The notes under the pieces are model-generated. The model was given only the letters and a program-made list of their open reading frames with translations. It made no database searches and had not been told where the DNA came from. Source: Branchipolynoe longqiensis (lineage: Eukaryota > Annelida > Polychaeta > Phyllodocida > Polynoidae). From it: a stretch of 64,000 bases of DNA. Position 1 is the stretch's first letter. Each line of letters begins with the position of its first letter. Position numbers and translations under genes: made by a program. The stretch is from NCBI GenBank assembly GCA_030323885.1, contig CM059189.1:48243015-48307014 (forward strand), given 5' to 3'. Of this stretch, positions 1 to 64,000 are shown in pieces.

Positions 1-40
1 ACGAGGCCTGTGCTCTACCGATTCGGCCACTGCACCCGGT
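1..40 (-). mobile_element. SINE-A head, cut by window edge
   Basis: The reverse complement carries the tRNA-like box A region (GTGGCCGAATCGGTAGAG) also seen at 4426 and 41780. The rest of the copy lies outside the window. Confidence 0.6.
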
Positions 41-138
41 AAGGTGCATCAGTGCTTCCAAAGGCACATGTAGAGAGAGAGAGAAGAGAGTAAGGCATTT
101 ATTGCAGGAATTACGATGGTATGCATTTACTATTATAC

Positions 139-258
139 CGCACTCACACTACTACTTGCGACTGCTTGCGACCGCTCGCAACCACAAAAAAAGTTTGGTG
201 ACAAAGAGTTCACAAAATGGTTACAAGTGGTCACAAAGTGGTCACAAAATGGTATTCA
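139..258 (+). mobile_element. MITE fragment related to the 62.6 kb cluster
   Basis: A CTCACACTACTACTTGCGAC start is followed by CGCTCGCAACCAC and repeated GTCACAAA words. The same order (CACACTACG, CGCTTGCAACCACC, AGTCACAAGG) opens the element at 62596. No right end is visible. Confidence 0.4.
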
Positions 259-263
259 GGCTA

Positions 264-425
264 AGCAGACTGACTGTGACTGAGTGGGATATTATAAGGT
301 CAAGGCGGCCTTGTCTCCAGTGGGCTGGCACTATAAAGTCGCCAGGAGTGCACACTGTCACAAGCCGGTGGCGGTCCTGATATGACCTTAGATTTTGCGA
401 GGACATAAAACTCCCAACAACCAAC
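264..425 (+). mobile_element. SINE-A, 5'-truncated
   Basis: Contains the SINE-A body words (TGTGACTGAGTGGGATAT, CACTATAAAGTCGCCA, CCTGATATGACCTTAGAT) and the tail GGACATAAAACTCCCAACAA. The tRNA-like head is absent. A 70-bp stretch from about 405 to 477 recurs at about 1329-1402. Confidence 0.75.
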
Positions 426-723
426 ATGCGAGTGAGTGTGATGCGTGTCACACAGAGATCAACTAGTAATAATCATCATCACCTCAACCCTGTCACACTA
501 AAAGTGCACCGACACCACAAAATGCCAGATGCCAGACGGGTGTCCTATTACAGAGAGACCAAAATGTACTCTAACCACAATAACCCCTTCCACTGCTGTG
601 ACAGTCTCTGCATACAGTCTGACAACCAAACAAAACTCACACATTAGTCACTTCTTTTCTCCCTTCCACTTTAGGTTATATCTATTTTTTCTGCATTGGA
701 TGTCGTGCTTCCATGAAGGCTCA
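426..723. other. No gene seen
   Basis: Short open frames only, without recognisable domains. A CCCTGTCACACTA word at 487 resembles the termini of the MITE group described elsewhere in this window, but I find no matching right end. Confidence 0.4.
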
Positions 724-1303
724 GTCACACCTTACCGGATTGCGGTACCGGATAGAAAACGGACACTGTTCAGTGAAATATGGTAATGTACGGTTTATAT
801 ACGGTATGCATCCAGCATGTCTGTTCTCTGTCCGGTGGTGTCCGGTGTGTACGGTGGCAAGTTTTGAACCTGCACAAAACTTGTACTGTACACCACCAGA
901 CTGATGTGTATGGTTGGTGTCCTGTTTAAGTCCGTTTAGTCTGTTTTGTCCGTTTCATGTCCGGTACCCATCCGTTAAGTCTCCGGTTTGCTTCCTGCAG
1001 AGTCCATTGACGGTTTTGCAGGAATTTGGTCACTATATGTTTTCGGCACATCCGTGATCAGTCCGGCATGTGTCAGGTTGATGTTTGGTCCGTCCGTTAG
1101 ACATTCAGTTCTCGTCCGGTTATCGTCCGGTTATCGTCCAGTGTCTATTCGTTAATGTACGTTCCTTGTCCGTTTAGCATCTGTTTCGTCCGGCAGCCTT
1201 TGCAACATTTTGACACATTTCAGTACATTTTGATACCGGACACCAATGGACTAGAAAATTCTTTGTCCAGTTGTGTCCGGTACTCAATCCGGTAAGGTGT
1301 GAC
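724..1303. mobile_element. MITE-1, TIR element with TCCGGT-rich interior
   Basis: The left end GTCACACCTTACCGGATTG is repeated inverted at 1285-1303. The interior has no coding capacity and is filled with variants of TCCGGT, TCCGTT and GTCCGTTTAG. A clean target-site duplication is not visible. Classification as a MITE rests on TIRs, size (580 bp) and likeness to MITE-2 and MITE-3. Confidence 0.65.
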
Positions 1304-1439
1304 ATGCACTTGACACACGTAACGCACAGGGCATAAAACTCCAGCAACCAACATGTTAGTGAGTGTAATGGATGCCAGACAGAGATCAAATAGTAATACT
1401 CACACTTTTCAAGCATCTTTTAACAGCTGGTTAAAAACT

Positions 1440-1774
1440 CCGGAGCTGGTGGCCGAATTTTAGAGCACATGCTTCCCGTGTGGGAGATCGGGGTTCGATT
1501 CCTGGGCGAGTCTAACCAATGACTTATAAAATTGATACTTGTCACTTCCTAGCCTGGCGCTTGGCATTAATATGACAGGGCAAGGACTGATTAGCACAGT
1601 ATCAGGATAATGTGACTGTGTTCGATATTGGGTCATGGTGCTGGCGGCCTGTCCCCCCAGTGGGGCAGCACTATAAAAGTCACCATGAGTGCGCACTGTT
1701 ACAAGCCGGTACCCATCCTGATATGACCTTAGATGTTGCCAGGATGTAAAACTCCAACAACAAACCAACCAAGC
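1440..1774 (+). mobile_element. SINE-A, near full length
   Basis: The tRNA-like head is GGTGGCCGAATTTTAGAGC with box B GGTTCGATTCC. The body runs through GATACTTGTCACTTCCTAGC and GATATGACCTTAGATGTTGC, and the tail is GGATGTAAAACTCCAACAAC. The box B variant argues for an old copy. Confidence 0.85.
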
Positions 1775-1880
1775 TAGTGGGGAAGGACTAAAAAGTCGCC
1801 ATGAGTGTGCAAAGTCACAAGTTCTGATATGACCTTACATGTTGCCAGGATGTAAAACCCCAACAACCAACCAACCATAT
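1775..1880 (+). mobile_element. SINE-A 3' fragment
   Basis: Second copy of the last 100 bp of SINE-A directly behind the preceding one, with tail GGATGTAAAACCCCAACAAC. Confidence 0.7.
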
Positions 1881-2189
1881 ATAAATAAATACATATATAA
1901 GTATAAAAACTCCAACAAACAAAAACTCACCATGAATGGTGCTGCAATCGTCCTTAATGGGGGTCATGGGAAAGTGGACTGGGTGAAGTGTTTGTAAAAC
2001 ATACAGTCGGCGAGTGGTTACTAGGGCGCGCCCGGGGTGACCCTCTGATCCGTCCCGGGGCCGGTCATAAAAGGCGCGTGAATCTGGCGTCTCATCTCGC
2101 CCAGCTGACACGCCGCGACCCCTCACCCCTTACCCGGCATGTCGCAATGCCTAAGGGACGTCTTGGCAGTCTGAGGCAGCCACACCCAC
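1881..2189. other. No gene seen
   Basis: AT-rich start, then a GC-rich stretch (GGGCGCGCCCGGGGTGACC). A long frame crossing it continues into the pyrimidine tract and is low-complexity, so I do not call a gene. Confidence 0.4.
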
Positions 2190-2562
2190 ATTCGCTCCAC
2201 CCATTCCGCATCCCCATCCCCTGCCACCCCCACCCTCCCTCCCCCTCCCTCCTCCTCCCTCACTCCTTCCCCCTCTCTCCCCCACCATCCCTCTCCCTCC
2301 CTACCCCTTCCCTTCCCCTCTCCCTCTCCCTTCCCCTCCCTCCCTATCCCTCCCTCTCCCTTCTCCTCCCTCCATCCCTCCACCTTCCTCTCCCCATCCC
2401 TCCCTCCGTTCCCCTACCTCCCCCTCCCTCCCCCTCCCTTCCCTCCCTCCCCATCCTCCCCGTCCCCCCCGTCCCCCCTCCCTCCCCCTTCTCACCCCCC
2501 TCCTCACCCTCCCTCCTTCTCCCTCCTTCCCCCTCCTCCCTCCCCGTCCCCCGCCACCTCTC
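2190..2562. repeat. Polypyrimidine (CCCTCCCT)n tract
   Basis: Almost pure C and T on the + strand with CCCTCCCTCC runs. Its translations are serine, proline and leucine or glycine, glutamate and arginine repeats and are not taken as genes. Confidence 0.95.
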
Positions 2563-2639
2563 TCTTACCAGCACCGGAACTCCTCCACTCACACAACTCA
2601 ACTCTAGGTCACTCACTCACTCGGGTCCTATTAGTTGCA

Positions 2640-2770
2640 CCACTTATCTACCCATCTATCTACCTGTGTGTGTTTCTCTCCACCGAGTTGTCTATCTATC
2701 TATCTATCTATTTATCTATCTATCTATCGATCTATCTATCTATCTATATATCTGTCTATCTACATATCGG
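2640..2770. repeat. (TATC)n microsatellite
   Basis: Runs of TATCTATCTATC with point variants. Confidence 0.95.
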
Positions 2771-2849
2771 GTATGCAGGTATTGCAATACCTCAGGGAGT
2801 TGTAAACCACTGCCTTGTGGTACAGGTTGTTGACAGAACCGAAGGCTAA

Positions 2850-3530
2850 TGGCCCTGTCACACTACGATGTAATGACGTCAGCGTAGGGAGAACGTGAAG
2901 AACGTTGAACTTCTCGGCGTATTATGCAAATTTGGGCACAAGTTGAACGTGGATGCAGCGTAGTGGACGAGAGCGTAACATCGGTAAAGCGTAGTGATAC
3001 CGTCATTCAACCAGAGAGGACAATGTCACTACGCTCACGGAACGTTATGAACGTTATTCCATCACCAGAAGAACGTTACGTGAAGTTAGCTACATCATGA
3101 GACGTTGAATGTACGTTGAATGCACGTGCTCCTGACGTTCTCCTGATGTTATCCTGACGTTCTCCTGACGTTCTCCTGACGTTCCCATTACGCCACGTGG
3201 CCATTTGCACTCGGTTTAATGTGGGTCAACGTAGTGGAATGTAGTTGAACGTAGTGAGCAGCGTTGGAATAACATCCGTTTAACGTCATTGACATTCACT
3301 GAACGTGAACAGAACATACGGCGAATGTAAACCCTTACGTTCGAGCTACGTCAAAAGTTTTGAACATGTCCAAAACCTTGACGTAACTCGACAAAACACG
3401 CCGTAATGTGACGTAGCTCGACGTCATTCTAACGTCATTCTGACGTCATCATGACGTAACCCAAGGTAATGACGAAAAATTACCACGTTAGGGTCACGTT
3501 GGCTCATTACGTCGTAGTGTGACAGGGGTA
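2850..3530. mobile_element. MITE-2, ACGTT-rich TIR element
   Basis: Left end TGGCCCTGTCACACTACG and inverted right end CGTAGTGTGACAGGGGTA; the TIR continues to about 28 bp. The flanking triplets are TAA on the left and TTA on the right, compatible with a 3-bp TWA target duplication that has changed by one base. The interior is a mesh of ACGTT, GACGTC, GAACGT and CTCCTGACGTT words with no ORF. Length 681 bp. Confidence 0.75.
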
Positions 3531-3535
3531 TTAGG

Positions 3536-3842
3536 GAGCAAACCCTGAACAGAAAACCATGCCACTGTGGCAGCATCAAGGGCGGTTGATGTATGGAACT
3601 CCCAAATCTCCCGACCAGCCACTGCAGGGACAAATAGTTTTGCACCTGTCTGGACATGTTCTTGCCAGTGTGAGACCTCTATTTGCTCCCCCAAGAGAGT
3701 GCCGCTGGTAACTTGCAAAAGCCAGCAGCACTTCAACACTTTTGCAGGCAGCTTTTATGAAATGTAAATAGAGAGTGGCAGTCAAGTAATGAAAGCAGTC
3801 TTTGTTGCATCGTGACTGACAGCTTGATGATGATGATGATCT
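3536..3842 (+). mobile_element. LINE-A 3' end
   Basis: Ends in a (TGA)n tail. The last 70 bp before the tail are the reverse complement of the first 70 bp of the minus-strand LINE-A copies at 13823 and 60250. Any reverse transcriptase reading is too decayed to translate. Confidence 0.65.
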
Positions 3843-3844
3843 AC

Positions 3845-4325
3845 ATATATGTGTATTTATCTATCTATCTATTTATCTATCTATCTATATATTTATCCAT
3901 CTATCTATCTATCTATCTATATGTCTAAAGCCACCCATATATCTATACATCTATACATCTATATATCCCTCTATCTATCTATCTATCTATCTATTTATCT
4001 ATCTATCTATCAATTTATCTATATACCCATCGATTTGTCTATCTCTCTATCTACCTATCTCTCTGTCTATCTATGTGTCTATTTATATGTCTATCTGTCT
4101 GTCTATCCATTTATCCATCGATCCATCTATCTATGTGTCTCTATATCTATATATATATATATATGTATAAATGAATATATATCTTGTTATCCATCTATAT
4201 ATATCTATGTGTCTTTATGTCTATATATATATATCTCTATATGCATATCGTTATCCATCTATCTACACCCCTATTTATCCATTTATCAATCAAACTATCA
4301 CTTTATCGATCTACATCCCTGTCTA
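3845..4325. repeat. (TATC)n microsatellite, degenerate
   Basis: ATCT and TATC repeats with TATG, TATA and CCATC variants for about 480 bp. The Tyr/Ile/Leu/Ser-rich open frame across it is a by-product. Confidence 0.95.
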
Positions 4326-4414
4326 GCTGCGTGCGTCTCTCGGTGTAGCTGCCTCCCCTCTTATTAAGTCTTATTCACTTAGAGCCCGACAGAAGGCCAC
4401 TTACATGGTGAACG

Positions 4415-4740
4415 GGACGCGGTGGCCGAATCGGTAGAGCGCGGACCTCACGTGTAGGAATTCGGGAGGTCGTCTCCCGGTCGAGTCAAAGCAATGACTT
4501 ATAAAATTGATATTTTTCGCTTCCTAGCTTGGCACTCCCGCATTAATAGGATAGGACAAGGACTTGTGTCTCAGTGTCAGGATAATGTGACTGAGTGGGA
4601 TATTGGGTCATGGTGCTAGCAGCCTGATTTCCCAGTGGTGAAGCACTAAAAAGTCACCATGAGTGTGCACTGTCACAAATTGGTACCCATCCCGATATGA
4701 CCTTAGATGTTGTCAGGATGTAAAACTCCAACAACCAATC
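4415..4740 (+). mobile_element. SINE-A, near full length
   Basis: Head GCGGTGGCCGAATCGGTAGA with a degraded box B (CCCGGTCGAGTC), body and tail GTAAAACTCCAACAACCAAT. The head belongs to a subtype (AATCGGTAGAGCGCGG) shared with 41768 and the copy at position 1. Confidence 0.85.
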
Positions 4741-4844
4741 TAAATGGTTCTGACCAGATGAGACCTGTTGCGTTCAAGTTAACAAATATGACATGCTGTC
4801 AACTTCCACGATTCTAGCTGTCACTTTAGTGGTTGAGTGGTTGT

Positions 4845-5165
4845 TGGAGTTTTACGGCATGGCAACATCTAAGTTCATATGAGGACAGGTAGCGACTTGT
4901 GGCAGTACGCATTCATGTCAACTTGATAGTGCTTCCCCACTGGGAGACCAGGCTGTCAGCACAATGACCTGATATCCCACTCAGTCGCATTATCCTGACA
5001 CTGAGCCAACCAGTTCGCGTTCTATCATATTAATGCCGAACGCCTGGCTAGAAAGCAACAAGTTTCAATTTTTAAATAATTGGTTTGACTCGAGTCCCAG
5101 GGTTCGAACCCGTGGGCTGGAATCCCACAATCTACCAAAACGGGAGATGGACGCTCAACTCATTA
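4845..5165 (-). mobile_element. SINE-A, near full length
   Basis: On the minus strand the order is head (GAGTTGAGCGTCCATCTCCC), box B GGTTCGAACCC variant, body, and tail GCCGTAAAACTCCAACAACC. Confidence 0.85.
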
Positions 5166-5225
5166 GTAGGCGGCTAATCACTTTAATGAACACTGTCACT
5201 GTAGTGTAAATAGTGACTTTAGCTT

Positions 5226-5276
5226 TTTGTTGTTGTTTTACGTACTAGCAACATCTAAGGTCATATGAGGACGGGA
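5226..5276 (-). mobile_element. SINE-A tail fragment
   Basis: Reverse complement reads ATATGACCTTAGATGTTGCT then GTAAAACAACAACAA. Confidence 0.65.
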
Positions 5277-5403
5277 TCACTTTAGTAGTAGCCAGTACGG
5301 TACAAGTAATGAGCTGTGTCCCTTCAATTTCTCTAGCTTTTACTAGTTTTAGCACAGTGCTAGTTCCACGATTGTGGCCTTGACACATAGTCACATTCGG
5401 AGT

Positions 5404-6268
5404 TGACCAGATGGGATGGCCGAATTATAGCCCCATCACACTATGATGTATCTCCCTGGCATGCCGCCAATGCGCAAAATCACTTTTAATTGTCGAGACT
5501 TGTCAAACTTTTCGGCGTCAGCGCAACGTATTGGTAGCGTGCGGCTGACGTTGTGCGAAAAAAAAAGAAGTTTGGCACGCCATCCTGATATGACCTTAGA
5601 TGTAGCTAGGACATAAAACAACAAGGCATCAGTTTGGCGCAATGAGCCTCACGCGCGGGTGGCGTGTGCCTACCATTCGCATAGCATTATTCCAGCACGT
5701 TTAACGTATCTCGACGCGCCCCTAACATCGCCATAATGTTGGCACCCGCGTGTTGTCGCACGTTGAAAGTTTTGTGCAAGCACAAAACTTCGCCGATTCC
5801 CTGACACGACCATTTTCGTATATCAACGTATACCAACACGCGCCTAATGCGCGCATAACGCTTCCAGACGTCTCCCGACATTTTGCCAAAAGTGACACAC
5901 GTCGGCGTGCGTTGGCGAGACGTCGTAATGTGACAGCACCATTAGTTGAGCGTCCATCTCCTGTTTTGGGAGATCGGGGGATCCAAACCCATGGGTTTGT
6001 GGGTTCAAATCCTAGTCGAGTCAAACCAAAGACTTAAAAATTGATACTTGTCCCTTCCTAGCCTGTTGCTTGGCATTATTAGGATAGGACAAAGACTGTT
6101 TGGCTCAGTGTCAGGATAATGTGACTGAGTGGGATATCAGGTCATGGTGCTGGTGGCCTGGTATCTCACTGAGGCAGCACTATAACATTGCCATGAGCGT
6201 GCACTGTCACAAGTCAGTACCCATCCTGATATGACCTTGGATGTTGCTAGGACGTAAAACAACAACAA
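5404..6268 (+). mobile_element. SINE-A split by MITE-3
   Basis: The head begins GACCAGATGGGATGGCCGAA and resumes after the MITE as GTTGAGCGTCCATCTCCTG, followed by body and AACAACAAACAAAC tail. Removing 5428-5941 and one TTA restores the usual SINE head spacing, so the SINE is older than MITE-3. Confidence 0.85.
5428..5941. mobile_element. MITE-3 inserted in a SINE, TTA duplication
   Basis: The element starts TAGCCCCATCACACTATG and ends, inverted, CATTACGACG-type through TGTGACAGCACCA. TTA lies at 5425-5427 and 5942-5944. The interrupted SINE gives the empty site. A 3-bp TTA or TAA duplication is a PIF/Harbinger hallmark, so a Harbinger-type transposase in trans is a reasonable inference. 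A SINE-A tail-like scrap sits inside at 5581-5626. Length 514 bp. Confidence 0.8.
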
Positions 6269-6331
6269 ACAAACAAAACACATTCGGAGTTTTCTCATTG
6301 GGGGTAGTTTTTGGTTTGACTCAGTCACGGA

Positions 6332-6682
6332 TTAAAACTGCATTGTCCGATGAAAGTACATTTTCAAAACGAAAAAACTGATCTAGATGTTATGGTATAT
6401 ATCGTCCTTAGATCGTGGCACACTTATTAAAACGCAATTCTGTACAGAAGGACGTGTTGTGGCCGTTTATTAGAACCTGTCACTGCTGAAGCCTGTGGTG
6501 TCAAAATTGTTATGTGCTTCCCAAAATCAATGTGAAATGTTTTCATTTAAAATATCTCCAAAGTTAACCATGTATGTCATGTTTTTATTTTTTTAAATTC
6601 CAAAATTAAGAAATAATGACAGAAAAGAATTCCTTCAAATTAAAGTCAAGTCGATTATAACCGTCAATCTAATATATGTATC
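6332..6682. mobile_element. MITE-R2 copy 1
   Basis: Starts TTAAAACTGCATTGTCCGAT and continues through the family interior (AAATCAATGTGAAATGTTTT, GTCGATTATAACCGTCAATC). Its right TIR is missing where copy 2 begins. Confidence 0.7.
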
Positions 6683-7358
6683 TTAAAGCTGCATATTCCG
6701 ATGAAAATATCAAATTATCAAAACCAAAACAATTATCTAGATTTGATTCTCCATATCTACTTTAGATACTGATCCACTTATTAAAACATTTACCGGCACA
6801 TGGAAGGGACTACTGAGTCAATTCGACCAGACGGGATAGCCGAATGAGGTAGAGCGTCCGTCTCCCATGCTGGTAGATCGTGGGGTTGTGGGTTCGAACC
6901 CTGGTCGAGTCAAACCAATGACTTAAAAATTGATAATTGTCGTTTCCTAGCCAGGCGCTTGGCAAGGACTGGTGTGCTCAGTGTCAGGATAATGTGACTG
7001 AGTGGGATACCAGGTCATGGTGCCAGCAGCCTGGTTTCCCAGTGGGACATCACTATAAAGTCACCTTGAGTGCGCACTGTCACAAGTCGGTGCCCGTCCT
7101 GATATGACCTTAGATGTTGCTAGGATGTAAAACAACAACAATTGAGTCAATTACCAGAACCTGTTACTGCAGAAGCCTATGGTGATAGAGTTTTGGCAAG
7201 CTTGCCAAAATTAATTTAGCATGTTTTCATTTCAAATATCTCAAAAGTTTGCGATTTAAAATAAAAGTTACTTCAAACTAAACTAAGGTAGATTATAATG
7301 AACAACCTAATATGTTTATCTCAGAAAATGAGAGAAACATCGGACTATGCAACTTTAA
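6683..7358. mobile_element. MITE-R2 copy 2, split by a SINE
   Basis: Left TIR TTAAAGCTGCATATTCCGAT, right TIR CATCGGACTATGCAACTTTA. A SINE-A with a 10-bp target duplication sits at 6824-7142. Without the SINE the copy is about 350 bp, the usual family length. Confidence 0.85.
6824..7142 (+). mobile_element. SINE-A, full length with target duplication
   Basis: Runs from CGACCAGACGGGATAGCCGA (box A), through GGTTCGAACCC (box B) to GGATGTAAAACAACAACAAT. It is flanked by TGAGTCAATT at 6814-6823 and 7143-7152. The duplication plus the A-rich tail show LINE-type retroposition. This is the best reference copy of the family in the window (about 319 bp). Confidence 0.93.
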
Positions 7359-7926
7359 CAAAAACTGCAGAAACTCAAAATCATTGGACTATGCACCTTC
7401 AAACCCACAACATTCTGCACAGGGTTGCTAGGTTGCTAGGACGTAAAACTCCAACAAACAATCCTGGACAGGAAGTAGTGGCTAGTAGGTTGCTACTGCC
7501 ATAACTCTGGCTGTGTCACGATGACAAAGCTGGAGTTATAGCGTACATACTGTGTTTTTCTTGTGATTACTAACCCTGAAGGTCCGTCCAGAATGGAAGG
7601 CTGCTCATAGGCATGACTAATATAGAACATCACCACAAGAAAGGGCAGCTTCTTATAGTCATATTGGGGCGGGTGGGAAAGAAAAAAAGGTGAGTGGAGA
7701 AAACAACTTTTTTTTTCATTTTCAAGACGCGCCTACCCTTGGTTCGACTCGGCCAAGGATAGATCCCGAGTCCTCGCATGTAAGAACCGGGCAGCTTACC
7801 CATTGGATAACCTCAACCCATTTAAAAAAGAGATGGAATGTGGAAGCCTGGCTGCAATTTACAAGCATACTGACTCCTCACCGTGACCTACATTTTGCAT
7901 GTCCCCTTCTGTACATACTCAAACTT
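7359..7926. other. Repeat scraps, no gene
   Basis: A partial second MITE-R2 right end (ATTGGACTATGCACCTTCAA) and a SINE-A tail scrap around 7424-7470 (TTGCTAGGACGTAAAACTCC). The rest is unassigned. Confidence 0.45.
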
Positions 7927-8276
7927 TTAAGTTGCATAGTCCGATGGTTTTGAGTTTCTACAATTTTCTGAGATAAATACATTAGGTTGATCGCTATTAT
8001 GTAACTTACTTTAGTTTGAAGTAACTTTTATTTTAAGTGGCTAACTTTTGAGATATTTGAAGTGCAACCATGCAAAATTAATTTTGGCAAACACGCCAAA
8101 GCTCTGACCCCCATAGGCTTCTGCAGTTACAGGTTCTATTCAATTCCCTCGGTATCTTCTGTCTGGTGACAAATGTTTAATAAGTGCACCAGTATCTAAG
8201 TTAGATATGTAGAAGCACACTTAGATAATTGTTTTGGTTTCGAAAATTTGATATTTTCATCGGACTATGCAGCTTT
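7927..8276. mobile_element. MITE-R2 copy 3
   Basis: Opposite orientation to copy 2: TTAAGTTGCATAGTCCGATG at the left and CATCGGACTATGCAGCTTTC at the right, interior conserved. Confidence 0.85.
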
Positions 8277-8277
8277 C

Positions 8278-8853
8278 AGTTAGCTGCATAGTCCGATGAA
8301 AATATAAAATTTTCAAAACTAAAACAATTATCTAAAACTGTGTACTCTGGTTGGGCTCTTAGTCTGCCCTTTTCCTTCCTCCCCCCCCCCCCTGCATCCC
8401 ATTTCTCTGACCACTACCTATCGGAAGCCAACTCCCGACCACGTGGGACCACTTTCAGTGGTGCCCATATAGTGCTGCAGATTTGCAGCCTTCAGCGCGC
8501 CAAAGCGACTGAAAACTCCCCCAAAACAAACAAAAATGAATTCTACACATCTATCTAACTTAGATATTTAGATACTGGTGCGCTTATCAAGCATTTGTTG
8601 TCACATAGAAGGGAATACAGAGGCAATTTAATAGAACCTGTTACTGCAGAAGACTGTGGTGTCAGAGTTTTGGTGTGCTGCCGAAACTAATTTGAAATGA
8701 TTGCGTTCCAAATTTCTCAAAAGTTAGCCATTTAAAATAAAAGGTACTGTAAACTAAAGTAAGGTAGACTATGACAATCAAATTAATATATATATATATA
8801 TTTATCTCAGAAAATTTACAAAAGCTCAAAACCATCGGACTATGCAACTTTAA
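8278..8853. mobile_element. MITE-R2 copy 4, split by SINE-C
   Basis: Left end TTAGCTGCATAGTCCGATGA, right end CATCGGACTATGCAACTTTA. It stands back to back with copy 3, so the two inner TIRs make a short palindrome around 8262-8297. Confidence 0.8.
8342..8540. mobile_element. SINE-C-like insert
   Basis: About 200 bp foreign to MITE-R2. Its right half (CTGCAGATTTGCAGCCTTCA to ACTGAAAACTCCCCCAAAAC) is the reverse complement of 56056-56140, so it is an interspersed repeat. The poly(C) run and AAAACAAACAAAAATG tail suggest a SINE. Family unknown. Confidence 0.5.
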
Positions 8854-9129
8854 TCTGCGACTAAATGTCACGAATTCACAACATTTAGCAGCGGCATACC
8901 ACACAATTCTCATGAAAACATTCGACATTCAGTGTGGGGAAAACCCCCATAATACATGTCAATTCAAATTTCCCTCGAATCGGTAGAATTGACTGAGACA
9001 GTGAAAGCAGACGACAATTATGTAAGTGGCGCTTTCTTGCACGCATGCGCTATGTTACAGCCACACGTTGCGCCACCTGTCGGACCTTCACTCTGCTGCG
9101 TGTGTACTTAGTGAGCCGCCACTCGACCT
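8854..9129. other. Nothing recognised
   Basis: Ordinary AT-balanced sequence, no domain-bearing frame. Confidence 0.4.
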
Positions 9130-9182
9130 TTTGATGACGTGTCACTGGTCACGTCACGTCACGTCCGTCATCACGTGACGCT
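9130..9182. promoter_or_regulatory. Cluster of CRE/E-box-like words
   Basis: ATGACGTGTCA, TCACGTCACGTCACGTC and ATCACGTGACG within 50 bp give several TGACGT half sites and a CACGTG E-box. No gene start is identified beside it, so function is conjecture. Confidence 0.25.
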
Positions 9183-9235
9183 AACATAAACCTAACCCAT
9201 CGATAACGAGGCTGATAGCGATCTCTGCTTCCCGG

Positions 9236-9662
9236 GCATACTGCACCTCCCACCCCTCCTCTCCCCTTCCCTTCTCCTCTGCTCCTCTCACGCCCCCCCT
9301 CCTCACCTCCACTCCCCATCTCCCCCTCTCATCCCCTCCCATCCCCACCCCTCCCCTCACATCCCCTCCTCTCCCATCCCGTCCACACCGTTCCCTTCCC
9401 CCCCCCCTCTCCTTCCCACCCCTCCCTCCTTCCCCTCCCTCACCTTCCCTCCCCTCCCCCCTCTCCCCTCCTCTCCCCTCCCCTCCCCCTCCCACCCCCC
9501 TCCCTTCCCCATCTCCTCACACCTCCTCTCCTCTCCCCTCCCCTCCCCTCCTCCCTTCTCCCCTCCCTCCACACCCTTGCCCCCTCCCTCCCCCCTCCTC
9601 TCCCTCCTCCCTTCCCACCCTCTCCGTCCTCCCCCCTTCTCCTCCACTCTCACTACCTCAAC
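9236..9662. repeat. Polypyrimidine (CCCCTCCT)n tract
   Basis: More than 400 bp of C and T on the + strand. Glycine, glutamate and arginine-rich minus-strand frames are artefacts. Confidence 0.95.
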
Positions 9663-9721
9663 ACCTCAAACACCCCTCCACACACACACCCATACCCCCT
9701 TCTCACACAACATACACACAC

Positions 9722-9980
9722 AACCAGAAAGGATGGCCGAATGAGTTGAGCGTCCGTCTCCCGTTTTGGTAGATCGTGGAATTCGAACCCATGGGTTCAA
9801 ACCTTGGTCGAGTCAAACCAATGACTTAAAAGATTATACTTGCCGCTTCCTAGCCAGGCCCTCAGTAGCATTACTTAGGATAGGGCAAGGACTGGTTTAC
9901 TCAGTGTCAGGATAATGTGACTGAGTGGGATATCAGGTCATGGTGCTGGTGGCATGGTCTCCCTGTGTGGCAGCACTATA
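9722..9980 (+). mobile_element. SINE-A, 3'-truncated
   Basis: Head CCAGAAAGGATGGCCGAATG, box B region, body as far as GTGTGGCAGCACTATAATAA. The tail third is missing. Confidence 0.85.
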
Positions 9981-10184
9981 ATAACCAAAAAAACCTTTAA
10001 AAAATAGCAGCAATTAAGTCGCCATTTTACTAACCAACCCTAAATGTATCCAGATAGATGTTCAGAACCGTGACTGCATTTTCTTCCTCAGGGAGTTCTA
10101 TGGATGCTGGTTAAGATTTGTTATAATAACAGATGCTTTCAGTTCAAGTTTCTTTGGAGGCGGGACGGGGCGGGGCACGGGGCA

Positions 10185-11130
10185 TAAAGAGGAGGAGGGT
10201 GAGGGGTTTAGGAGTGAGTGGGGGCTGGAGGAGGAGGATGAGTGAGTGGCGGAAGGAGTGGGGAGGAGTGGGGAGAGAAGGGGAGTGAGTGGGGAGGAGG
10301 AGTGGGAGGAGTGGAGGAGTTAGTGGGGGAAGGAGGAGGGGGGAGGAGTGGGGGGGGGGAGTGGGTGAGAGGAGTGAGTGGTGGAGAGAGTGGGAGGAGT
10401 AGGATGGTAAGGAGGAGGAAGGGGTGGAGGGGAGTAGTAGTGAGTGGGGGGAGCGGAGAAGGGGAGGATTGACTGGGGGTAGGGAGGAGGAGGGGGATGA
10501 GGGTGGGTGGTGGGTAGGAGGAGGGGGGAGGAGGAGGTTTGGGGGGTTGAAGGGAGGAGGTGGGGATGGGGGGACGAGGAGGAGAGGAGGATTGAGTGGG
10601 GATTGGAGTGGGTGAGGAGGAGTGAGTGGGGGGAGGAGGGGAGGATGAGTGAGGGGGACGAGGGGGTAGAGGAGTGAGTTCGGGACGTACGAGGGGGAGG
10701 AGTAGGATGGTGAGGAGTCGGGGGCTGGGGGGGGAGTAGTGAGTGGGGGGGTGGGGGAGAAGGGAGGATTGAGAGGGGGGGGATGAGGAGGGATGAGGAA
10801 GTGGGGGTAGGAGGAGGGGGAGGAGGAGGAGTGGGGGGTTGAAGGGAGGAGGAGGGGAGGGGGGACGAGGAGGAGAGGGAGGAGTGAGTGGGGGATGAGT
10901 GGGTGAGGAGGAGGGGAGGAGTGAGTGTGGGAGTGGGTGAGGAGGAGTGAGTGGGGGGACGAGGGGGCGGAGTGGGGGAGAGGGGAGTAGTGAGTTGGGG
11001 AAAGGGGAGAAGGAGGAGGAGTGAGTGGGGGGAGGAAGGCAGGAGGGGTGAGGGAGAGGGGGATGAGGAGGGGAGGAGTGAGGGAGAGGAGGAGGAGTGA
11101 GTGGGGGAGTGAGGGGGGCGATGGGGCTGA
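10185..11130. repeat. Polypurine (GGGGAGGAGTGAGT)n tract
   Basis: About 950 bp of G and A on the + strand with many G3-G9 runs. The 360-residue Pro/Ser/Leu minus-strand frame is a low-complexity shadow. Confidence 0.95.
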
Positions 11131-11217
11131 GGAGGTTGGGGGCATTAGGGAATTAAGTTGACGTGAGTAAAGTTGAGCACTGTAACCGTCTGTACCATGG
11201 CGGCCGTCATGGTCCCT

Positions 11218-11322
11218 ACACGTCACTTCCGGACAAAGCTCCGTGACGTGTCAGCAACCAGCACACCCTCTGGTGGCGGTTTTTGTGTGTGAGTGTTGTT
11301 GTTCCTACTTCCGGTGAATAAA
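11218..11322. promoter_or_regulatory. ETS/CRE-type sites
   Basis: ACGTCACTTCCGG (CCGGAAGTGACGT on the other strand) at 11220-11232 is a composite ETS and CRE word typical of animal promoters. CCGTGACGTGTC follows at 11241, CTACTTCCGGTG at 11306 and AATAAA at 11317. No transcript is recognisable nearby. It could also be an LTR remnant. Confidence 0.3.
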
Positions 11323-11352
11323 GCTAGTTATATTTTATCTTGCACTGCCTAA

Positions 11353-11671
11353 TGTAGCTGTCACACTACGACGACAAGCAGCGGCGACAGCCCTGCGACA
11401 CCCACTCCCCTTTGTCGCTGATTGTCGCGCAGGTGTCGCGCAGGTGCCGCACAAGTGCCGCCGCGACACCTCCGCGGCAGCTCCAGTTTCTCCACTATTT
11501 CTCGATGGTCGTCGAGTTGTCGCGGGGATTTTGGACATGTTGAAAAACTTCGGCGACAGCGGACGACAGCCCAGGTTGTGGCACTGTCGCGGCACTGTCG
11601 CGGCACTGTTGCGGCACTGTCGCACTGTCGCAGCACTGTGGCGGCACTGTCGTCTTGTCGTTAAGCTGTAG
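11353..11671. mobile_element. MITE-4, GTCGCGGCACT-rich
   Basis: Left end TGTAGCTGTCACACTACGAC followed by GACAAG; the right end has inverted GTCTTGTCGTTAAGCT. Between them CACTGTCGCGG is iterated at least six times. TIRs are imperfect and the target duplication is unclear. Confidence 0.5.
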
Positions 11672-11689
11672 TTGCTTCTCTCTCCATGT

Positions 11690-11851
11690 AGGTGTCTCTG
11701 TGTGTCTCTGTGTGTGTATATGTGTGTCTATGTGTCTATGTGTGTGTCTGTGTCTATGTGTGTGTATATGTGTGTATATATGTGTGTGTGTCTCTGTGTG
11801 TCTGTGTGTGGCTGTGTCTATGTGTGTGTATGTGTATATGTGTGTATGTGT
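11690..11851. repeat. (TGTGTC/TATG)n microsatellite
   Basis: TGTGTGTCTATG and TGTGTATATG repeats running into the gap. Confidence 0.95.
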
Positions 11852-12350
11852 NNNNNNNNNNNNNNNNNNNNNNNNNNNNNNNNNNNNNNNNNNNNNNNNN
11901 NNNNNNNNNNNNNNNNNNNNNNNNNNNNNNNNNNNNNNNNNNNNNNNNNNNNNNNNNNNNNNNNNNNNNNNNNNNNNNNNNNNNNNNNNNNNNNNNNNNN
12001 NNNNNNNNNNNNNNNNNNNNNNNNNNNNNNNNNNNNNNNNNNNNNNNNNNNNNNNNNNNNNNNNNNNNNNNNNNNNNNNNNNNNNNNNNNNNNNNNNNNN
12101 NNNNNNNNNNNNNNNNNNNNNNNNNNNNNNNNNNNNNNNNNNNNNNNNNNNNNNNNNNNNNNNNNNNNNNNNNNNNNNNNNNNNNNNNNNNNNNNNNNNN
12201 NNNNNNNNNNNNNNNNNNNNNNNNNNNNNNNNNNNNNNNNNNNNNNNNNNNNNNNNNNNNNNNNNNNNNNNNNNNNNNNNNNNNNNNNNNNNNNNNNNNN
12301 NNNNNNNNNNNNNNNNNNNNNNNNNNNNNNNNNNNNNNNNNNNNNNNNNN
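11852..12350. other. Assembly gap, 499 N
   Basis: A run of N. Open frames crossing it are meaningless. Confidence 1.
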
Positions 12351-12447
12351 GACAAACACACACAAACACACACAAACACACACAAACACACACCCACACA
12401 AACACACAAACACGCACACACAAACACACACACAAACATACACACAC
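12351..12447. repeat. (ACACAA)n microsatellite
   Basis: CACACAAACACACACAAACA repeats. Strand composition is the reverse of the microsatellite on the left of the gap. Confidence 0.95.
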
Positions 12448-12494
12448 TGTGCGGGAATGTAATGACCCTGATGCGTTGCAAGGTGAAAAACTGA

Positions 12495-12800
12495 TAGTTG
12501 TTGGTTGTTGGAGATTTACTTCCTGGCAACATCTAAGGTCATATCAGGACAGGTACCGACTTGTGACACTGTGCACTCATGTCGACATTATAGTGCTTCC
12601 CCACTGAGAGACCAGGCCGCCAGCACCACTCAGTCACAATATCCTGACACTGAGCCAGCCAGTCCTTGCCCTATCCTAATAATGCTGAGTGTATGGCTAG
12701 GAAGCGACAACTATCAATGGTTTGACTCAACCAGGGTCCCACGATCTACCAAAACGGGAGACGGATTCTCATTCGGCCACCCCGTCTGGTTACTGAGAAA
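12495..12800 (-). mobile_element. SINE-A, near full length
   Basis: The minus strand starts at the head CCAGACGGGGTGGCCGAATG, keeps most of the body and ends GGAAGTAAATCTCCAACAAC. A deletion removes part of the ATGACCTGATATCCCA region. Confidence 0.85.
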
Positions 12801-12892
12801 CTACGAGCAGCACCCCCCCCCCCCCCTCCCCTGGTTCTGATGCATTAGTCCAACTGGGTGGTTGTATAGTAATACCGGTCATCACAATTCTG

Positions 12893-12955
12893 CCAGACGA
12901 GCGTCCGCTTCCCGTTCTGGTAGGTAAGGATTTGAACCCGTTGGCAGAAACATTG
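12893..12955 (+). mobile_element. SINE-A head scrap
   Basis: GCCAGACGAGCGTCCGCTTC, CCGTTCTGGTAGGTA and TTTGAACCCG follow the SINE-A head order. Confidence 0.45.
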
Positions 12956-13144
12956 ACGTAGGCTCGCACTTAACAAACGAGAGGATGACTGGCTGATAAT
13001 TATGTTATTCGAGCTAAAGCCCTTTTCTACTTGACTTGGCTAGGCTAACCGCCCTACCCAATACATGACAATAGCATCAAATAAACACTTAATGTTAGCG
13101 TCAACAACTAACAACAAAACTGTAACGTGCACCGTTGTGCACCC

Positions 13145-13612
13145 GGTGCAAGTTGGGCAAGCAGTGGTTGCACACTGCACCGCCCACCGATCCGCAAGTT
13201 GGGCAAACAGTGGTTGCACACTGCACCGCCCACCGATCCGCAAGTTGGGCAAACAGTGGTTGCACACTGCACCGCCCGCCGATCCGCAAGTTGGGCAAGC
13301 AGTGGTTGCACAATGCACTGCTTGCCGATCTGCAAGTTGGGCAAGCAGTGGTTGCACACTGCACCACCTGCTGATCTGCAAGTTGGGCAAGCAGTGGTTG
13401 CACACTGCACCACCCGCCGATCCGCAAGTTGGACAAGCAGTGGTTGCTCACTGCACCACCCGCCGATCCGCAAGTTTGGCAAGCAGTGGTTGCACACTGC
13501 ACCGCCCGCCGATCTGCAAGTTGGGCAAGCAGTGGTTGCATACTGCACCGCCCGCCAATCCGCAAGTTGGGAAAGCAGTGGTTGCCCACTGCACCGCCCG
13601 CCGATCCGCGGA
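13145..13612. repeat. 46-bp minisatellite, about 10 copies
   Basis: Unit contains GATCCGCAAGTTGGGCAAGC then AGTGGTTGCACACTGCACCG. Because 46 is not a multiple of three, every frame is visited and several spurious 160-240 residue frames result. Confidence 0.95.
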
Positions 13613-13822
13613 CTCCGCAGTGCCGCTATGGGGAATGTACATGAACCTTGGCTACACACACTTTCTTCAGCCGTGCTCTGCCTACATCCGCTACACCGTC
13701 GTGTATACAAGCTGTAGGATTGCAGATAACTGGCCGATAATTATTTTATTCCCGCTAATGATCTTTTCTACTTGACTTGGCTGGGCTACCCGCCACGGCC
13801 GCAACCCGGCCCACCCAGACAA
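13613..13822. other. Nothing recognised
   Basis: Short unique stretch between minisatellite and LINE-A; no supported gene. Confidence 0.4.
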
Positions 13823-15658
13823 CCTCATCATCATCCTCATCATGCTGTTGGTCGCGATGCGACAAAGACTGCTTTCATTACTTGACTGCCGCTCTCCATT
13901 TAGCTCTCTGCTGTGACAGTTGTGTCCATGAGTCGGTCTTAATGTCTCTCAGCTTCAGGTTTCTCTTGATGGTATCCCTGAACCGGAGACGAGGGCGCCC
14001 TCTCTTTCTGTAAGCAGAAGACAGTTGAGAATAGAGGATCTGCTTTGGTAGCCTGTCTGATGACATCCTAATGAGGTGTCCAGTCCAGCAGAGATTCTTT
14101 TTGATCAGAAGATCTTCCATAGAGGGCAGCCCCGTCCGTTCGAGTATTTCCTTATTTGTCACTTTGTCCTTCCAGATTAGCCTCATGATTGAACGCAGAT
14201 GTCGCATCATAAAGGCATGCAGCTTTTTCAGCTGTCGTATGTACACTGTCCAGGCCTCGGCTCCGTATAGTAGGGTGGATAGTGTAGTGGTCTGCACTGA
14301 CCTCTCAGGCAAGTAACCACATAGACAGGTAGGCGTGGGGAGTGTGTTGATATCAGGGAGCCTAGGTGGTGTAATGGTTAGCACACTGGCCCGGAATGCA
14401 AAGAGATGTGGGTTCGAGTCCCGCTCTAGGCACAATATTTCCCATTTTCATCACCCCCACGACACTGGTTGCCGTGATCAGGATCCTGTACAAGCTTTGC
14501 GCTGTATGGTTGTTGAACCTACCCTGTGTATGTATGTGTTAGTGCATTGCCTGTATGTATGTAATTGTAAGCATTACAAGACTTACAATTCCTGGGGGAC
14601 GAGTGTAGTGGTCTGCACTGACCTCTCAGGCAAGTAACCACATAGACAGGTAGGCGTGGGGAGTGTGTTGATATCAGGGAGCCTAGGTGGTGTAATGGTT
14701 AGCACACTGGCCCGGAATGCAAAGAGATGTGGGTTCGAGTCCCGCTCTAGGGCAATATTTCCCATTTTCATCACCCCCCGACAATAGTATGAGTCAGTAG
14801 ATCTTGCCTTTGAAATGATGGTGGTTGTTCCAAGTCTCTGGCGTAGTCGGCCGAAAGATGCGCTAGCTTAGCCATCCTCCGCTGTATTTCGCATCAATGC
14901 ATCCTCACTTGATATATGCTTCGAGGTAGGTGAATTCCGAACAGAGTCAGTTGTTACCTCCCATGATCTCTTCCTCCTCTGTTTTGTAGAGTCTGTTCGA
15001 TCACCTTTCTGTAGATGGTTACAATGCTGGCATCCTTCCATGCTTGGGTACAGAACCCTCCTCCCAGGCATTGGTGATTAGTTGGTGCAGTTGTTGAACA
15101 GATTGTCTCCTCCGTGCTTCCATACTTCAGCAGGAATTCCATCACCCCCAGGTGCTTTGCCATCTTTCAGGCTGGCGATTGCTCTAGCCATCTCATCCAC
15201 GGTTGGAATCTCATCGAGGCATGTTTTGGTAATCGGCTGCTGGTTGTTGTCCAGAACTTCGTGATCTATGTCACCAGGGAAGTTGAGTAGCTTCTGGAAG
15301 TGTTCACTCCATCTTGCCACAACTCTCTTGCTGTCAGAAAGGGTCTCCATTCCATCTGTTGATTTCAGGTGAACAGGTCCCTTCTTCACGGGTCCCCACA
15401 CTTCCCTCAGTCCACTGTAGAAACCCTTCATGCTGTTTCTGTCTGCAGCTCTCTGCAGATCCTCTACCTTCATTTCCCACCAGTCTGACTGTTGTGTTGT
15501 CTACGACCTGCTGCAAAGCTGCCCATTCCTCATCTGGTGTTGGGCTTTCCTTCTCCTCCCAGTTTGCGAGAGCATTGTCCATCTCCCGCTCGAAGCTCTC
15601 CCTGTGATTGATGGTACTTAGTTTTGCTGTGTTGAGCTTGGTCGGTATTGGTAGGACT
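13823..15658 (-). pseudogene. LINE-A non-LTR retrotransposon, broken
   Basis: Minus-strand remnant of a non-LTR element. Reading from the 5' side, 15582-15078 encodes the region before the reverse transcriptase and its first block (LKDGKAPGGDGIPAEV, a typical RT motif). The RT core with the FADD box is deleted. About 14300-13878 encodes the C-terminal domain (LLYGAEAWTVY, LCWTGHLIRM, RGRPRLRFRD). The 3' end at 13823 is a (GAT)n-type tail, as in RTE-like elements, but I do not assign a clade firmly. SINE-B sequence interrupts it at 14286-14780. Several frameshifts; not functional. Confidence 0.85.
14286..14780 (+). mobile_element. SINE-B, two tandem copies in LINE-A
   Basis: Two blocks share AGTGTAGTGGTCTGCACTGA, the tRNA-like region and CAATATTTCCCATTTTCATC. 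The tRNA-like parts are 14360-14432 and 14681-14754. In the first, a 7-bp acceptor stem closes with one G-T pair, the D arm GTGTAATGGTTAGCAC and T arm GTGGGTTCGAGTCCCGC are intact, but the anticodon stem does not pair. So it is tRNA-derived rather than a tRNA gene. A third copy is at 33261. Confidence 0.75.
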
Positions 15659-15701
15659 CTTCAAAAGCGGCTGCCACCCGCATATCGCTAATTACTCTCT
15701 C

Positions 15702-16480
15702 CTATAATGGAGTCATTTTGTATTTGTATATCGTATCACTGGCCCAATTCCTCCTAGCCTTAATTTCCTGAATACTTGCTCCCTGCATCGCCAGGTACGT
15801 GGCCCTCCCCCTCCTCAAAGAGTGGCATGAAACAGTTTCCAGTTCCAACCCAGCGCAAGCCACGAAATACTTGATAGCGGACTGTAGCACGGTATATCAA
15901 TGGAGTATAGCTGCCGCCAGGGGCTGGCACCTGGAAGGCAGGATCACTGTCCCCCCACCCCCGTCTCGGAAAAGTGCTTCTGCGCCCAATAGACTGCACA
16001 TATCCCTGGACTGTTAACTGAGGTTTATATGAGTTCTCCTTTAGAAAATTGAATAGTCTTTGACCGGCTCACGTACACCACCATGCCCCCAGTGCAACAA
16101 ATAAAACTAGATCTTAATAAGACTGACTCCGACACTGTAAGCTGACACTTACGCAGAAATCTCCGAACCCAGTTCATAACACGGCTCTAAAACAAATGTA
16201 GCCCTTACTTCCCAACATGAAAGAAAACATGCTCAAAGGTCATTTGGTAAGCAGTGTCGCCCGCTTTACCGCACACCCGAGGACCCATTTTGCACCACCC
16301 AAGACCGTCTTTACCTGATATGAATCATATTTGATTGGTTCCGCACCCTTGGGCATTAAGAATAAGTTTAAGGCGCTCAAATAATTCCTTATCGAGCTGA
16401 ACTTCAGCTTACATGAAAGCCACATAGCGTAGAGAGCCACCTGGTCAGAGGGGCATGGAATAGGAACCATCTACCCACTC
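15702..16480 (-). pseudogene. DIRS-A tyrosine recombinase
   Basis: 16470-16240 encodes the N-terminal core-binding part (YAMWLSCKLKFSSIRNYLSA). After frameshifts, 15890-15702 encodes the C-terminal catalytic end with HSLRR (the HxxR motif) and a tyrosine 34 residues after the histidine (IYKYKM), the expected nucleophile spacing. The block with the first catalytic arginine is not readable. Such recombinases integrate circular DIRS-type cDNA without an integrase. Confidence 0.7.
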
Positions 16481-16624
16481 AATGAATCAAAATCAATTAA
16501 AACTATCATCTGATTTACATAGACTGTGTCTTTTTAAAATTTGGTGCATAGTATTGCAGACTCAGCAAACTAGCCTCTGCCCACCGTGCTGCGAGACCTA
16601 AAGTTGAAGAACAACAATCAATCG

Positions 16625-17181
16625 TGTAAAATTTTCCGATATTTGAGATATAGGCTATGGAGAACTACTCTATAATAAATTGCAAATGGTCTATATAATG
16701 GTAGATGGTATGTAAAACCAAAGGCATATAAAGTATATGTGGAGTTGGTGATCCATTACTAATTAAATATTTAAATTGTATATCAATATAGATAGTGAGA
16801 GAGGGTCACTTCTTGACCTAAGAGAGGGTCACTTCTTGACTTGTGAGAGAGTCTTTGGAACTCTCCTCACATACCCCCTCCCCTCCAAGTGTTATTTATG
16901 GATCACTGCACACCAGACACAACAGGGCACTGTAGCCACACCTAACCATGCCTTGGTTACAAGGATATTGAACCCTCATTGGTGGATATAATAATGCCTG
17001 TTAGTGATTGGAAGACTTGATCATGTGATCACTACCATCTTGTTTCCTGAAACTATATATACAATAAATGAAGGAGTCTCACTCTCCTACCTTTCACTCT
17101 ATATCTACTTTCCTTCCTTGCCTGTAGTGATTTCCTATTAGCCTATCTACACCACTCAAACTGCCAGCCATCGACTTTACA
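16625..17181 (+). mobile_element. Solo-LTR-like repeat inside DIRS-A
   Basis: Begins TGTAAAATTTTCCGATATTT and ends CATCGACTTTACA (TG...CA ends). It contains TATATATACAATAAATG. A second copy at 61581-62085 shares both ends and the interior order and has a 4-bp duplication. No matching duplication is visible here. It lies between the RNase H and recombinase parts of DIRS-A. Confidence 0.7.
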
Positions 17182-17233
17182 ACAAGGTATGCACACACAA
17201 TACGCTCCCTGCTAGCCGCAGTTCCCCATCTGC

Positions 17234-17456
17234 TTAAACATCACATAATACGTTATTCCTGCTCAGGATATAAACAGAACTAATTGACAAATTATATCCG
17301 CATGAAAGCCAAAACAGCTCTTTCACCCAAGACATAATCATATTGTTTGGTGACCGACCAAAGGAAAGAGCAGCACGAACAGTGTTATTATCGGTCACAA
17401 ATGTGACTGGAGTCTTATTATCGGTCACAAATGTGACTGGAGTTATATTATCGGTC
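17234..17456 (-). pseudogene. DIRS-A RNase H, C-terminal part
   Basis: Encodes FVTDNNTVRAALSFGRSP, then SWVKELFWLSCGYN and ILSRNNVLCDVL-type sequence. This is the RNase H region around the TDN catalytic aspartate and the closing NxxxDxLSR-type motif. Frames break after LCDV. Confidence 0.75.
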
Positions 17457-17536
17457 ACAATGTGACTGAAGTGTTATTATCGGTCACAAATGTGACTGAA
17501 GTGTTATTATCGGTCACAAAAGTGACTGAAGTGTTA
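17362..17536. repeat. 30-bp array on the RNase H TDN motif, left part
   Basis: About six units of TTATTATCGGTCACAAATGT followed by GACTGGAG. On the minus strand each unit reads FVTDNNTPVT in frame, so it is a codon-preserving expansion of the DIRS-A RNase H motif. DIRS-B separates it from the right part. Confidence 0.9.
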
Positions 17537-17579
17537 TTTGTCGTAATGCTTGCATTGCGGTTGATGCGAGACAGGGAAG

Positions 17580-18713
17580 GTGGCCCCCCCGTCTCTCCTC
17601 CCCCCAGCCCTCCCCCTACCCCTGAGCGGTTCGCCGCCCCTCTCTCCACCCCCCGCCGCACCTCCTCCCCCGCCCCTGCCCCCGCCCCTCCCCCCCCCGA
17701 CCACGACCTCAGCGAACCTATCGCAGATGTGGTTGACCCCCACATACATCTGGCCCCACGCCTCCGGCGAGGCCTGGGCCAGGTACCCCACATTCACTCG
17801 GGCCTACTCTGCCCTCAGGGAAGCGGGCCTCCCCAATTTTTTGGCCGCCCGCATCCCCCTACCCTCCGGCCTCCACATCCCTGCCTGGCGTGCTCGCCTC
17901 CGCGACTACCCCGACCCCGCCCTCCTAGACCTCCTCGAGTTTGGCTTCCCCTCGAACTACTCAGCCCCTACCCCCCCGCCCTACCTTCACCAACGACCGC
18001 GAGGCCCCGAGCACACCCCGCACATAAGCGAGTTCATACGCACTGAGCTCGCCCTTGGCGCCCTCGCCGGCCCCTTCAATGTCCCCCCTTTCACCCCGTG
18101 GACCCGCCCCAAGTCCGACCCGGGCAAGAGGCGGGTCATCGCAGGCATCCCTCGCCGGGAATACCTCGGCAGACCCCACACCTATAGCCTCCCCTCAGTC
18201 ACTGACGTTGGCCACCGCCTCATCGGCGAGGGATCGGGGGACTACACCTGGTCTGCCGACATCTCTCGAGCTTACCGTCAGCTCCGTGCCGACCCCCTCT
18301 CCTGCCCCCTATACGGGATTACGCTTGATGGCCTCACCTACGTAGACCTCGCCCTGCCCTTTGGATGTCGCTCCTCGGGCGCGGCATGCGTGCATGTCAC
18401 GGCTGCAGTCGCGTGGATCCTCCGCCACGACGGATTCCATGCGCTAGTCTACGTAGACGACTTTGTCGGGTGCGAGGGCTCCTACCTGAGGGTGTGCCAG
18501 GCCTTTGATGCCTTCCTCGCCCTCGCCGCTGCCCTCGGGCTCGAGGTCGCCCCTGGGAAGTGTCATCCCCCTGCTGTCCGTCTGACATGGCTCGGCTTCA
18601 CCCTGGACAGCGAGGCGATGATTATCCGCATTGCCCCCGACAAGGTAGAGGACCTCATCCTGGCATGTGAGACCCGGATCGCCCGCCCAGCCCTCGGGCG
18701 GTGCGAGCTCTAG
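17580..18713 (+). pseudogene. DIRS-B reverse transcriptase
   Basis: An open frame of about 377 codons, with a proline-rich start; the first ATG is at 17727. RT motifs in order: a Lys/Arg region RPKSDPGKRRVIAGIP, motif A YTWSADISRAYRQL with its aspartate, motif B-like PFGCRSSGAACVH, catalytic LVYVDDFVG, then LTWLGFTLDSE. The frame ends at a TAG (18711-18713), but downstream codons in the same frame continue the connection domain (LLGRLNHVSSCILPAHKFM), so the stop is probably a later lesion or a readthrough point. It copies the element RNA into DNA together with the RNase H. Confidence 0.85.
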
Positions 18714-19360
18714 AGCCTCCTCGGGCGCCTGAACCACGTTAGCAGCTGTATACTACCGGCCCACAAATTTATGAGCCGCCTCCTCGGGGCGCTCCACCAC
18801 TGTTTTGGCTGCGCCTCAGGTGGTTCGCCCTCTACGGTCGCGCCTCCAATGGCCTCCACCTCCTCTGCGCTCCGGAGGGGCGCCGTCACATCATCGAGTG
18901 CGACTCCTGCCTCTCTGGTGGGGGGGGGGCGTACTCCGCCATGCACTGCTACACCCGAGGGTACTCCCCCGCATTCTGGGCGCGCTTCCCGGATATCCAC
19001 GAGCTGGAAGCGGTTAACCTCGTTGTCGTCCCCCGCACCCTCCTTCCTGATGATGTCGCGGGGGCGACCATGGTGATTAACACGGACAACATGGGGTCCG
19101 CCGCCTCCCTCGAGTCAGGGCGTGCCCGGGATCCTACCCTCGGGACCTGCGCCCGGGAGCTCTGGCTCCTTGCCGCCACCGGCTCCTTCACCCTCTCCAT
19201 AGTGCACAAGCCCGGGGTGGACCTCGTCCTCGTGGATGCCCTCAGCTGCGCTCACCTCATCGGCCCATGGGCCGAGTTGGCCCGCACCGAGGTCACTCGC
19301 GTCGGGCTGCACTACATTCACCTGACCCATGACGACTTCCCCTTTAACCCGGGCCTGTGA
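18714..19360 (+). pseudogene. DIRS-B RNase H region
   Basis: After the connection domain, 18941-19360 and the frame before it give the acidic residues of RNase H: ECDSCLSGGG, HELEAVNLV, MVINTDNMGSAAS and LVLVDALSC. A G run at 18920-18929 accompanies a frame change. The frame ends at a TGA at 19358-19360, overlapping the recombinase frame that begins near 19329. Confidence 0.8.
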
Positions 19361-20346
19361 TCCAGGTTTCACCTCGGCCGAGGTCGACAGCGTGGATTGC
19401 CTCTGCCTCACCTCACTCGCCCCCACGACCTGGAGGAACCGCCGCCTGCAGGCCGAGGACTACGTCGCTTATCTCGTGGCCCGAGGGCTCGACCCCCTCG
19501 CCCCCTCCAACTTTGACGTTGCCGCCTACGCCGCCTCCCTCTACGCCCGTGCCCTCGCCCCTGCCTCAGTGAAGAACGCACTCTCGGGGGCGCGCTCCGG
19601 GGGGGTCCACCTCGGACTTCGACTGCCACCTCGCCAAGGACGTCTGCCGAGGTGGCGAGCGCATATCAACCCATGTCCCGCGCCAGGCACTGCCACTCAC
19701 TCCCGAGCACCTCGCCCTTGCCATCTCACACCTCACCCGGGCGGGGCCCGCCTCCATCATTCCTCGGGCCGCCCTCCTCCTCGGGTACTTCGGGATGCTG
19801 AGGCAGTCTGACCTGCTCTACCCGAGCCCCGAGGGCAGGGGCGGCCCCCACACCATCACCCGAGGAGACGTTCGCCCTGCCCCCGGGGGGCTCCGGATCC
19901 TCATTAGAAGCTCCAAGACCATTTCCGCTCCCTCGGGAGTGGTGGCCCTCTTCGTTCCCGCCTGCTCACGCACCGAACTCTGTGCCGTCACGGCCTGGCA
20001 GGCTGCCATCCACCAGCTGCTGGCCCCGCCTGATGCCCCGTCCTTCATTATGCCCTCGGGCCGTCCCCTCGACCCACAAACTCTCACCACCCTCCTCCGG
20101 GGTGCCTTGCGTGCCCGAGGCGTCCCCGCCTCAGAGGCCTTCACCCTCCACAGCCTCCGCCGCGGCGCCACCCAGGCATGCCAGAGGACAGGCGTGCCCA
20201 TCCCCGACATTATGGCCCAGGGGACCTGGACCTCTGAGGCGGTGCACGCAGACGTGCCCCGCCTCGCCCCTTCGGCCGCCCCTCGAGCCCTCTCCTCCAT
20301 TTTGGTGGAGGGCTTATCGGCTCCACCTCACGGACTCACCTCATAG
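19329..20346 (+). pseudogene. DIRS-B tyrosine recombinase, Tyr replaced
   Basis: 19329-19605 encodes the core-binding domain (WRNRRLQAEDYVAYLVARGL). A frameshift near 19605 moves to the frame that ends at the TAG 20344-20346. The catalytic domain shows LLGYFGMLRQSDLL (first arginine) and LHSLRRGATQ (HxxR). Where the nucleophile is expected, 34 residues after the histidine, there is aspartate (HADV, codon GAC). DIRS-A has tyrosine at that spacing. With the frameshift and this change the enzyme should be inactive. Confidence 0.8.
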
Positions 20347-20554
20347 GCTCCCTCTGAGCTCTTCTCTTATTTGATCTCTATTATCTTGACATTGTACATT
20401 TTTGCTTATCCATGACATTACCTTGACATTACATGACATTATCCATTGTCCTTGTCTAACCATGACCTGCACTACCCTGTACATATCATATAATGGCATT
20501 TCTCAATAAGGTGCCCTTTCTCCACCCATGCCTTACTTCCTTCTTTGTCGCGCA

Positions 20555-20705
20555 TCATAGGTCACAAATGTGACTGGAATGTTATTATCGGTCACAAATG
20601 TGACTGAAGTGTTATTATCGGTCACAAATGTGACTGAAGTGTTATTATCGGTCACAAATGTGACTGGAGTGTTATTATCGGTCACAAATGTGACTGGAGT
20701 CTTCG
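20555..20705. repeat. 30-bp array on the RNase H motif, right part
   Basis: About five units of GGTCACAAATGTGACTGGAG plus TGTTATTATC, the same unit and phase as the array at 17362. The two parts were one array before DIRS-B inserted. Confidence 0.9.
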
Positions 20706-21020
20706 CCACAGCCTGAAACCACTGGTAAGCTGCCCCAACCACAGCCCACATCTCGGGACATGAGGCCCATGATGCCATCAAACTTGTACATAGCCATTAA
20801 ATTTGTCCAAGAAATTCACCTACCAAAGGATTTCCTCCCAAAATTCATTATTAAGCCGCGTTTTATAATATGGCTTCCTCAACTTACGTACCGCTTCATA
20901 AATGAGCGGCCACTGTGGACGATGGTTAAACAATGTGACACCCTGCCCCATAGTCTCTCCCACACCTTTCGAGTAGCTTTTTTCCTATCCACAAACTGCA
21001 ACAGATTATAATATTACTGG
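20706..21020 (-). pseudogene. DIRS-A RT-RNase H connection and RNase H start
   Basis: The minus strand reads LLQFVDRKKATRKVWERLWG, then VSHCLTIVHSGRSFMKR, typical of the RT-RNase H connection in DIRS and Gypsy elements. After stops and frame changes comes PEMWAVVGAAYQWFQAV, the RNase H segment that precedes the TDN motif. Confidence 0.7.
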
Positions 21021-21740
21021 ATGCTCGGCTGCATGAAGACTAGATAATACCACAGAACTCTTCCCCTTCACTTCACCTGTGATGCAATCATCCTAAATCA
21101 ATATAATCAACTCTGGAACCAGTACTTAAAAGAGAAAGGAAAACAAGTCACACAGATGAACAGTGAATAAATTGTGCTTTATTGGCATCAACCCCTGTCC
21201 ACCTACATGTGACCTATCACCTTCACTCCTTACCTGTTGTCCACACTATGTCTCATTACCTTACTTCTATATAGGAAGCAGTGCCTACAGCCCTTGGAAC
21301 TGGGGTCCCTTGGGTGTTGCACTCAACTCAATTTGGAATATGACAACCCCCAGTAGGGGTGGCTGTCACTCAACCCAGCTGTGGGTGGTGCACTCTATGC
21401 ATATGCAGATTAGGCTGGTGGATCAGCCCAGTGGTCATGGGAGGACAGGTGGCTGCAACAGTTACAGAGATATATATATATATATATATTCAAAATGTCC
21501 TTTTTCTCCAATTGCATTCTTTATGAATACATAGAGAGACATTTCATCACCTTAACTGTTTCTCATATAACCCATTTCTTAATTAACTAACATAGATTTC
21601 ACACCATTCATTATCATGTACAATGGGAGTGGGATTCAATTGCTTTTAGTTTACATAACCTTGTTCCCACTCCGTCGTCCAAGACTAATAATGCTCTCTG
21701 CCAATATATAATTCTTAACCGAAAATCCATATATTTTTAC
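21011..21740. mobile_element. Interspersed repeat R1, copy 1
   Basis: Shares several blocks with 29461-30628: TGTGCTTTATTGGCATCAAC, GTGACCTATCACC, AAATGTCCTTTTTCTC and the end CCGAAAATCCATATATTTTT. No coding frame or terminal repeat found. It separates two parts of DIRS-A. Class unknown. Confidence 0.6.
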
Positions 21741-22660
21741 AAGATGGTTCTTCAACTTAATGAGTTTGTCTGGTGGTAATCTGAGTTGTAATCTAATTGG
21801 ATCAATTAGTTAACGAGTTTGTCAGGTGGTAATCTGAGTTGTAATCTAATTGGATCAATTACTTAATGAGTTTGTCAGGTGGTAATCTGAGTTGTAATCT
21901 AATTGGATCAATTAGTTAACGAGTTTGTCAGGTGGTAATCTGAGTTGTAATCTAATTGGATCAATTACTTAACGAGTTTGTCAGGTGGTAATCTGAGTTC
22001 TAATCTAATTGGATCAATTACTTAACGAGTTTGTCAGGTGGTAATCTGAGTTCTAATCTAATTGGATCAATTACTTAACGAGTTTGTCAGGTGGTAATCT
22101 GAGTTGTAATCTAATTGGATCAATTACTTAACGAGTTTGTCAGGTGGTAATCTGAGTTCTAATCTAATTGGATCAATTACTTAACGAGTTTGTCAGGTGG
22201 TAATCTGAGTTGTAATCTAATTGGATCAATTACTTAACGAGTTTGTCAGGTGGTAATCTGAGTTCTAATCTAATTGGATCAATTACTTAACGAGTTTGTC
22301 AGGTGGTAATCTGAGTTGTAATCTAATTGGATCAATTACTTAATGAGTTTGTCAGGTGGTAATCTGAGTTCTAATCTAATTGGATCAATTACTTAACGAG
22401 TTTGTCAGGTGGTAATCTGAGTTGTAATCTAATTGGATCAATTACTTAACGAGTTTGTCAGGTGGTAATCTGAGTTCTAATCTAATTGGATCAATTACTT
22501 AACGAGTTTGTCAGGTGGTAATCTGAGTTGTAATCTAATTGGATCAATTACTTAATGAGTTTGTCAGGTGGTAATCTGAGTTGTAATCTAATTGGATCAA
22601 TTACTTAACGAGTTTGTCAGGTGGTAATCTGAGTTGTAATCTAATTGGATTAATTTCTAT
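21741..22660. repeat. 53-bp array, about 17 copies, in DIRS-A RT
   Basis: Unit AACGAGTTTGTCAGGTGGTA, ATCTGAGTTGTAATCTAATT, GGATCAATTACTT. The minus-strand translation of the innermost unit is NPIRLQLRLPPDKLVK, which continues the RT coding frame from 22936. The array is thus an expansion of RT coding DNA; 53 is not divisible by three, so the frame is lost. Confidence 0.92.
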
Positions 22661-23010
22661 CCCCAGAAAACGAGTGCACTGCCTAGGAGCAGTCAATGTT
22701 GGGAAACTAATATAAAACCCAAGATGCCTCAGCGTTGCGATAATAATTCTCAGACTAATACTGCACTTCTCCAATGACCCCTCAACCACCGCAAAGTCGT
22801 CCAAGTAATTAGTCACTCGGTCTACCCTAACCCTAACCCTAACGCTAACCACTGCAAAGTCGTCCAAGTAATTAGTCACTTGGTCTACCCTAACCCTAAC
22901 CCTAACCACCGCAAAATCATCCAAGTAATTAGTCACTCAGTCTACCCTAACCCTAACCCTAACCCTAACCACCGCAAAGTCGTCCAAGTAATTAGTCATT
23001 CGGTCTACCC
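22601..23010 (-). pseudogene. DIRS-A RT catalytic region with repeated YLDD
   Basis: The minus strand has four copies of TNYLDDFAVV (RT catalytic box), at about 22975-23000, 22911-22940, 22855-22880 and 22791-22818. The first three are each followed by VRVRVRVD-type residues encoded by (TTAGGG)n. The last copy runs on into EGSLEKCSISLRIIIATLRH and FLGIEINPIRLQLRLPPD, the normal RT palm and thumb sequence. Confidence 0.75.
22788..23010. repeat. 57-63 bp array containing (CCCTAA)2-4
   Basis: Four copies of GCAAAGTCGTCCAAGTAATT and AGTCACTCGGTCTA, separated by CCCTAACCCTAACC runs. The runs match the common animal telomere unit TTAGGG on the minus strand. Confidence 0.9.
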
Positions 23011-23229
23011 CCTCCCGCACGCCGCATCGCATGACAAAATCCGAAACCTTACTAAAAACGCATGGGCTCGAAGCGAGCCCCATACAAAGTCAGTTATCCA
23101 CATAGAACTGAGAGCCTTCCCCAAAATCTCACCTAATGCCTTGCCTAATCCTATCGGCGGGATGTACATGCAAAACCCTATAAGCGTCTCTAATGTCTAC
23201 AATTGCTCAAAAATCATTTTGCTACATAT

Positions 23230-23640
23230 TTATTTTACTAAATCGTCCACGCTCTTGTATGAAAACCGGGAAGATACCTGGTCTACAAACTCATTAAGAG
23301 AGGGTCCCCCAGGACTACTGCGATCAACTATACCCCACCAACCCTCGCCCGAAGGCTTTGGCACAGCAAAGGCATTATGTATCCACAATGGCTTCGACGA
23401 AACCCAACTTATATATTCACTTGACAATTCTCCCGCTAGCTTTTTCAACATAAATCTAACTAGGTCTTCATCGTTCATGGTCTTATGTGGCATGTGATTA
23501 GACAATTTCACAATCTGGGTTAATTACCCCAAACCCGAAAATCGTGCCACGTAGCACATACTCCCAGTCCGGGTCCGTATCGCCCCTATAGAAGCATTCC
23601 GAAAACACTCAACATGGTTGAAACTGCGTATTGGCGCCCC
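23230..23640 (-). pseudogene. DIRS-A RT, N-terminal part
   Basis: The minus-strand frame reads GDTDPDWEYVLRGTIFGFGV, then LVRFMLKKLAGELSSEYI, NAFAVPKPSGEGWWGIVDRS and GPSLNEFVDQ. This is the pre-RT segment and RT fingers of a DIRS or Gypsy-like polymerase. Frames break before the YLDD box; about 220 bp between them is not readable. Confidence 0.7.
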
Positions 23641-23652
23641 GCCCCCACCCGG

Positions 23653-23818
23653 TGTAATATATGCTAATGAGATGCATAATGATCCAGGCATTGAGAGAGA
23701 ACAAAGGAGTATGTTAATGAGATGATGTCATGGAAAGTTTAGCCGGCAGGTCAGAGCCCTAGACGGTGAATAAAGCATTCAGTATCCAGAAGTCAAAGTG
23801 TTCAGACGTACTTTTACA
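23653..23818 (+). mobile_element. Gypsy-1 5' LTR
   Basis: TGTAATATATGCTAATGAGA at the start and GACGTACTTTTACA at the end (TG...CA). TGGTGTCAGATG follows immediately as a primer-binding-site-like sequence. Contains GAATAAAGC. The size, 166 bp, is short but consistent with small Ty3/Gypsy LTRs. No 3' LTR is seen. Confidence 0.6.
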
Positions 23819-23837
23819 TGGTGTCAGATGAGGAAGA

Positions 23838-24329
23838 ATGCCTCCCGCTAATACACTGCCGGGTCTGGGGCCGCCAGGTCAGCTTCTCATCAGCAACAAT
23901 GCGAGATCGAACTGGAAAACATGGATCAGAGCTTATGACATATACGCCATGGCGGCAGGTGTCATAATGAAGACAGAATGAATGCAATGCTGCATCTTTC
24001 TTCACATCGCTGGCAAAGAAGCACAACAAGTTTTCGCCAATATGTCCATCATGCTCGCAGACCGAGACAAGATCGGACCACTCGCAGAAGCATTCCAGAC
24101 ATATTGTCTAGGCAAGTGCAGTTTGATAATAACAAGATACAAGTTTAATTCACATAATCAAGCTACAGAAACCATGGCCACGCACATTACGGCGCTGAGA
24201 GACAAGGTAAAGGATTGTGAATATGGAACAGTTAAGGAGTTGCTGTTACGCGATCGGTTGGTTGGTGGCCTTAAGAACATTAATCTGCATAACAAATTGC
24301 TGCAAACGGCTGAGTGTGAGCATGTGTGA
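23838..24329 (+). pseudogene. Gypsy-1 gag
   Basis: Starts at ATG 23838, 19 bases after the LTR, with LGPPGQLLISNNARSNWKTW, the usual gag opening (PP...L..N...NW..W). One in-frame TGA (23979-23981) interrupts. The rest has HIAGKEAQQVFANMSI, then MATHITALRDKVKDCEYGTV and LLRDRLVGGLKN, matching Gag of Ty3/Gypsy elements. Gag packages the element RNA. Confidence 0.75.
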
Positions 24330-24499
24330 AATGAGTGAATTCAGTTAAGATCTGTTGGAGGACACCAAATCAGATGTTGAAGTTAAGGAAATAGATTTTC
24401 TTAATAAGTATGCTACTGCGCGTCCCGGTGCACCGGTGGTTCGGCGTCTGCGTCTTGGAAGTCGCCATCTTGAAATTCTGGCGGTACCGGTGCAGGGGA

Positions 24500-25055
24500 G
24501 TTCAAGGTCCGCTGTCAAAACTGCAGATACGAACACCACAGGGGAGTCTGCCCAGGGAAAGGCAAAGCTTGCATAGCCTGCAAGAAGATCGGGCAATTTG
24601 GTAAGGTCTACCGAAGCAGACTGGGCAGGGTCAGCGAAGTGACCATGGAAGATCCCAACCCTCACAATGCTGAGCAAGACCCGGATCCGGCAGAGGTCAA
24701 TGTTTTGGCAACGGATCTGTTCATTGGTGCCATCGACCACGGTGCCGAGCAAGCTGCAAAACTATGGTACGCGACCGTCCGGGTGAACGGTCATCCTGTC
24801 AAGTTCAAGCTTGACACCGGGTCGGAGGCAAACGTGCTTCCGAGGACCATCTTCGATGGAGTCACGCCGGGGTGGCTGGCGAACATCCGGTGTTCGTTGG
24901 TGACATTCTCAGGGCATTGAATCACTCCCGACAGTGAGGCATCGGTTGACATCAATGGCAGAGACTTCAGGTTCCAAGTGGTTCGGAACTGTCAGCCTAT
25001 TTTGGGGAAACAGGTGTTGAAACCGCCAGGTTCAATGCTACACAACCATTATTAG
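24500..25055 (+). pseudogene. Gypsy-1 zinc knuckle and protease
   Basis: 24500-24610 can be read as a CX2C...C..C zinc-knuckle region (GVCPGKGKACIACKKIGQFG). 24639-24920 encodes the aspartic protease start: YATVRVNGHPVKFKLDTGSE has the DTG active-site motif. A TGA at 24918-24920 breaks the frame, which continues as FRFQVVRNCQPILGKQVL. The element stops near 25055, with no RT or integrase, so it is truncated. Confidence 0.7.
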
Positions 25056-26094
25056 CGAGTAGTGACTATTTTTGACAGTGACGATAAATTCGACGTGTTT
25101 CAGTAGCATTGTAATTGAACTGTAAATTTAACGTTGTGACTAAAGACTATATTAGATTGTATTGAATATAAATGTTGACTAGGAGTTGACTTGGCTTACA
25201 TAGTTAATTTTGACGTTATGGACTAGTGCTTTGTAATTTTTATAGACAATATTGTTGACTAGTAGTGTTTTGACTTCAGTTTTAATTATTAATGTTATTC
25301 AAAATTTCAGAGAACTTTTTATTGACTTCGACTGGTAGTTGATAGGGTGTAGGTAGTGTTATTTTTTCTGCTGTCGAATTGTCATTCTTTTCATCGTTTT
25401 AGAGGTTTAAAATGATTGAAATTACTTATCGATGGTTTTTCCGACAAGAAAGTGTCAATTCTTAAGGAAATATTAGTCTTTGGCATTGGTATTTCTGTAA
25501 TATGCCATTTCTGAATCCTCATGTCGCCGGTAGATTGTTTTTGCCATTTGGACTATTTTCTGTAATTTTCTTTAACCTTGAGGTGAATGAGAGTGTAGTA
25601 ATACACTACGAGAGAGACTTTTCAATTTTCTGCTACATTACAGGCATATTTCTTGGGTTGGATACAATTCTTTGTTTTATTCCTACCGTGCTTAACGCAG
25701 CACACTGAAAATATGTGACTGGTGAGTTGAAAGTCATATTAAATTAGGTATATAAATATTGCTGAGTCTGATATGTGTGAGTGTTTGTCACATGGTTTTT
25801 GATATTAGTTTTACTGAAGACAGAGAATAGGAATGTATTAACGTGAGTAACATAAGTTAACGTAGGGAATACCGAATATTCTTGCATTTAAAAATATCGT
25901 CAGCACAGAGTATATGCAGTAAGTTGTGGTAGCGTACAGTAATTTTGTAACCTGTACGGACAGGGCATATATACTGTTGTACGCGATAGATAAACTTATT
26001 TGTGGGGATATAAACTTTGTCTGTTGTTTTTAAGTGAATGTTCATTAGCTTCACATTCTCTTTTGCATGCGGTACAGTGCATAAGTTGTTAAAA
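25056..26094. other. AT-rich stretch, no gene seen
   Basis: About 1 kb of AT-rich sequence. The best frames (25502-25708, 25857-26054) lack recognisable domains. Confidence 0.45.
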
Positions 26095-28050
26095 ATGGCT
26101 CACCATGTAGGAAAACCGTACTTCTCAGCGTGATGTTGAGTTCCCTCACAGTGCTACAAATACTGCCCTACACTGTCTCACCATTTAGGAAAACCGTACT
26201 GCTCAGCGTGATGTTGAGTTCCCTCACAGTGCAGAAAATACTGCCCTACACTGGCTCACCATGTAAGAAAACCGTACTGCTCAGCGTTATGTTGTGTTCC
26301 TCACAGTGCAACAAATACTGCCCTACACTGTCTCACCATGTAGGAAAACTGTACTGCTCAGCGTTATGTTGAGTTCCCTCACAGTGCAACAAATACTGCC
26401 CTACACTGGCTCACCATGTAGGAAAACCGTACTGCTCAGCGTTATGTTGTGTTCCTCACAGTGCAACAAATACTGCCCTACACTGTCTCACCATGTAGGA
26501 AAACTGTAGTGCTCAGCGTTATGTTGAGTTCCCTCACAGTGCAACAAATACTGCCCTACACTGTCTCACCATGTAGGAAAACCGTACTGCTCAGCATTAT
26601 GTTTAGTTCCCTCACAGTGCTACAAATACTGCCCTACACTGGCTCACCATGTAGGAAAACCGTACTGCTCAGCGTTATATTGAGTTCCCTCACAGTGCAA
26701 CAAATACTGCCCTACACGGTCTCACCATGTAGGAAAACTGTGCTGCCCAGCATTATGTTGTGTTCCCTCACAGTGCAACAAATACTGCCCTACACTGTCT
26801 CACCATGTAGGAAAACCGTACTGCTCAGCGTTATGTTAAGTTCCCTCACAGTGCAACAAATACTGCCCTACACTGTCTCACCATGTAGGAAAACTGTACT
26901 GCTCAGCATTATGTTGAGTTCCCTCACAGTGCTACAAATACTGCCCTACACTGGCACACCATGTAGGAAAACCGTACTGCTCAGCGTTATCTTGAGTTCC
27001 CTCACAGTGCAACAAATACTGCCCTACAATGTCTCACCATGTAGGAAAACCGTACTGCTCAACGTTATGTTGAGTTCCCTCACAGTGCAACAAATACTGC
27101 CCTACACTGTCTGACCATGTAGGAAAATTGTACTGCTCAGCGTTATGTTGTGTTCCCTCACAGTGCAACAAATACTGCCCTACAATGTCTCACCATGTAG
27201 GAAAACCGTACTGCTCAACGTTATGTTGAGTTCGCTCACAGTGCAACAAATACTGCCCTACACTGTCTGACCATGTAGGAAAACCGTACTGCTCAGCGTT
27301 ATGTTGAGTTCCCTCACAGTGCAACAAATACTGCCCTACACTGTCTGACCATGTAGGAAAATCGTACTGCTCAGCATTATGTTGTGTTCCCTCACAGTGC
27401 AACAAATACTGCCCTACAATGTCTCACCATGTAGGAAAACCGTACTGCTCAGCGTTATGTTGAGTTCCCTCACAGTGCAACAAATACTGCCCTACACTGT
27501 CTGACCATGTAGGAAAACCGTACTGCTCAGCGTTATGTTGAGTTCCCTCACAGTGCAACAAATACTGCCCTACACTGTCTCACCATGTAAGAAAACCGTA
27601 CTGCTCAGCCTTATGTTAAGTTCCCTCACAGTGCAACAAATACTGCCCTACACTGTCTCACCATGTAGGAAAACTGTACTGCTCAGCATTATGTTGAGTT
27701 CCCTCACAGTCCAACAAATACTGCCTTACACTGGCTCACCATGTAGGAAAACCGTACTGCTCAGCGTTATGTTGAGTTCCCTCACAGTGCAACAAATACT
27801 GCCCTACACTGTCTGACCATGTAGGAAAACCGTACTGCTCAGTGTTATGTTGTGTTCCCTCACAGTGCAACAAATACTGCCCTACACTGTGTCACCATGT
27901 AGGAAAACCGTACTGCTCAGCGTTATGTGGAGTTCCCTCACAGTGCAACAAATACTGCCTTACACTGGCTCACCATGTAGGAAAACCATACTGCTCAGCG
28001 TTATGTTGAGTTCCCTCACAGTGCTACACATACTGCCCAGCGGTACGGTG
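26095..28050. repeat. 78-bp satellite, about 25 copies
   Basis: Unit: CCATGTAGGAAAACCGTACT, GCTCAGCGTTATGTTGAGTT, CCCTCACAGTGCAACAAATA, CTGCCCTACACTGTCTCA. 78 equals 26 codons, so one frame stays open for hundreds of residues; I treat this as a by-product. Variants (GTCTGACC against GTCTCACC, GTGTTCC against GAGTTCC) recur in a pattern that suggests higher-order units near 27050-27420. Confidence 0.95.
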
Positions 28051-28349
28051 AGTTTCTTCGCAGTGCAATGACCTCTATCATATGCCGTTCGTTAAATGGA
28101 AAACGGTACCGCGCGGTGTTAAGACAAGTTCCCTCATCGCGCGCCCCCTGTAAGTGAGGCGGTTGCTAGCACAGCGTTCACCAAACGAGATCTGCGGCGA
28201 TTCATCACACAGAGGCCTCTCTCCCAGTGGTCGTGTACCTCTACCAGATAATGGTTTTTTGTGGGGATTGTTTTTTTTATAACGGAACGTGCACAAAGTA
28301 CGTCGCGCTGAAATGAGAGGAACAACCATCTTTTCTTTTCCTTTATAAT
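28051..28349. other. Diverged satellite edge, then unassigned
   Basis: 28085-28140 (GGAAAACGGTACCGCGCGGT, then AAGTTCCCTCATCGCG) is a strongly diverged satellite unit, perhaps the unique seed of the array. The rest shows no gene. Confidence 0.45.
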
Positions 28350-28609
28350 CCACCTTTTTTTAGTTTGAAGTCACTTTTATTTTGAATGGCTAACTATTGA
28401 GATATTTGAAGTGTGAACAATGTAAAATCAGTTTTGACACCATAGACTTCGACAATAATATGTTCTATTAAATTGACTTAGTATTCCCTTCTATGTGGCA
28501 ACAAATGCGTAATAAGTGTGCCAGTATCAAAGTTAGATATGTAGTATCAAAACTAGATAATTGTTTTGGCTTTGAAACTTTGATGCTTCATCGGACTATG
28601 CAGCTTTAA
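28350..28609. mobile_element. MITE-R2 copy 5, left-truncated
   Basis: Interior TTTGAAGTCACTTTTATTTT to right TIR CATCGGACTATGCAGCTTTA. Confidence 0.8.
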
Positions 28610-28851
28610 GATGAACATGTTTTATAGGAGGATGCCACGAGGCCCAACTGGTACCAACAAAAACATACCTAATGTATACATGTCCCAAAACCACAATGAC
28701 AGTAACATATGGCCATTTTTTGAGAAAATCCAACGGATCACTACCCAATGATTACTCAGCCTCGTTCTGACGCCTAATTAGGTCACCCGTGAACAGCGTC
28801 AATTACTGCCCACAGTTGGAACGCCAAAGGTAGCTTAGGGTGAAGGAGTTG

Positions 28852-29460
28852 AGCATCTCGTTATTTGGAATGTATTGCATGTCAGGCGATTGTCTATAAG
28901 CATCATGGTTAATCTGTAAGGAGAATGATCTCTATGAAACATAGACATCTAAAGACATAACACACAGGTGATTGTCTATGAGCATCATGGTTAATCTGTA
29001 ATGAGAATGATCTCTAGGAAACATAGACAACTAAACACTTAACAAACAGGCGATTGTCTATGAGCATCGTAGTTAATCTGTAAGGAGAATGATCTCTAGG
29101 AAACATAGGCAACTAAATACATAACAAACAGGCGATTGTCTATGAGCAGTATGGTTAATCTGGAAGGAGAATGATCTCTAGGAAACATAGACACCTAAAC
29201 ACATAACACACAGGCGATTGTCTATGAGCATCATGGTTAATCTGTAAGGAGAATGATCTCTAGGAAACATAGACACCTAAATACATAACACACAAAGCGA
29301 GTGTCTATGAGCATCATGATTAATCTTTAGTGAGAATGATCTCTAGGAAACATAGGCAACTAAATACATAACACACAGGCGATTGTCTATGAGCAGTATG
29401 GTTAATCTGTAAGGAGAATTATCTCTAGGAAACATAGAGACCTAAACACATAACACACAT
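28852..29460. repeat. 84-bp array, left part
   Basis: Unit CAGGCGATTGTCTATGAGCA, TCATGGTTAATCTGTAAGGA, GAATGATCTCTAGGAAACAT, AGACACCTAAATACATAACA plus CACA. About seven copies before R1 interrupts. Confidence 0.95.
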
Positions 29461-30628
29461 ATAGTATTTCTGAGTACCCGGGCCGCTCAAAGCACCAGGG
29501 AATACCATAAACTCTGCCACTTCATTTAACCTCTGATGCCGCTCTTAAACAAACCCTTAAACAAACTCAAGGAAGAAAGGGAAGACAAGTCATAAAGATT
29601 GACAGTGAAGATGTTGTGCTTTATTGGCATCAACTCCTGTTCACGTACTAGTGACCTATCACCCTCACCCTATAATATTTCTATATGCTCGGCATCAGGA
29701 ACACGAGATAATAGCATAAACTCTCCCCATTCATTTCACCTGATGCCTCCCTTAATTAAACTCCTAAACAAACTCATAAGAAAGAAAGGGAAGACAAGTC
29801 ACACAGATTGACAGTGAAGAAGTTGTGCATTATTGGCATCAACTCCTGTCAACCTGCTAGTGACCTATCACCCTCAACCCTACCTTCTGTCCACACAGAG
29901 TCTCATTACCTGTTCAATATGTCTATGAATCAGTGCCTACAGCCCATTGAACCGGGGTCCCTTGGTTGTTGCACTCAACTCAATTTAGATATATGAATTT
30001 TGGTAGCATCAGACAGAGTGTCTGGGGTCCCTGCTCAAGAGTAGATGTGTCTCACTCAAGAGCCAGGAGTAGAGTTATCTTTCCAGTGTGTCTGGAGCAG
30101 TTTCTTGAATAATTAATCTCAAAGTGAGGCTAGTGTGGTCAGAGGGCCAAGGGAGTGCAGGTGACTGGACCTCCCACAGCCAGCCAATCAGACACCCCCT
30201 ACAGACTGGTTAGTGCAACGTCCTAATATGGGGAGCTGCCACCCAACCCAGCCTGCAGGGTGTGGCCCTAAGGAATGTGGAATGGCTGGTGTGCTTGGCC
30301 ATAGGTCCGGAAGTGACAGGTAGTTGCAGACAGTTACAAATATATATATATCAAAAATGTCCTTTTTCTCTAATTGCACTCTTTATGGGTGCATAGCGGG
30401 ACATTTCATTTTCAACAATCATGTACTGTCTCTTATATACGAACATCTCTTCATAATCTCGGGCATCATGTATGCACATATATTTCACATAGCTTATATC
30501 ATGTCATAATGTGAGTGGGGTATTCATTGCTTGTCTATTACATAACCTTAGTCCCCACTCCGTCACCCAAGAATAGTAATGCTCTCTGCCAATATATAAT
30601 TCCGAACCGAAAATCCGTATATTTTTAC
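29461..30628. mobile_element. Interspersed repeat R1, copy 2
   Basis: About 1.17 kb between two parts of the 84-bp array. It contains a partial internal duplication: AGTCATAAAGATTGACAGTG with the following TTATTGGCATCAACTCCTG block occurs at about 29590 and 29795. It ends CCGAAAATCCGTATATTTTT like copy 1. No coding signal. Confidence 0.65.
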
Positions 30629-31040
30629 ACACAGGTGATTGTCTATGAGCATCATGGTTAATCTGTAATGAGAATGATCTCTTGGAAACATAGACACCTA
30701 AATACATAACACACAGGCGATTGTCTATGAGCATCATGGTTAATCTGTAACGAGAATGATCTCTAGGAAACATAGACACCTAAATACATAACACACAGGC
30801 GATTGTCTATGAGCATCATGGTTAATCTGTAAGGAGAATGATCTCTAGGAAACATAGACACCTAAATACATAACACACAAGCGATTGTCTATGAGCATCA
30901 TGGTTAATCTGTAAGGAGAATGATCTCTAGGAAACATAGACACCTAAATACATAACACACAAGCGAGTGTCTATGAGCATCATGGTTAATCTGTAAGGAG
31001 AATGATCTCTTGGAAACATAGACACCTAAATACATAAGAC
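30629..31040. repeat. 84-bp array, right part
   Basis: About five more copies of the unit seen at 28852, same orientation. Confidence 0.95.
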
Positions 31041-31559
31041 ACTGAAAGTCTTGTCATACCGCTCATGCCGCATATCTTCATTTCCCTGTTGCAGTTCCTT
31101 TTCTTTTGATCCTTTCTTCCAATTATATATATATATTATACATGAGAATCGGGAACTCTTTTAAGCAATTGGGAAACTTGATTAATTTGTATATGGCGAG
31201 AGAACTGTGTACTGAGTGGCAAGAGGGATTCAGGAATTATCCACTAATTGTATATCATTGCACACACATTAGAGTGTAATATAATTATCAACAACACAAA
31301 CGAAACCAGGAACTCAGTGTCGATGGCGCTAAGCAGAATCGTTCTTAAAAGAAACTTGTTTTCTACACCTTCTTTATATTATATTTCGCACACATTTTGT
31401 CCTCTTCTAATTAGGTATAAACCCCAAATGGAAGCCCCAACAAGTCAAAGCTGCAAAGGCACAAACTGCATCACCATGGATATGGAGATTTGTTTATCCT
31501 TCATATAAAACTCGTTCATACAGATATATGTGCACCATCTCTATTTGTGAAGTGTATGC
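31041..31559. other. Nothing recognised
   Basis: AT-rich, with a short (TA)n run near 31125. The frame at 31248-31508 has no recognisable domain. Confidence 0.4.
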
Positions 31560-31776
31560 ACACCCACTTATGCATTATCTCCATCATTCATGAATGATGA
31601 TAATCTTGGTGATTTCACTGTGTATGCGCACCCACTTATGCCGTGTTATGGGTTATCTCCATCATTCGTGAATGATGATAATCTCGGTGATTTCACTCTG
31701 TATGCACATTTACTTATGGGTTATCTCCATCATTCGTGAATGATGATAATCATGGTGACTTCACTGTATGCACACC
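31560..31776. repeat. 66-bp array, left part
   Basis: About three units of CATCATTCGTGAATGATGAT, AATCTCGGTGACTTCACTGT, ATGCACACCCACTTATGCAT, TATCTC. Continues at 33344. Confidence 0.93.
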
Positions 31777-33258
31777 CATCATCATCATCATCATGCTGTC
31801 GGTCATGATTCTACAGAGACTGCTTTCATTACTTGACTGCCGCTCTCCATTTAGCTCTCTTCTGTGAGAGTGATGTCCATGAGTCAGTCTTAATGTCTCT
31901 CAGCTTCAGGTTTCTCTTGATGGTATCCTTGAACCAGAGACGAGGGCGCCCTTTTATTTCTTTCTGTAATCAGAAGACAGTTGAGAATAGAGGATCTACT
32001 TTGGTAGCCTGTCTGATGACATCCTCATGAGGTGTCCAGTCCACTGGAGATTCTTTTTGATCAGAAGATCTTCCAGAGAGGGCAGCTCCGTCCGTTCGAG
32101 TATTTCCTTATTTGTCACTTTGTCCTTCCAGGTTAGCCTCATGATTGAATGCAGATGTCACATCATGAAGGCATGCAGCTTTTTCACCTGTCGTCTGTAC
32201 ACTGTCCAGGCCTCGGCTCCGTTTCGTAGGGTGGATATCACGATTGCACGGTAGATCTTGCCTTTGACCCACATGGACACATGGTGGTTGTTCCAGAGTC
32301 TCTGGCGTAGTCAGCCGAAAGATGCGCTAGCCTTGGCCATCCTCCTCTGTATTTCAGCATCAATACGTCCATCACTTGATATAGTGCTTCCGAGGTAGGT
32401 AAATTCCAGAACAGAGTTCAGCTTGTTTCCATCAACCATGGTATCCTCCTCTTCGGGTCTTGTAGAGTTGGGTTGGTACAGCACCTCCATCTTCTTGATG
32501 TTAATCTTCTAGCCAAACTTCTTTGATACATCAGAGAAAGCGTCCACTATTTTCTGGATCTCTTTAGCAGAGTGGGCAACAAGTGCACTGTCATCTGCAA
32601 ATAGCAGCTCTCACACAAGTATCCGAGTAGTCTTGGTCTTCGCTCTGAAGTGTGCGACATTGAATAGGTCAGCGCTCTGTCTGGACTGTATATAGATGCC
32701 ATCCCCCATGTCTCGGAAAGCCTTGTCGAGCATTGCTGATAGGAAGATGGAGAAGAGCGTGGGGGCCAGTACACAACCTTGCTTGACCCCATTGGTAACC
32801 CCGAACGATTCCGAGACGTTCCCTCCAACACTAATGTATCATTCCTGTATGTAGAGCCTCCATCATAGTTGTGAACTTCTCTGGGCATACATACTTCCTC
32901 AGTAGCTGCCATAGCCTGGTCCTCCTGACTGTGTCAAACGCCTTAGTGAAATCGACAAATATCATGTACAGTGGTCAGTCCTGCTCAATGCACTTTTCTT
33001 GTAGCTGTCGGAGCCAAAATATCATATCCACGGTGCTCCAGTTATCTCTGAAGCCACACTGACTCCGGAACTACATCAGGTGTTATGTGAATAGATAGTG
33101 TGTTGAGGAGGATCCTGGGGAAGATCTTGCCTGCTATGGAAAGAAGAGAGATTCCTCTATAGTTCCAACAGTCTGTTCGATCACCTTTCTTATAGATGGT
33201 TACAATGCTGGCATCCTTCCATGCTTGGTGTATGGAACCCTCATCCCAGGCATTGGTG
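31777..33258 (-). pseudogene. LINE-A with RT catalytic box
   Basis: Minus-strand, 5'-truncated. Encodes RT with QGCVLAPTLFSIFLSAMLDK, catalytic ELLFADDSALVAH (32580-32615), MEVLYQPNSTRP, FTYLGSTISSDGRIDAEIQR and the C-terminal WTVYRRQVKKLHAFMM and WTGHLMRMSSDRLPK. Several frameshifts and stops. The 3' end is a GATGATGAT tail. TGCACACCC borders both sides of the combined LINE-A/SINE-B insert, consistent with a target duplication in the 66-bp array, though the array itself could supply it. Confidence 0.88.
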
Positions 33259-33343
33259 ATTACTTGGTGTAATGGTTAGCACACTGGCCCATAATGCAAA
33301 GAGATGTGGGTTCGAGTCCCACTCTATGCGCAATATTTCCCAT
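33259..33343 (+). mobile_element. SINE-B head joined to LINE-A 5' end
   Basis: GGTGTAATGGTTAGCACACT to GGGTTCGAGTCCCACTCTAT and CAATATTTCCCA. It abuts the truncated 5' end of LINE-A in the opposite orientation, inside the same insertion. Confidence 0.7.
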
Positions 33344-35665
33344 GCACACCCACTTATGCATTATCTCCATCATTCGTGAAATATTGATAATCTCGGCGAG
33401 TTCACTGTATGCACACCCACTTATGGGTTATCTCCATCATTTGTGAATGCTGATAATCTCGGTGACTTCACTCTTTATGCACACCCATTTATGCATTATC
33501 TCCATCATTCGTAAATGATGATAATCTCGCTGACTTCGCTGTCTATGTACTCCCACTGATGGGTTATCTCCATCATTCGTGAATGATGATAATCTCGGTG
33601 ACTTCACTGTATGCACACCAGCTTATGCATTACCTTCATCATTCGTGAATGATGATAATCTCGGTGTCTTCACTGTATGTACACCCACTTATAGGTTATC
33701 TCCATCATTCGTGAATGGTGATAATCTCGGTGACTTCACTCTTTATGCACACCCACTTATGCATTATCTCCATCATTCGTGAATGATGATAATCTCGGTG
33801 ACTTCACTGTATGCACACCCACATATGCATTATCTCCATCATTCGTGAATGATGATAATCTCGGTGACTTCACTGTATGCCCATCCACTCATGGGTTATC
33901 TCCATCATTCGTGAATTATGATAATCTCGGTGACTTCACTCTTTATGCACACCCACTCATGGGTTATCTCCATTATTCGTGAATTATGATAATCTCGGTG
34001 ACTTCACTCTATGCACACCTACATATGCATTATCTCCATCATTTGTGAATGATGATAATCTCGGTGACTTCAGTGTATGCACACCCACTTATGGATTATC
34101 TCCATCATTCTTGAATCATGATAATCTCAGTGACTTCACTGTAGGCACACCCACTTATGCATTATCTCCATCATTCGTGAATGATGATAATCTCGGTGAC
34201 TTCACTGTATGCACACCCACTGATGGGTTGTCGCCATCATTCATGAATGATGATAATCTTGGTGAATTCACTGTGTAGGCACACCCACTTATGCATTATC
34301 TCCATCATTCGTGAATGATGATAATCCGGGTGACTTCACTGTGTAGGCACACCCACATATGCATTATCTCCATCATTCGTGAATGATGATAATCTCGGTG
34401 ACTTCACTATATGAACACCCACTCATGGGTTATCTCCATCATTCGTGAATTATGATAATCTCGGTGACTTCACTCTTTATGCACACCCACTCATGGGTTA
34501 TCTCCATAATTCGTGAATTATGATAATCTCGGTGACTTCACTCTATGCACACCCACATATGAATTATCTCCATCATTTGTGAATGATGATAATCTCGGTG
34601 ACTTCAGTGTATGCACACCCACTTATGCATTATCTCCATCATTCGTGAATGATGATAATCCCGGTGACTTCACTGTGTAGGCACACCCACTTATGCATTA
34701 TCTCCATCATTCTTGAATCATGATAATCTTGGTGACTTCACTGCATGCACACCCGCTCATGGGTTGTCGCTATCATTCATGAATGATGATAATCTTGGTG
34801 ACTTCACTGTAGGCACACCCACTTATGGGTTATCTCCATCATTCGTGAATGATGATAATCTCAGTGACTTCACTGTATGCACACCCACTTATGGGTTATC
34901 TCCATCATTCGTGAATGATGATAATCTCGGTGACTTCACTGTATGCACACCCACTCATGGGTTGTCACCACGCCATCATTCCTGAATGATGATAATCTGG
35001 GTGGCTTCACTGTGTAGGCACACCCACATATGCATTATCTCCATAATTTGTGAATGATGGTAATCTTGGTGACTTCACTGTATGCACACCAGGTTATGGG
35101 TTATCTCCATCATTTGTGAATGATGATAATCTTGGTGACTTCACTGTGTAGGCATACCCACATATGCATTATCTCCATCATTTGTGAATGATGATAATCT
35201 CGGTGACTTCACTGTATTCACCCCCACTTATGGGTTATCTCCATCATTTGTGAATGATGATAATCTCGGTGACTTCACTGTATGCACACCCACTCATGGG
35301 TTGTCGCCACGCCATCATTCCTGAATGATGATAATCTGGGTGGCTTCACTGTGTAGGCACACCCACATATGCATTATCTCCATAATTTGTGAATGATGGT
35401 AATCTTGGTGACTTCACTGTATGCACACCAGGTTATGCATTATCTCCATCATTTGTGAATGATGATAATCTCGGTGACTTCACTGTGTATGCACACCCAC
35501 ATATACATTATCTCCATCATTTGTGAATGATGATAATCTCGGTGACTTCACTGTATGCACCCCCACTTATGGGTTATCTCCATCATTTGTGAATGATGAT
35601 AATCTCGGTGACTTCACTGTATGCACACCCAGTTATGCATCATCTCCATCACTATATATTATGGT
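33344..35665. repeat. 66-bp array, right part, about 35 copies
   Basis: Same unit as at 31560. Each has an 18-bp dyad CATCATTCGTGAATGATG (8-bp arms). 66 is 22 codons, so frames such as MNDDNLGDFTVCTPTYGLSP repeat; these are by-products. Confidence 0.95.
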
Positions 35666-35884
35666 CTTTTTTCCCTGTTTGTGTGCATTACATTTTCCCC
35701 ACGTGGTAAATGTATTAGCCTCTTTCTGTTTGATGATCGGAATCACTTCAAGATTGTTCAAGAGTTATATTCTTCTTTTTTTATTTAAGAAATTGTGTTC
35801 ATTTTATTTTTTAAAGAAAGTCTCCGTGTCTATGTTGCACCTTCCCTGCTTTCACGTTTTTTTAGGAACATTGATCAGACACGA
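35666..35884. other. Unique AT-rich spacer
   Basis: T-rich, no gene seen. Confidence 0.4.
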
Positions 35885-36019
35885 TTAGACAGCTGAGCAA
35901 CTCACCGAGCAGCACACCGAGCAGCACACCGAGCAGCACGGCGAGCAGCAAACCGAGCAGCACGCCGAGCAGCACACACAGCAGTACAAACATCAGCACA
36001 AACATCAGCACTCACAGCA
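35885..36019. repeat. CAGCACAC(A/C)G array, left part
   Basis: GAGCAGCACACCGAGCAGCA repeats. Continues at 40122 after the nested LINEs. Confidence 0.93.
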
Positions 36020-36296
36020 GCACACACATCATCATAATCATGCTGTCAGTCGCGATGCGACAAAGACTGCTTTCATTACTTGACTGTCGCTCTCCATTTA
36101 GCTCTCTGCTGTGAGAGTGATGTCCATGAGTCGGTCTTAATGTCTCTCACCTTCAGGTTTCTCTTGATGGTATCCTTGAACTGGAGATGAGGGTGCCATC
36201 TCTTTCTGTAACCAGCAGACAGTTGAGAGTAGAGGATCTACTTTGGTAGCCTGTCAGATGACATCCTCATGAGGTGTCCAGTCCACCGAAGATTTT
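36020..36296 (-). pseudogene. LINE-A 3' part, split by LINE-B
   Basis: From the (ATC)n-bordered 3' end to CCACCGAAGATT, the C-terminal region of LINE-A. The sequence resumes at 40060 (TCTTTTTGATTAGAAGATCT), which is exactly the next LINE-A segment, so LINE-B is a younger insertion. Confidence 0.85.
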
Positions 36297-36694
36297 TTTA
36301 TTTATTTTATTTTTTTTATTGAGGCTGTATTTATACTGTCCATAGCATATAAGCCCGGGTACCCAGGCTTGTTTTCAATGCTGGCCAGTTGTAGTGTTGG
36401 TGTTATCTTACCACACAGTGGCTGCTGATAAGGTATTTGATTGCCTGCATTTCAGTAGCAGATAGATAATTGGTTGGTATGGTTAATAGCCTATGTTAGT
36501 TTTTTTGGATTTTCTTGGTATATATGTATTTATTTTTTCTACTCTTATTACTAGACTAGCCTACTCCTATTTACATATCATAGGCTTGTATGTAGCTGTG
36601 TGGTGTGCTATCTGGCTACTTTTGGCATGGTTACCTTCCATTGGGCATCCCGCTGGTGGGCCGTGACATATCACATGCCCCTTTGCAGTGCAGC

Positions 36695-37575
36695 TTAGTG
36701 GGGGTTTCCTAGCATTATTTTGCGCAGATATTTTTTGTATGTTTTTAGGTCAGGAATTTGTCGTTCCTTTACTGTTTGGGCATTCCATACCTTGGCAGCC
36801 ATTTCCAGCGTGCTTCTCTTGTGAGCTTTTATTTGGCTTCTGGTCTGCTTTAGTAGTGGTGCATTATTTGCTCTTTTGGTTCTTTTGTGTATGTCATAGG
36901 TGGGGTGCAGCTTGTTTACTCTGATCATGCAGATTTTCAGGGCTCTGTTCGGTAGTGTTTGCAATTTTTTTAGAAGTTCTTTTTTGGCACCCATGTAGTT
37001 TACATCTCCATAGTCATAATAGTGGAGCACCATGCCCTTGAAGATTTTTATTGACATTTCTTGTGTCATGTAGTCTCTTAGCTTTGCAAATAGCCACAGT
37101 TTGTGGTTTATCTTTTGGACAATTTTGTTTATACATAGGTTGTAATTTAGTTGGCTGTCCAACTCAAGACCTAGGTATTTGTAATGGTCTACATTTTCTA
37201 GTGTTTGGTTTCCTAGCTTACAGTGTAGTTTTCTTTCTGGCATTTGTTTATGCGAGAAGAGAACTGTTTTTGACTTGCTTGTGTTGATGGTTATTTTGTT
37301 GGACTCACACCACTCATCCAGTTTTAGTAGGAGCTGGTTTAGTTTAGTTATTACCTCCTCTTATGTGGTGCCATTTGCCTATATGACTGTGTCATCTGCA
37401 TATAGCTGGAGGCATTTGGTTTGCAACCATTTTTCAAGATCGTTTATGTAGATTATAAAGAGCAGTGGCTCTAACACTGACCCTTGTGGTACACCACATA
37501 TGACAGGTTGGTTGTCTGATAGTGTATTGTTTATTTTTGTTTTCTGTTGCCTTAGTAAAGCATGTTAGTGAGATA
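36695..37575 (-). pseudogene. LINE-B RT, C-terminal half
   Basis: Begins at the deletion junction with QQKTKINNTLSDNQPVICGV, then PQGSVLEPLLFIIYINDL (RT block with GVPQGS), LQLYADDTVI with the YADD catalytic pair, and stops inside ANGTT. After another break, 37243-36695 encodes VDHYKYLGLELDSQLNYNLC, LHYYDYGDVNYMG and LQTLPNRALKICM, the thumb and C-terminal domain of CR1/Jockey-like RTs. It lacks the fingers and endonuclease, so it cannot work. Confidence 0.82.
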
Positions 37576-38186
37576 GCATAATCCTTATTGTAGTGGATTT
37601 CATCAGTCATGCCAATGCCATACCGTGCCGATCTCTTCCCATGCCTTGTCTTGTGGATGTAGTTTGCATATCTAGGGATGTCCACACCCTCTATCTTGTT
37701 AGCATTTAGGTGGTGGATGTAGGCATTTATTTCCGGTATGCATTCATCTACCAGTCTCTGGTATTCCTGGTTTCTTTTGTGGCCACAGTACATTTCCATG
37801 TCCATGCCCACAAGTTTGCAGATTACTGGCATCTTTGTTAGTGTGCTGAGTGTGTAATGAGCTTGTTTGTATTCCTGTTCCATGTGCTTCATGAGTTTCT
37901 TCTTGGTCTTAAATGCTGGTATTAGATCTCTGTGGCCCACTTTTTTTGTTAGGTCACAGATTCCAGCCATGAGGTATATTTGTCCTGGTGGAGTGTTTTG
38001 TGTGTACTTCCTGCACACAGCGCTTGTTATCCTGGCAATAGTCGCTCCTGGCACAGAGACTATTACTTCTCTGTATTTTGGTGTGTTGTCATTTAGGTCC
38101 TTCAGGTGGGTGGTTAAGGCTCTGGTTCTTGAGTCTCCACTAATCACGATCGTTTCCTGCATTTTGCTATCTGTTCGTCGCTTCAA
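37560..38186 (-). pseudogene. LINE-B SGNH/GDSL esterase domain
   Basis: Encodes a SGNH hydrolase-type domain of about 200 residues. IVISGDSRTRAL gives the GDS block with the nucleophile serine; VPGATIARI gives the second-block glycine; QIYLMAGICDLT stands where GxND is usual; MTDEIHYN has the DxxH of the catalytic triad. Esterase domains of this type occur in ORF1 of CR1-group LINEs, where the role is thought to involve lipid or membrane contact. The frame is continuous from 38186 to the RT junction. The block III asparagine is missing. Confidence 0.75.
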
Positions 38187-38370
38187 TTTGCAGTGTTCGT
38201 TACGTCTGATTTGAATTGGGATTGCCTTGGGTGGAAGTGCGGTTTCTGGTTTATTTATATGCTATTCGCGCCTCCTTTGCACCCTCCGGGAGAGCTCTTA
38301 TGCTTTACTCCTGATCGTGCACACCTTTCACATGCAGTTTATTTATTTTGCTTTTTATATTATTTATTTG

Positions 38371-38797
38371 CTAGGGTTTCTTTGAGTTTTTGGAGGATGT
38401 CCCCATTTGATTTTTGTAACCTTGTTTTATTGTTTCGCCTTCATTCCCTGAGCCCCAGTATGGGCACTTTGTGCATTTCCTGAATGCATTCCCAGAGGCA
38501 TTTATTAGCTTTTCTTTTAGCTCTGTTTTGTGTGAATTTTGCATGGACGATATCCTCCAGCACTTTTTCATTTGTTTTGCACCATTCTGGTGATTGCCAT
38601 ATTTCTTTTGCCATTGCTTTTATTGTGTATGGGTTGTCCATGTTTTCGATCATTCTCATTATGTCATGTTTATCGTGATATTTGGCCATTATTGAGCAGT
38701 AGTATTGCTCGGCTGAGGTGTATTTTTTTCCTTCCTTTCCTGTGACTTCGCACTTGTACAGGTTACTAAAGGGGGAGTTGTGGCCTTGGAATGACAC
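38371..38797 (-). pseudogene. LINE-B NADAR (YbiA/DUF1768-like) domain
   Basis: 38797-38441 reads FQGHNSPFSNLYKCE, KKYTSAEQYYCSIMAKYHD, DNPYTIKAMAKEIW and VLEDIVHAKFTQN, matching the family pattern SPFSN-y, saEqyyq-K and l-aKF-qn. One frameshift near 38530 moves to the frame at 38571, which supplies the end of the fold: LKEKLINASGN and KCPYWGSGN (family: LL-tg, pyWG-G). NADAR proteins act on NAD/ADP-ribose-related N-glycosidic bonds; some remove ADP-ribose from guanine bases in nucleic acids. A role in this LINE is inference. Confidence 0.8.
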
Positions 38798-39548
38798 TCC
38801 CAGGGGTGTTCCCTTGTTGCAGCCTTTTCTGGTGTGATCTCTTGAATCTCGATCTCTCCGAACTCCTTGGGTGTGTAGGTTTTCCCATTTATCTCTATGT
38901 TACACCCTTTCATTTTGATCGATTTTATTTTGTCACTTTTGGTCTCGAGGGCAAGTGTGTACATTTGTTGTACTGTTTTTTCACTCAGCATTTCCATTCC
39001 TGTCCTTACTGGTCTAATTTTGACTTTATTGTAGTCTTTTTTGGCCTGGAGTGTTTTTTTCTTCTGGAAGAGTTCTTTTTTTTGTTACTCTTTCTCCAGC
39101 TGGATTTTTATACTCCTCGGCCTGGTTTGGACTTTCTCAGTGGCCTGGACATGTTCTTCTTTTGTTTCCTCACCTTGGCTTTTGTTTTCAGCCTGCTCGG
39201 TATTGTCAGGTGGTTTTTTTTGTGTTGTTTCTTTTTGGTTTTTTTTCCTAGACGGAAGGCCTTAGTCACTACTGTCCAGCCAAAGTCGCAGTCCGCTTCT
39301 TTTAGCATGTCAGTGATTGTTTCCTGAATGCTTTCATTTTCTTTTTCGGGGATGCCGTGGACTATAACACTGAGTTTTTTTTCCTCAGTTTTTGGTTTGA
39401 TTGCCTGATTTTGGGTCGCTTCCGTTTGCGGCTTCTTCTTATCCGTGGGCATTGTCCTGGTGTTGGCATTTTTGCTTACATATTTGCTTACATTTTCATT
39501 GGTCTGTTTTGGGGTGTTTTTTTTCGTATTCTGCCTTGTACCATGCAC
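38689..39548 (-). pseudogene. LINE-B ORF1, RRM-like region
   Basis: 39548-39108 is lysine, threonine and glutamine-rich, then LSVIVHGIPEKENESIQETI and VTKAFRLGKK, the HGIPE...AFRLG pattern of RRM-like ORF1 proteins. 38997-38800 (MEMLSEKTVQQMYTLALETK and NIEINGKTYTPKEFGEIEI) links it to the NADAR domain. Frameshifted between the two. Confidence 0.65.
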
Positions 39549-39813
39549 ATTCTATCTGCAGCATGTCATATGCTACTTGTAATGCTTGTAGTTTGGTTTT
39601 GCAGTCATTTCCGTTAGTTTTGTTGTTAGTTTTGTTGTTTCCGTCGACAATTTCCGTGTTGTTCGTTCCATTTCTATTTCCATAATTCATGTCCTTATCT
39701 TTTTTTTTGGCTTCCTTCTCCAGTTCTTCCCTGACTGTTCTTATCACCAGTCTTAATATGTCGTCCTTGGTCATTTGTTCATCCTTCATTTTATTTTTAT
39801 TTTTATCCTGCAA
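39496..39813 (-). pseudogene. LINE-B ORF1 N-terminus
   Basis: A charged, probably coiled-coil start: LRLVIRTVREELEKEAKKKD, an asparagine-rich linker, then KLQALQVAYDMLQIECAWYK. The first ATG on this strand is downstream of a 5' leader of about 250 bases. It resembles ORF1 of other LINEs in layout only. Confidence 0.5.
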
Positions 39814-40043
39814 TTCTTGGCTTCCGTAGCCTTGTTTTCGGCGTTTTCGACATGCTCTTGTGAGGCTGATTCTCCTTGTTTTGAATGAATTCCTACTGTA
39901 TTCCGGTGTTACATCCTCCGATATGTATCCTACAGTATCCTGGTATGTTTATGTGGAGATTCCACTTGTGTTGGGTTGGTTATGCCCGCTTTAGAACATT
40001 GGATTCGTGATATCAGCGTCCTCGTCAGTTTAGCGTCCACTCA

Positions 40044-40059
40044 CGGTCGCCATCTTGCA
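40044..40059 (-). promoter_or_regulatory. YY1-like site at the LINE-B 5' end
   Basis: The minus strand begins GCAAGATGGCGACCG. CAAGATGGCG is a YY1-type core and sits at the first bases of the element, where YY1 sites also occur in mammalian L1. Confidence 0.45.
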
Positions 40060-40121
40060 TCTTTTTGATTAGAAGATCTTCCATAGAGGGCAGCACTGTC
40101 CGTTCGAGTATTTCCTTCGGT
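40060..40121 (-). pseudogene. LINE-A, 5' side of the LINE-B insertion
   Basis: TCTTTTTGATTAGAAGATCT to CGAGTATTTCCTTC completes the LINE-A copy from 36296. It is truncated here and joins the CAG/CACA array. Confidence 0.8.
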
Positions 40122-41560
40122 GAAAGCACACACAGCAGCACACACAGCAGCACACAGATCAGCACACAAAGCAGCACACAAAGCAGCACACACAGCAGTA
40201 CGCACATCAGCTTACAAAGCAGCACGCACATCAGCACACAGAACAGCAAACACAGCAGCAAGCACAGCAGCACACAGCGAAGCACACACAGCAGCACATA
40301 CAGCAGCGGACACACCAGCACACACAGCAGCACAGACAGCAGCTCACATAGCAGCACACACAGCAGCACACACAACAGATCACACAGCAGCACACACAAT
40401 AGATCACACAGCAGCACACACAGCACATCACACAGCATATCCCCGAGCAGTACACAAAACAACACACCCCGCAGCACATACAGCAGCACATCCAACAGCA
40501 CACACAACAGCACACAGCAACAGCACACATCAGCAGCACACATCAGCAGCACACATCAGCAGCACCCACAGCAGCACCCACAGCAGCACCCACAATAGCA
40601 CACAGCAGATCACACATCAGCACACACAGCAGATCACACAGCAAATCATACAGCAGCACAGATAGCAGCACACAGCAAAACACACATCAGGACACACATC
40701 AAAACACACAACAGCACACACAGCAGCACACACAGCATATCGCACAGCAGCACACCCATCAGATCACAGAGCACCCAATGCAGCACACCGAGAAGCTCAT
40801 AGAGCAGCAGGGATAGTAGTTCATCCAGCCGCACACTGAGCAGCTCACCCTGCAGCACAAAAAGCAGGTCACCCAGCTGCACATATAGCAGCAAACATAG
40901 CAGCACAGAGCAGCTCACCCATCATCACAAAGAGCATCTCACCCAGCAGCACATATAGCAGCAAGCAGACCATCACAGAGCATCCCACAGAGCAGCTCAT
41001 CCGACAGCACACGGAGCAGTTCACCCAGCATCACAAAGAGCAGCTCACCCAGCAGCGCATATAACAGCACACATAGCAGCACGGAGCAGCTCACCCAGCA
41101 TCACAAAGAGCATCACACCCACCAGCACATATATCAGCACACATAGCAGCACAGAGCATCACGCAGAGCAGCTCACCCAGCATCACAATGAGCAGATCAC
41201 CCAGCAGCATATATAGCAGCACACAGACCAGCACAGATCAGCACACAAAGCAGCTCACCCAGCACCACGAAGAGCAGCTCACCCAGCACCACATATAGCA
41301 GCAAGCAGACAATCACAGATCAGCACACACAGCAGCACACACAGCAGCATACAGAGCAGCTCACCCAGCTGCATAAAGAACAGCTCGCCCAGGAGCAGCA
41401 CGTCTAGCAGCATACAGAGCAGCTCACGGAGCTACACACAGCAGATCACCGAGCAGGACACATATCAACTCACCCAGCATCACAAAGAGCAGCTCATCCA
41501 GCAGCACATATAACAGAACACATAACAGCACAGATCAGCACACAGAGCAGCTCAGGACGT
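40122..41560. repeat. CAGCACACA array, right part
   Basis: About 1.4 kb of CAGCAGCACACACAGCAGCA, changing to CTCACCCAGCAGCACATATA and AGCAGCTCACCCAGCATCAC units. Alanine/histidine, serine/threonine and cysteine/leucine frames are by-products. Confidence 0.93.
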
Positions 41561-41590
41561 AAAACTCCAACAACCCACCAATCAAGTAAC
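41552..41590 (+). mobile_element. SINE-A tail scrap
   Basis: CAGGACGTAAAACTCCAACA AC tail words only. Confidence 0.5.
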
Positions 41591-41767
41591 ATCGACTTAA
41601 TTAGTTCATCCTAGTTGTGGCTGCCACTCAGCAACAGGAATCCTGACCAGCGATCAACAGAATTCAAGTTACATTATTGCGCAGCATGATGACACTCTTC
41701 TATGCGACCTTTTCCTCGGAGCAGCTGCTCAGCGAGCTGCTACCCATGATATTAGTTCTGCCACTCC

Positions 41768-42092
41768 CATCAGGGGGCGCGGCGCGAATCGGTAGAGCGC
41801 GGGCGTCGCGTGTGGAAGCTCGGGAGTTCGGTTCGATCAATTCAAACCAATGACTTATCAAATTGATACTTGTCGCTTCCTAGTCTTGGCAAGGACTGGT
41901 TAGATGTGTCAGGATAATGTGACTGACTGAGATATCGGGTTATGGTGCTGGTGGCCTGATTTCCCAATGAGGCAGCACTATAAAGTCGCCATACGTGCGC
42001 ACTGTCACAAGTCAGTACTCATCCAGATAGTGATTTGACCTTAGATGTTTCCGGGACGTAAAACTCCAACAACCAACCAACCAACCCATGAG
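41768..42092 (+). mobile_element. SINE-A, near full length
   Basis: Head GGCGCGGCGCGAATCGGTAG of the AATCGGTAGAGCGCGG subtype, full body, tail GGGACGTAAAACTCCAACAA. Confidence 0.85.
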
Positions 42093-42334
42093 GGGGCGGA
42101 CTGGTTGTGGACATGGTGTATTGCAATTGCAGCTCAAAGAGAGAATTGGCGTGAAATTAGCTGTGAGAAGGGACTGCGGGAATGTGGTAAACACCGAGAA
42201 ATAGAACTTGGAGGAGTCAGAAAAGACAAGCCAACAAAAGTCTACTGTAACGAACTCAAACTGCCTGTGCTTGTTATATTTGTTTGAAGGTGTTCCTGTA
42301 TTACACACCAGCAGTGATATGAACACAGAATAGC

Positions 42335-42661
42335 TAGTTTTGCACTTAGTAGCACCAAAGAGCGTGCATAGATCTATTCACGCCCTCTGGTAGCACCAAA
42401 GAGCGTGCATAGATCTATACACACCCTCTGGTAGCACCAAAGAGCGTGGATAGATCTATACACACCCTCTGGTAGCACCAAAGAGCGTGCATAGATCTAT
42501 ACACACCCTCTGGTAGCACCAAAGAGCGTGCATAGAGCTATACATGCTCTCTGGTAGCACCAAAGAGCGTGTATAGATCTATATACAACCTTTGGTAGCA
42601 CCAAAGAGGATGTATAGATCTATCCACGCCCTCTGGTAGCACCAAAGACCGTGTATAGATT
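42335..42661. repeat. 41-bp array, left part
   Basis: Unit CTGGTAGCACCAAAGAGCGT, GCATAGATCTATACACACCC, T; about eight copies. TGTATAGATCTATACA occurs as a 16-bp palindrome in many units. Confidence 0.94.
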
Positions 42662-42846
42662 GCTGTTTGTTTGTTGTTGTTTTACATCCTAGCAACATCT
42701 AAGGTCATATCAGGACGGGTACGGACTTGTGACAGTGCGCACTAATGGCGACTTTATAGTGCTGTCTCACTGGGAAACGAGGCCGCCGGCAACATGACCT
42801 GGTATCCCACTCAGTCACATTATCCTGATACTGAGCACACCAGTGG
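42662..42846 (-). mobile_element. SINE-A, 5'-truncated, in the 41-bp array
   Basis: Minus-strand body and tail (ATGTTGCTAGGATGTAAAAC and AACAACAAAC). TGTATAGAT flanks both sides, consistent with a target duplication though also an array word. Confidence 0.85.
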
Positions 42847-43216
42847 CATGTATAGATCTATACATGCTCTCTGGTAGCACCAAAGAGCATGCATACATCT
42901 ATACACACCCTCTGGTAGCACCAAAGAACATGGATAGATCTATACACGCTCTCTGGTAGCACCAAAGAGCGTGTATAAATCTATGCACACCCTCTGGTAG
43001 CACCAAAGAGCTTGTATAGATCTATACATGCTCTCTGGTAGCACCAAAGAGCATGCATAGATCTATACACACCCTCTGGTAGCACCAAAGAGCATGGATA
43101 GATCTATACACGCTCTCTGGTAGCACCAAAGAGCATGTATAAATCTATACACACCCTCTGGTAGCACCAAAGAGCTTGTATAGATCTATGCATGCTCTTT
43201 GGTAGCACCAAAGACA
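42847..43216. repeat. 41-bp array, right part
   Basis: About nine further units in the same phase, ending where Gypsy-2 begins. Confidence 0.94.
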
Positions 43217-43457
43217 ATGCACGACAAGACGCGCGCCACTCAGCGCTTTCCTGTCAAATACAGCAAACAAGGGAATTTACTCAATCGGACAGACGAGAAC
43301 AATGAGGAATCAATTTGGGAAAAACAAGTTTATTGGAGAACATAACCTGCAGGCAGGTCGTCATATCAGGAAGTCATATCAGGAAGTCATATCAGGAAGT
43401 CTTAAACCCAGACACAAAGTCACACGCTAGATGGTGCCACCGATGCCCAGATAATTC

Positions 43458-44069
43458 CTAAGTCAACTGAAGCTTAGCAATCCTATCACCCGGCTTCACC
43501 ACCTGATAAAAAAAAAAATGTATCCATCGCCTAATATCAGAAGTCATGCCCGGCCAATAGAAACGCCAAGCCAAATGCTTCATGGAGAGAACTCGTCCAA
43601 AGTGAGTGGCTGTAGAATGCCCATGGCAAAACATCAATACATCATTGTGCAATGCAAACGGCACAATGATCTGCAGGCGACTGGGTAGCTCTGCTCCCAC
43701 TACTTTCCACCTGCAGAGCACACCCTCATGCAGTTCAAGCAGGTCCCACTGATTTACAATCTTGTGAGTCTCTGCATTCTCCACCGCCAGCTCCTCATGC
43801 AAAGGCTTTGAGCGTCCCTCCTCCAGCCACCTGATTATACGCAGTATGGAGGAGTCTTGGTGCTGCGCCAGACACACCTCGGATAATGTCCATAGTTCAT
43901 CATCATCTATCTCCACCAGACGCATTGCAGATATAGCTGTGAGCACACAATTATGCACATCGCAGTCCGTGCAGTCACTCAGCCCGCACTTGCGAAACAG
44001 AATCCTACTCAGGCTGTCTGCGTTGATATGATCGACCCCCTTCCTGTACACACTGTGCTCATTTGGCAC
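43458..44069 (-). pseudogene. Gypsy-2 integrase zinc-binding domain
   Basis: Starts with the end of RNase H (VDHINADSLSRILF) and carries the HHCC histidines: FCHGHSTATHFGRVLSMKHL and WRFYWPGMTSDI. The two cysteines expected after it are replaced (WIHFFFYQVVKPGD). The catalytic DDE core is absent. It is in frame with the RNase H piece, separated by one TAG. Confidence 0.8.
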
Positions 44070-44072
44070 ACC

Positions 44073-44606
44073 CTATTCAGATGGGGTGGCCAACCAACGC
44101 CCCATCATCCCCTCGGCCTCCTTGAAATTCAATAGCCACCGAAGAGAGTGATGATCCGTCCGGATAATAAAATCTGACCCCACCAGGAAGTGCTTCCATT
44201 TCCTGCTATACACAACAATAGCCATCAATTCCCCTTCCATCGTGCAGTAGTTCCGCTGTGCTATATTATGTTTATTACTAGCAAAAGACAGCGGGACCTC
44301 CACTCCATACTGAACCTCACTTAAAACACCGGATATCACAAACCCTGATGCATCCCTGTCAAGAATAAACTGCCCCACCGCTCTTGGATAGCGTAACACC
44401 GGGTTCTGAGTGAAGGCTCGTTTCAGGCCCAGAAATGCCTCCTCCTGAGCCTCGCCCCACACAAATTTTCTTTTCTTTGTGGTGACGACCAATTCCTGCA
44501 GGGGTTCAGCCAACTGCACAAAATCAGCAATGAAATCGCTGTAGTATGACACAAACCCGAGGAACGATCTAACCTTCTTCATGTCCTCAGTCCTGGGCCA
44601 CACCAT
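44073..44606 (-). pseudogene. Gypsy-2 RNase H
   Basis: RSFLGFVSYYSDFIADFVQL is the RT thumb. RKFVWGEAQEEAFLGLKRAF and GQFILDRDASGFVISGVLSE are the RNase H start with its first aspartate; NYCTMEGELMAIVVYSRKWK and FIIRTDHHSLRWLLNFKE follow. All expected blocks are present. Confidence 0.88.
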
Positions 44607-45363
44607 AATCGCAGAGTTTCTCCGGGTCTGCTTTAATCCCCCCTGCAGAAACGATGCAGCCTAAGTACTGCATCTCTCGTCTAAAAAGCTTACACTTAGA
44701 GGCCTTGAGCTTTAGTCCATAGGATCCCAAATGATTGAACACTGCTTGAAGCCATTCCTGGCATTCCTTAAGAGTTTGACCGAAGACAATGACATCATCT
44801 AAATATACTAGGCAGATCTTCCACTGAAGACCAGCCAGCATATCTGCCATCATCTTTTCAAACATGGCCGGTGCATTACAAACCTGATCGGCATTACGTT
44901 CCACTCAAACAAGCCTAGATGAGTGCTGAACACAATCTTAGCAATATCATCTGGATCCATCGCTACCTGATGATAGCCCGATTGCAAATCCAGTGTGCAA
45001 AAACACTCATTCCCACCCAAACTCTCGAGTGACTCATATATGTGTGGTAACTGGTAAGCATTTTTCCACATCACAGTGTTGAGTTTTTTATAGTCAATAC
45101 ATAAGTGGATGGAACATTCTTTCTTCTTGACTAAATGGACTGCTGAACTCCACGTGGGAGTCACTGCTATTAATCACCCCACTATCTAACAGCTTATGTA
45201 GCTCCATCTCCAGTGCATCATTTTTAGAATGCACGAAGCGCCGATAGGGGATCCTAAAAGCGGTGGCATCGCTTACATCAATGCTATGCTTTACCACCTC
45301 AGTCCAGCCCAACGTCTCACGAGGAACTGCAAAAACTTGAAAATTATTTTCTAAAAATCTCAC
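44587..45363 (-). pseudogene. Gypsy-2 reverse transcriptase
   Basis: In three frames: 45363-45094 (LDSGVINSSDSHVEFSSPF), 45164-44850 (CIDYKKLNTVMWKNAYQLPH, FCTLDLQSGYHQVAMDP with the motif A aspartate), 44904-44587 (APAMFEKMMADMLAG, CLVYLDDVIVFG with YLDD, GLKLKASKCKLFRREMQYLG). At least three frameshifts separate these and the RNase H. Confidence 0.88.
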
Positions 45364-46080
45364 TACCTGACAGCATTCAGACCTCGCAACCCATAGCTAA
45401 CGGTACAAGATGAGCAGGCAAGCTGCCGCTCAGGGCCTGAGGCACCTCCAGGGGTGCCAAGCACTTCTCCGTCGTACTAAAGGTAACCGTATCAGATACG
45501 TTCCCCTGCGCCGCAATGCCCACTTCCCCTCTACTACTCACAACACTAGAGGGACCAATCAACTGTGTCACCCGTGCCTGTGCAAACCGAAAATCAGGCC
45601 AGCCTGTGCACCAGTTACCCGATAACTGCGAACAGCTGACACTGCCCAACCCCAACCTCGTCCACTGAACCAACTGCGCTCGCAGCTGACCCCGTGACCT
45701 CATTGCCACGACCAGTGTCAACACCCGAATGTTTACCTATCTCGGCTGTCACGAATTCACAACAAATATCGCCAAAGTCAGTGGATTCAATAATCACCCG
45801 ATGGTCGTACCCTTCTTCAACCTAACCTTATAACGATTCGGATTAAACACAGGTACAACTGAGTCAAAGGGACTCCACACAAGCGTATTTTGACCACTCA
45901 GTCCCAGCTCATGCAATTCTGAGGCCAAAGGTTCAAATAGGCTCTGGTGGTTTCCGTCCATCCCTACCGCTGTAATCTTGACATCACAACCGGTCAACAG
46001 TCTGACTGTCGCGAAGCAGCTCACACTGCACTGTTAGGCGGTACGGCTATTGAAGATACAGGCTGCCAGCCTTGTGCAGC
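45364..46080 (-). pseudogene. Gypsy-2 protease-RT linker
   Basis: Broken frames between protease and RT. 46024-45794 (VRLLTGCDVKITAVGMDGNH, NRYKVRLKKGTTIG) resembles the linker of Gypsy polyproteins. No independent domain. Confidence 0.5.
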
Positions 46081-46695
46081 TCACAGCCGTATTACTCCAA
46101 AAGTTCTGTACCCAAAATACCATCCTCTGAAATATCGGAAACAGTAGGGGCATAATGAACAATTTTCCCCTATATCCAGAGACAGTATGGCTTCTCTGTA
46201 CTGCTTGAGTGGCGCACCAGTGATGGTGACTAGCTTCAAGCTATTATCGAAAAAAAACACCTTGTCACCATCCAACTTATCGAAGAATTTCCTTCCAACA
46301 TACTTGACTGCAGCCCCACTGTCTACTAAGAAATACCCAATAGTCCCTTTAACGCTCACTCTCACATACCACTGTTTTCCGTCCAGAGTCCAGAAAGTGG
46401 AATCCACGAACAGGCGTCTACCACAAGGGTGGGATAGGTCGCGCCACTGAAACTGTACTATGTATTTCATACAGTCGTCCAGAGGCGTGGGAGCCAAGGC
46501 AGAAATGCAGTGCGCTATCTGCCTCATGCCATCCCACAATACCGACTCCACTAGGATAATGTCACCAGGGGCTGTCACCGGCGGTCCTGCGCTAGCATCA
46601 GACTGCACACCCGCTTCCTCATTAGTTAACACCGCGGCCAGTTTGGTGGTATTTGTGCTTGCCAAATGGGTTGGGCCTAAGCCCTCATGGACCAA
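46081..46695 (-). pseudogene. Gypsy-2 aspartic protease
   Basis: WYVRVSVKGTIGYFLVDSGA gives the retropepsin active site DSGA, followed by FFDKLDGDKVFFFDNS and LKLVTITGAPLKQY. The segment before it is gag-protease linker. Confidence 0.78.
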
Positions 46696-47090
46696 TCCTA
46701 AGCATTTAAATTGGGCTTAGCCTTGCCGTCTCTGTCTTTATGGAGACGCGCTAACCTAACACGATCAACACCTGAGTTGTCCCTCCCCTCGTGATCACTT
46801 GCCACTACAGCCTCCTCAAGGGTTGTCTTTGTCCCAATGCATGGAATAGGTCAATGACCGAACGCAAAGCAACAATGCAAAGCAGCAACTCATGGCGCCG
46901 AGCATGCATATCCTTCTAAGCAACACGCCTGCGCGCAGATAACCCTGAGGGACCACATCCACCCATTGTTACCTGTGTCACAGATTTCTACTTGGCCACC
47001 ATTTCGCTGAGCCAGTCCTGTACCAGATCCTTTGTGATCGGAGGCGCATGGTGACACTCCCCCCCAGAGCCACCCCGGAAGTTACTACCC

Positions 47091-48710
47091 TCACGGTAGT
47101 CCCCCCAGTCGAACCCCGGAAGTTATTACCCTCAAGGTAGACCCCCCAGAACCACTCTGGAAGTTGCCACCACCGCCATCACGTCTAGGCCCCTGCGGGG
47201 AATTAAAAGCTGCCACCTCAACCTCAAACTCACTATCCGACTCATCCGACAGTCGAATAGACTCAACCATGGTCGGTCGCCCATCACGCAGTGCCTTGGC
47301 ACAGTAGTCATCGACCACCTCAACATCTCCTCCAGACATGACTTGCCCGGACGCCAGCAGTCATAGGCAGATCACTGCTCCCCAGGATCCAGGAGTGAGC
47401 ACGCAAAGCGCTCCATCACTTTGTTTTCTACTGCGCACTCACTCAGCCCCATGTCTCCAGCACCTTCCCTGCCATCCACCTGCAACTGCTGACCGTACGC
47501 TCAATATGATCCATCCCGGAAGTTTGGACGCGCTTCTACCACTGATACCAGCGCGCCATGGGATCCACTGGACGGAATTTATTTGAGATGACGGGGAGCA
47601 ATTTCGCATTGTCCTCAACCCGTGAGGTCGCCACGCGTCCACACAGTCCTGCACCGGCCCATGCCTCAACAGAGGCAACAGCTGGATGAGAGCCACCTTC
47701 TCATCCCACATATTTGACCTCATGTCCAATGTAAAATCCCACCACCAGATATTCCAATGTTGCTTAATTCCTGGATCATCGTAACTTGCGCAGAACCAAC
47801 AATAGGATACCTCACAACATTTTCATCAAGTTCCGAAGCATCCCGGTTACACGACTCCCAGCCTGACCCACCCCCAATAGAAGTAGGCTCCCGAGTCACA
47901 TCCACTATTGCTGGATGCTCCCGGAATAACCTCAATTCTTCTACTCAGTATTGATGGCCCACCGGCAGCCCAGGCAGTGACGCAATTGGTAATGCATCCC
48001 TGTCTGAACATGTCGGGTAAGGAGTGTCATCTCTACATATATTTACATTAGGTTTCCCCACATATATGGAATCCTGAACAGCCCCACGCTGAAGATGAAC
48101 AGGAGCCACCCCCCAAGAATTATTTTCCTGATCGGGAGAGGCCACCAGCTCCCTTTGACTCTTGTATCTAAAGCTGCACTCCCTTTGGGAGGTCACTTGC
48201 AGATTCGGTAATTTATCCAAAGAAGCGTAGTGCGCACCATGCGCCAGATACTGTGATTTCAGGTTCTTCAACCGCGTGGCTTCAGTATCCCTAGCGCAGT
48301 CCTCACCAAGCCCCAAACTATGCCTAAACACTGCTTTTTTTGTGTTCATCAGCAAGAGTGACCAAAGCAGAATCTATGTTGCACCTTTCGGCCGCCAACA
48401 ATTGTTCACATCTTAGGTTCTCCTCTTGCATCTGAATACTCATCGCATTCCACATGGAAATTTCCTCAGACTGTCTGGCCCAAGCAGCTTGCTGCTCTTC
48501 GATCAAAAGACAGTTAGATTTAACTTCCTCTGCAGAAATGCACCGTACCGCATTCAGATCTTCTAAATCGCTGGAAAACGAGGCCGCATTGGAGACTCTT
48601 AATTCATCCAACCCCCTCCATTCACGCACCATGCGGTCAAACTGGACCCGCTTCCAGGCCCGCAGGCAGCAGATGCGCATCGCTTCCTGATGCTCTACCT
48701 CTGACTGCAA
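47091..48710 (-). pseudogene. Gypsy-2 gag region
   Basis: 48710-48324 encodes a glutamate, glutamine and leucine-rich, probably coiled-coil start (WKRVQFDRMVREWRGLDELR). 47729-47439 has MRSNMWDEKVALIQLLPLL and GPVQDCVDAWRP, a capsid-like pattern (W..K...L...L...A). 47339-47091 ends with SPQGPRRDGGGGNFQSGSGG, a basic, glycine-rich tail without a visible zinc knuckle. Frames shift repeatedly. Confidence 0.6.
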
Positions 48711-48849
48711 CCCTGAAAACCGTATGACCCATAGTCAAATCATACTAGGTGTCACCTCGGTAGAGCTTTCGTCATTTTTGTAGTATTTTGATCACCGTCA
48801 TGCAGTTGTTTTATGGGTGGGTTATACATATAACAGGGTGGCCCGCTGG

Positions 48850-48940
48850 CCCCTCGTGGCCCTTCTTACCATAATAATCTCTATTCTGCTGCATGTTAAT
48901 AGCAGAATCTTTTATTATTGTGGTAAGTGGCCATGAGGGC
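48850..48940. other. Long inverted repeat, about 40-bp arms
   Basis: CCCTCGTGGCCCTTCTTACC, ATAATAATCTCTATTCTGCT then an 8-base loop, then an inverted copy ending GTGGTAAGTGGCCATGAGGG. Lies between the YR fragment and Gypsy-2. Confidence 0.7.
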
Positions 48941-49204
48941 CAGCTGCTCCTTTGTATTGCTACTGTTTGGCTGTGATGATTGTGTTTTATTTGCAATCTT
49001 TATGAAAATTAACTCTTTTACCATATACATTTTGGTTTCAGGCTTTTTATTTTTCTCTCTCTCTTCTTGTTTGTTCACATTCTCTCCTACTTTTGCACCT
49101 TGGTTGCACTATAAACTACCCCAGTTTGTAGCCTTTCTGGCTGCTGGCTCTCAGCCCTGCTCCCAAGTATTTGGGAGCAGGTCAGTTACTTTTGTAGTGT
49201 CATT

Positions 49205-49850
49205 TAATGGCTGGTTGTAGAACCTTTGGAATCTCCCTTCCCCTTACCACCCTGCTGACTGCAGGATGGTGGCCAGTGGGACTTGTTTCCTCACCGCCGT
49301 ACTTGTTGTGGCATGTCTGCAGGTATATGATGTGTATTGTGTCATATCCACCCCTGCCTCACCAGTGTCGTTTTGACATATCTAGTCAGCATGTCTTGTG
49401 ATGCATGCACGTGTGGTTTCCTTGTTGTCACGAAAACTGCTGGTTCTGCCTCCTCGAGGTTGTGGCGTGCCAGGTACGCTACTGGGTGCCTGTAAAGGCA
49501 AAGTTCCTGCACCCCGTACTCTTTAAACCTGAGTATGAGAGTATTTTTCACCGGGTCGTTCGACTTCATCTTTTCTGAGTATTTGATGGTGCACCAGTCC
49601 CTCTCCCATGTGAAATCTCGCCTGTGTATCAGTCCCAGTGCATGCAGTCGCTGCCCAGTGGCTAACAGGAACAGGCACGCTGTTCTTTTGTTCAGTCTGT
49701 CCAAGTCTAGGGACTGTATGGGGCCCCATGTCTGCAAGTGTGCCAGCAACAGTCTGGGGTCCCACATATTGGAGTACTTAGGTATACCTGGCTTCAGGTT
49801 TCCTATTCCCCTCAGCAGCCTAGTGACCAGCAGCCTAGTGACCTAGCTGT
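49205..49850 (-). pseudogene. Tyrosine recombinase fragment (DIRS-like)
   Basis: 49767-49342 encodes LFLLATGQRLHALGL (first catalytic arginine), LILRFKEYGVQELCLYRHPV and SQDMLTRYVKTTLVRQGW. After a frame change come YTCRHATTSTAVRKQVPLAT and ILQSAGWSRGR, the second arginine block with Tyr in place of the usual His. A further shift near 49235 is needed to reach FQRFYNQP with the nucleophile tyrosine. The N-terminal part is replaced by the 40-bp array. Confidence 0.75.
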
Positions 49851-51030
49851 GACCCCCCCACACACACCTATCCCTATGTACACTAGCTGTGACCTGCCCC
49901 CCCACACACACACCTACCGCTATGTACACTAGCTGTGAGCTGCCCCCCACACACACACCTACTGCTATGTACAGTAGCTGTGACTGCCCCCCCACACACA
50001 CCTACCGTTATGTACACTAGCTGTAACCCACCCCCCCAAACACACACATACCGCTATGTACACCTAGCTATGTGCTGTGACCCCCCACCACTACACTACC
50101 CACTACACACACCTACCGCGTACACTAGCTGTGACCCCCACCACACACACTACCGCTATGTACACTAGCTGTGACCCCCCCCCTACACACACCTATGATA
50201 TGTACGTGACCCCCCCCACACACAACCTTACGCTATGTACACTAGCTGTGATCCCCCACACACACCACACACCGCTATGTTACCACCCCCCCCCTACAAG
50301 ACCTATCACTAGGTCACTAGCTGTGACCCCCCCACCACACACCTATCGCTATGTTACACTAGCTGTGACCCCCCCACACACACACCACCTATCATTGTAC
50401 ACTAGCTGTGACCCTCCCAACACACAACACTACCGCTATGTTACACTAGTGTGAAACCCGCCCCACGCGCACACCTATCGCTATGTACACTAGCTGTGAC
50501 CCTGCCACACACACACACCTACCGTTATGTACACTAGCTGTGGCCCCCCCACACACACCTACCGCTATGTACACTAGATGTGACCCACCCCCACACAAAC
50601 ACACATATCACTATGTACACTAGCTCTGACCCTCCCACACACACACACCTACCACTATGTACACTAGCTGTGACCCACCCCCCACACAAACACACCAACC
50701 GCTATGTACACTAGCTGTGACCTGCACCCCCCACACACACACCTATCACTATGTACACTAGCTGTGACCCCCCCCCACACACATTATCGCTAGGTACACT
50801 AGCTGTGACCTCCCCACACACACATACCTACCGCTATGTACACTAGATGTGACCTCCCCCCACACACACACCTACCGCTATGTACACTAGCTGTGGACCC
50901 CCCCACACACACACCTATCGCTATGTACACTAGCTGTGACCCCCCACACACACCTACCACTATGTACACTAGCTGGGACCCCCCACACACACCTACCACT
51001 ATGTACACTAGCTGTGACCCACCCCTATCA
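49851..51030. repeat. 40-bp array, about 30 copies
   Basis: Unit CTATGTACACTAGCTGTGAC, CCCCCCACACACACCTACCG. Units between 50080 and 50460 show many small indels (for example GCTATGTTACACTAG). Confidence 0.94.
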
Positions 51031-51189
51031 CCCAATAGGAGAACAGCGCTTCTAGACCCCATGGCAACGAGTAGTCTGCCCACCACCAGTGGCTGCCTGG
51101 CCACCACCAACACTGCTCTGGCTGCTCCCCACAGCCTGATTGTATTGACCCCCTACTGGATTGGGTTGACCCCTACTCAGGTAGAAGGG

Positions 51190-51785
51190 CCAGGGGCCAT
51201 ATGCATGAAGCGGTGTTAGCATTGTGTGGTGTTAATGGGTAACACCGGGTAGCTAACACCGCCATTGCGAACTATGTCACTGTGTATGGATGGGCGCCTA
51301 AACCGTTAGCGTTAGCTAAATGTGCAGTTATTTATAGATTTGGGGTATCCCTCTGAGCCTATTCCCAGTGATCACCGCTATTTGACAATATCGCCGCCGA
51401 TTCGGCGACAGCGGCATTAATATCGGTTCTATGTGGGGGTTTAATTTGACCAAATTTCACTTTTTGAGCATGTAATTCTGTTAAATATGACAGCTTTGAA
51501 TAGATTTGGCCATAATATATCGGCGCCGATGCGGCGGCGCCGATTTGTTTTGTTTACATTTGTCGATTTGACAATATTAATATTGCCGCCAATGTAACAG
51601 AGGCATTAATATCGGTTCGATTTTGGGGTTAATTTGATAAAATTTCACTTTTAGAGTATGTAATTCTATTAAATATGATAGCATTGAATAGATTTGGGCC
51701 TACTCGGTACCTAACACCGCCCGTAAACCTTTAATGGAGTGGTGTTAGTGGCTCACTAACACCACTCCATGCATACGGCCCCTGG
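51190..51785. mobile_element. MITE-5, CCAGGGGCC termini
   Basis: CCAGGGGCCATATGCATGAA at the left and the inverted CTCCATGCATACGGCCCCTG at the right; the TIR runs about 30 bp. The interior has two related halves (TTTGACAATATCGCCGCCGA and TTTGACAATATTAATATTGC, each followed by GCATTAATATCGGTTC). No ORF; no clear target duplication. Confidence 0.75.
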
Positions 51786-52053
51786 TCCTGAGTGCCACTA
51801 CACTCAACCTGCTAGCATTCACTATGTCATCCCCATGAACTCAGTATATAACCCAACCAATACATATATATACATATACATACTTATCTGAATTCGAATC
51901 AACTGGCTAGGCATACGAATAATACCTTACATAATAGCACACACCCCCTGCCGTATATCGGAATATTTTACAAGGTGTATATGATAAATATCATATATAT
52001 ATCATATACATATTATATATACATCATATATATATATATACATCATATATGTT
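51786..52053. repeat. AT-rich with (ATAT)/(CATATA)n
   Basis: Mostly TATATACATATA and ATCATATATATA runs. Confidence 0.8.
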
Positions 52054-52218
52054 CAGTAAAATCTCTCTATACCGACCCTTCCACAGATCGACCACTCGCT
52101 TCATTTGGATCCCAACAATACCATTGTAAGAATATTTTAACTCTCTAATCCGACCACCACCTTAAATGGACCACTTAAAGTCGGACCCATGGTCGGTCGA
52201 TTTAGAGAGGTTTTACTG
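52054..52218. mobile_element. pogo/Tigger-like MITE
   Basis: CAGTAAAATCTCTCTATACC at the left and the inverted GATTTAGAGAGGTTTTACTG at the right, in the CAGTAxAACCTCTxTAAxxCG style of Tigger and pogo termini. The right flank is TA; the left flank TT would be a mutated TA. 165 bp, noncoding. Confidence 0.7.
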
Positions 52219-52586
52219 TATATCATATATATCACGTATATGTGATGTATAACGAATTATGTGAGTATAAAGATACGTAAGGGGATTATTATCATTATTG
52301 TTATACTCCATAAGAGCCAACACTGTACCGGTGGTGCCACCTGCGGCCTCCTCGCCTCCACCGGATGTAGACCAGTGTCAGTCGCACCGGAGGATATATC
52401 ATATATATATATATATGTATAATTGTGAATATAATTTATGTAGGTATCTGTTTACTGTTTTCACACTCTGGTAACTACGGGTGTTAGCGTTGTTAACTAT
52501 AACTCACTTCTCACCTCGTCACGTGACACAACACGTGGCTGCAATGATCGCAATGTAGGTGCCCTGATATGTTGTGTGTCGTGCAG
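52219..52586. other. Upstream intron sequence of the GPCR gene
   Basis: AT-rich with a (TA)n run near 52400, ending in the acceptor GTCGTGCAG (AG at 52585-52586). The exon with the N-terminus and TM1 is not found in the window. Confidence 0.5.
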
Positions 52587-52806
52587 GCATGTCTGAGATT
52601 GAAGGCACGGTGTACGTGGGTCTGGCGGTGCTCGCCGTGTCGGACATGATGTTCTGCGCGTGCACCCTGCCGCACGCCTGGGTGCAGCGTCACTTCTACT
52701 ATGAGACGGCATCGTTCAGCCTCTTCTACACGGTGTACAGCGAGGCCATCATCAACGTGTTCGTCATGTGCAGCGCCTGGTTCACGGTCACCATGGCCAT
52801 GAGCAG
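52587..52806 (+). CDS. Peptide GPCR, exon with TM2-TM3
   Basis: An internal exon of a rhodopsin-family G-protein-coupled receptor, most like the FMRFamide-receptor-like group of invertebrate peptide receptors. The acceptor is CAG at 52584-52586 and the exon opens within a codon (GC, then ATG at 52589). The donor GTAGGT is at 52807. It encodes TM2 (TVYVGLAVLAVSDMMFCACT with the conserved aspartate), the first extracellular loop and TM3 (INVFVMCSAWFTVTMAM), and ends two bases into the arginine codon of the DRY position. ATG 52589 should not be the start, because TM1 would be missing. The motif is SRY, not D/ERY, and the usual cysteine at the top of TM3 is absent. Confidence 0.88.
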
Positions 52807-53368
52807 GTAGGTGTCGTTAAAGCAGGATTGCCGTTTTTTTCCGGATAAAACATGTTTCTTCCGTGACTGGGAAAAAATCGGATTAAACCTGATTTTTTTT
52901 TTTAGTTTAATCCGTTTTTTCCCCACCATGTTTTTTTTCCATTTTTTTCTGATTTCGTCCCTTAGTGTTTTTGTTACCCTATTCTACACTAGTTAAATCC
53001 ATTAATTCATAGCCTACTACATACAAATGAACTGAATATAGAACTATTAGGAATAGTTTATTCAACACATAAAACTACATGCTATAAACCTTGAGCGCGC
53101 ACCATAATGATGAGTTAATCACACTACGAAGTCGCCATTAGTAAATCACACTATAAAGTCGCCATGAGTGTGCTGCACTCATGGCGACTTCCCTCTGCCT
53201 TGAAGTTGCACACTGCAGAAGAACCATTTTTAATTACCAGTATATATAATGACTTTAGCAGTTTTTCTGCTTTGAGTGGACAAAACCTGTTTTTTCCTCG
53301 GCGGTTTTTTCCACGTTTTTCTCCATTTTTTCCACCTAGTGAGAGAAAAAAACCAGTCCAGCCCTGGA

Positions 53369-53580
53369 TTAAAGCTGCTAGTCCGATGGTTTTGAGGTAG
53401 TTTTCTTTCTCATTTTCTTGGATAAATATATTAAGTTTGATCGCTATAATCTACCTTACCTTTTAGTTTGAAGTAACATTACAAACTTTGGAGATATTTG
53501 AAATGTAAATATGCTGCATTAATTGTTTGTATACTCGTCAAAACTCGGACGGCCATAGGATTCAGCAGTAACAGGTTTTA
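53369..53580. mobile_element. MITE-R2 copy 6, truncated
   Basis: Begins TTAAAGCTGCTAGTCCGATG and runs to CAGCAGTAACAGGTTTTA, where copy 7 starts. Confidence 0.8.
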
Positions 53581-53873
53581 TTAAAGTTGCATAATCCGAT
53601 GATTTTGAGTTTCTGTCATTTTCTGATATAAATATATTAGGTTGATCATTATAATCTACCTTACTTTAGTTCGAGGTAACTTTTACTTTAAATGGATAAG
53701 TTTTGAGATATTTGAAGTGCAGACATACAAAATTAATTTTGACAACCACGCAAAAACTCTAACAGCATAGGCTTCTGCACTAACAGGTTCTATTAAATTG
53801 ACTCAGTATTCCCTTCAATGTGGTGAAAATGCTTAATAAATGCACCAGTATCTAAGTTAGGTTATGCGGATAT
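53581..53873. mobile_element. MITE-R2 copy 7, right-truncated
   Basis: Begins TTAAAGTTGCATAATCCGAT and ends at CACCAGTATCTAAGTTAGG. Confidence 0.8.
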
Positions 53874-53885
53874 TGCAGTACCTCT

Positions 53886-54200
53886 TGTAATGTATGTAAT
53901 GTATGTCCGCATAACTAATTAGCCCACGGTCGCCGGTATTACGCGCATCCCGATATGGTCACCAGGCTGATATCGAAACCTAATAAACACTCGTTAACCA
54001 GACTCCAACGTGTCCACATCATTACATGGTGTTAGATGTAAGCCGCCTAACAACGCAACATGGCGTTATCGGGGCTGAAGCCGCCAGCACCATTAAACTT
54101 GTAGGAGAACATAGCCATGAGCTGGGAAAACTGGCTAAGCGCATATCAAATATATGCAACAGCCGCAGTCTGAGGCTTCCTCTGTCCGAATCGGCTCACA
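53886..54200 (+). pseudogene. LTR and gag start of a Gypsy-type element
   Basis: An LTR-like block ends GTCCACATCATTACA (54026) and is followed at once by TGGTGTTAGATG, nearly the primer-site sequence of Gypsy-1. About 54060-54180 encodes LSGLKPPAPLNL, a stop, then ENIAMSWENWLSAYQIYATA, the gag opening pattern. The left LTR edge (TGTAATGTATG, 53886) is tentative. Nothing downstream survives. Confidence 0.6.
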
Positions 54201-54562
54201 ATTTCTAATTGTGGTTGATCCGGCGGGGGAAGCCTGAGAGCCACGCCACCAAGCGGCCTCCACACCTACTACTCTACACCCCCCACCCCCTCCTCCTGTG
54301 ACCTGCATTCGAACCCAAGTCTCGGCAGGATTCAGTTTTACCACGCCCACCACCCTCTTGTTTAAGGCCACTTCGTGGGGGCTCGGCTCTCGGGCCTACC
54401 TCGGGTTCCCAGGTTCTCACACTCACACCATCTGTGGGCTTTGAAGAAATCGATTGACATTATATACTGAAAAAAATACTTGTAACCTCTTAAAATTATC
54501 ATGACTAATAAACCCCATGTTTCTACCCACTCACGTCTCAGGCTTCCTCTGTCCGAATCAAT
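54201..54562. other. Unassigned insert bounded by a direct repeat
   Basis: AGGCTTCCTCTGTCCGAATC stands at about 54172-54191 and again at about 54540-54559. The 350 bp between show no gene. Confidence 0.45.
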
Positions 54563-54632
54563 GGGATAGGGCAATGACTGGTTAGCTCAGTGTCAGGATA
54601 ATGTGACTGAGTGGGATATCGGGCCATGGTAT
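54563..54632 (+). mobile_element. SINE-A body scrap
   Basis: GGGATAGGGCAATGACTGGT, TCAGTGTCAGGATAATGTGA and GAGTGGGATATCGGGCCATG. Confidence 0.7.
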
Positions 54633-54726
54633 CTGATATATTCATATAACACTTAACAGTAGATATGCTCCTTCCTTCCCATCCCTATCCTCATCTCCGC
54701 CAATGTGTAGTGTTTTTTAAGAGGAA

Positions 54727-54790
54727 GGTTTGTTTGTTGTTTGTTTGTTGTTTGTTTGTTGTTGTTTTACGTCCTAGCAACATCTAAGAA
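54727..54790 (-). mobile_element. SINE-A tail scrap
   Basis: Reverse complement ends TTAGATGTTGCTAGGACGTA with an extended (AACAAAC)n tail. Confidence 0.7.
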
Positions 54791-55023
54791 GGTAGGCTGG
54801 CGGGTTCGTCGACCTCCTTGGCAGGTAGTTATTTTCTCCGGATGATCAGAGAGAAAAGCAAAGCGTTCGCTTAGCCTTTAATGGTTTCATTCTGAGTACT
54901 TAATTCTGATACTTTGTATTATGTGCAAATATACCACACATAAATGGTTGCCCCATCATGTGGCAGAGTGGGTCTTTAAACGTAACGGGTTCCCCCTAAA
55001 CTGTCACATCACAAAGAGACTAA

Positions 55024-55745
55024 AGCTGCGTTTACACGGGCAAGTTAAAACGCCCCAGCTGGAACCAGTTGCCTAGATCGGTTCACATTTGCCCGTGTAA
55101 ACGCGCCGCTGAGGCGTTTTAGGGCTGAAACGTTTCAGCTGGAACGTTCCGCGTATACCACCTCAGGAGGTGGTCTACAGGAAACGTTTCAGCTGGTTCC
55201 CAGGCGGCGATTGTGTTCAATAGCAGTGCTCGCCGGCAACAGGGGGAGCAGTAGCTAATCGCTGGTGCCCGGCAGTGTTAGGGCCCGATTACGCCAAAAT
55301 CTAGTGAATGCGATCATATTTAACAGAATTACAGACTCAAATAATGAAATTTAATTAAATTAACCTTAAATTCCAAGCGATATTAATGTAGCAGCTACAT
55401 CGACGTCAAATCACCAAGTGTAAATTAAACAAATAGCAGTGCTCGCCAGCAACAGGGGGAGCAGTAGCTAATCGCTGGTGCCCGGCAGTGTTAGGGCCCG
55501 ATTATGCCAAAATCTAGTGAATGCGATCATATTTAACAGAATTACAGACTCAAATAATTAAATTTAATTAAATTAACCTTAAATTCCAAGCGATATTAAC
55601 GTAGCAGCTACATCGGCGTGCTCGCCGCAACGTGCGAAAATCTGCGCATGCGCAGAATACGACACCGTGTAAACGCGCCACGAGAACGTTTCAGGTAGAA
55701 CGCTTTGTCTTGAATCGTTTTACTTTTGGCCGTGTAAACGCAGCT
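55024..55745. mobile_element. MITE-6, Harbinger-type, TAA duplication
   Basis: AGCTGCGTTTACACGG at the left and CCGTGTAAACGCAGCT at the right are perfect 16-bp inverted ends, flanked by TAA at 55021-55023 and 55746-55748. The outer parts repeat GGAACGTTTCAGCTGG and GTTTCAGCTGG words. The core contains a 183-bp direct duplication (about 55220-55402 and 55434-55617). 722 bp, noncoding. Confidence 0.88.
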
Positions 55746-56055
55746 TAATAGTAGGTACCGATAGCACCATGAACAAATCCAGGAATGGTGCTTTTTTCCA
55801 TCACTATTCATATGCTGATAACTATTTCTCTATGTATTTGATTTAGAAGATCAATATATGCTCTATATGATGGTGTTGTTGGATTGAATATATAGTGAGT
55901 TTCAATTTACGTAAAATCCATTTGTATTACGACAGTATTTAGTCAATATTCCATCATCATATGATCTGTTTCTCCTCAGAGAAACCATTACTTATCATAT
56001 TCTAGAGTCGTTATCTCTCAATTAAAGAATCCACAATGAATGCCCGATAACGATA
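55746..56055. other. Nothing recognised
   Basis: AT-rich intron sequence. Confidence 0.4.
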
Positions 56056-56140
56056 GTAGTTGTTTGGGGGAGTTTTCAGTCGTGTTGGAGAACTGAAGGC
56101 TGCAAATCTGCAGCACTGTATGGGCATCTCCAAAAGGGTT
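56056..56140. mobile_element. SINE-C fragment
   Basis: GGGGGAGTTTTCAGTCGTGT to GCTGCAAATCTGCAGCACTG is the reverse complement of 8440-8530. Confidence 0.55.
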
Positions 56141-56335
56141 CTGAGATAAATATATTAGGTTGATCGTTATATAAAAGATCCCTTGCTGCTTATCGGAAAG
56201 AGTAGCCTATGTGGTGGCAGTGGCCGGGTTTCCTCCAAAGAAATACGTCAGAATGACCATATGTTTGATGTCAAATAGCCAATGATATGAAAATCAATGT
56301 GCTCTAGAGGTGTCGTTAAATAAAACAAGCTTTAT
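56141..56335 (+). mobile_element. SINE-D (mollusc-type tail) in a MITE-R2 scrap
   Basis: After a MITE-R2 scrap (TCTGAGATAAATATATTAGG), 56170-56335 reads AAAAGATCCCTTGCTGCTTA, GCGGGTTTCCTC-like sequence, TGTTTGATGTCAAATAGCCA, CAATGTGCTCTAGAGGTGTC, GTTAAATAAAACAAGCTTTA. I recognise this as a widespread invertebrate SINE 3' region, common in molluscs. It ends about 15 bp before the GPCR splice acceptor. Confidence 0.7.
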
Positions 56336-56351
56336 TTTACTTTCCAACCAG

Positions 56352-57075
56352 ATACATCGCCATCTGCTACCCGTTGCAAGCCCGGATATTAATCACCCGA
56401 CGCAGATCCTATCTGGCCGGCGCCGCCATCTTTGTTCTCGCTGTCGTCTGCAACCTGCCGCGCTTCTGGAAAGAAACCATCGACACGATGGCGTGCGTGG
56501 GTGACTGGAGCGTGTACCTGCGATGGAAGGGAGTCTTCCACGGCCGACCTGTCCTCTTTCTCGCTTACTGTTCCGCTTACTTTCTCGTCGGCACAGTCAT
56601 CCCTTTCTCGGCGCTGGTCTTCTGTAACGCCCGTCTCATCAGCGCGCTGCGCAGATCGCTTCAGCACGAGCGCGATCTCGGTCAGAACGTGCGCTGCATG
56701 GACGAGAGCGGCATCTGGCGGATTACGCTCACACTAGTACTAATCGTCGCCATGTACATGGTGCTCGTGGTGCCCGTGGAGGTGAGCATCTTCGTCCGCC
56801 ACGTTGCGGTGCAGTCGCCGTCGATTACCACGTCGTACAACCTCGTTCTCGCCGTGCTCAACGTGATGCAGGCGTGCAACTTCGCGTTCCACTTCGTTCT
56901 CTACTGCATCGTCAACGTTCACTTCAGACAAACAGTGAAGCATGTGTTCAAATGCACGAAGCTCTCAGGTAAAACTGCCACGTCGTTAAGGGTGGGTGAG
57001 GGTGGTGGTGAGGCGGCGTCTGTGCCCGCACATCATGCGCGCGCATCGAGCAGTTCCGGTATGGTACACGTTTGA
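56352..57075 (+). CDS. Peptide GPCR, last exon (TM4-TM7, tail)
   Basis: Begins with A completing the arginine codon, then YIAICYPLQ, the usual continuation of the DRY motif. With the previous exon the partial protein is 313 residues. TM4 is about residues 92-112 (LAGAAIFVLAVVCNLPRF), the second loop has one cysteine (C121), TM5 about 140-165 with P157 and CNARLISALRRS behind it, TM6 about 196-220 (LIVAMYMVLVVPVEVSIF, proline kept, CWxP motif absent), TM7 about 235-259 (NVMQACNFAFHFVLYCIVNV, NPxxY replaced). The tail ends at TGA 57073-57075. A good donor word (CAG/GTAAAA, 56966-56972) offers an alternative exon end. The receptor should sit in the plasma membrane and bind a neuropeptide; the ligand is unknown. 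Confidence 0.9.
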
Positions 57076-57175
57076 AGCGCCGTATAATAGACGAGTTCGT
57101 AATTCCAGCCGCGTGGTGCATTGTGGGATGCGCCAAAGCAAAACAAACCTACCCGAAGCACACAGTTCCTGTTGA

Positions 57176-57661
57176 TACCCCAGTCACACGAGGCCTGCGT
57201 TCGCCTACGATCGATTCGCGATGTCAAAACGTCCTCATTGCGCCCTCCTTAGGCCCTTCTTAAGTGCTGGCGCCGTGAGGACGCCAACCTCCCAGCGTCC
57301 ATTTCGGAAATTTTGGATGCAAGGAGGTTGCTGCTGCTGCACGTGCAACCTCCTTACGCCCTGTTCCGGCGGCGCCATTCAAAATGGTTGGCGCCCTGGC
57401 GCCGCCCTGGTGCCACCCTGGTGCCGCCCTGGCGCTGCCCTGGCGCAGCCCTGGCGCCGATCTGGGTTGGTGCTAACACATGCGATGCTGCAGTCACCAT
57501 GTGGTCGGCCCCAACCTGGCGCCGACATGGCGCCGACATGGCGCCGACATGGTGCATACAACATATTTGAATCAGTGTATCGAATGGCAGGCTGGGTGGT
57601 TGGCGTCCTTTTGGGCATAGGGAGGTTGGCGGCGAACGCTGGCTCTCGTGTGACTGGGGTA
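57176..57661. mobile_element. MITE-7, TGGCGCCGCC-rich
   Basis: TACCCCAGTCACACGAGGCC at the left, inverted GGCTCTCGTGTGACTGGGGT A at the right. The flanking triplets are TGA and TAA, a 3-bp duplication with one change. The middle iterates GGTGCCGCCCTGGCGC and GGCGCCGACAT. It lies 100 bp behind the GPCR stop, so it may be within the 3' UTR. Confidence 0.8.
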
Positions 57662-58444
57662 TAAAGCAGTGAGTGCAGCCATGGAAATTGCAAGCTTGTT
57701 ACAAAACATTTTAGCTACAATTTGAAATATCGAACACCAAATTAAATAGATATCATAGATTAAGATTTGAATATTTTGTCTACCACTGTACACAATATTC
57801 ATCAGCACGTTTTACACTATCACCATTTAGATCTAAACAAATCTAAATTTAAAACTGTCTATAGCCAAAGGCAGTTTCCCGTGGTGTTTGAAAACCATGG
57901 AATTAAACAAATATATATGATTGTTCATGACTTGAAATCGTGGAATTTTAACTATTATCGCATTTCTCTAGATTAAAAAATAGATCTAGATTACACCTTT
58001 AACAGAGAACACGTGCCATCAACTGAGACTCTGTGTGCTAATCAGGGTTGATGTATTAATAAAGTAAGTGAGGTGACTGACAATTGTGTGTGGAATTGGA
58101 TGTTTGTTAGCTCAAAGGGCTTATTTATGGATAACTATGTATAAAATATATTCATTGCCTTATTATGTTGCCTGAGTGGATCCACGTTTATGCAAAATTG
58201 CTTGATTTGATTGAAAACAATAAAAATACAGGAGCTTTGTCCTGTGCGTATCGGCAAAACGAATGGACATGTAACTTTGTTTTGCATTGAACCCCGTTTT
58301 TAGAGCATGTACAGTTGGATTTACGAACTCGTCTATAAACAATCAACTGGTTATAGGATTCCCACCATGCAGTCCTAACATCGGTTTAGTTTCACATAAC
58401 TTGATTATTGTCCACGGTATTTTAATAGAACCAGCTCTCACTTG
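57662..58444. other. AT-rich stretch after the GPCR
   Basis: No gene. AATAAA at 58058-58063 is a possible poly(A) signal, unproven. Confidence 0.35.
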
Positions 58445-58810
58445 ATTAAAAAAATTATAGCTGGGTAGTCTGATGAAAACATCAAATTTTCAAAACCAAG
58501 ACTTTTATCTATATTTGATTGTACATATTTTACTTAGGTACGGGTGCACTTATTAAGCATTTGTCGCCACTTGGAAGGAAATACTGAGCCAATTTAATCA
58601 AATGTGTTACTGTAGAGCCCTATGGTGTAAGAGTTTTGATGTGCTTTCCAAAATTAATGTTGCATGTCTACACTTCAAATATCTGAAAAGGTAGCCATTA
58701 AAAATAAAGGTTACTTCAAAATAAAGTAAGGTAGATTATAACGAGCAACCTGATGTAATTTATCCCATAAAATGTCAGAACTTCAAACTCATCAGAGCAT
58801 GCAACTTTAA
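58445..58810. mobile_element. MITE-R2 copy 9
   Basis: A diverged left end (GCTGGGTAGTCTGATGAAAA) and right end CATCAGAGCATGCAACTTTA. Confidence 0.75.
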
Positions 58811-58889
58811 ACAATGGGGGACCTCCGACTTTTTAGTTCAAATTCCTGCCGTTCGCATCGCCACTGAACCAGTGGGCCTATTCGGCACA

Positions 58890-59560
58890 CTGTCACACTG
58901 CAAACCCAATGGCTATGAGCAATCTTCATACAGAAAAAGTCAAATATCTCTAAAACCACAACACCTACAGACAAACCGCTTGGAATACATATAGAAAACA
59001 TACAAGGAATAGATTATATTAAATTTATAAGGTTAGGGTTCTGTATTTCTATTAATTTTGAATGAAATAGACGTTTTTCACTGCGCGTACCGACAAACTC
59101 AATGCATTGTCAATGGCAGTGAGCAATCTTCATACAGAAAAAGTTTAATATCTCTAAAACCACACCACCTAGAAGCAACCCGCTTGGTATACATATAGAA
59201 AACATACAACGAATAGAATATATTAAATTTATAAGGTTAGGGTTCTGTATTTCTATTAATTTTGAATGAAATAGACGTTTTTCACTGCGCGTACCGACAA
59301 ACTCAATGCATTGTCAATGGCAGTGAGCAATCTTCATACAGAAAAAGTTTAATATCTCTAAAACCACACCACCTAGAAGCAACCCGCTTGGTATACATAT
59401 AGAAAACATACAACGAATAGATTATATTAAATTTATAAGGTTAGAGTTCTGCATTTCTATTAATTTTGAATAAAAATTGACCTTTTGCACTGCGCGTACC
59501 GGCGAACTCAGTGCATTGTCAATGGCCGTTTAGGACCACTGGTACCGATGCGCCATCTAG
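58890..59560. repeat. 204-bp tandem repeat, about 3 copies
   Basis: ATACATATAGAAAACATAC starts at 58985, 59189 and 59393, exactly 204 apart. The unit includes CACTGCGCGTACCGACAAAC and GCAATCTTCATACAGAAAAA. Confidence 0.92.
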
Positions 59561-60249
59561 TGTCAACAAATGAACTACCCCGGATGTCCCCCATTGGTTA
59601 GGCGCACAACTTCAGTCATGGGTACACCTGATACCAGGCTTCACGAGAAGTGTGATTTTACAAGCACACTTTTACTCACACATTTTCTGATGATATACAT
59701 GTAAAGACAATGTGTCTGAGTAGCAAGCGAAGGCAAATTTGGCAGTTTGGCCTTGTAATAGGCAAAATAGATAGGGGGGGGGGGGAAATGGCATCCATTT
59801 TGTTACAAGTCTTCTGCTCATAACGGTGTCCTTTTTCCATATTTCTCTTTTAATGTCAAGTTTAGAAACAGATGGAATGCTTTTATTAATTTAACACATA
59901 AATCCACTGTTTATTTCATATCACAATCCATTTTGATTGAAAAAGCAAAAGGATTTAGTTTTGTATGGAATTTTAGGACACATTACGAGCAAAAGATTTT
60001 GCCCATTGAGTTTAATGGCTATTCATATTCAACTTAAGAAAGTCTTTGCTCTATAAAGTGAATTATCATTTGAAAAAGATTCTAATGAACACAACCAATG
60101 TAATTAAAATACAATTGTGACAATTTATATTTTTGACCTGTAGGTAACACTTTGTGTACCCCTGATTGAAGCCATGCACTTAGACATGAGCCTTCAGGTT
60201 GTGGTGACCACTTGGCAATACAAAGCGATGAAGACCTCCTGACAAAGGC
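59561..60249. other. AT-rich, no gene seen
   Basis: Contains a 13-base G run near 59776. Frames are short. Confidence 0.4.
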
Positions 60250-60656
60250 TTATAGGTCATCATCATCATGCTGTCGGTCGCGATGCGACAAAGACTGCTT
60301 TCATTACTTGACTGCCGCTCTCCATTTAGCTCTCTGCTGTGAGAGTTGTGTCCATGAGTCGGTCTTAATGTCTCTCAGCTTCAGGTTTCTCTTGATGGTA
60401 TCTTTGAACCGGAGACGGGGGCGCCCTCTCTTTCTGTAGCCAAAAGACAGTTGAGAATAGAGGATCTGCTTTGGTAGCCTGTCTGATGACATCCTCATGA
60501 GGTGTCCAGTCCACCGGAGATTCTTTTTGATCAGAAGATCTTCCATAGAGGGCAGCCCCATCCGTTCGAGTATTTCCTTATTCGTCACTTTGTCCTTCCA
60601 GGTTAGCCTCATGATTGAACGCAGATGTCGCATCATGAAGGCATGCAGCTATTTTA
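60250..60656 (-). pseudogene. LINE-A, 3' 400 bp
   Basis: (ATC)n-bordered 3' end, then the C-terminal domain in one open frame from 60636 to 60304: MRHLRSIMRLTWKDKVTNKE, LPSMEDLLIKKNLRWTGHL and YRKRGRPRLRFKDTIKR. The least damaged copy of this region; 5'-truncated at CATGCAGCT. Confidence 0.88.
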
Positions 60657-60669
60657 ATAGGTATAGCCT

Positions 60670-61024
60670 ATTAAAATGGCATAGTCCGATGATTTAGAGT
60701 TTCTGTCATTTTCTGAGATAAATATATTAGGTTGATCGTTATAATCTACCTTTCTTTAGTTTCAAGTAATTTTTACTTTAAATGGTTACCTTTTGAACTA
60801 TTTGAAGTGCAAATATGCCAAATTAATTTAGGCAAGCGCGGCAAAATTCTGACACCACAGGATTCTGCAGTAACAGATTCTATTAAATTGCCTCAGTAAT
60901 TCCCTTCTATGTGGCAACAAATATTCCAAGTGTACCAATATCTAAGTTAGATATGTAGAATTAAATCTAGATAATTGTTTCGGTTTAGAAAATGTAATGT
61001 TTTCATCGGACTCTGCAGCTTTAA
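60670..61024. mobile_element. MITE-R2 copy 10, complete
   Basis: TTAAAATGGCATAGTCCGAT to CATCGGACTCTGCAGCTTTA, 355 bp. TTAA lies at both ends, so the target duplication could be TTAA or TA. Confidence 0.87.
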
Positions 61025-61576
61025 ATGAGCAGCGGATAAGTAACTCTTCACCTGACAGACTTACCACACTGATTTAGTTATGCTGCTTGTCATGTAGATC
61101 TATTTCCCCGTGTCAAGTTGCGGGCTCCATACTACATACGGACTAACTTGGTCGGAAGCACTTTGACCTTAGCATTTCAAACGACAAGACGTATATATCC
61201 TACAGCAGTCTAAATTTGACACCCCACCAACTCCAGCTGCTTAAAGACTATCTTAATAAGCTTATGTATATTGGAGCCTCGCACTCATTGAACCATCGTG
61301 ACTCTTGTAACGTAAAGAAGAAAAATAAGGTTATCACTCCATGTAATTGTGAGTCTCGTTTCGTTTAATTATGCTTCTGAATATGTCCCATCTTTGACAT
61401 CTTGGTCACCCTGCATATATTTGGGCTTGATCATCGTGTATAAATTTGGCCTTGCTCACGCTGTATAAATGTGGACTTACAGCACATGTGGACCCTGAAT
61501 CTAAAGTATGAAGAAGATTGTGTGCAGTTAAAAACTAAATGATGTAAAAATAAACATGCATAGATGTTGCCATGAC
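61025..61576. other. Nothing recognised
   Basis: Unique-looking AT-rich sequence. Confidence 0.4.
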
Positions 61577-61580
61577 ATAC

Positions 61581-62085
61581 TGTAAAGTTTTCCGATATTA
61601 TGGCATATGAGGATATATGAACTCTACTATAATAAATTGCAACTTGTCTATTTAATGGTAAATGGTGATATATAAAAGCCAAAGGCATATGAGGGATATG
61701 TGGAGTTGGTAAACTATTACTCATTAAGTATAGAAATTGTATAGTAAAATAGTATAGAGGAGAAGTGTCACTTCTTAGATAGTCTTTGGAGGAGTCACCT
61801 CACATACCCCCTCCCCTCAGGTGATATTTATGGATCACTGGCCACCACAAGGCACTGTAGCCAGCCAGGCCTTGGATACAACAGATTAAACCCTGATTGG
61901 TGGATCAACCCATGTGATAACCACCATCTTGGATTCTAAAAAGCTATATATATAATAAACTAAGCAAGCTCCTTCTGGTTCCTTCTGCCCACTCTATCTC
62001 TTGCCTTCCTTCTCTATACTTGCCTGTAGTGATTTCCTATTTAACCTGCCTACACAACCACAGCTGCCAGCCGTCGCACTTTACA
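61581..62085 (+). mobile_element. Solo LTR with ATAC duplication
   Basis: TGTAAAGTTTTCCGATATTA to CCGTCGCACTTTACA, 505 bp, flanked by ATAC at 61577-61580 and 62086-62089. It contains CTATATATATAATAAAC (TATA and AATAAA words). Same family as 16625-17181. The strand is inferred from AATAAA. Confidence 0.85.
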
Positions 62086-62089
62086 ATAC

Positions 62090-62595
62090 GTATTATAGTA
62101 GTGCATGACTTCAAAGGATAGATCTGCAGCTAGACCAATGGTGTCTGTACATAGCAAATGTTATGCGATCTGATGGACAGCCAAATGAGATCAATTCAGT
62201 TTGTACATTGCAAAATTGTTCGCTCACATCTGGGGTTCGTCGGTCACATGAGACAGAAAGCAGGTACGACTGTAGGTCGATGTCTTTACCTATCCAATGT
62301 TGGTGGCGTCGAAATAATGGCTTTAACATGTCTATTATTTAAAGAAATTGTTTATTATAGAGACCTAGCATTTATTATAGAAACATTAATACATGTTAGT
62401 ATGCTCAACTTGTACGACCACATACGATATCTGTCAGAAGAATAACGCCACTTTGATTATTGCTGCTCTCTTCACAGATACATTCTGTTTAAATATAACA
62501 AGGTTTATACTGTATTGGCATGTGGTGTGTGTGCCTATTGATTGTTAGTCACGACTGTACGTAGTCAACTGGTTAATGCAGCAGGTGATTGCTTA
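62090..62595. other. Nothing recognised
   Basis: Short frames only. TTA precedes the MITE that begins at 62596. Confidence 0.4.
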
Positions 62596-63830
62596 TACCC
62601 CAGTCACACTACGCATGCAATCGCTTGCAACCACCTTGCGACCACCAAAATGGGAAAGTCACAAGGTGACCTCTGGGTGACCATTTTGGTTGCAAGGTGG
62701 TTGAAGCTGCTGCTCCAAAAACCTGCTTGCGACCAAAACCATTTTCAGTGCTTGTGAGTGGTCGCCGAGTGGTCGCTAAGTGGTCGCTGAATAGTCGTGA
62801 GTGGTCGCTAAGTGGGTGGCGAGTGGTCGCTAAGTGGTCGCCGAGTGGTCGCTGAGCGGTTGCTGAATAGTGGTGAGTGGTCACTCAGTGGTCGGCGAGT
62901 GGTCGCTAAGTGGTCGCTGAATAGTCATGAGTGGTCACTAAGTGGTCGGCGAGTGGTCGCTAAGTGGTCGGCGAGTGGTCGCTAAGTGGTCGACGAGTGG
63001 TCGCTGAGTGATCGGCAAGTAGTCGCTGAGTGGTCACTAAGTGGTCGCTGAGTGGTCTGTGAGTGGTCATTGAATGGTCGCTGAGTGGTGGGCGAGTGGT
63101 CGCTAAGTGGTTGCTAAATGGTCGGCGAGTGGTTGCTGAGTGATCGGCGAGTGGTCGGCCACCAGTATCAATTTTTAAGTCATTGGTTTGACTCGACCGG
63201 GGTTCGAACTCACGACCCCACGATCTACCAGCACGAGAGACGGATTACGGCATACCCCAATCATACTATGCCTGCGTTTGCATGCTATTATTTCGCGACC
63301 ACCACACGACCACGATACGACCACCATATGACCAGTCGGCGAGTCGCTAAGTGGTTTCTAAACGGTCGGCGAGTGATCGGCGAGTGATTGGCGAGTTGTC
63401 GGCCACCAATCGCCGACCAGTCGCACGCTCAGTGGGGGTATGTTGGTTGCCGAGCGCTCACTCAATAACGTCATACCCTAGTCACACTATGCCTGCGTTT
63501 GGATGCGATCATTTCGCAACCACCATACGACCACAATACGACCACCATACGACCATTTCGGGTAATTTTGGTCGTAATGCCCCCGTCACACTGCGGCCGA
63601 CGTTCGCTTCCGACCACCTTACGACCAAAAGGGTGGTGACTTCCTTATGACCGACTCGCTACATTGAATCAGTGACGTGGTCGGCGAGTGGTCGGCGAGT
63701 GGTCGGCGAGCGCATCGGCGAGTGCGTCGGCGACCGCTGAAGCCCATTCACACTACGGCCAGCGTTCACTTGCGACGACCTTACGACCAAAAGGGCGGGG
63801 ACCTCCTTCCGACCGACTCACTACATTGAA
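62596..63830. mobile_element. MITE-8 cluster, GTGGTCGC-rich
   Basis: Several left termini in one direction: TACCCCAGTCACACTACG (62596, preceded by TTA), TACCCCAATCATACTATG (63253), TACCCTAGTCACACTATG (63474), TGCCCCCGTCACACTGCG (63578, preceded by TAA) and GCCCATTCACACTACGG (63742). Between 62750 and 63160 GTGGTCGCTAA and GAGTGGTCGGC are iterated about 35 times. Right ends are not clear (a possible one is CTCAGTGGGGGTA at 63429), so these are probably nested or deleted copies. Confidence 0.6.
63163..63246 (-). mobile_element. SINE-A head fragment in MITE-8
   Basis: The minus strand reads GTCTCTCGTGCTGGTAGATC, GAACCCCGGTCGAGTC and AATGACTTAAAAATTGATAC. Confidence 0.75.
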
Positions 63831-64000
63831 TCAAAGATTGATTGATTGATTGATGGTTGGTTTACGCCATGTCGGCAGCATAGCCCATATTCACGGCAAG
63901 AAATGTTTGTTTTTTGTTCAAACCATTGCTTTTACATGTAAAAGCAGACAATCGATAGACTACATCACAGTTCCAGCGGCGCGGTGCATTGTGGGATGCG
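63831..64000. other. (TGAT)n and window end
   Basis: TGATTGATTGATTGATGG at 63839, then a SINE-tail-like GGTTTACGCCATGTCGGCAG. The last 30 bases match 57103-57132 near the GPCR stop. Confidence 0.4.

Follow-up and report, generated by a model that had tools for sequence, protein, structure and literature searches.

A NADAR/YbiA-type domain in the ORF1 of an animal LINE is already in print: the accessible part of PMC12477816 describes it for Crassostrea gigas elements, named Tx1 there from Repbase matches, and likewise reports NADAR-bearing retrotransposons in Ectocarpus, where Gypsy LTR elements conserve the domain in Pol. No further description of NADAR in LINEs was recognised among the papers listed in our searches of open-access literature. 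LINE ORF1 proteins have been sorted into five types in the text of PMC4120745 available to us, including Type II (coiled coil-RRM-CTD, in CR1/L2 lineages) and an esterase type (Type IV), in which the esterase is a domain of ORF1 and which is confined there to vertebrate groups. As for the NADAR proteins themselves, the portion of PMC11543638 at hand reports that they reverse guanine ADP-ribosylation, a eukaryotic NADAR included, and that K95 of the E. coli C7 NADAR, the counterpart of K50 in the Phytophthora-type numbering used below (P. nicotianae), is essential for efficient hydrolysis. What NADARs do physiologically in eukaryotes, including animals, or apart from DarT operons is described as unclear in the available text of PMC11125620.

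Here we describe a LINE copy in a window of 64,000 nucleotides (the whole stretch of DNA analysed) from the annelid Branchipolynoe longqiensis. A first-pass annotation had placed a NADAR domain inside this element and had left undecided whether NADAR-bearing LINEs had been described. The domain is indeed present in LINEs, but as a bare fact its occurrence in a LINE ORF1 is known already (PMC12477816). Both the C. gigas Tx1 elements and the window lineage carry a NADAR/YbiA-type domain in an animal LINE ORF1, whereas the window lineage is distinguished by a GVPQGSVLGP-type RT motif, by the loss of a pocket lysine and by older copies with an SGNH-like ORF. The lysine loss, the strength of selection, the co-resident families and the added SGNH-like ORF have no counterpart in the accessible part of that paper. 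A helical N-terminus followed by an RRM-like order is shared with Type II ORF1, while the C-terminal NADAR is absent from the five types as given in the available text of PMC4120745.

The copy in the window

All parts of the element lie on the minus strand. Using the ORF1s of two relatives (L024 and L014) as tblastn queries, we delimited a degraded, frameshifted ORF1, composed of an N-terminal helical part, an RRM-like part and NADAR, at 38375..39807, with the RRM-like segment at 38911..39410 (best identity to relatives 65%). The NADAR domain was found to run from SPFSN to PYWGSG with one frameshift, as the annotation had proposed. Its first frame (SPFSNLYKCEV ... AKFTQN) covers 38510..38782, and PF08719 matched the open frame 38899-38441 (-) with E 6.5e-11 and 43.2 bits over residues 40-130, a significant score above the gathering cut-off of 35.1 bits; PDB 8bau matched the same frame with E 0.0014. 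The second frame (ELKEKLINA ... CPYWGSG; translation P0001) covers 38371..38523. With the intact L014 ORF1 as tblastn query, residues 344-436 aligned in one window frame and residues 437-483 in the next, placing the single frameshift within NADAR at about 38523; the HMM evidence in the window thus belongs to the first frame, and the second is traced by tblastn. Besides this frameshift, tblastn showed ORF1 to be split over further frames.

Downstream, the C-terminal half of ORF2, with RT from the PQGS motif onward, occupies 36698..37552; by tblastn it matches L025 with 70% identity over residues 85-395 of that copy's C-terminal ORF2 frame, and RVT_1 gave E 0.033, below cut-off. RT homology begins at residue 662 of the L014 ORF2, the endonuclease and the N-terminal RT half being absent, and the copy ends in an A-rich 3' stretch at 36500..36560, read from the sequence. 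With a split ORF1, no endonuclease and no N-terminal RT half, the window copy is dead.

Two other labels of the annotation held in part. The ORF1 segment termed RRM-like gave no Pfam RRM match in any of three ORF1s searched at E up to 0.1, but an AF2 model of the L014 ORF1 contained the beta-alpha-beta-beta-alpha-beta order at residues 154-275, with moderate confidence there; as the whole-ORF1 model was poor overall (pLDDT 48.8), it was used for secondary-structure order only. The "SGNH esterase" adjoining NADAR proved to be an ORF of its own at 37550..38162, between ORF1 and ORF2, with GDSR, GICDL and DEIHYN motifs. It recurs in the genome (141 matching rows, of which one is the window copy itself and two are parts of a single locus), and across 20 such loci we counted GDSR in 15, GICDL in 17 and DxIHY in 13, motifs which we take to be an SGNH-type signature. 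Its identity as an esterase is weakly supported: PF00657 matched the window ORF with E 0.017, below cut-off, and was not found in two stop-free copies (L032 and L036), and a comparison with the PDB gave no match. Nor is this the esterase-inside-ORF1 arrangement of Type IV, the SGNH-like part being separate and unconfirmed by Pfam at cut-off.

Of the 19 fetched SGNH-like loci other than the window's, 14 have NADAR within the upstream 1.5-kb flank and 18 have the endonuclease downstream. Older copies of the LINE carry an additional small SGNH-like ORF between ORF1 and ORF2, and the window copy belongs to this kind. The young copies that we fetched mostly come without it, yet L026 retains an SGNH-like remnant between ORF1 and endonuclease, which suggests that the ORF was lost in young copies. 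A further SGNH-like match sits within a 1823-aa open frame at C4:6241311-6241757 (-) of the same genome.

The window also holds other features. An element at 17565-20343 (+), presumably DIRS-like, has an RT (RVT_1, E 1e-8) and, after it, a weak tyrosine recombinase match (PF00589, E 9e-4, below cut-off). Adjacent open frames at 43458-44660 (-) encode an LTR-retrotransposon-type RNase H (E 3e-23) and an integrase zinc domain (E 7e-11), and 56320-57072 (+) is a rhodopsin-type GPCR exon (7tm_1, E 9e-11), which together with the LINE relatives points to an animal genome. At 14360-14433 and 14681-14753 (+), about 250 bases apart, lie two genes for tRNA-Ser(GGA), or repeats derived from tRNA.

Intact relatives and selection on the domain

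A close relative was found in ENA (P0002; 74% identity over 61% of the query). Upon searching the window's own genome (1.85 Gb) with this protein and scoring the best 150 of 2,477 candidates, all 150 matched, the weakest with E 1e-93. We fetched 20 of them with long flanks, picked mostly for long open frames, and observed the RRM-like part and NADAR in 20/20, the endonuclease in 19/20 and RT in 18/20, in the same order and on one strand. Among the eight loci given by the search itself with 1.5-kb flanks (L001-L008, with L001 at the same place as L021), endonuclease homology followed downstream in six. Stop-free frames for both ORF1 and ORF2 (960-972 aa) were present in four of the 20 fetched loci, although L010 is truncated a short way into ORF1.

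NADAR closes ORF1 in L014 (Pfam, E 5e-20) and L022 (E 6e-19), and PF08719 scored 61-73 bits in three ORF1s. The adjoining ORF2 of L014 and L022 carries PF14529, PF03372 and RVT_1, that is, an APE-type endonuclease and RT. The plan of the LINE is an ORF1 of helical part, RRM-like part and NADAR, and an ORF2 of APE-type endonuclease and RT; the expectation that intact relatives would combine NADAR with endonuclease and RT within a LINE was borne out. The RT of L014 contains the motif GVPQGS[VI]LGP, as do 92 of 138 collected proteins (120 of the 138 being listed ORF2 homologues), a motif that we take to be Jockey/CR1/L2-like and not L1/Tx1-like; the best PDB matches of the RT were the L1 (E 5e-14) and R2 (E 8e-11) enzymes. 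No relative of the NADAR LINE was confirmed in viral contigs. A predicted AF2 structure of a relative's domain, modeled without ligand and distinct from the window copy, has the YbiA/NADAR fold. We ruled out a chance NADAR match, since the HMM score, the PDB match by sequence, the intact copies and the fold all point the same way.

The family looks young, given that the main aligned block was 94-99.8% identical in 16 within-subfamily comparisons (at least 4.7 kb long in 13 of them) and that 11 of the 13 relatives shown have A-rich ends. Comparing L014 with L022, which represent two subfamilies (NADAR dS 0.60), we obtained a NADAR dN/dS of 0.107 (bootstrap 0.058-0.200), close to that of the endonuclease (0.096) and RT (0.135), indicating purifying selection and confirming a value below 1. 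Elsewhere in ORF1, dN/dS was 0.08 for the RRM part, 0.10 for the stretch before NADAR, 0.29 for the N-terminal part and 0.79 for the linker, and NADAR values in close within-subfamily pairs were 0.13-0.26, being noisier as these pairs hold few changes. Given the similar between-subfamily ratios, NADAR is constrained about as strongly as the endonuclease and RT by which the element is defined. In this young, multi-copy LINE, the ORF1 protein thus ends in a NADAR domain that is fixed and strongly conserved.

The ligand pocket

Residues of the pocket were compared with the P. nicotianae NADAR (8bau) and E. coli YbiA (2b3w), which, unlike the NADAR of the window lineage, are not fused to a LINE ORF1. 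The lysine that contacts ADP-ribose and phosphate (K50) is replaced by Met in 12/12 aligned lineage sequences, and D130 by Cys in the 11/11 that cover this region, a column that depends on a one-residue gap; R79 is Lys, and R93 is Asn, Ser or Cys. By contrast, the ribose-contacting glutamates are kept (E43 in 12/12 and E125 in the 11/11 with that region), as are both tryptophans wherever aligned. Lysine stands at the K50/K95 position in all eight bacterial and phage rows, so the lineage lacks the lysine of guanine-ADP-ribose hydrolases. In principle its role could pass to another lysine two positions further along (SVMAKYH), but that residue is N or M in the related proteins P0007-P0010.

We consider it an even bet (probability about 0.5) that NADAR serves as an altered ligand pocket of an RNA-binding ORF1p, used for recognition or for an altered reaction. 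ORF1p would bind the RNA of its element through the RRM-like part, and NADAR would provide a pocket for a group resembling ADP-ribose or a nucleotide end, present on RNA or cDNA of the element or on a host protein. Such a pocket would recognise its ligand, or act on it with different phosphate contacts, and would not perform the guanine-ADP-ribose hydrolysis of NADARs linked to DarT1. With Met in place of the phosphate-coordinating Lys, and Cys in place of the Asp, the pocket is probably that of a recogniser or altered enzyme rather than a hydrolase. Hence, stripping ADP-ribose off the RNA or cDNA of the LINE, as the annotation had envisaged, is not supported as stated and is a less likely function here than binding or catalysis by an altered pocket, as all 12 sequences have Met where a bacterial NADAR needs its lysine for efficient hydrolysis.

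A structural or RNA-chaperone role, with NADAR as a folded module that aids ORF1p multimerisation or RNA holding and the pocket as a relic, would agree with the position of the domain after the RRM-like part, with the changed phosphate contacts and with the long stem branch of the Met lineage (2.99 in the NADAR tree). A relic pocket would not need the invariant ribose-contacting glutamates and tryptophans, however, and we regard such a role as rather improbable.

Further NADAR families and meaning of the domain

Profile searches recovered two groups of related proteins, one 43-57% identical (P0004-P0010), all with PF08719 and with the Met in common, and one 23-28% identical (P0013-P0017), with an ORF1-like look and a C-terminal NADAR. 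At the K50 position, four of the five database proteins of the latter group have Lys and the fifth has Arg. Searching P0013 against the window's own genome gave 96 matches, of which 71 fell outside the best-150 list of P0002 (three of these 71 being stand-alone-like exons). Stop-free open frames of at least 400 aa were found for 49 of the 71, with recurring lengths of 467 aa (21), 463 (7), 474 (6) and 506 (4); since the P0002 list covers the best 150 of its 2,477 candidates, remote members of the window family may be among the 71. A locus sampled from the P0013-type matches (L049, with a frame of 467 aa) retains E, K and E. By sequence, at least one further NADAR ORF1-like family, and probably several, are thus present in the same genome, at least one of which keeps the lysine; we infer these families to be LINEs. 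Multi-copy NADAR ORF1-like frames of 463-506 aa occur, for example, at C9:36490328-36491104 (-).

In a NADAR tree built without the bacterial row L058 and without animal stand-alone NADARs, and including two long-branch rows, 18 ORF1-type NADARs split from nine stand-alone ones with support 98/95, which is only suggestive of one origin for the ORF1 type. We propose tentatively, with the odds somewhat against it, that a LINE lineage from several sources made of a NADAR hydrolase a conserved, non-hydrolysing ADP-ribose reader in ORF1, or an enzyme for a new substrate, while another family in the same genome keeps the lysine.

The lysine-bearing proteins and L049 also bear on a counter-defence role, in which NADAR would strip off ADP-ribose that a host ADP-ribosyltransferase had attached to guanines in the RNA or cDNA of the LINE. 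The strong constraint on the domain and the known reversal of guanine ADP-ribosylation by NADARs, including a eukaryotic one (PMC11543638, as available), would fit it, and since DNA of shellfish is known to be ADP-ribosylated at guanine-N2, which has been proposed as innate immunity (accessible part of PMC8053099), the idea may retain some appeal for lysine-bearing families; given the Met and Cys replacements of the window lineage, we judge it unlikely. Family searches of the host for ADP-ribosyltransferases (Scabin-like PF22596 and ART PF01129) and for mollusc haemocyanin (PF14830) gave no hits, but their controls were equally silent, so that these negatives carry no weight.

Stand-alone-like NADAR exons exist in the genome, two in tandem within one 364-aa frame at C3:44965546-44966595 (+) and one in a 200-aa frame at C18:16441483-16441953 (+). 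That the window domain is a NADAR gene or pseudogene of the host which happened to land in or beside a LINE is ruled out for practical purposes, as these exons are 46-49% identical to P0018 while the other matches listed for that query, which include LINE copies, do not exceed 37%, and as the LINE arrangement recurs genome-wide in intact ORFs.

If the reading of NADAR as a reader or new-substrate enzyme is true, retrotransposon RNPs would detect ADP-ribosyl marks carried by nucleic acids or host proteins, or would act upon them. If the pocket matters, NADAR would be an added C-terminal domain beyond the five ORF1 types of PMC4120745 (as available), and ADP-ribosylation would be connected with the biology of animal mobile elements. 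Overall, a NADAR kept under selection of about RT level makes this LINE a tractable test of the role of the domain.
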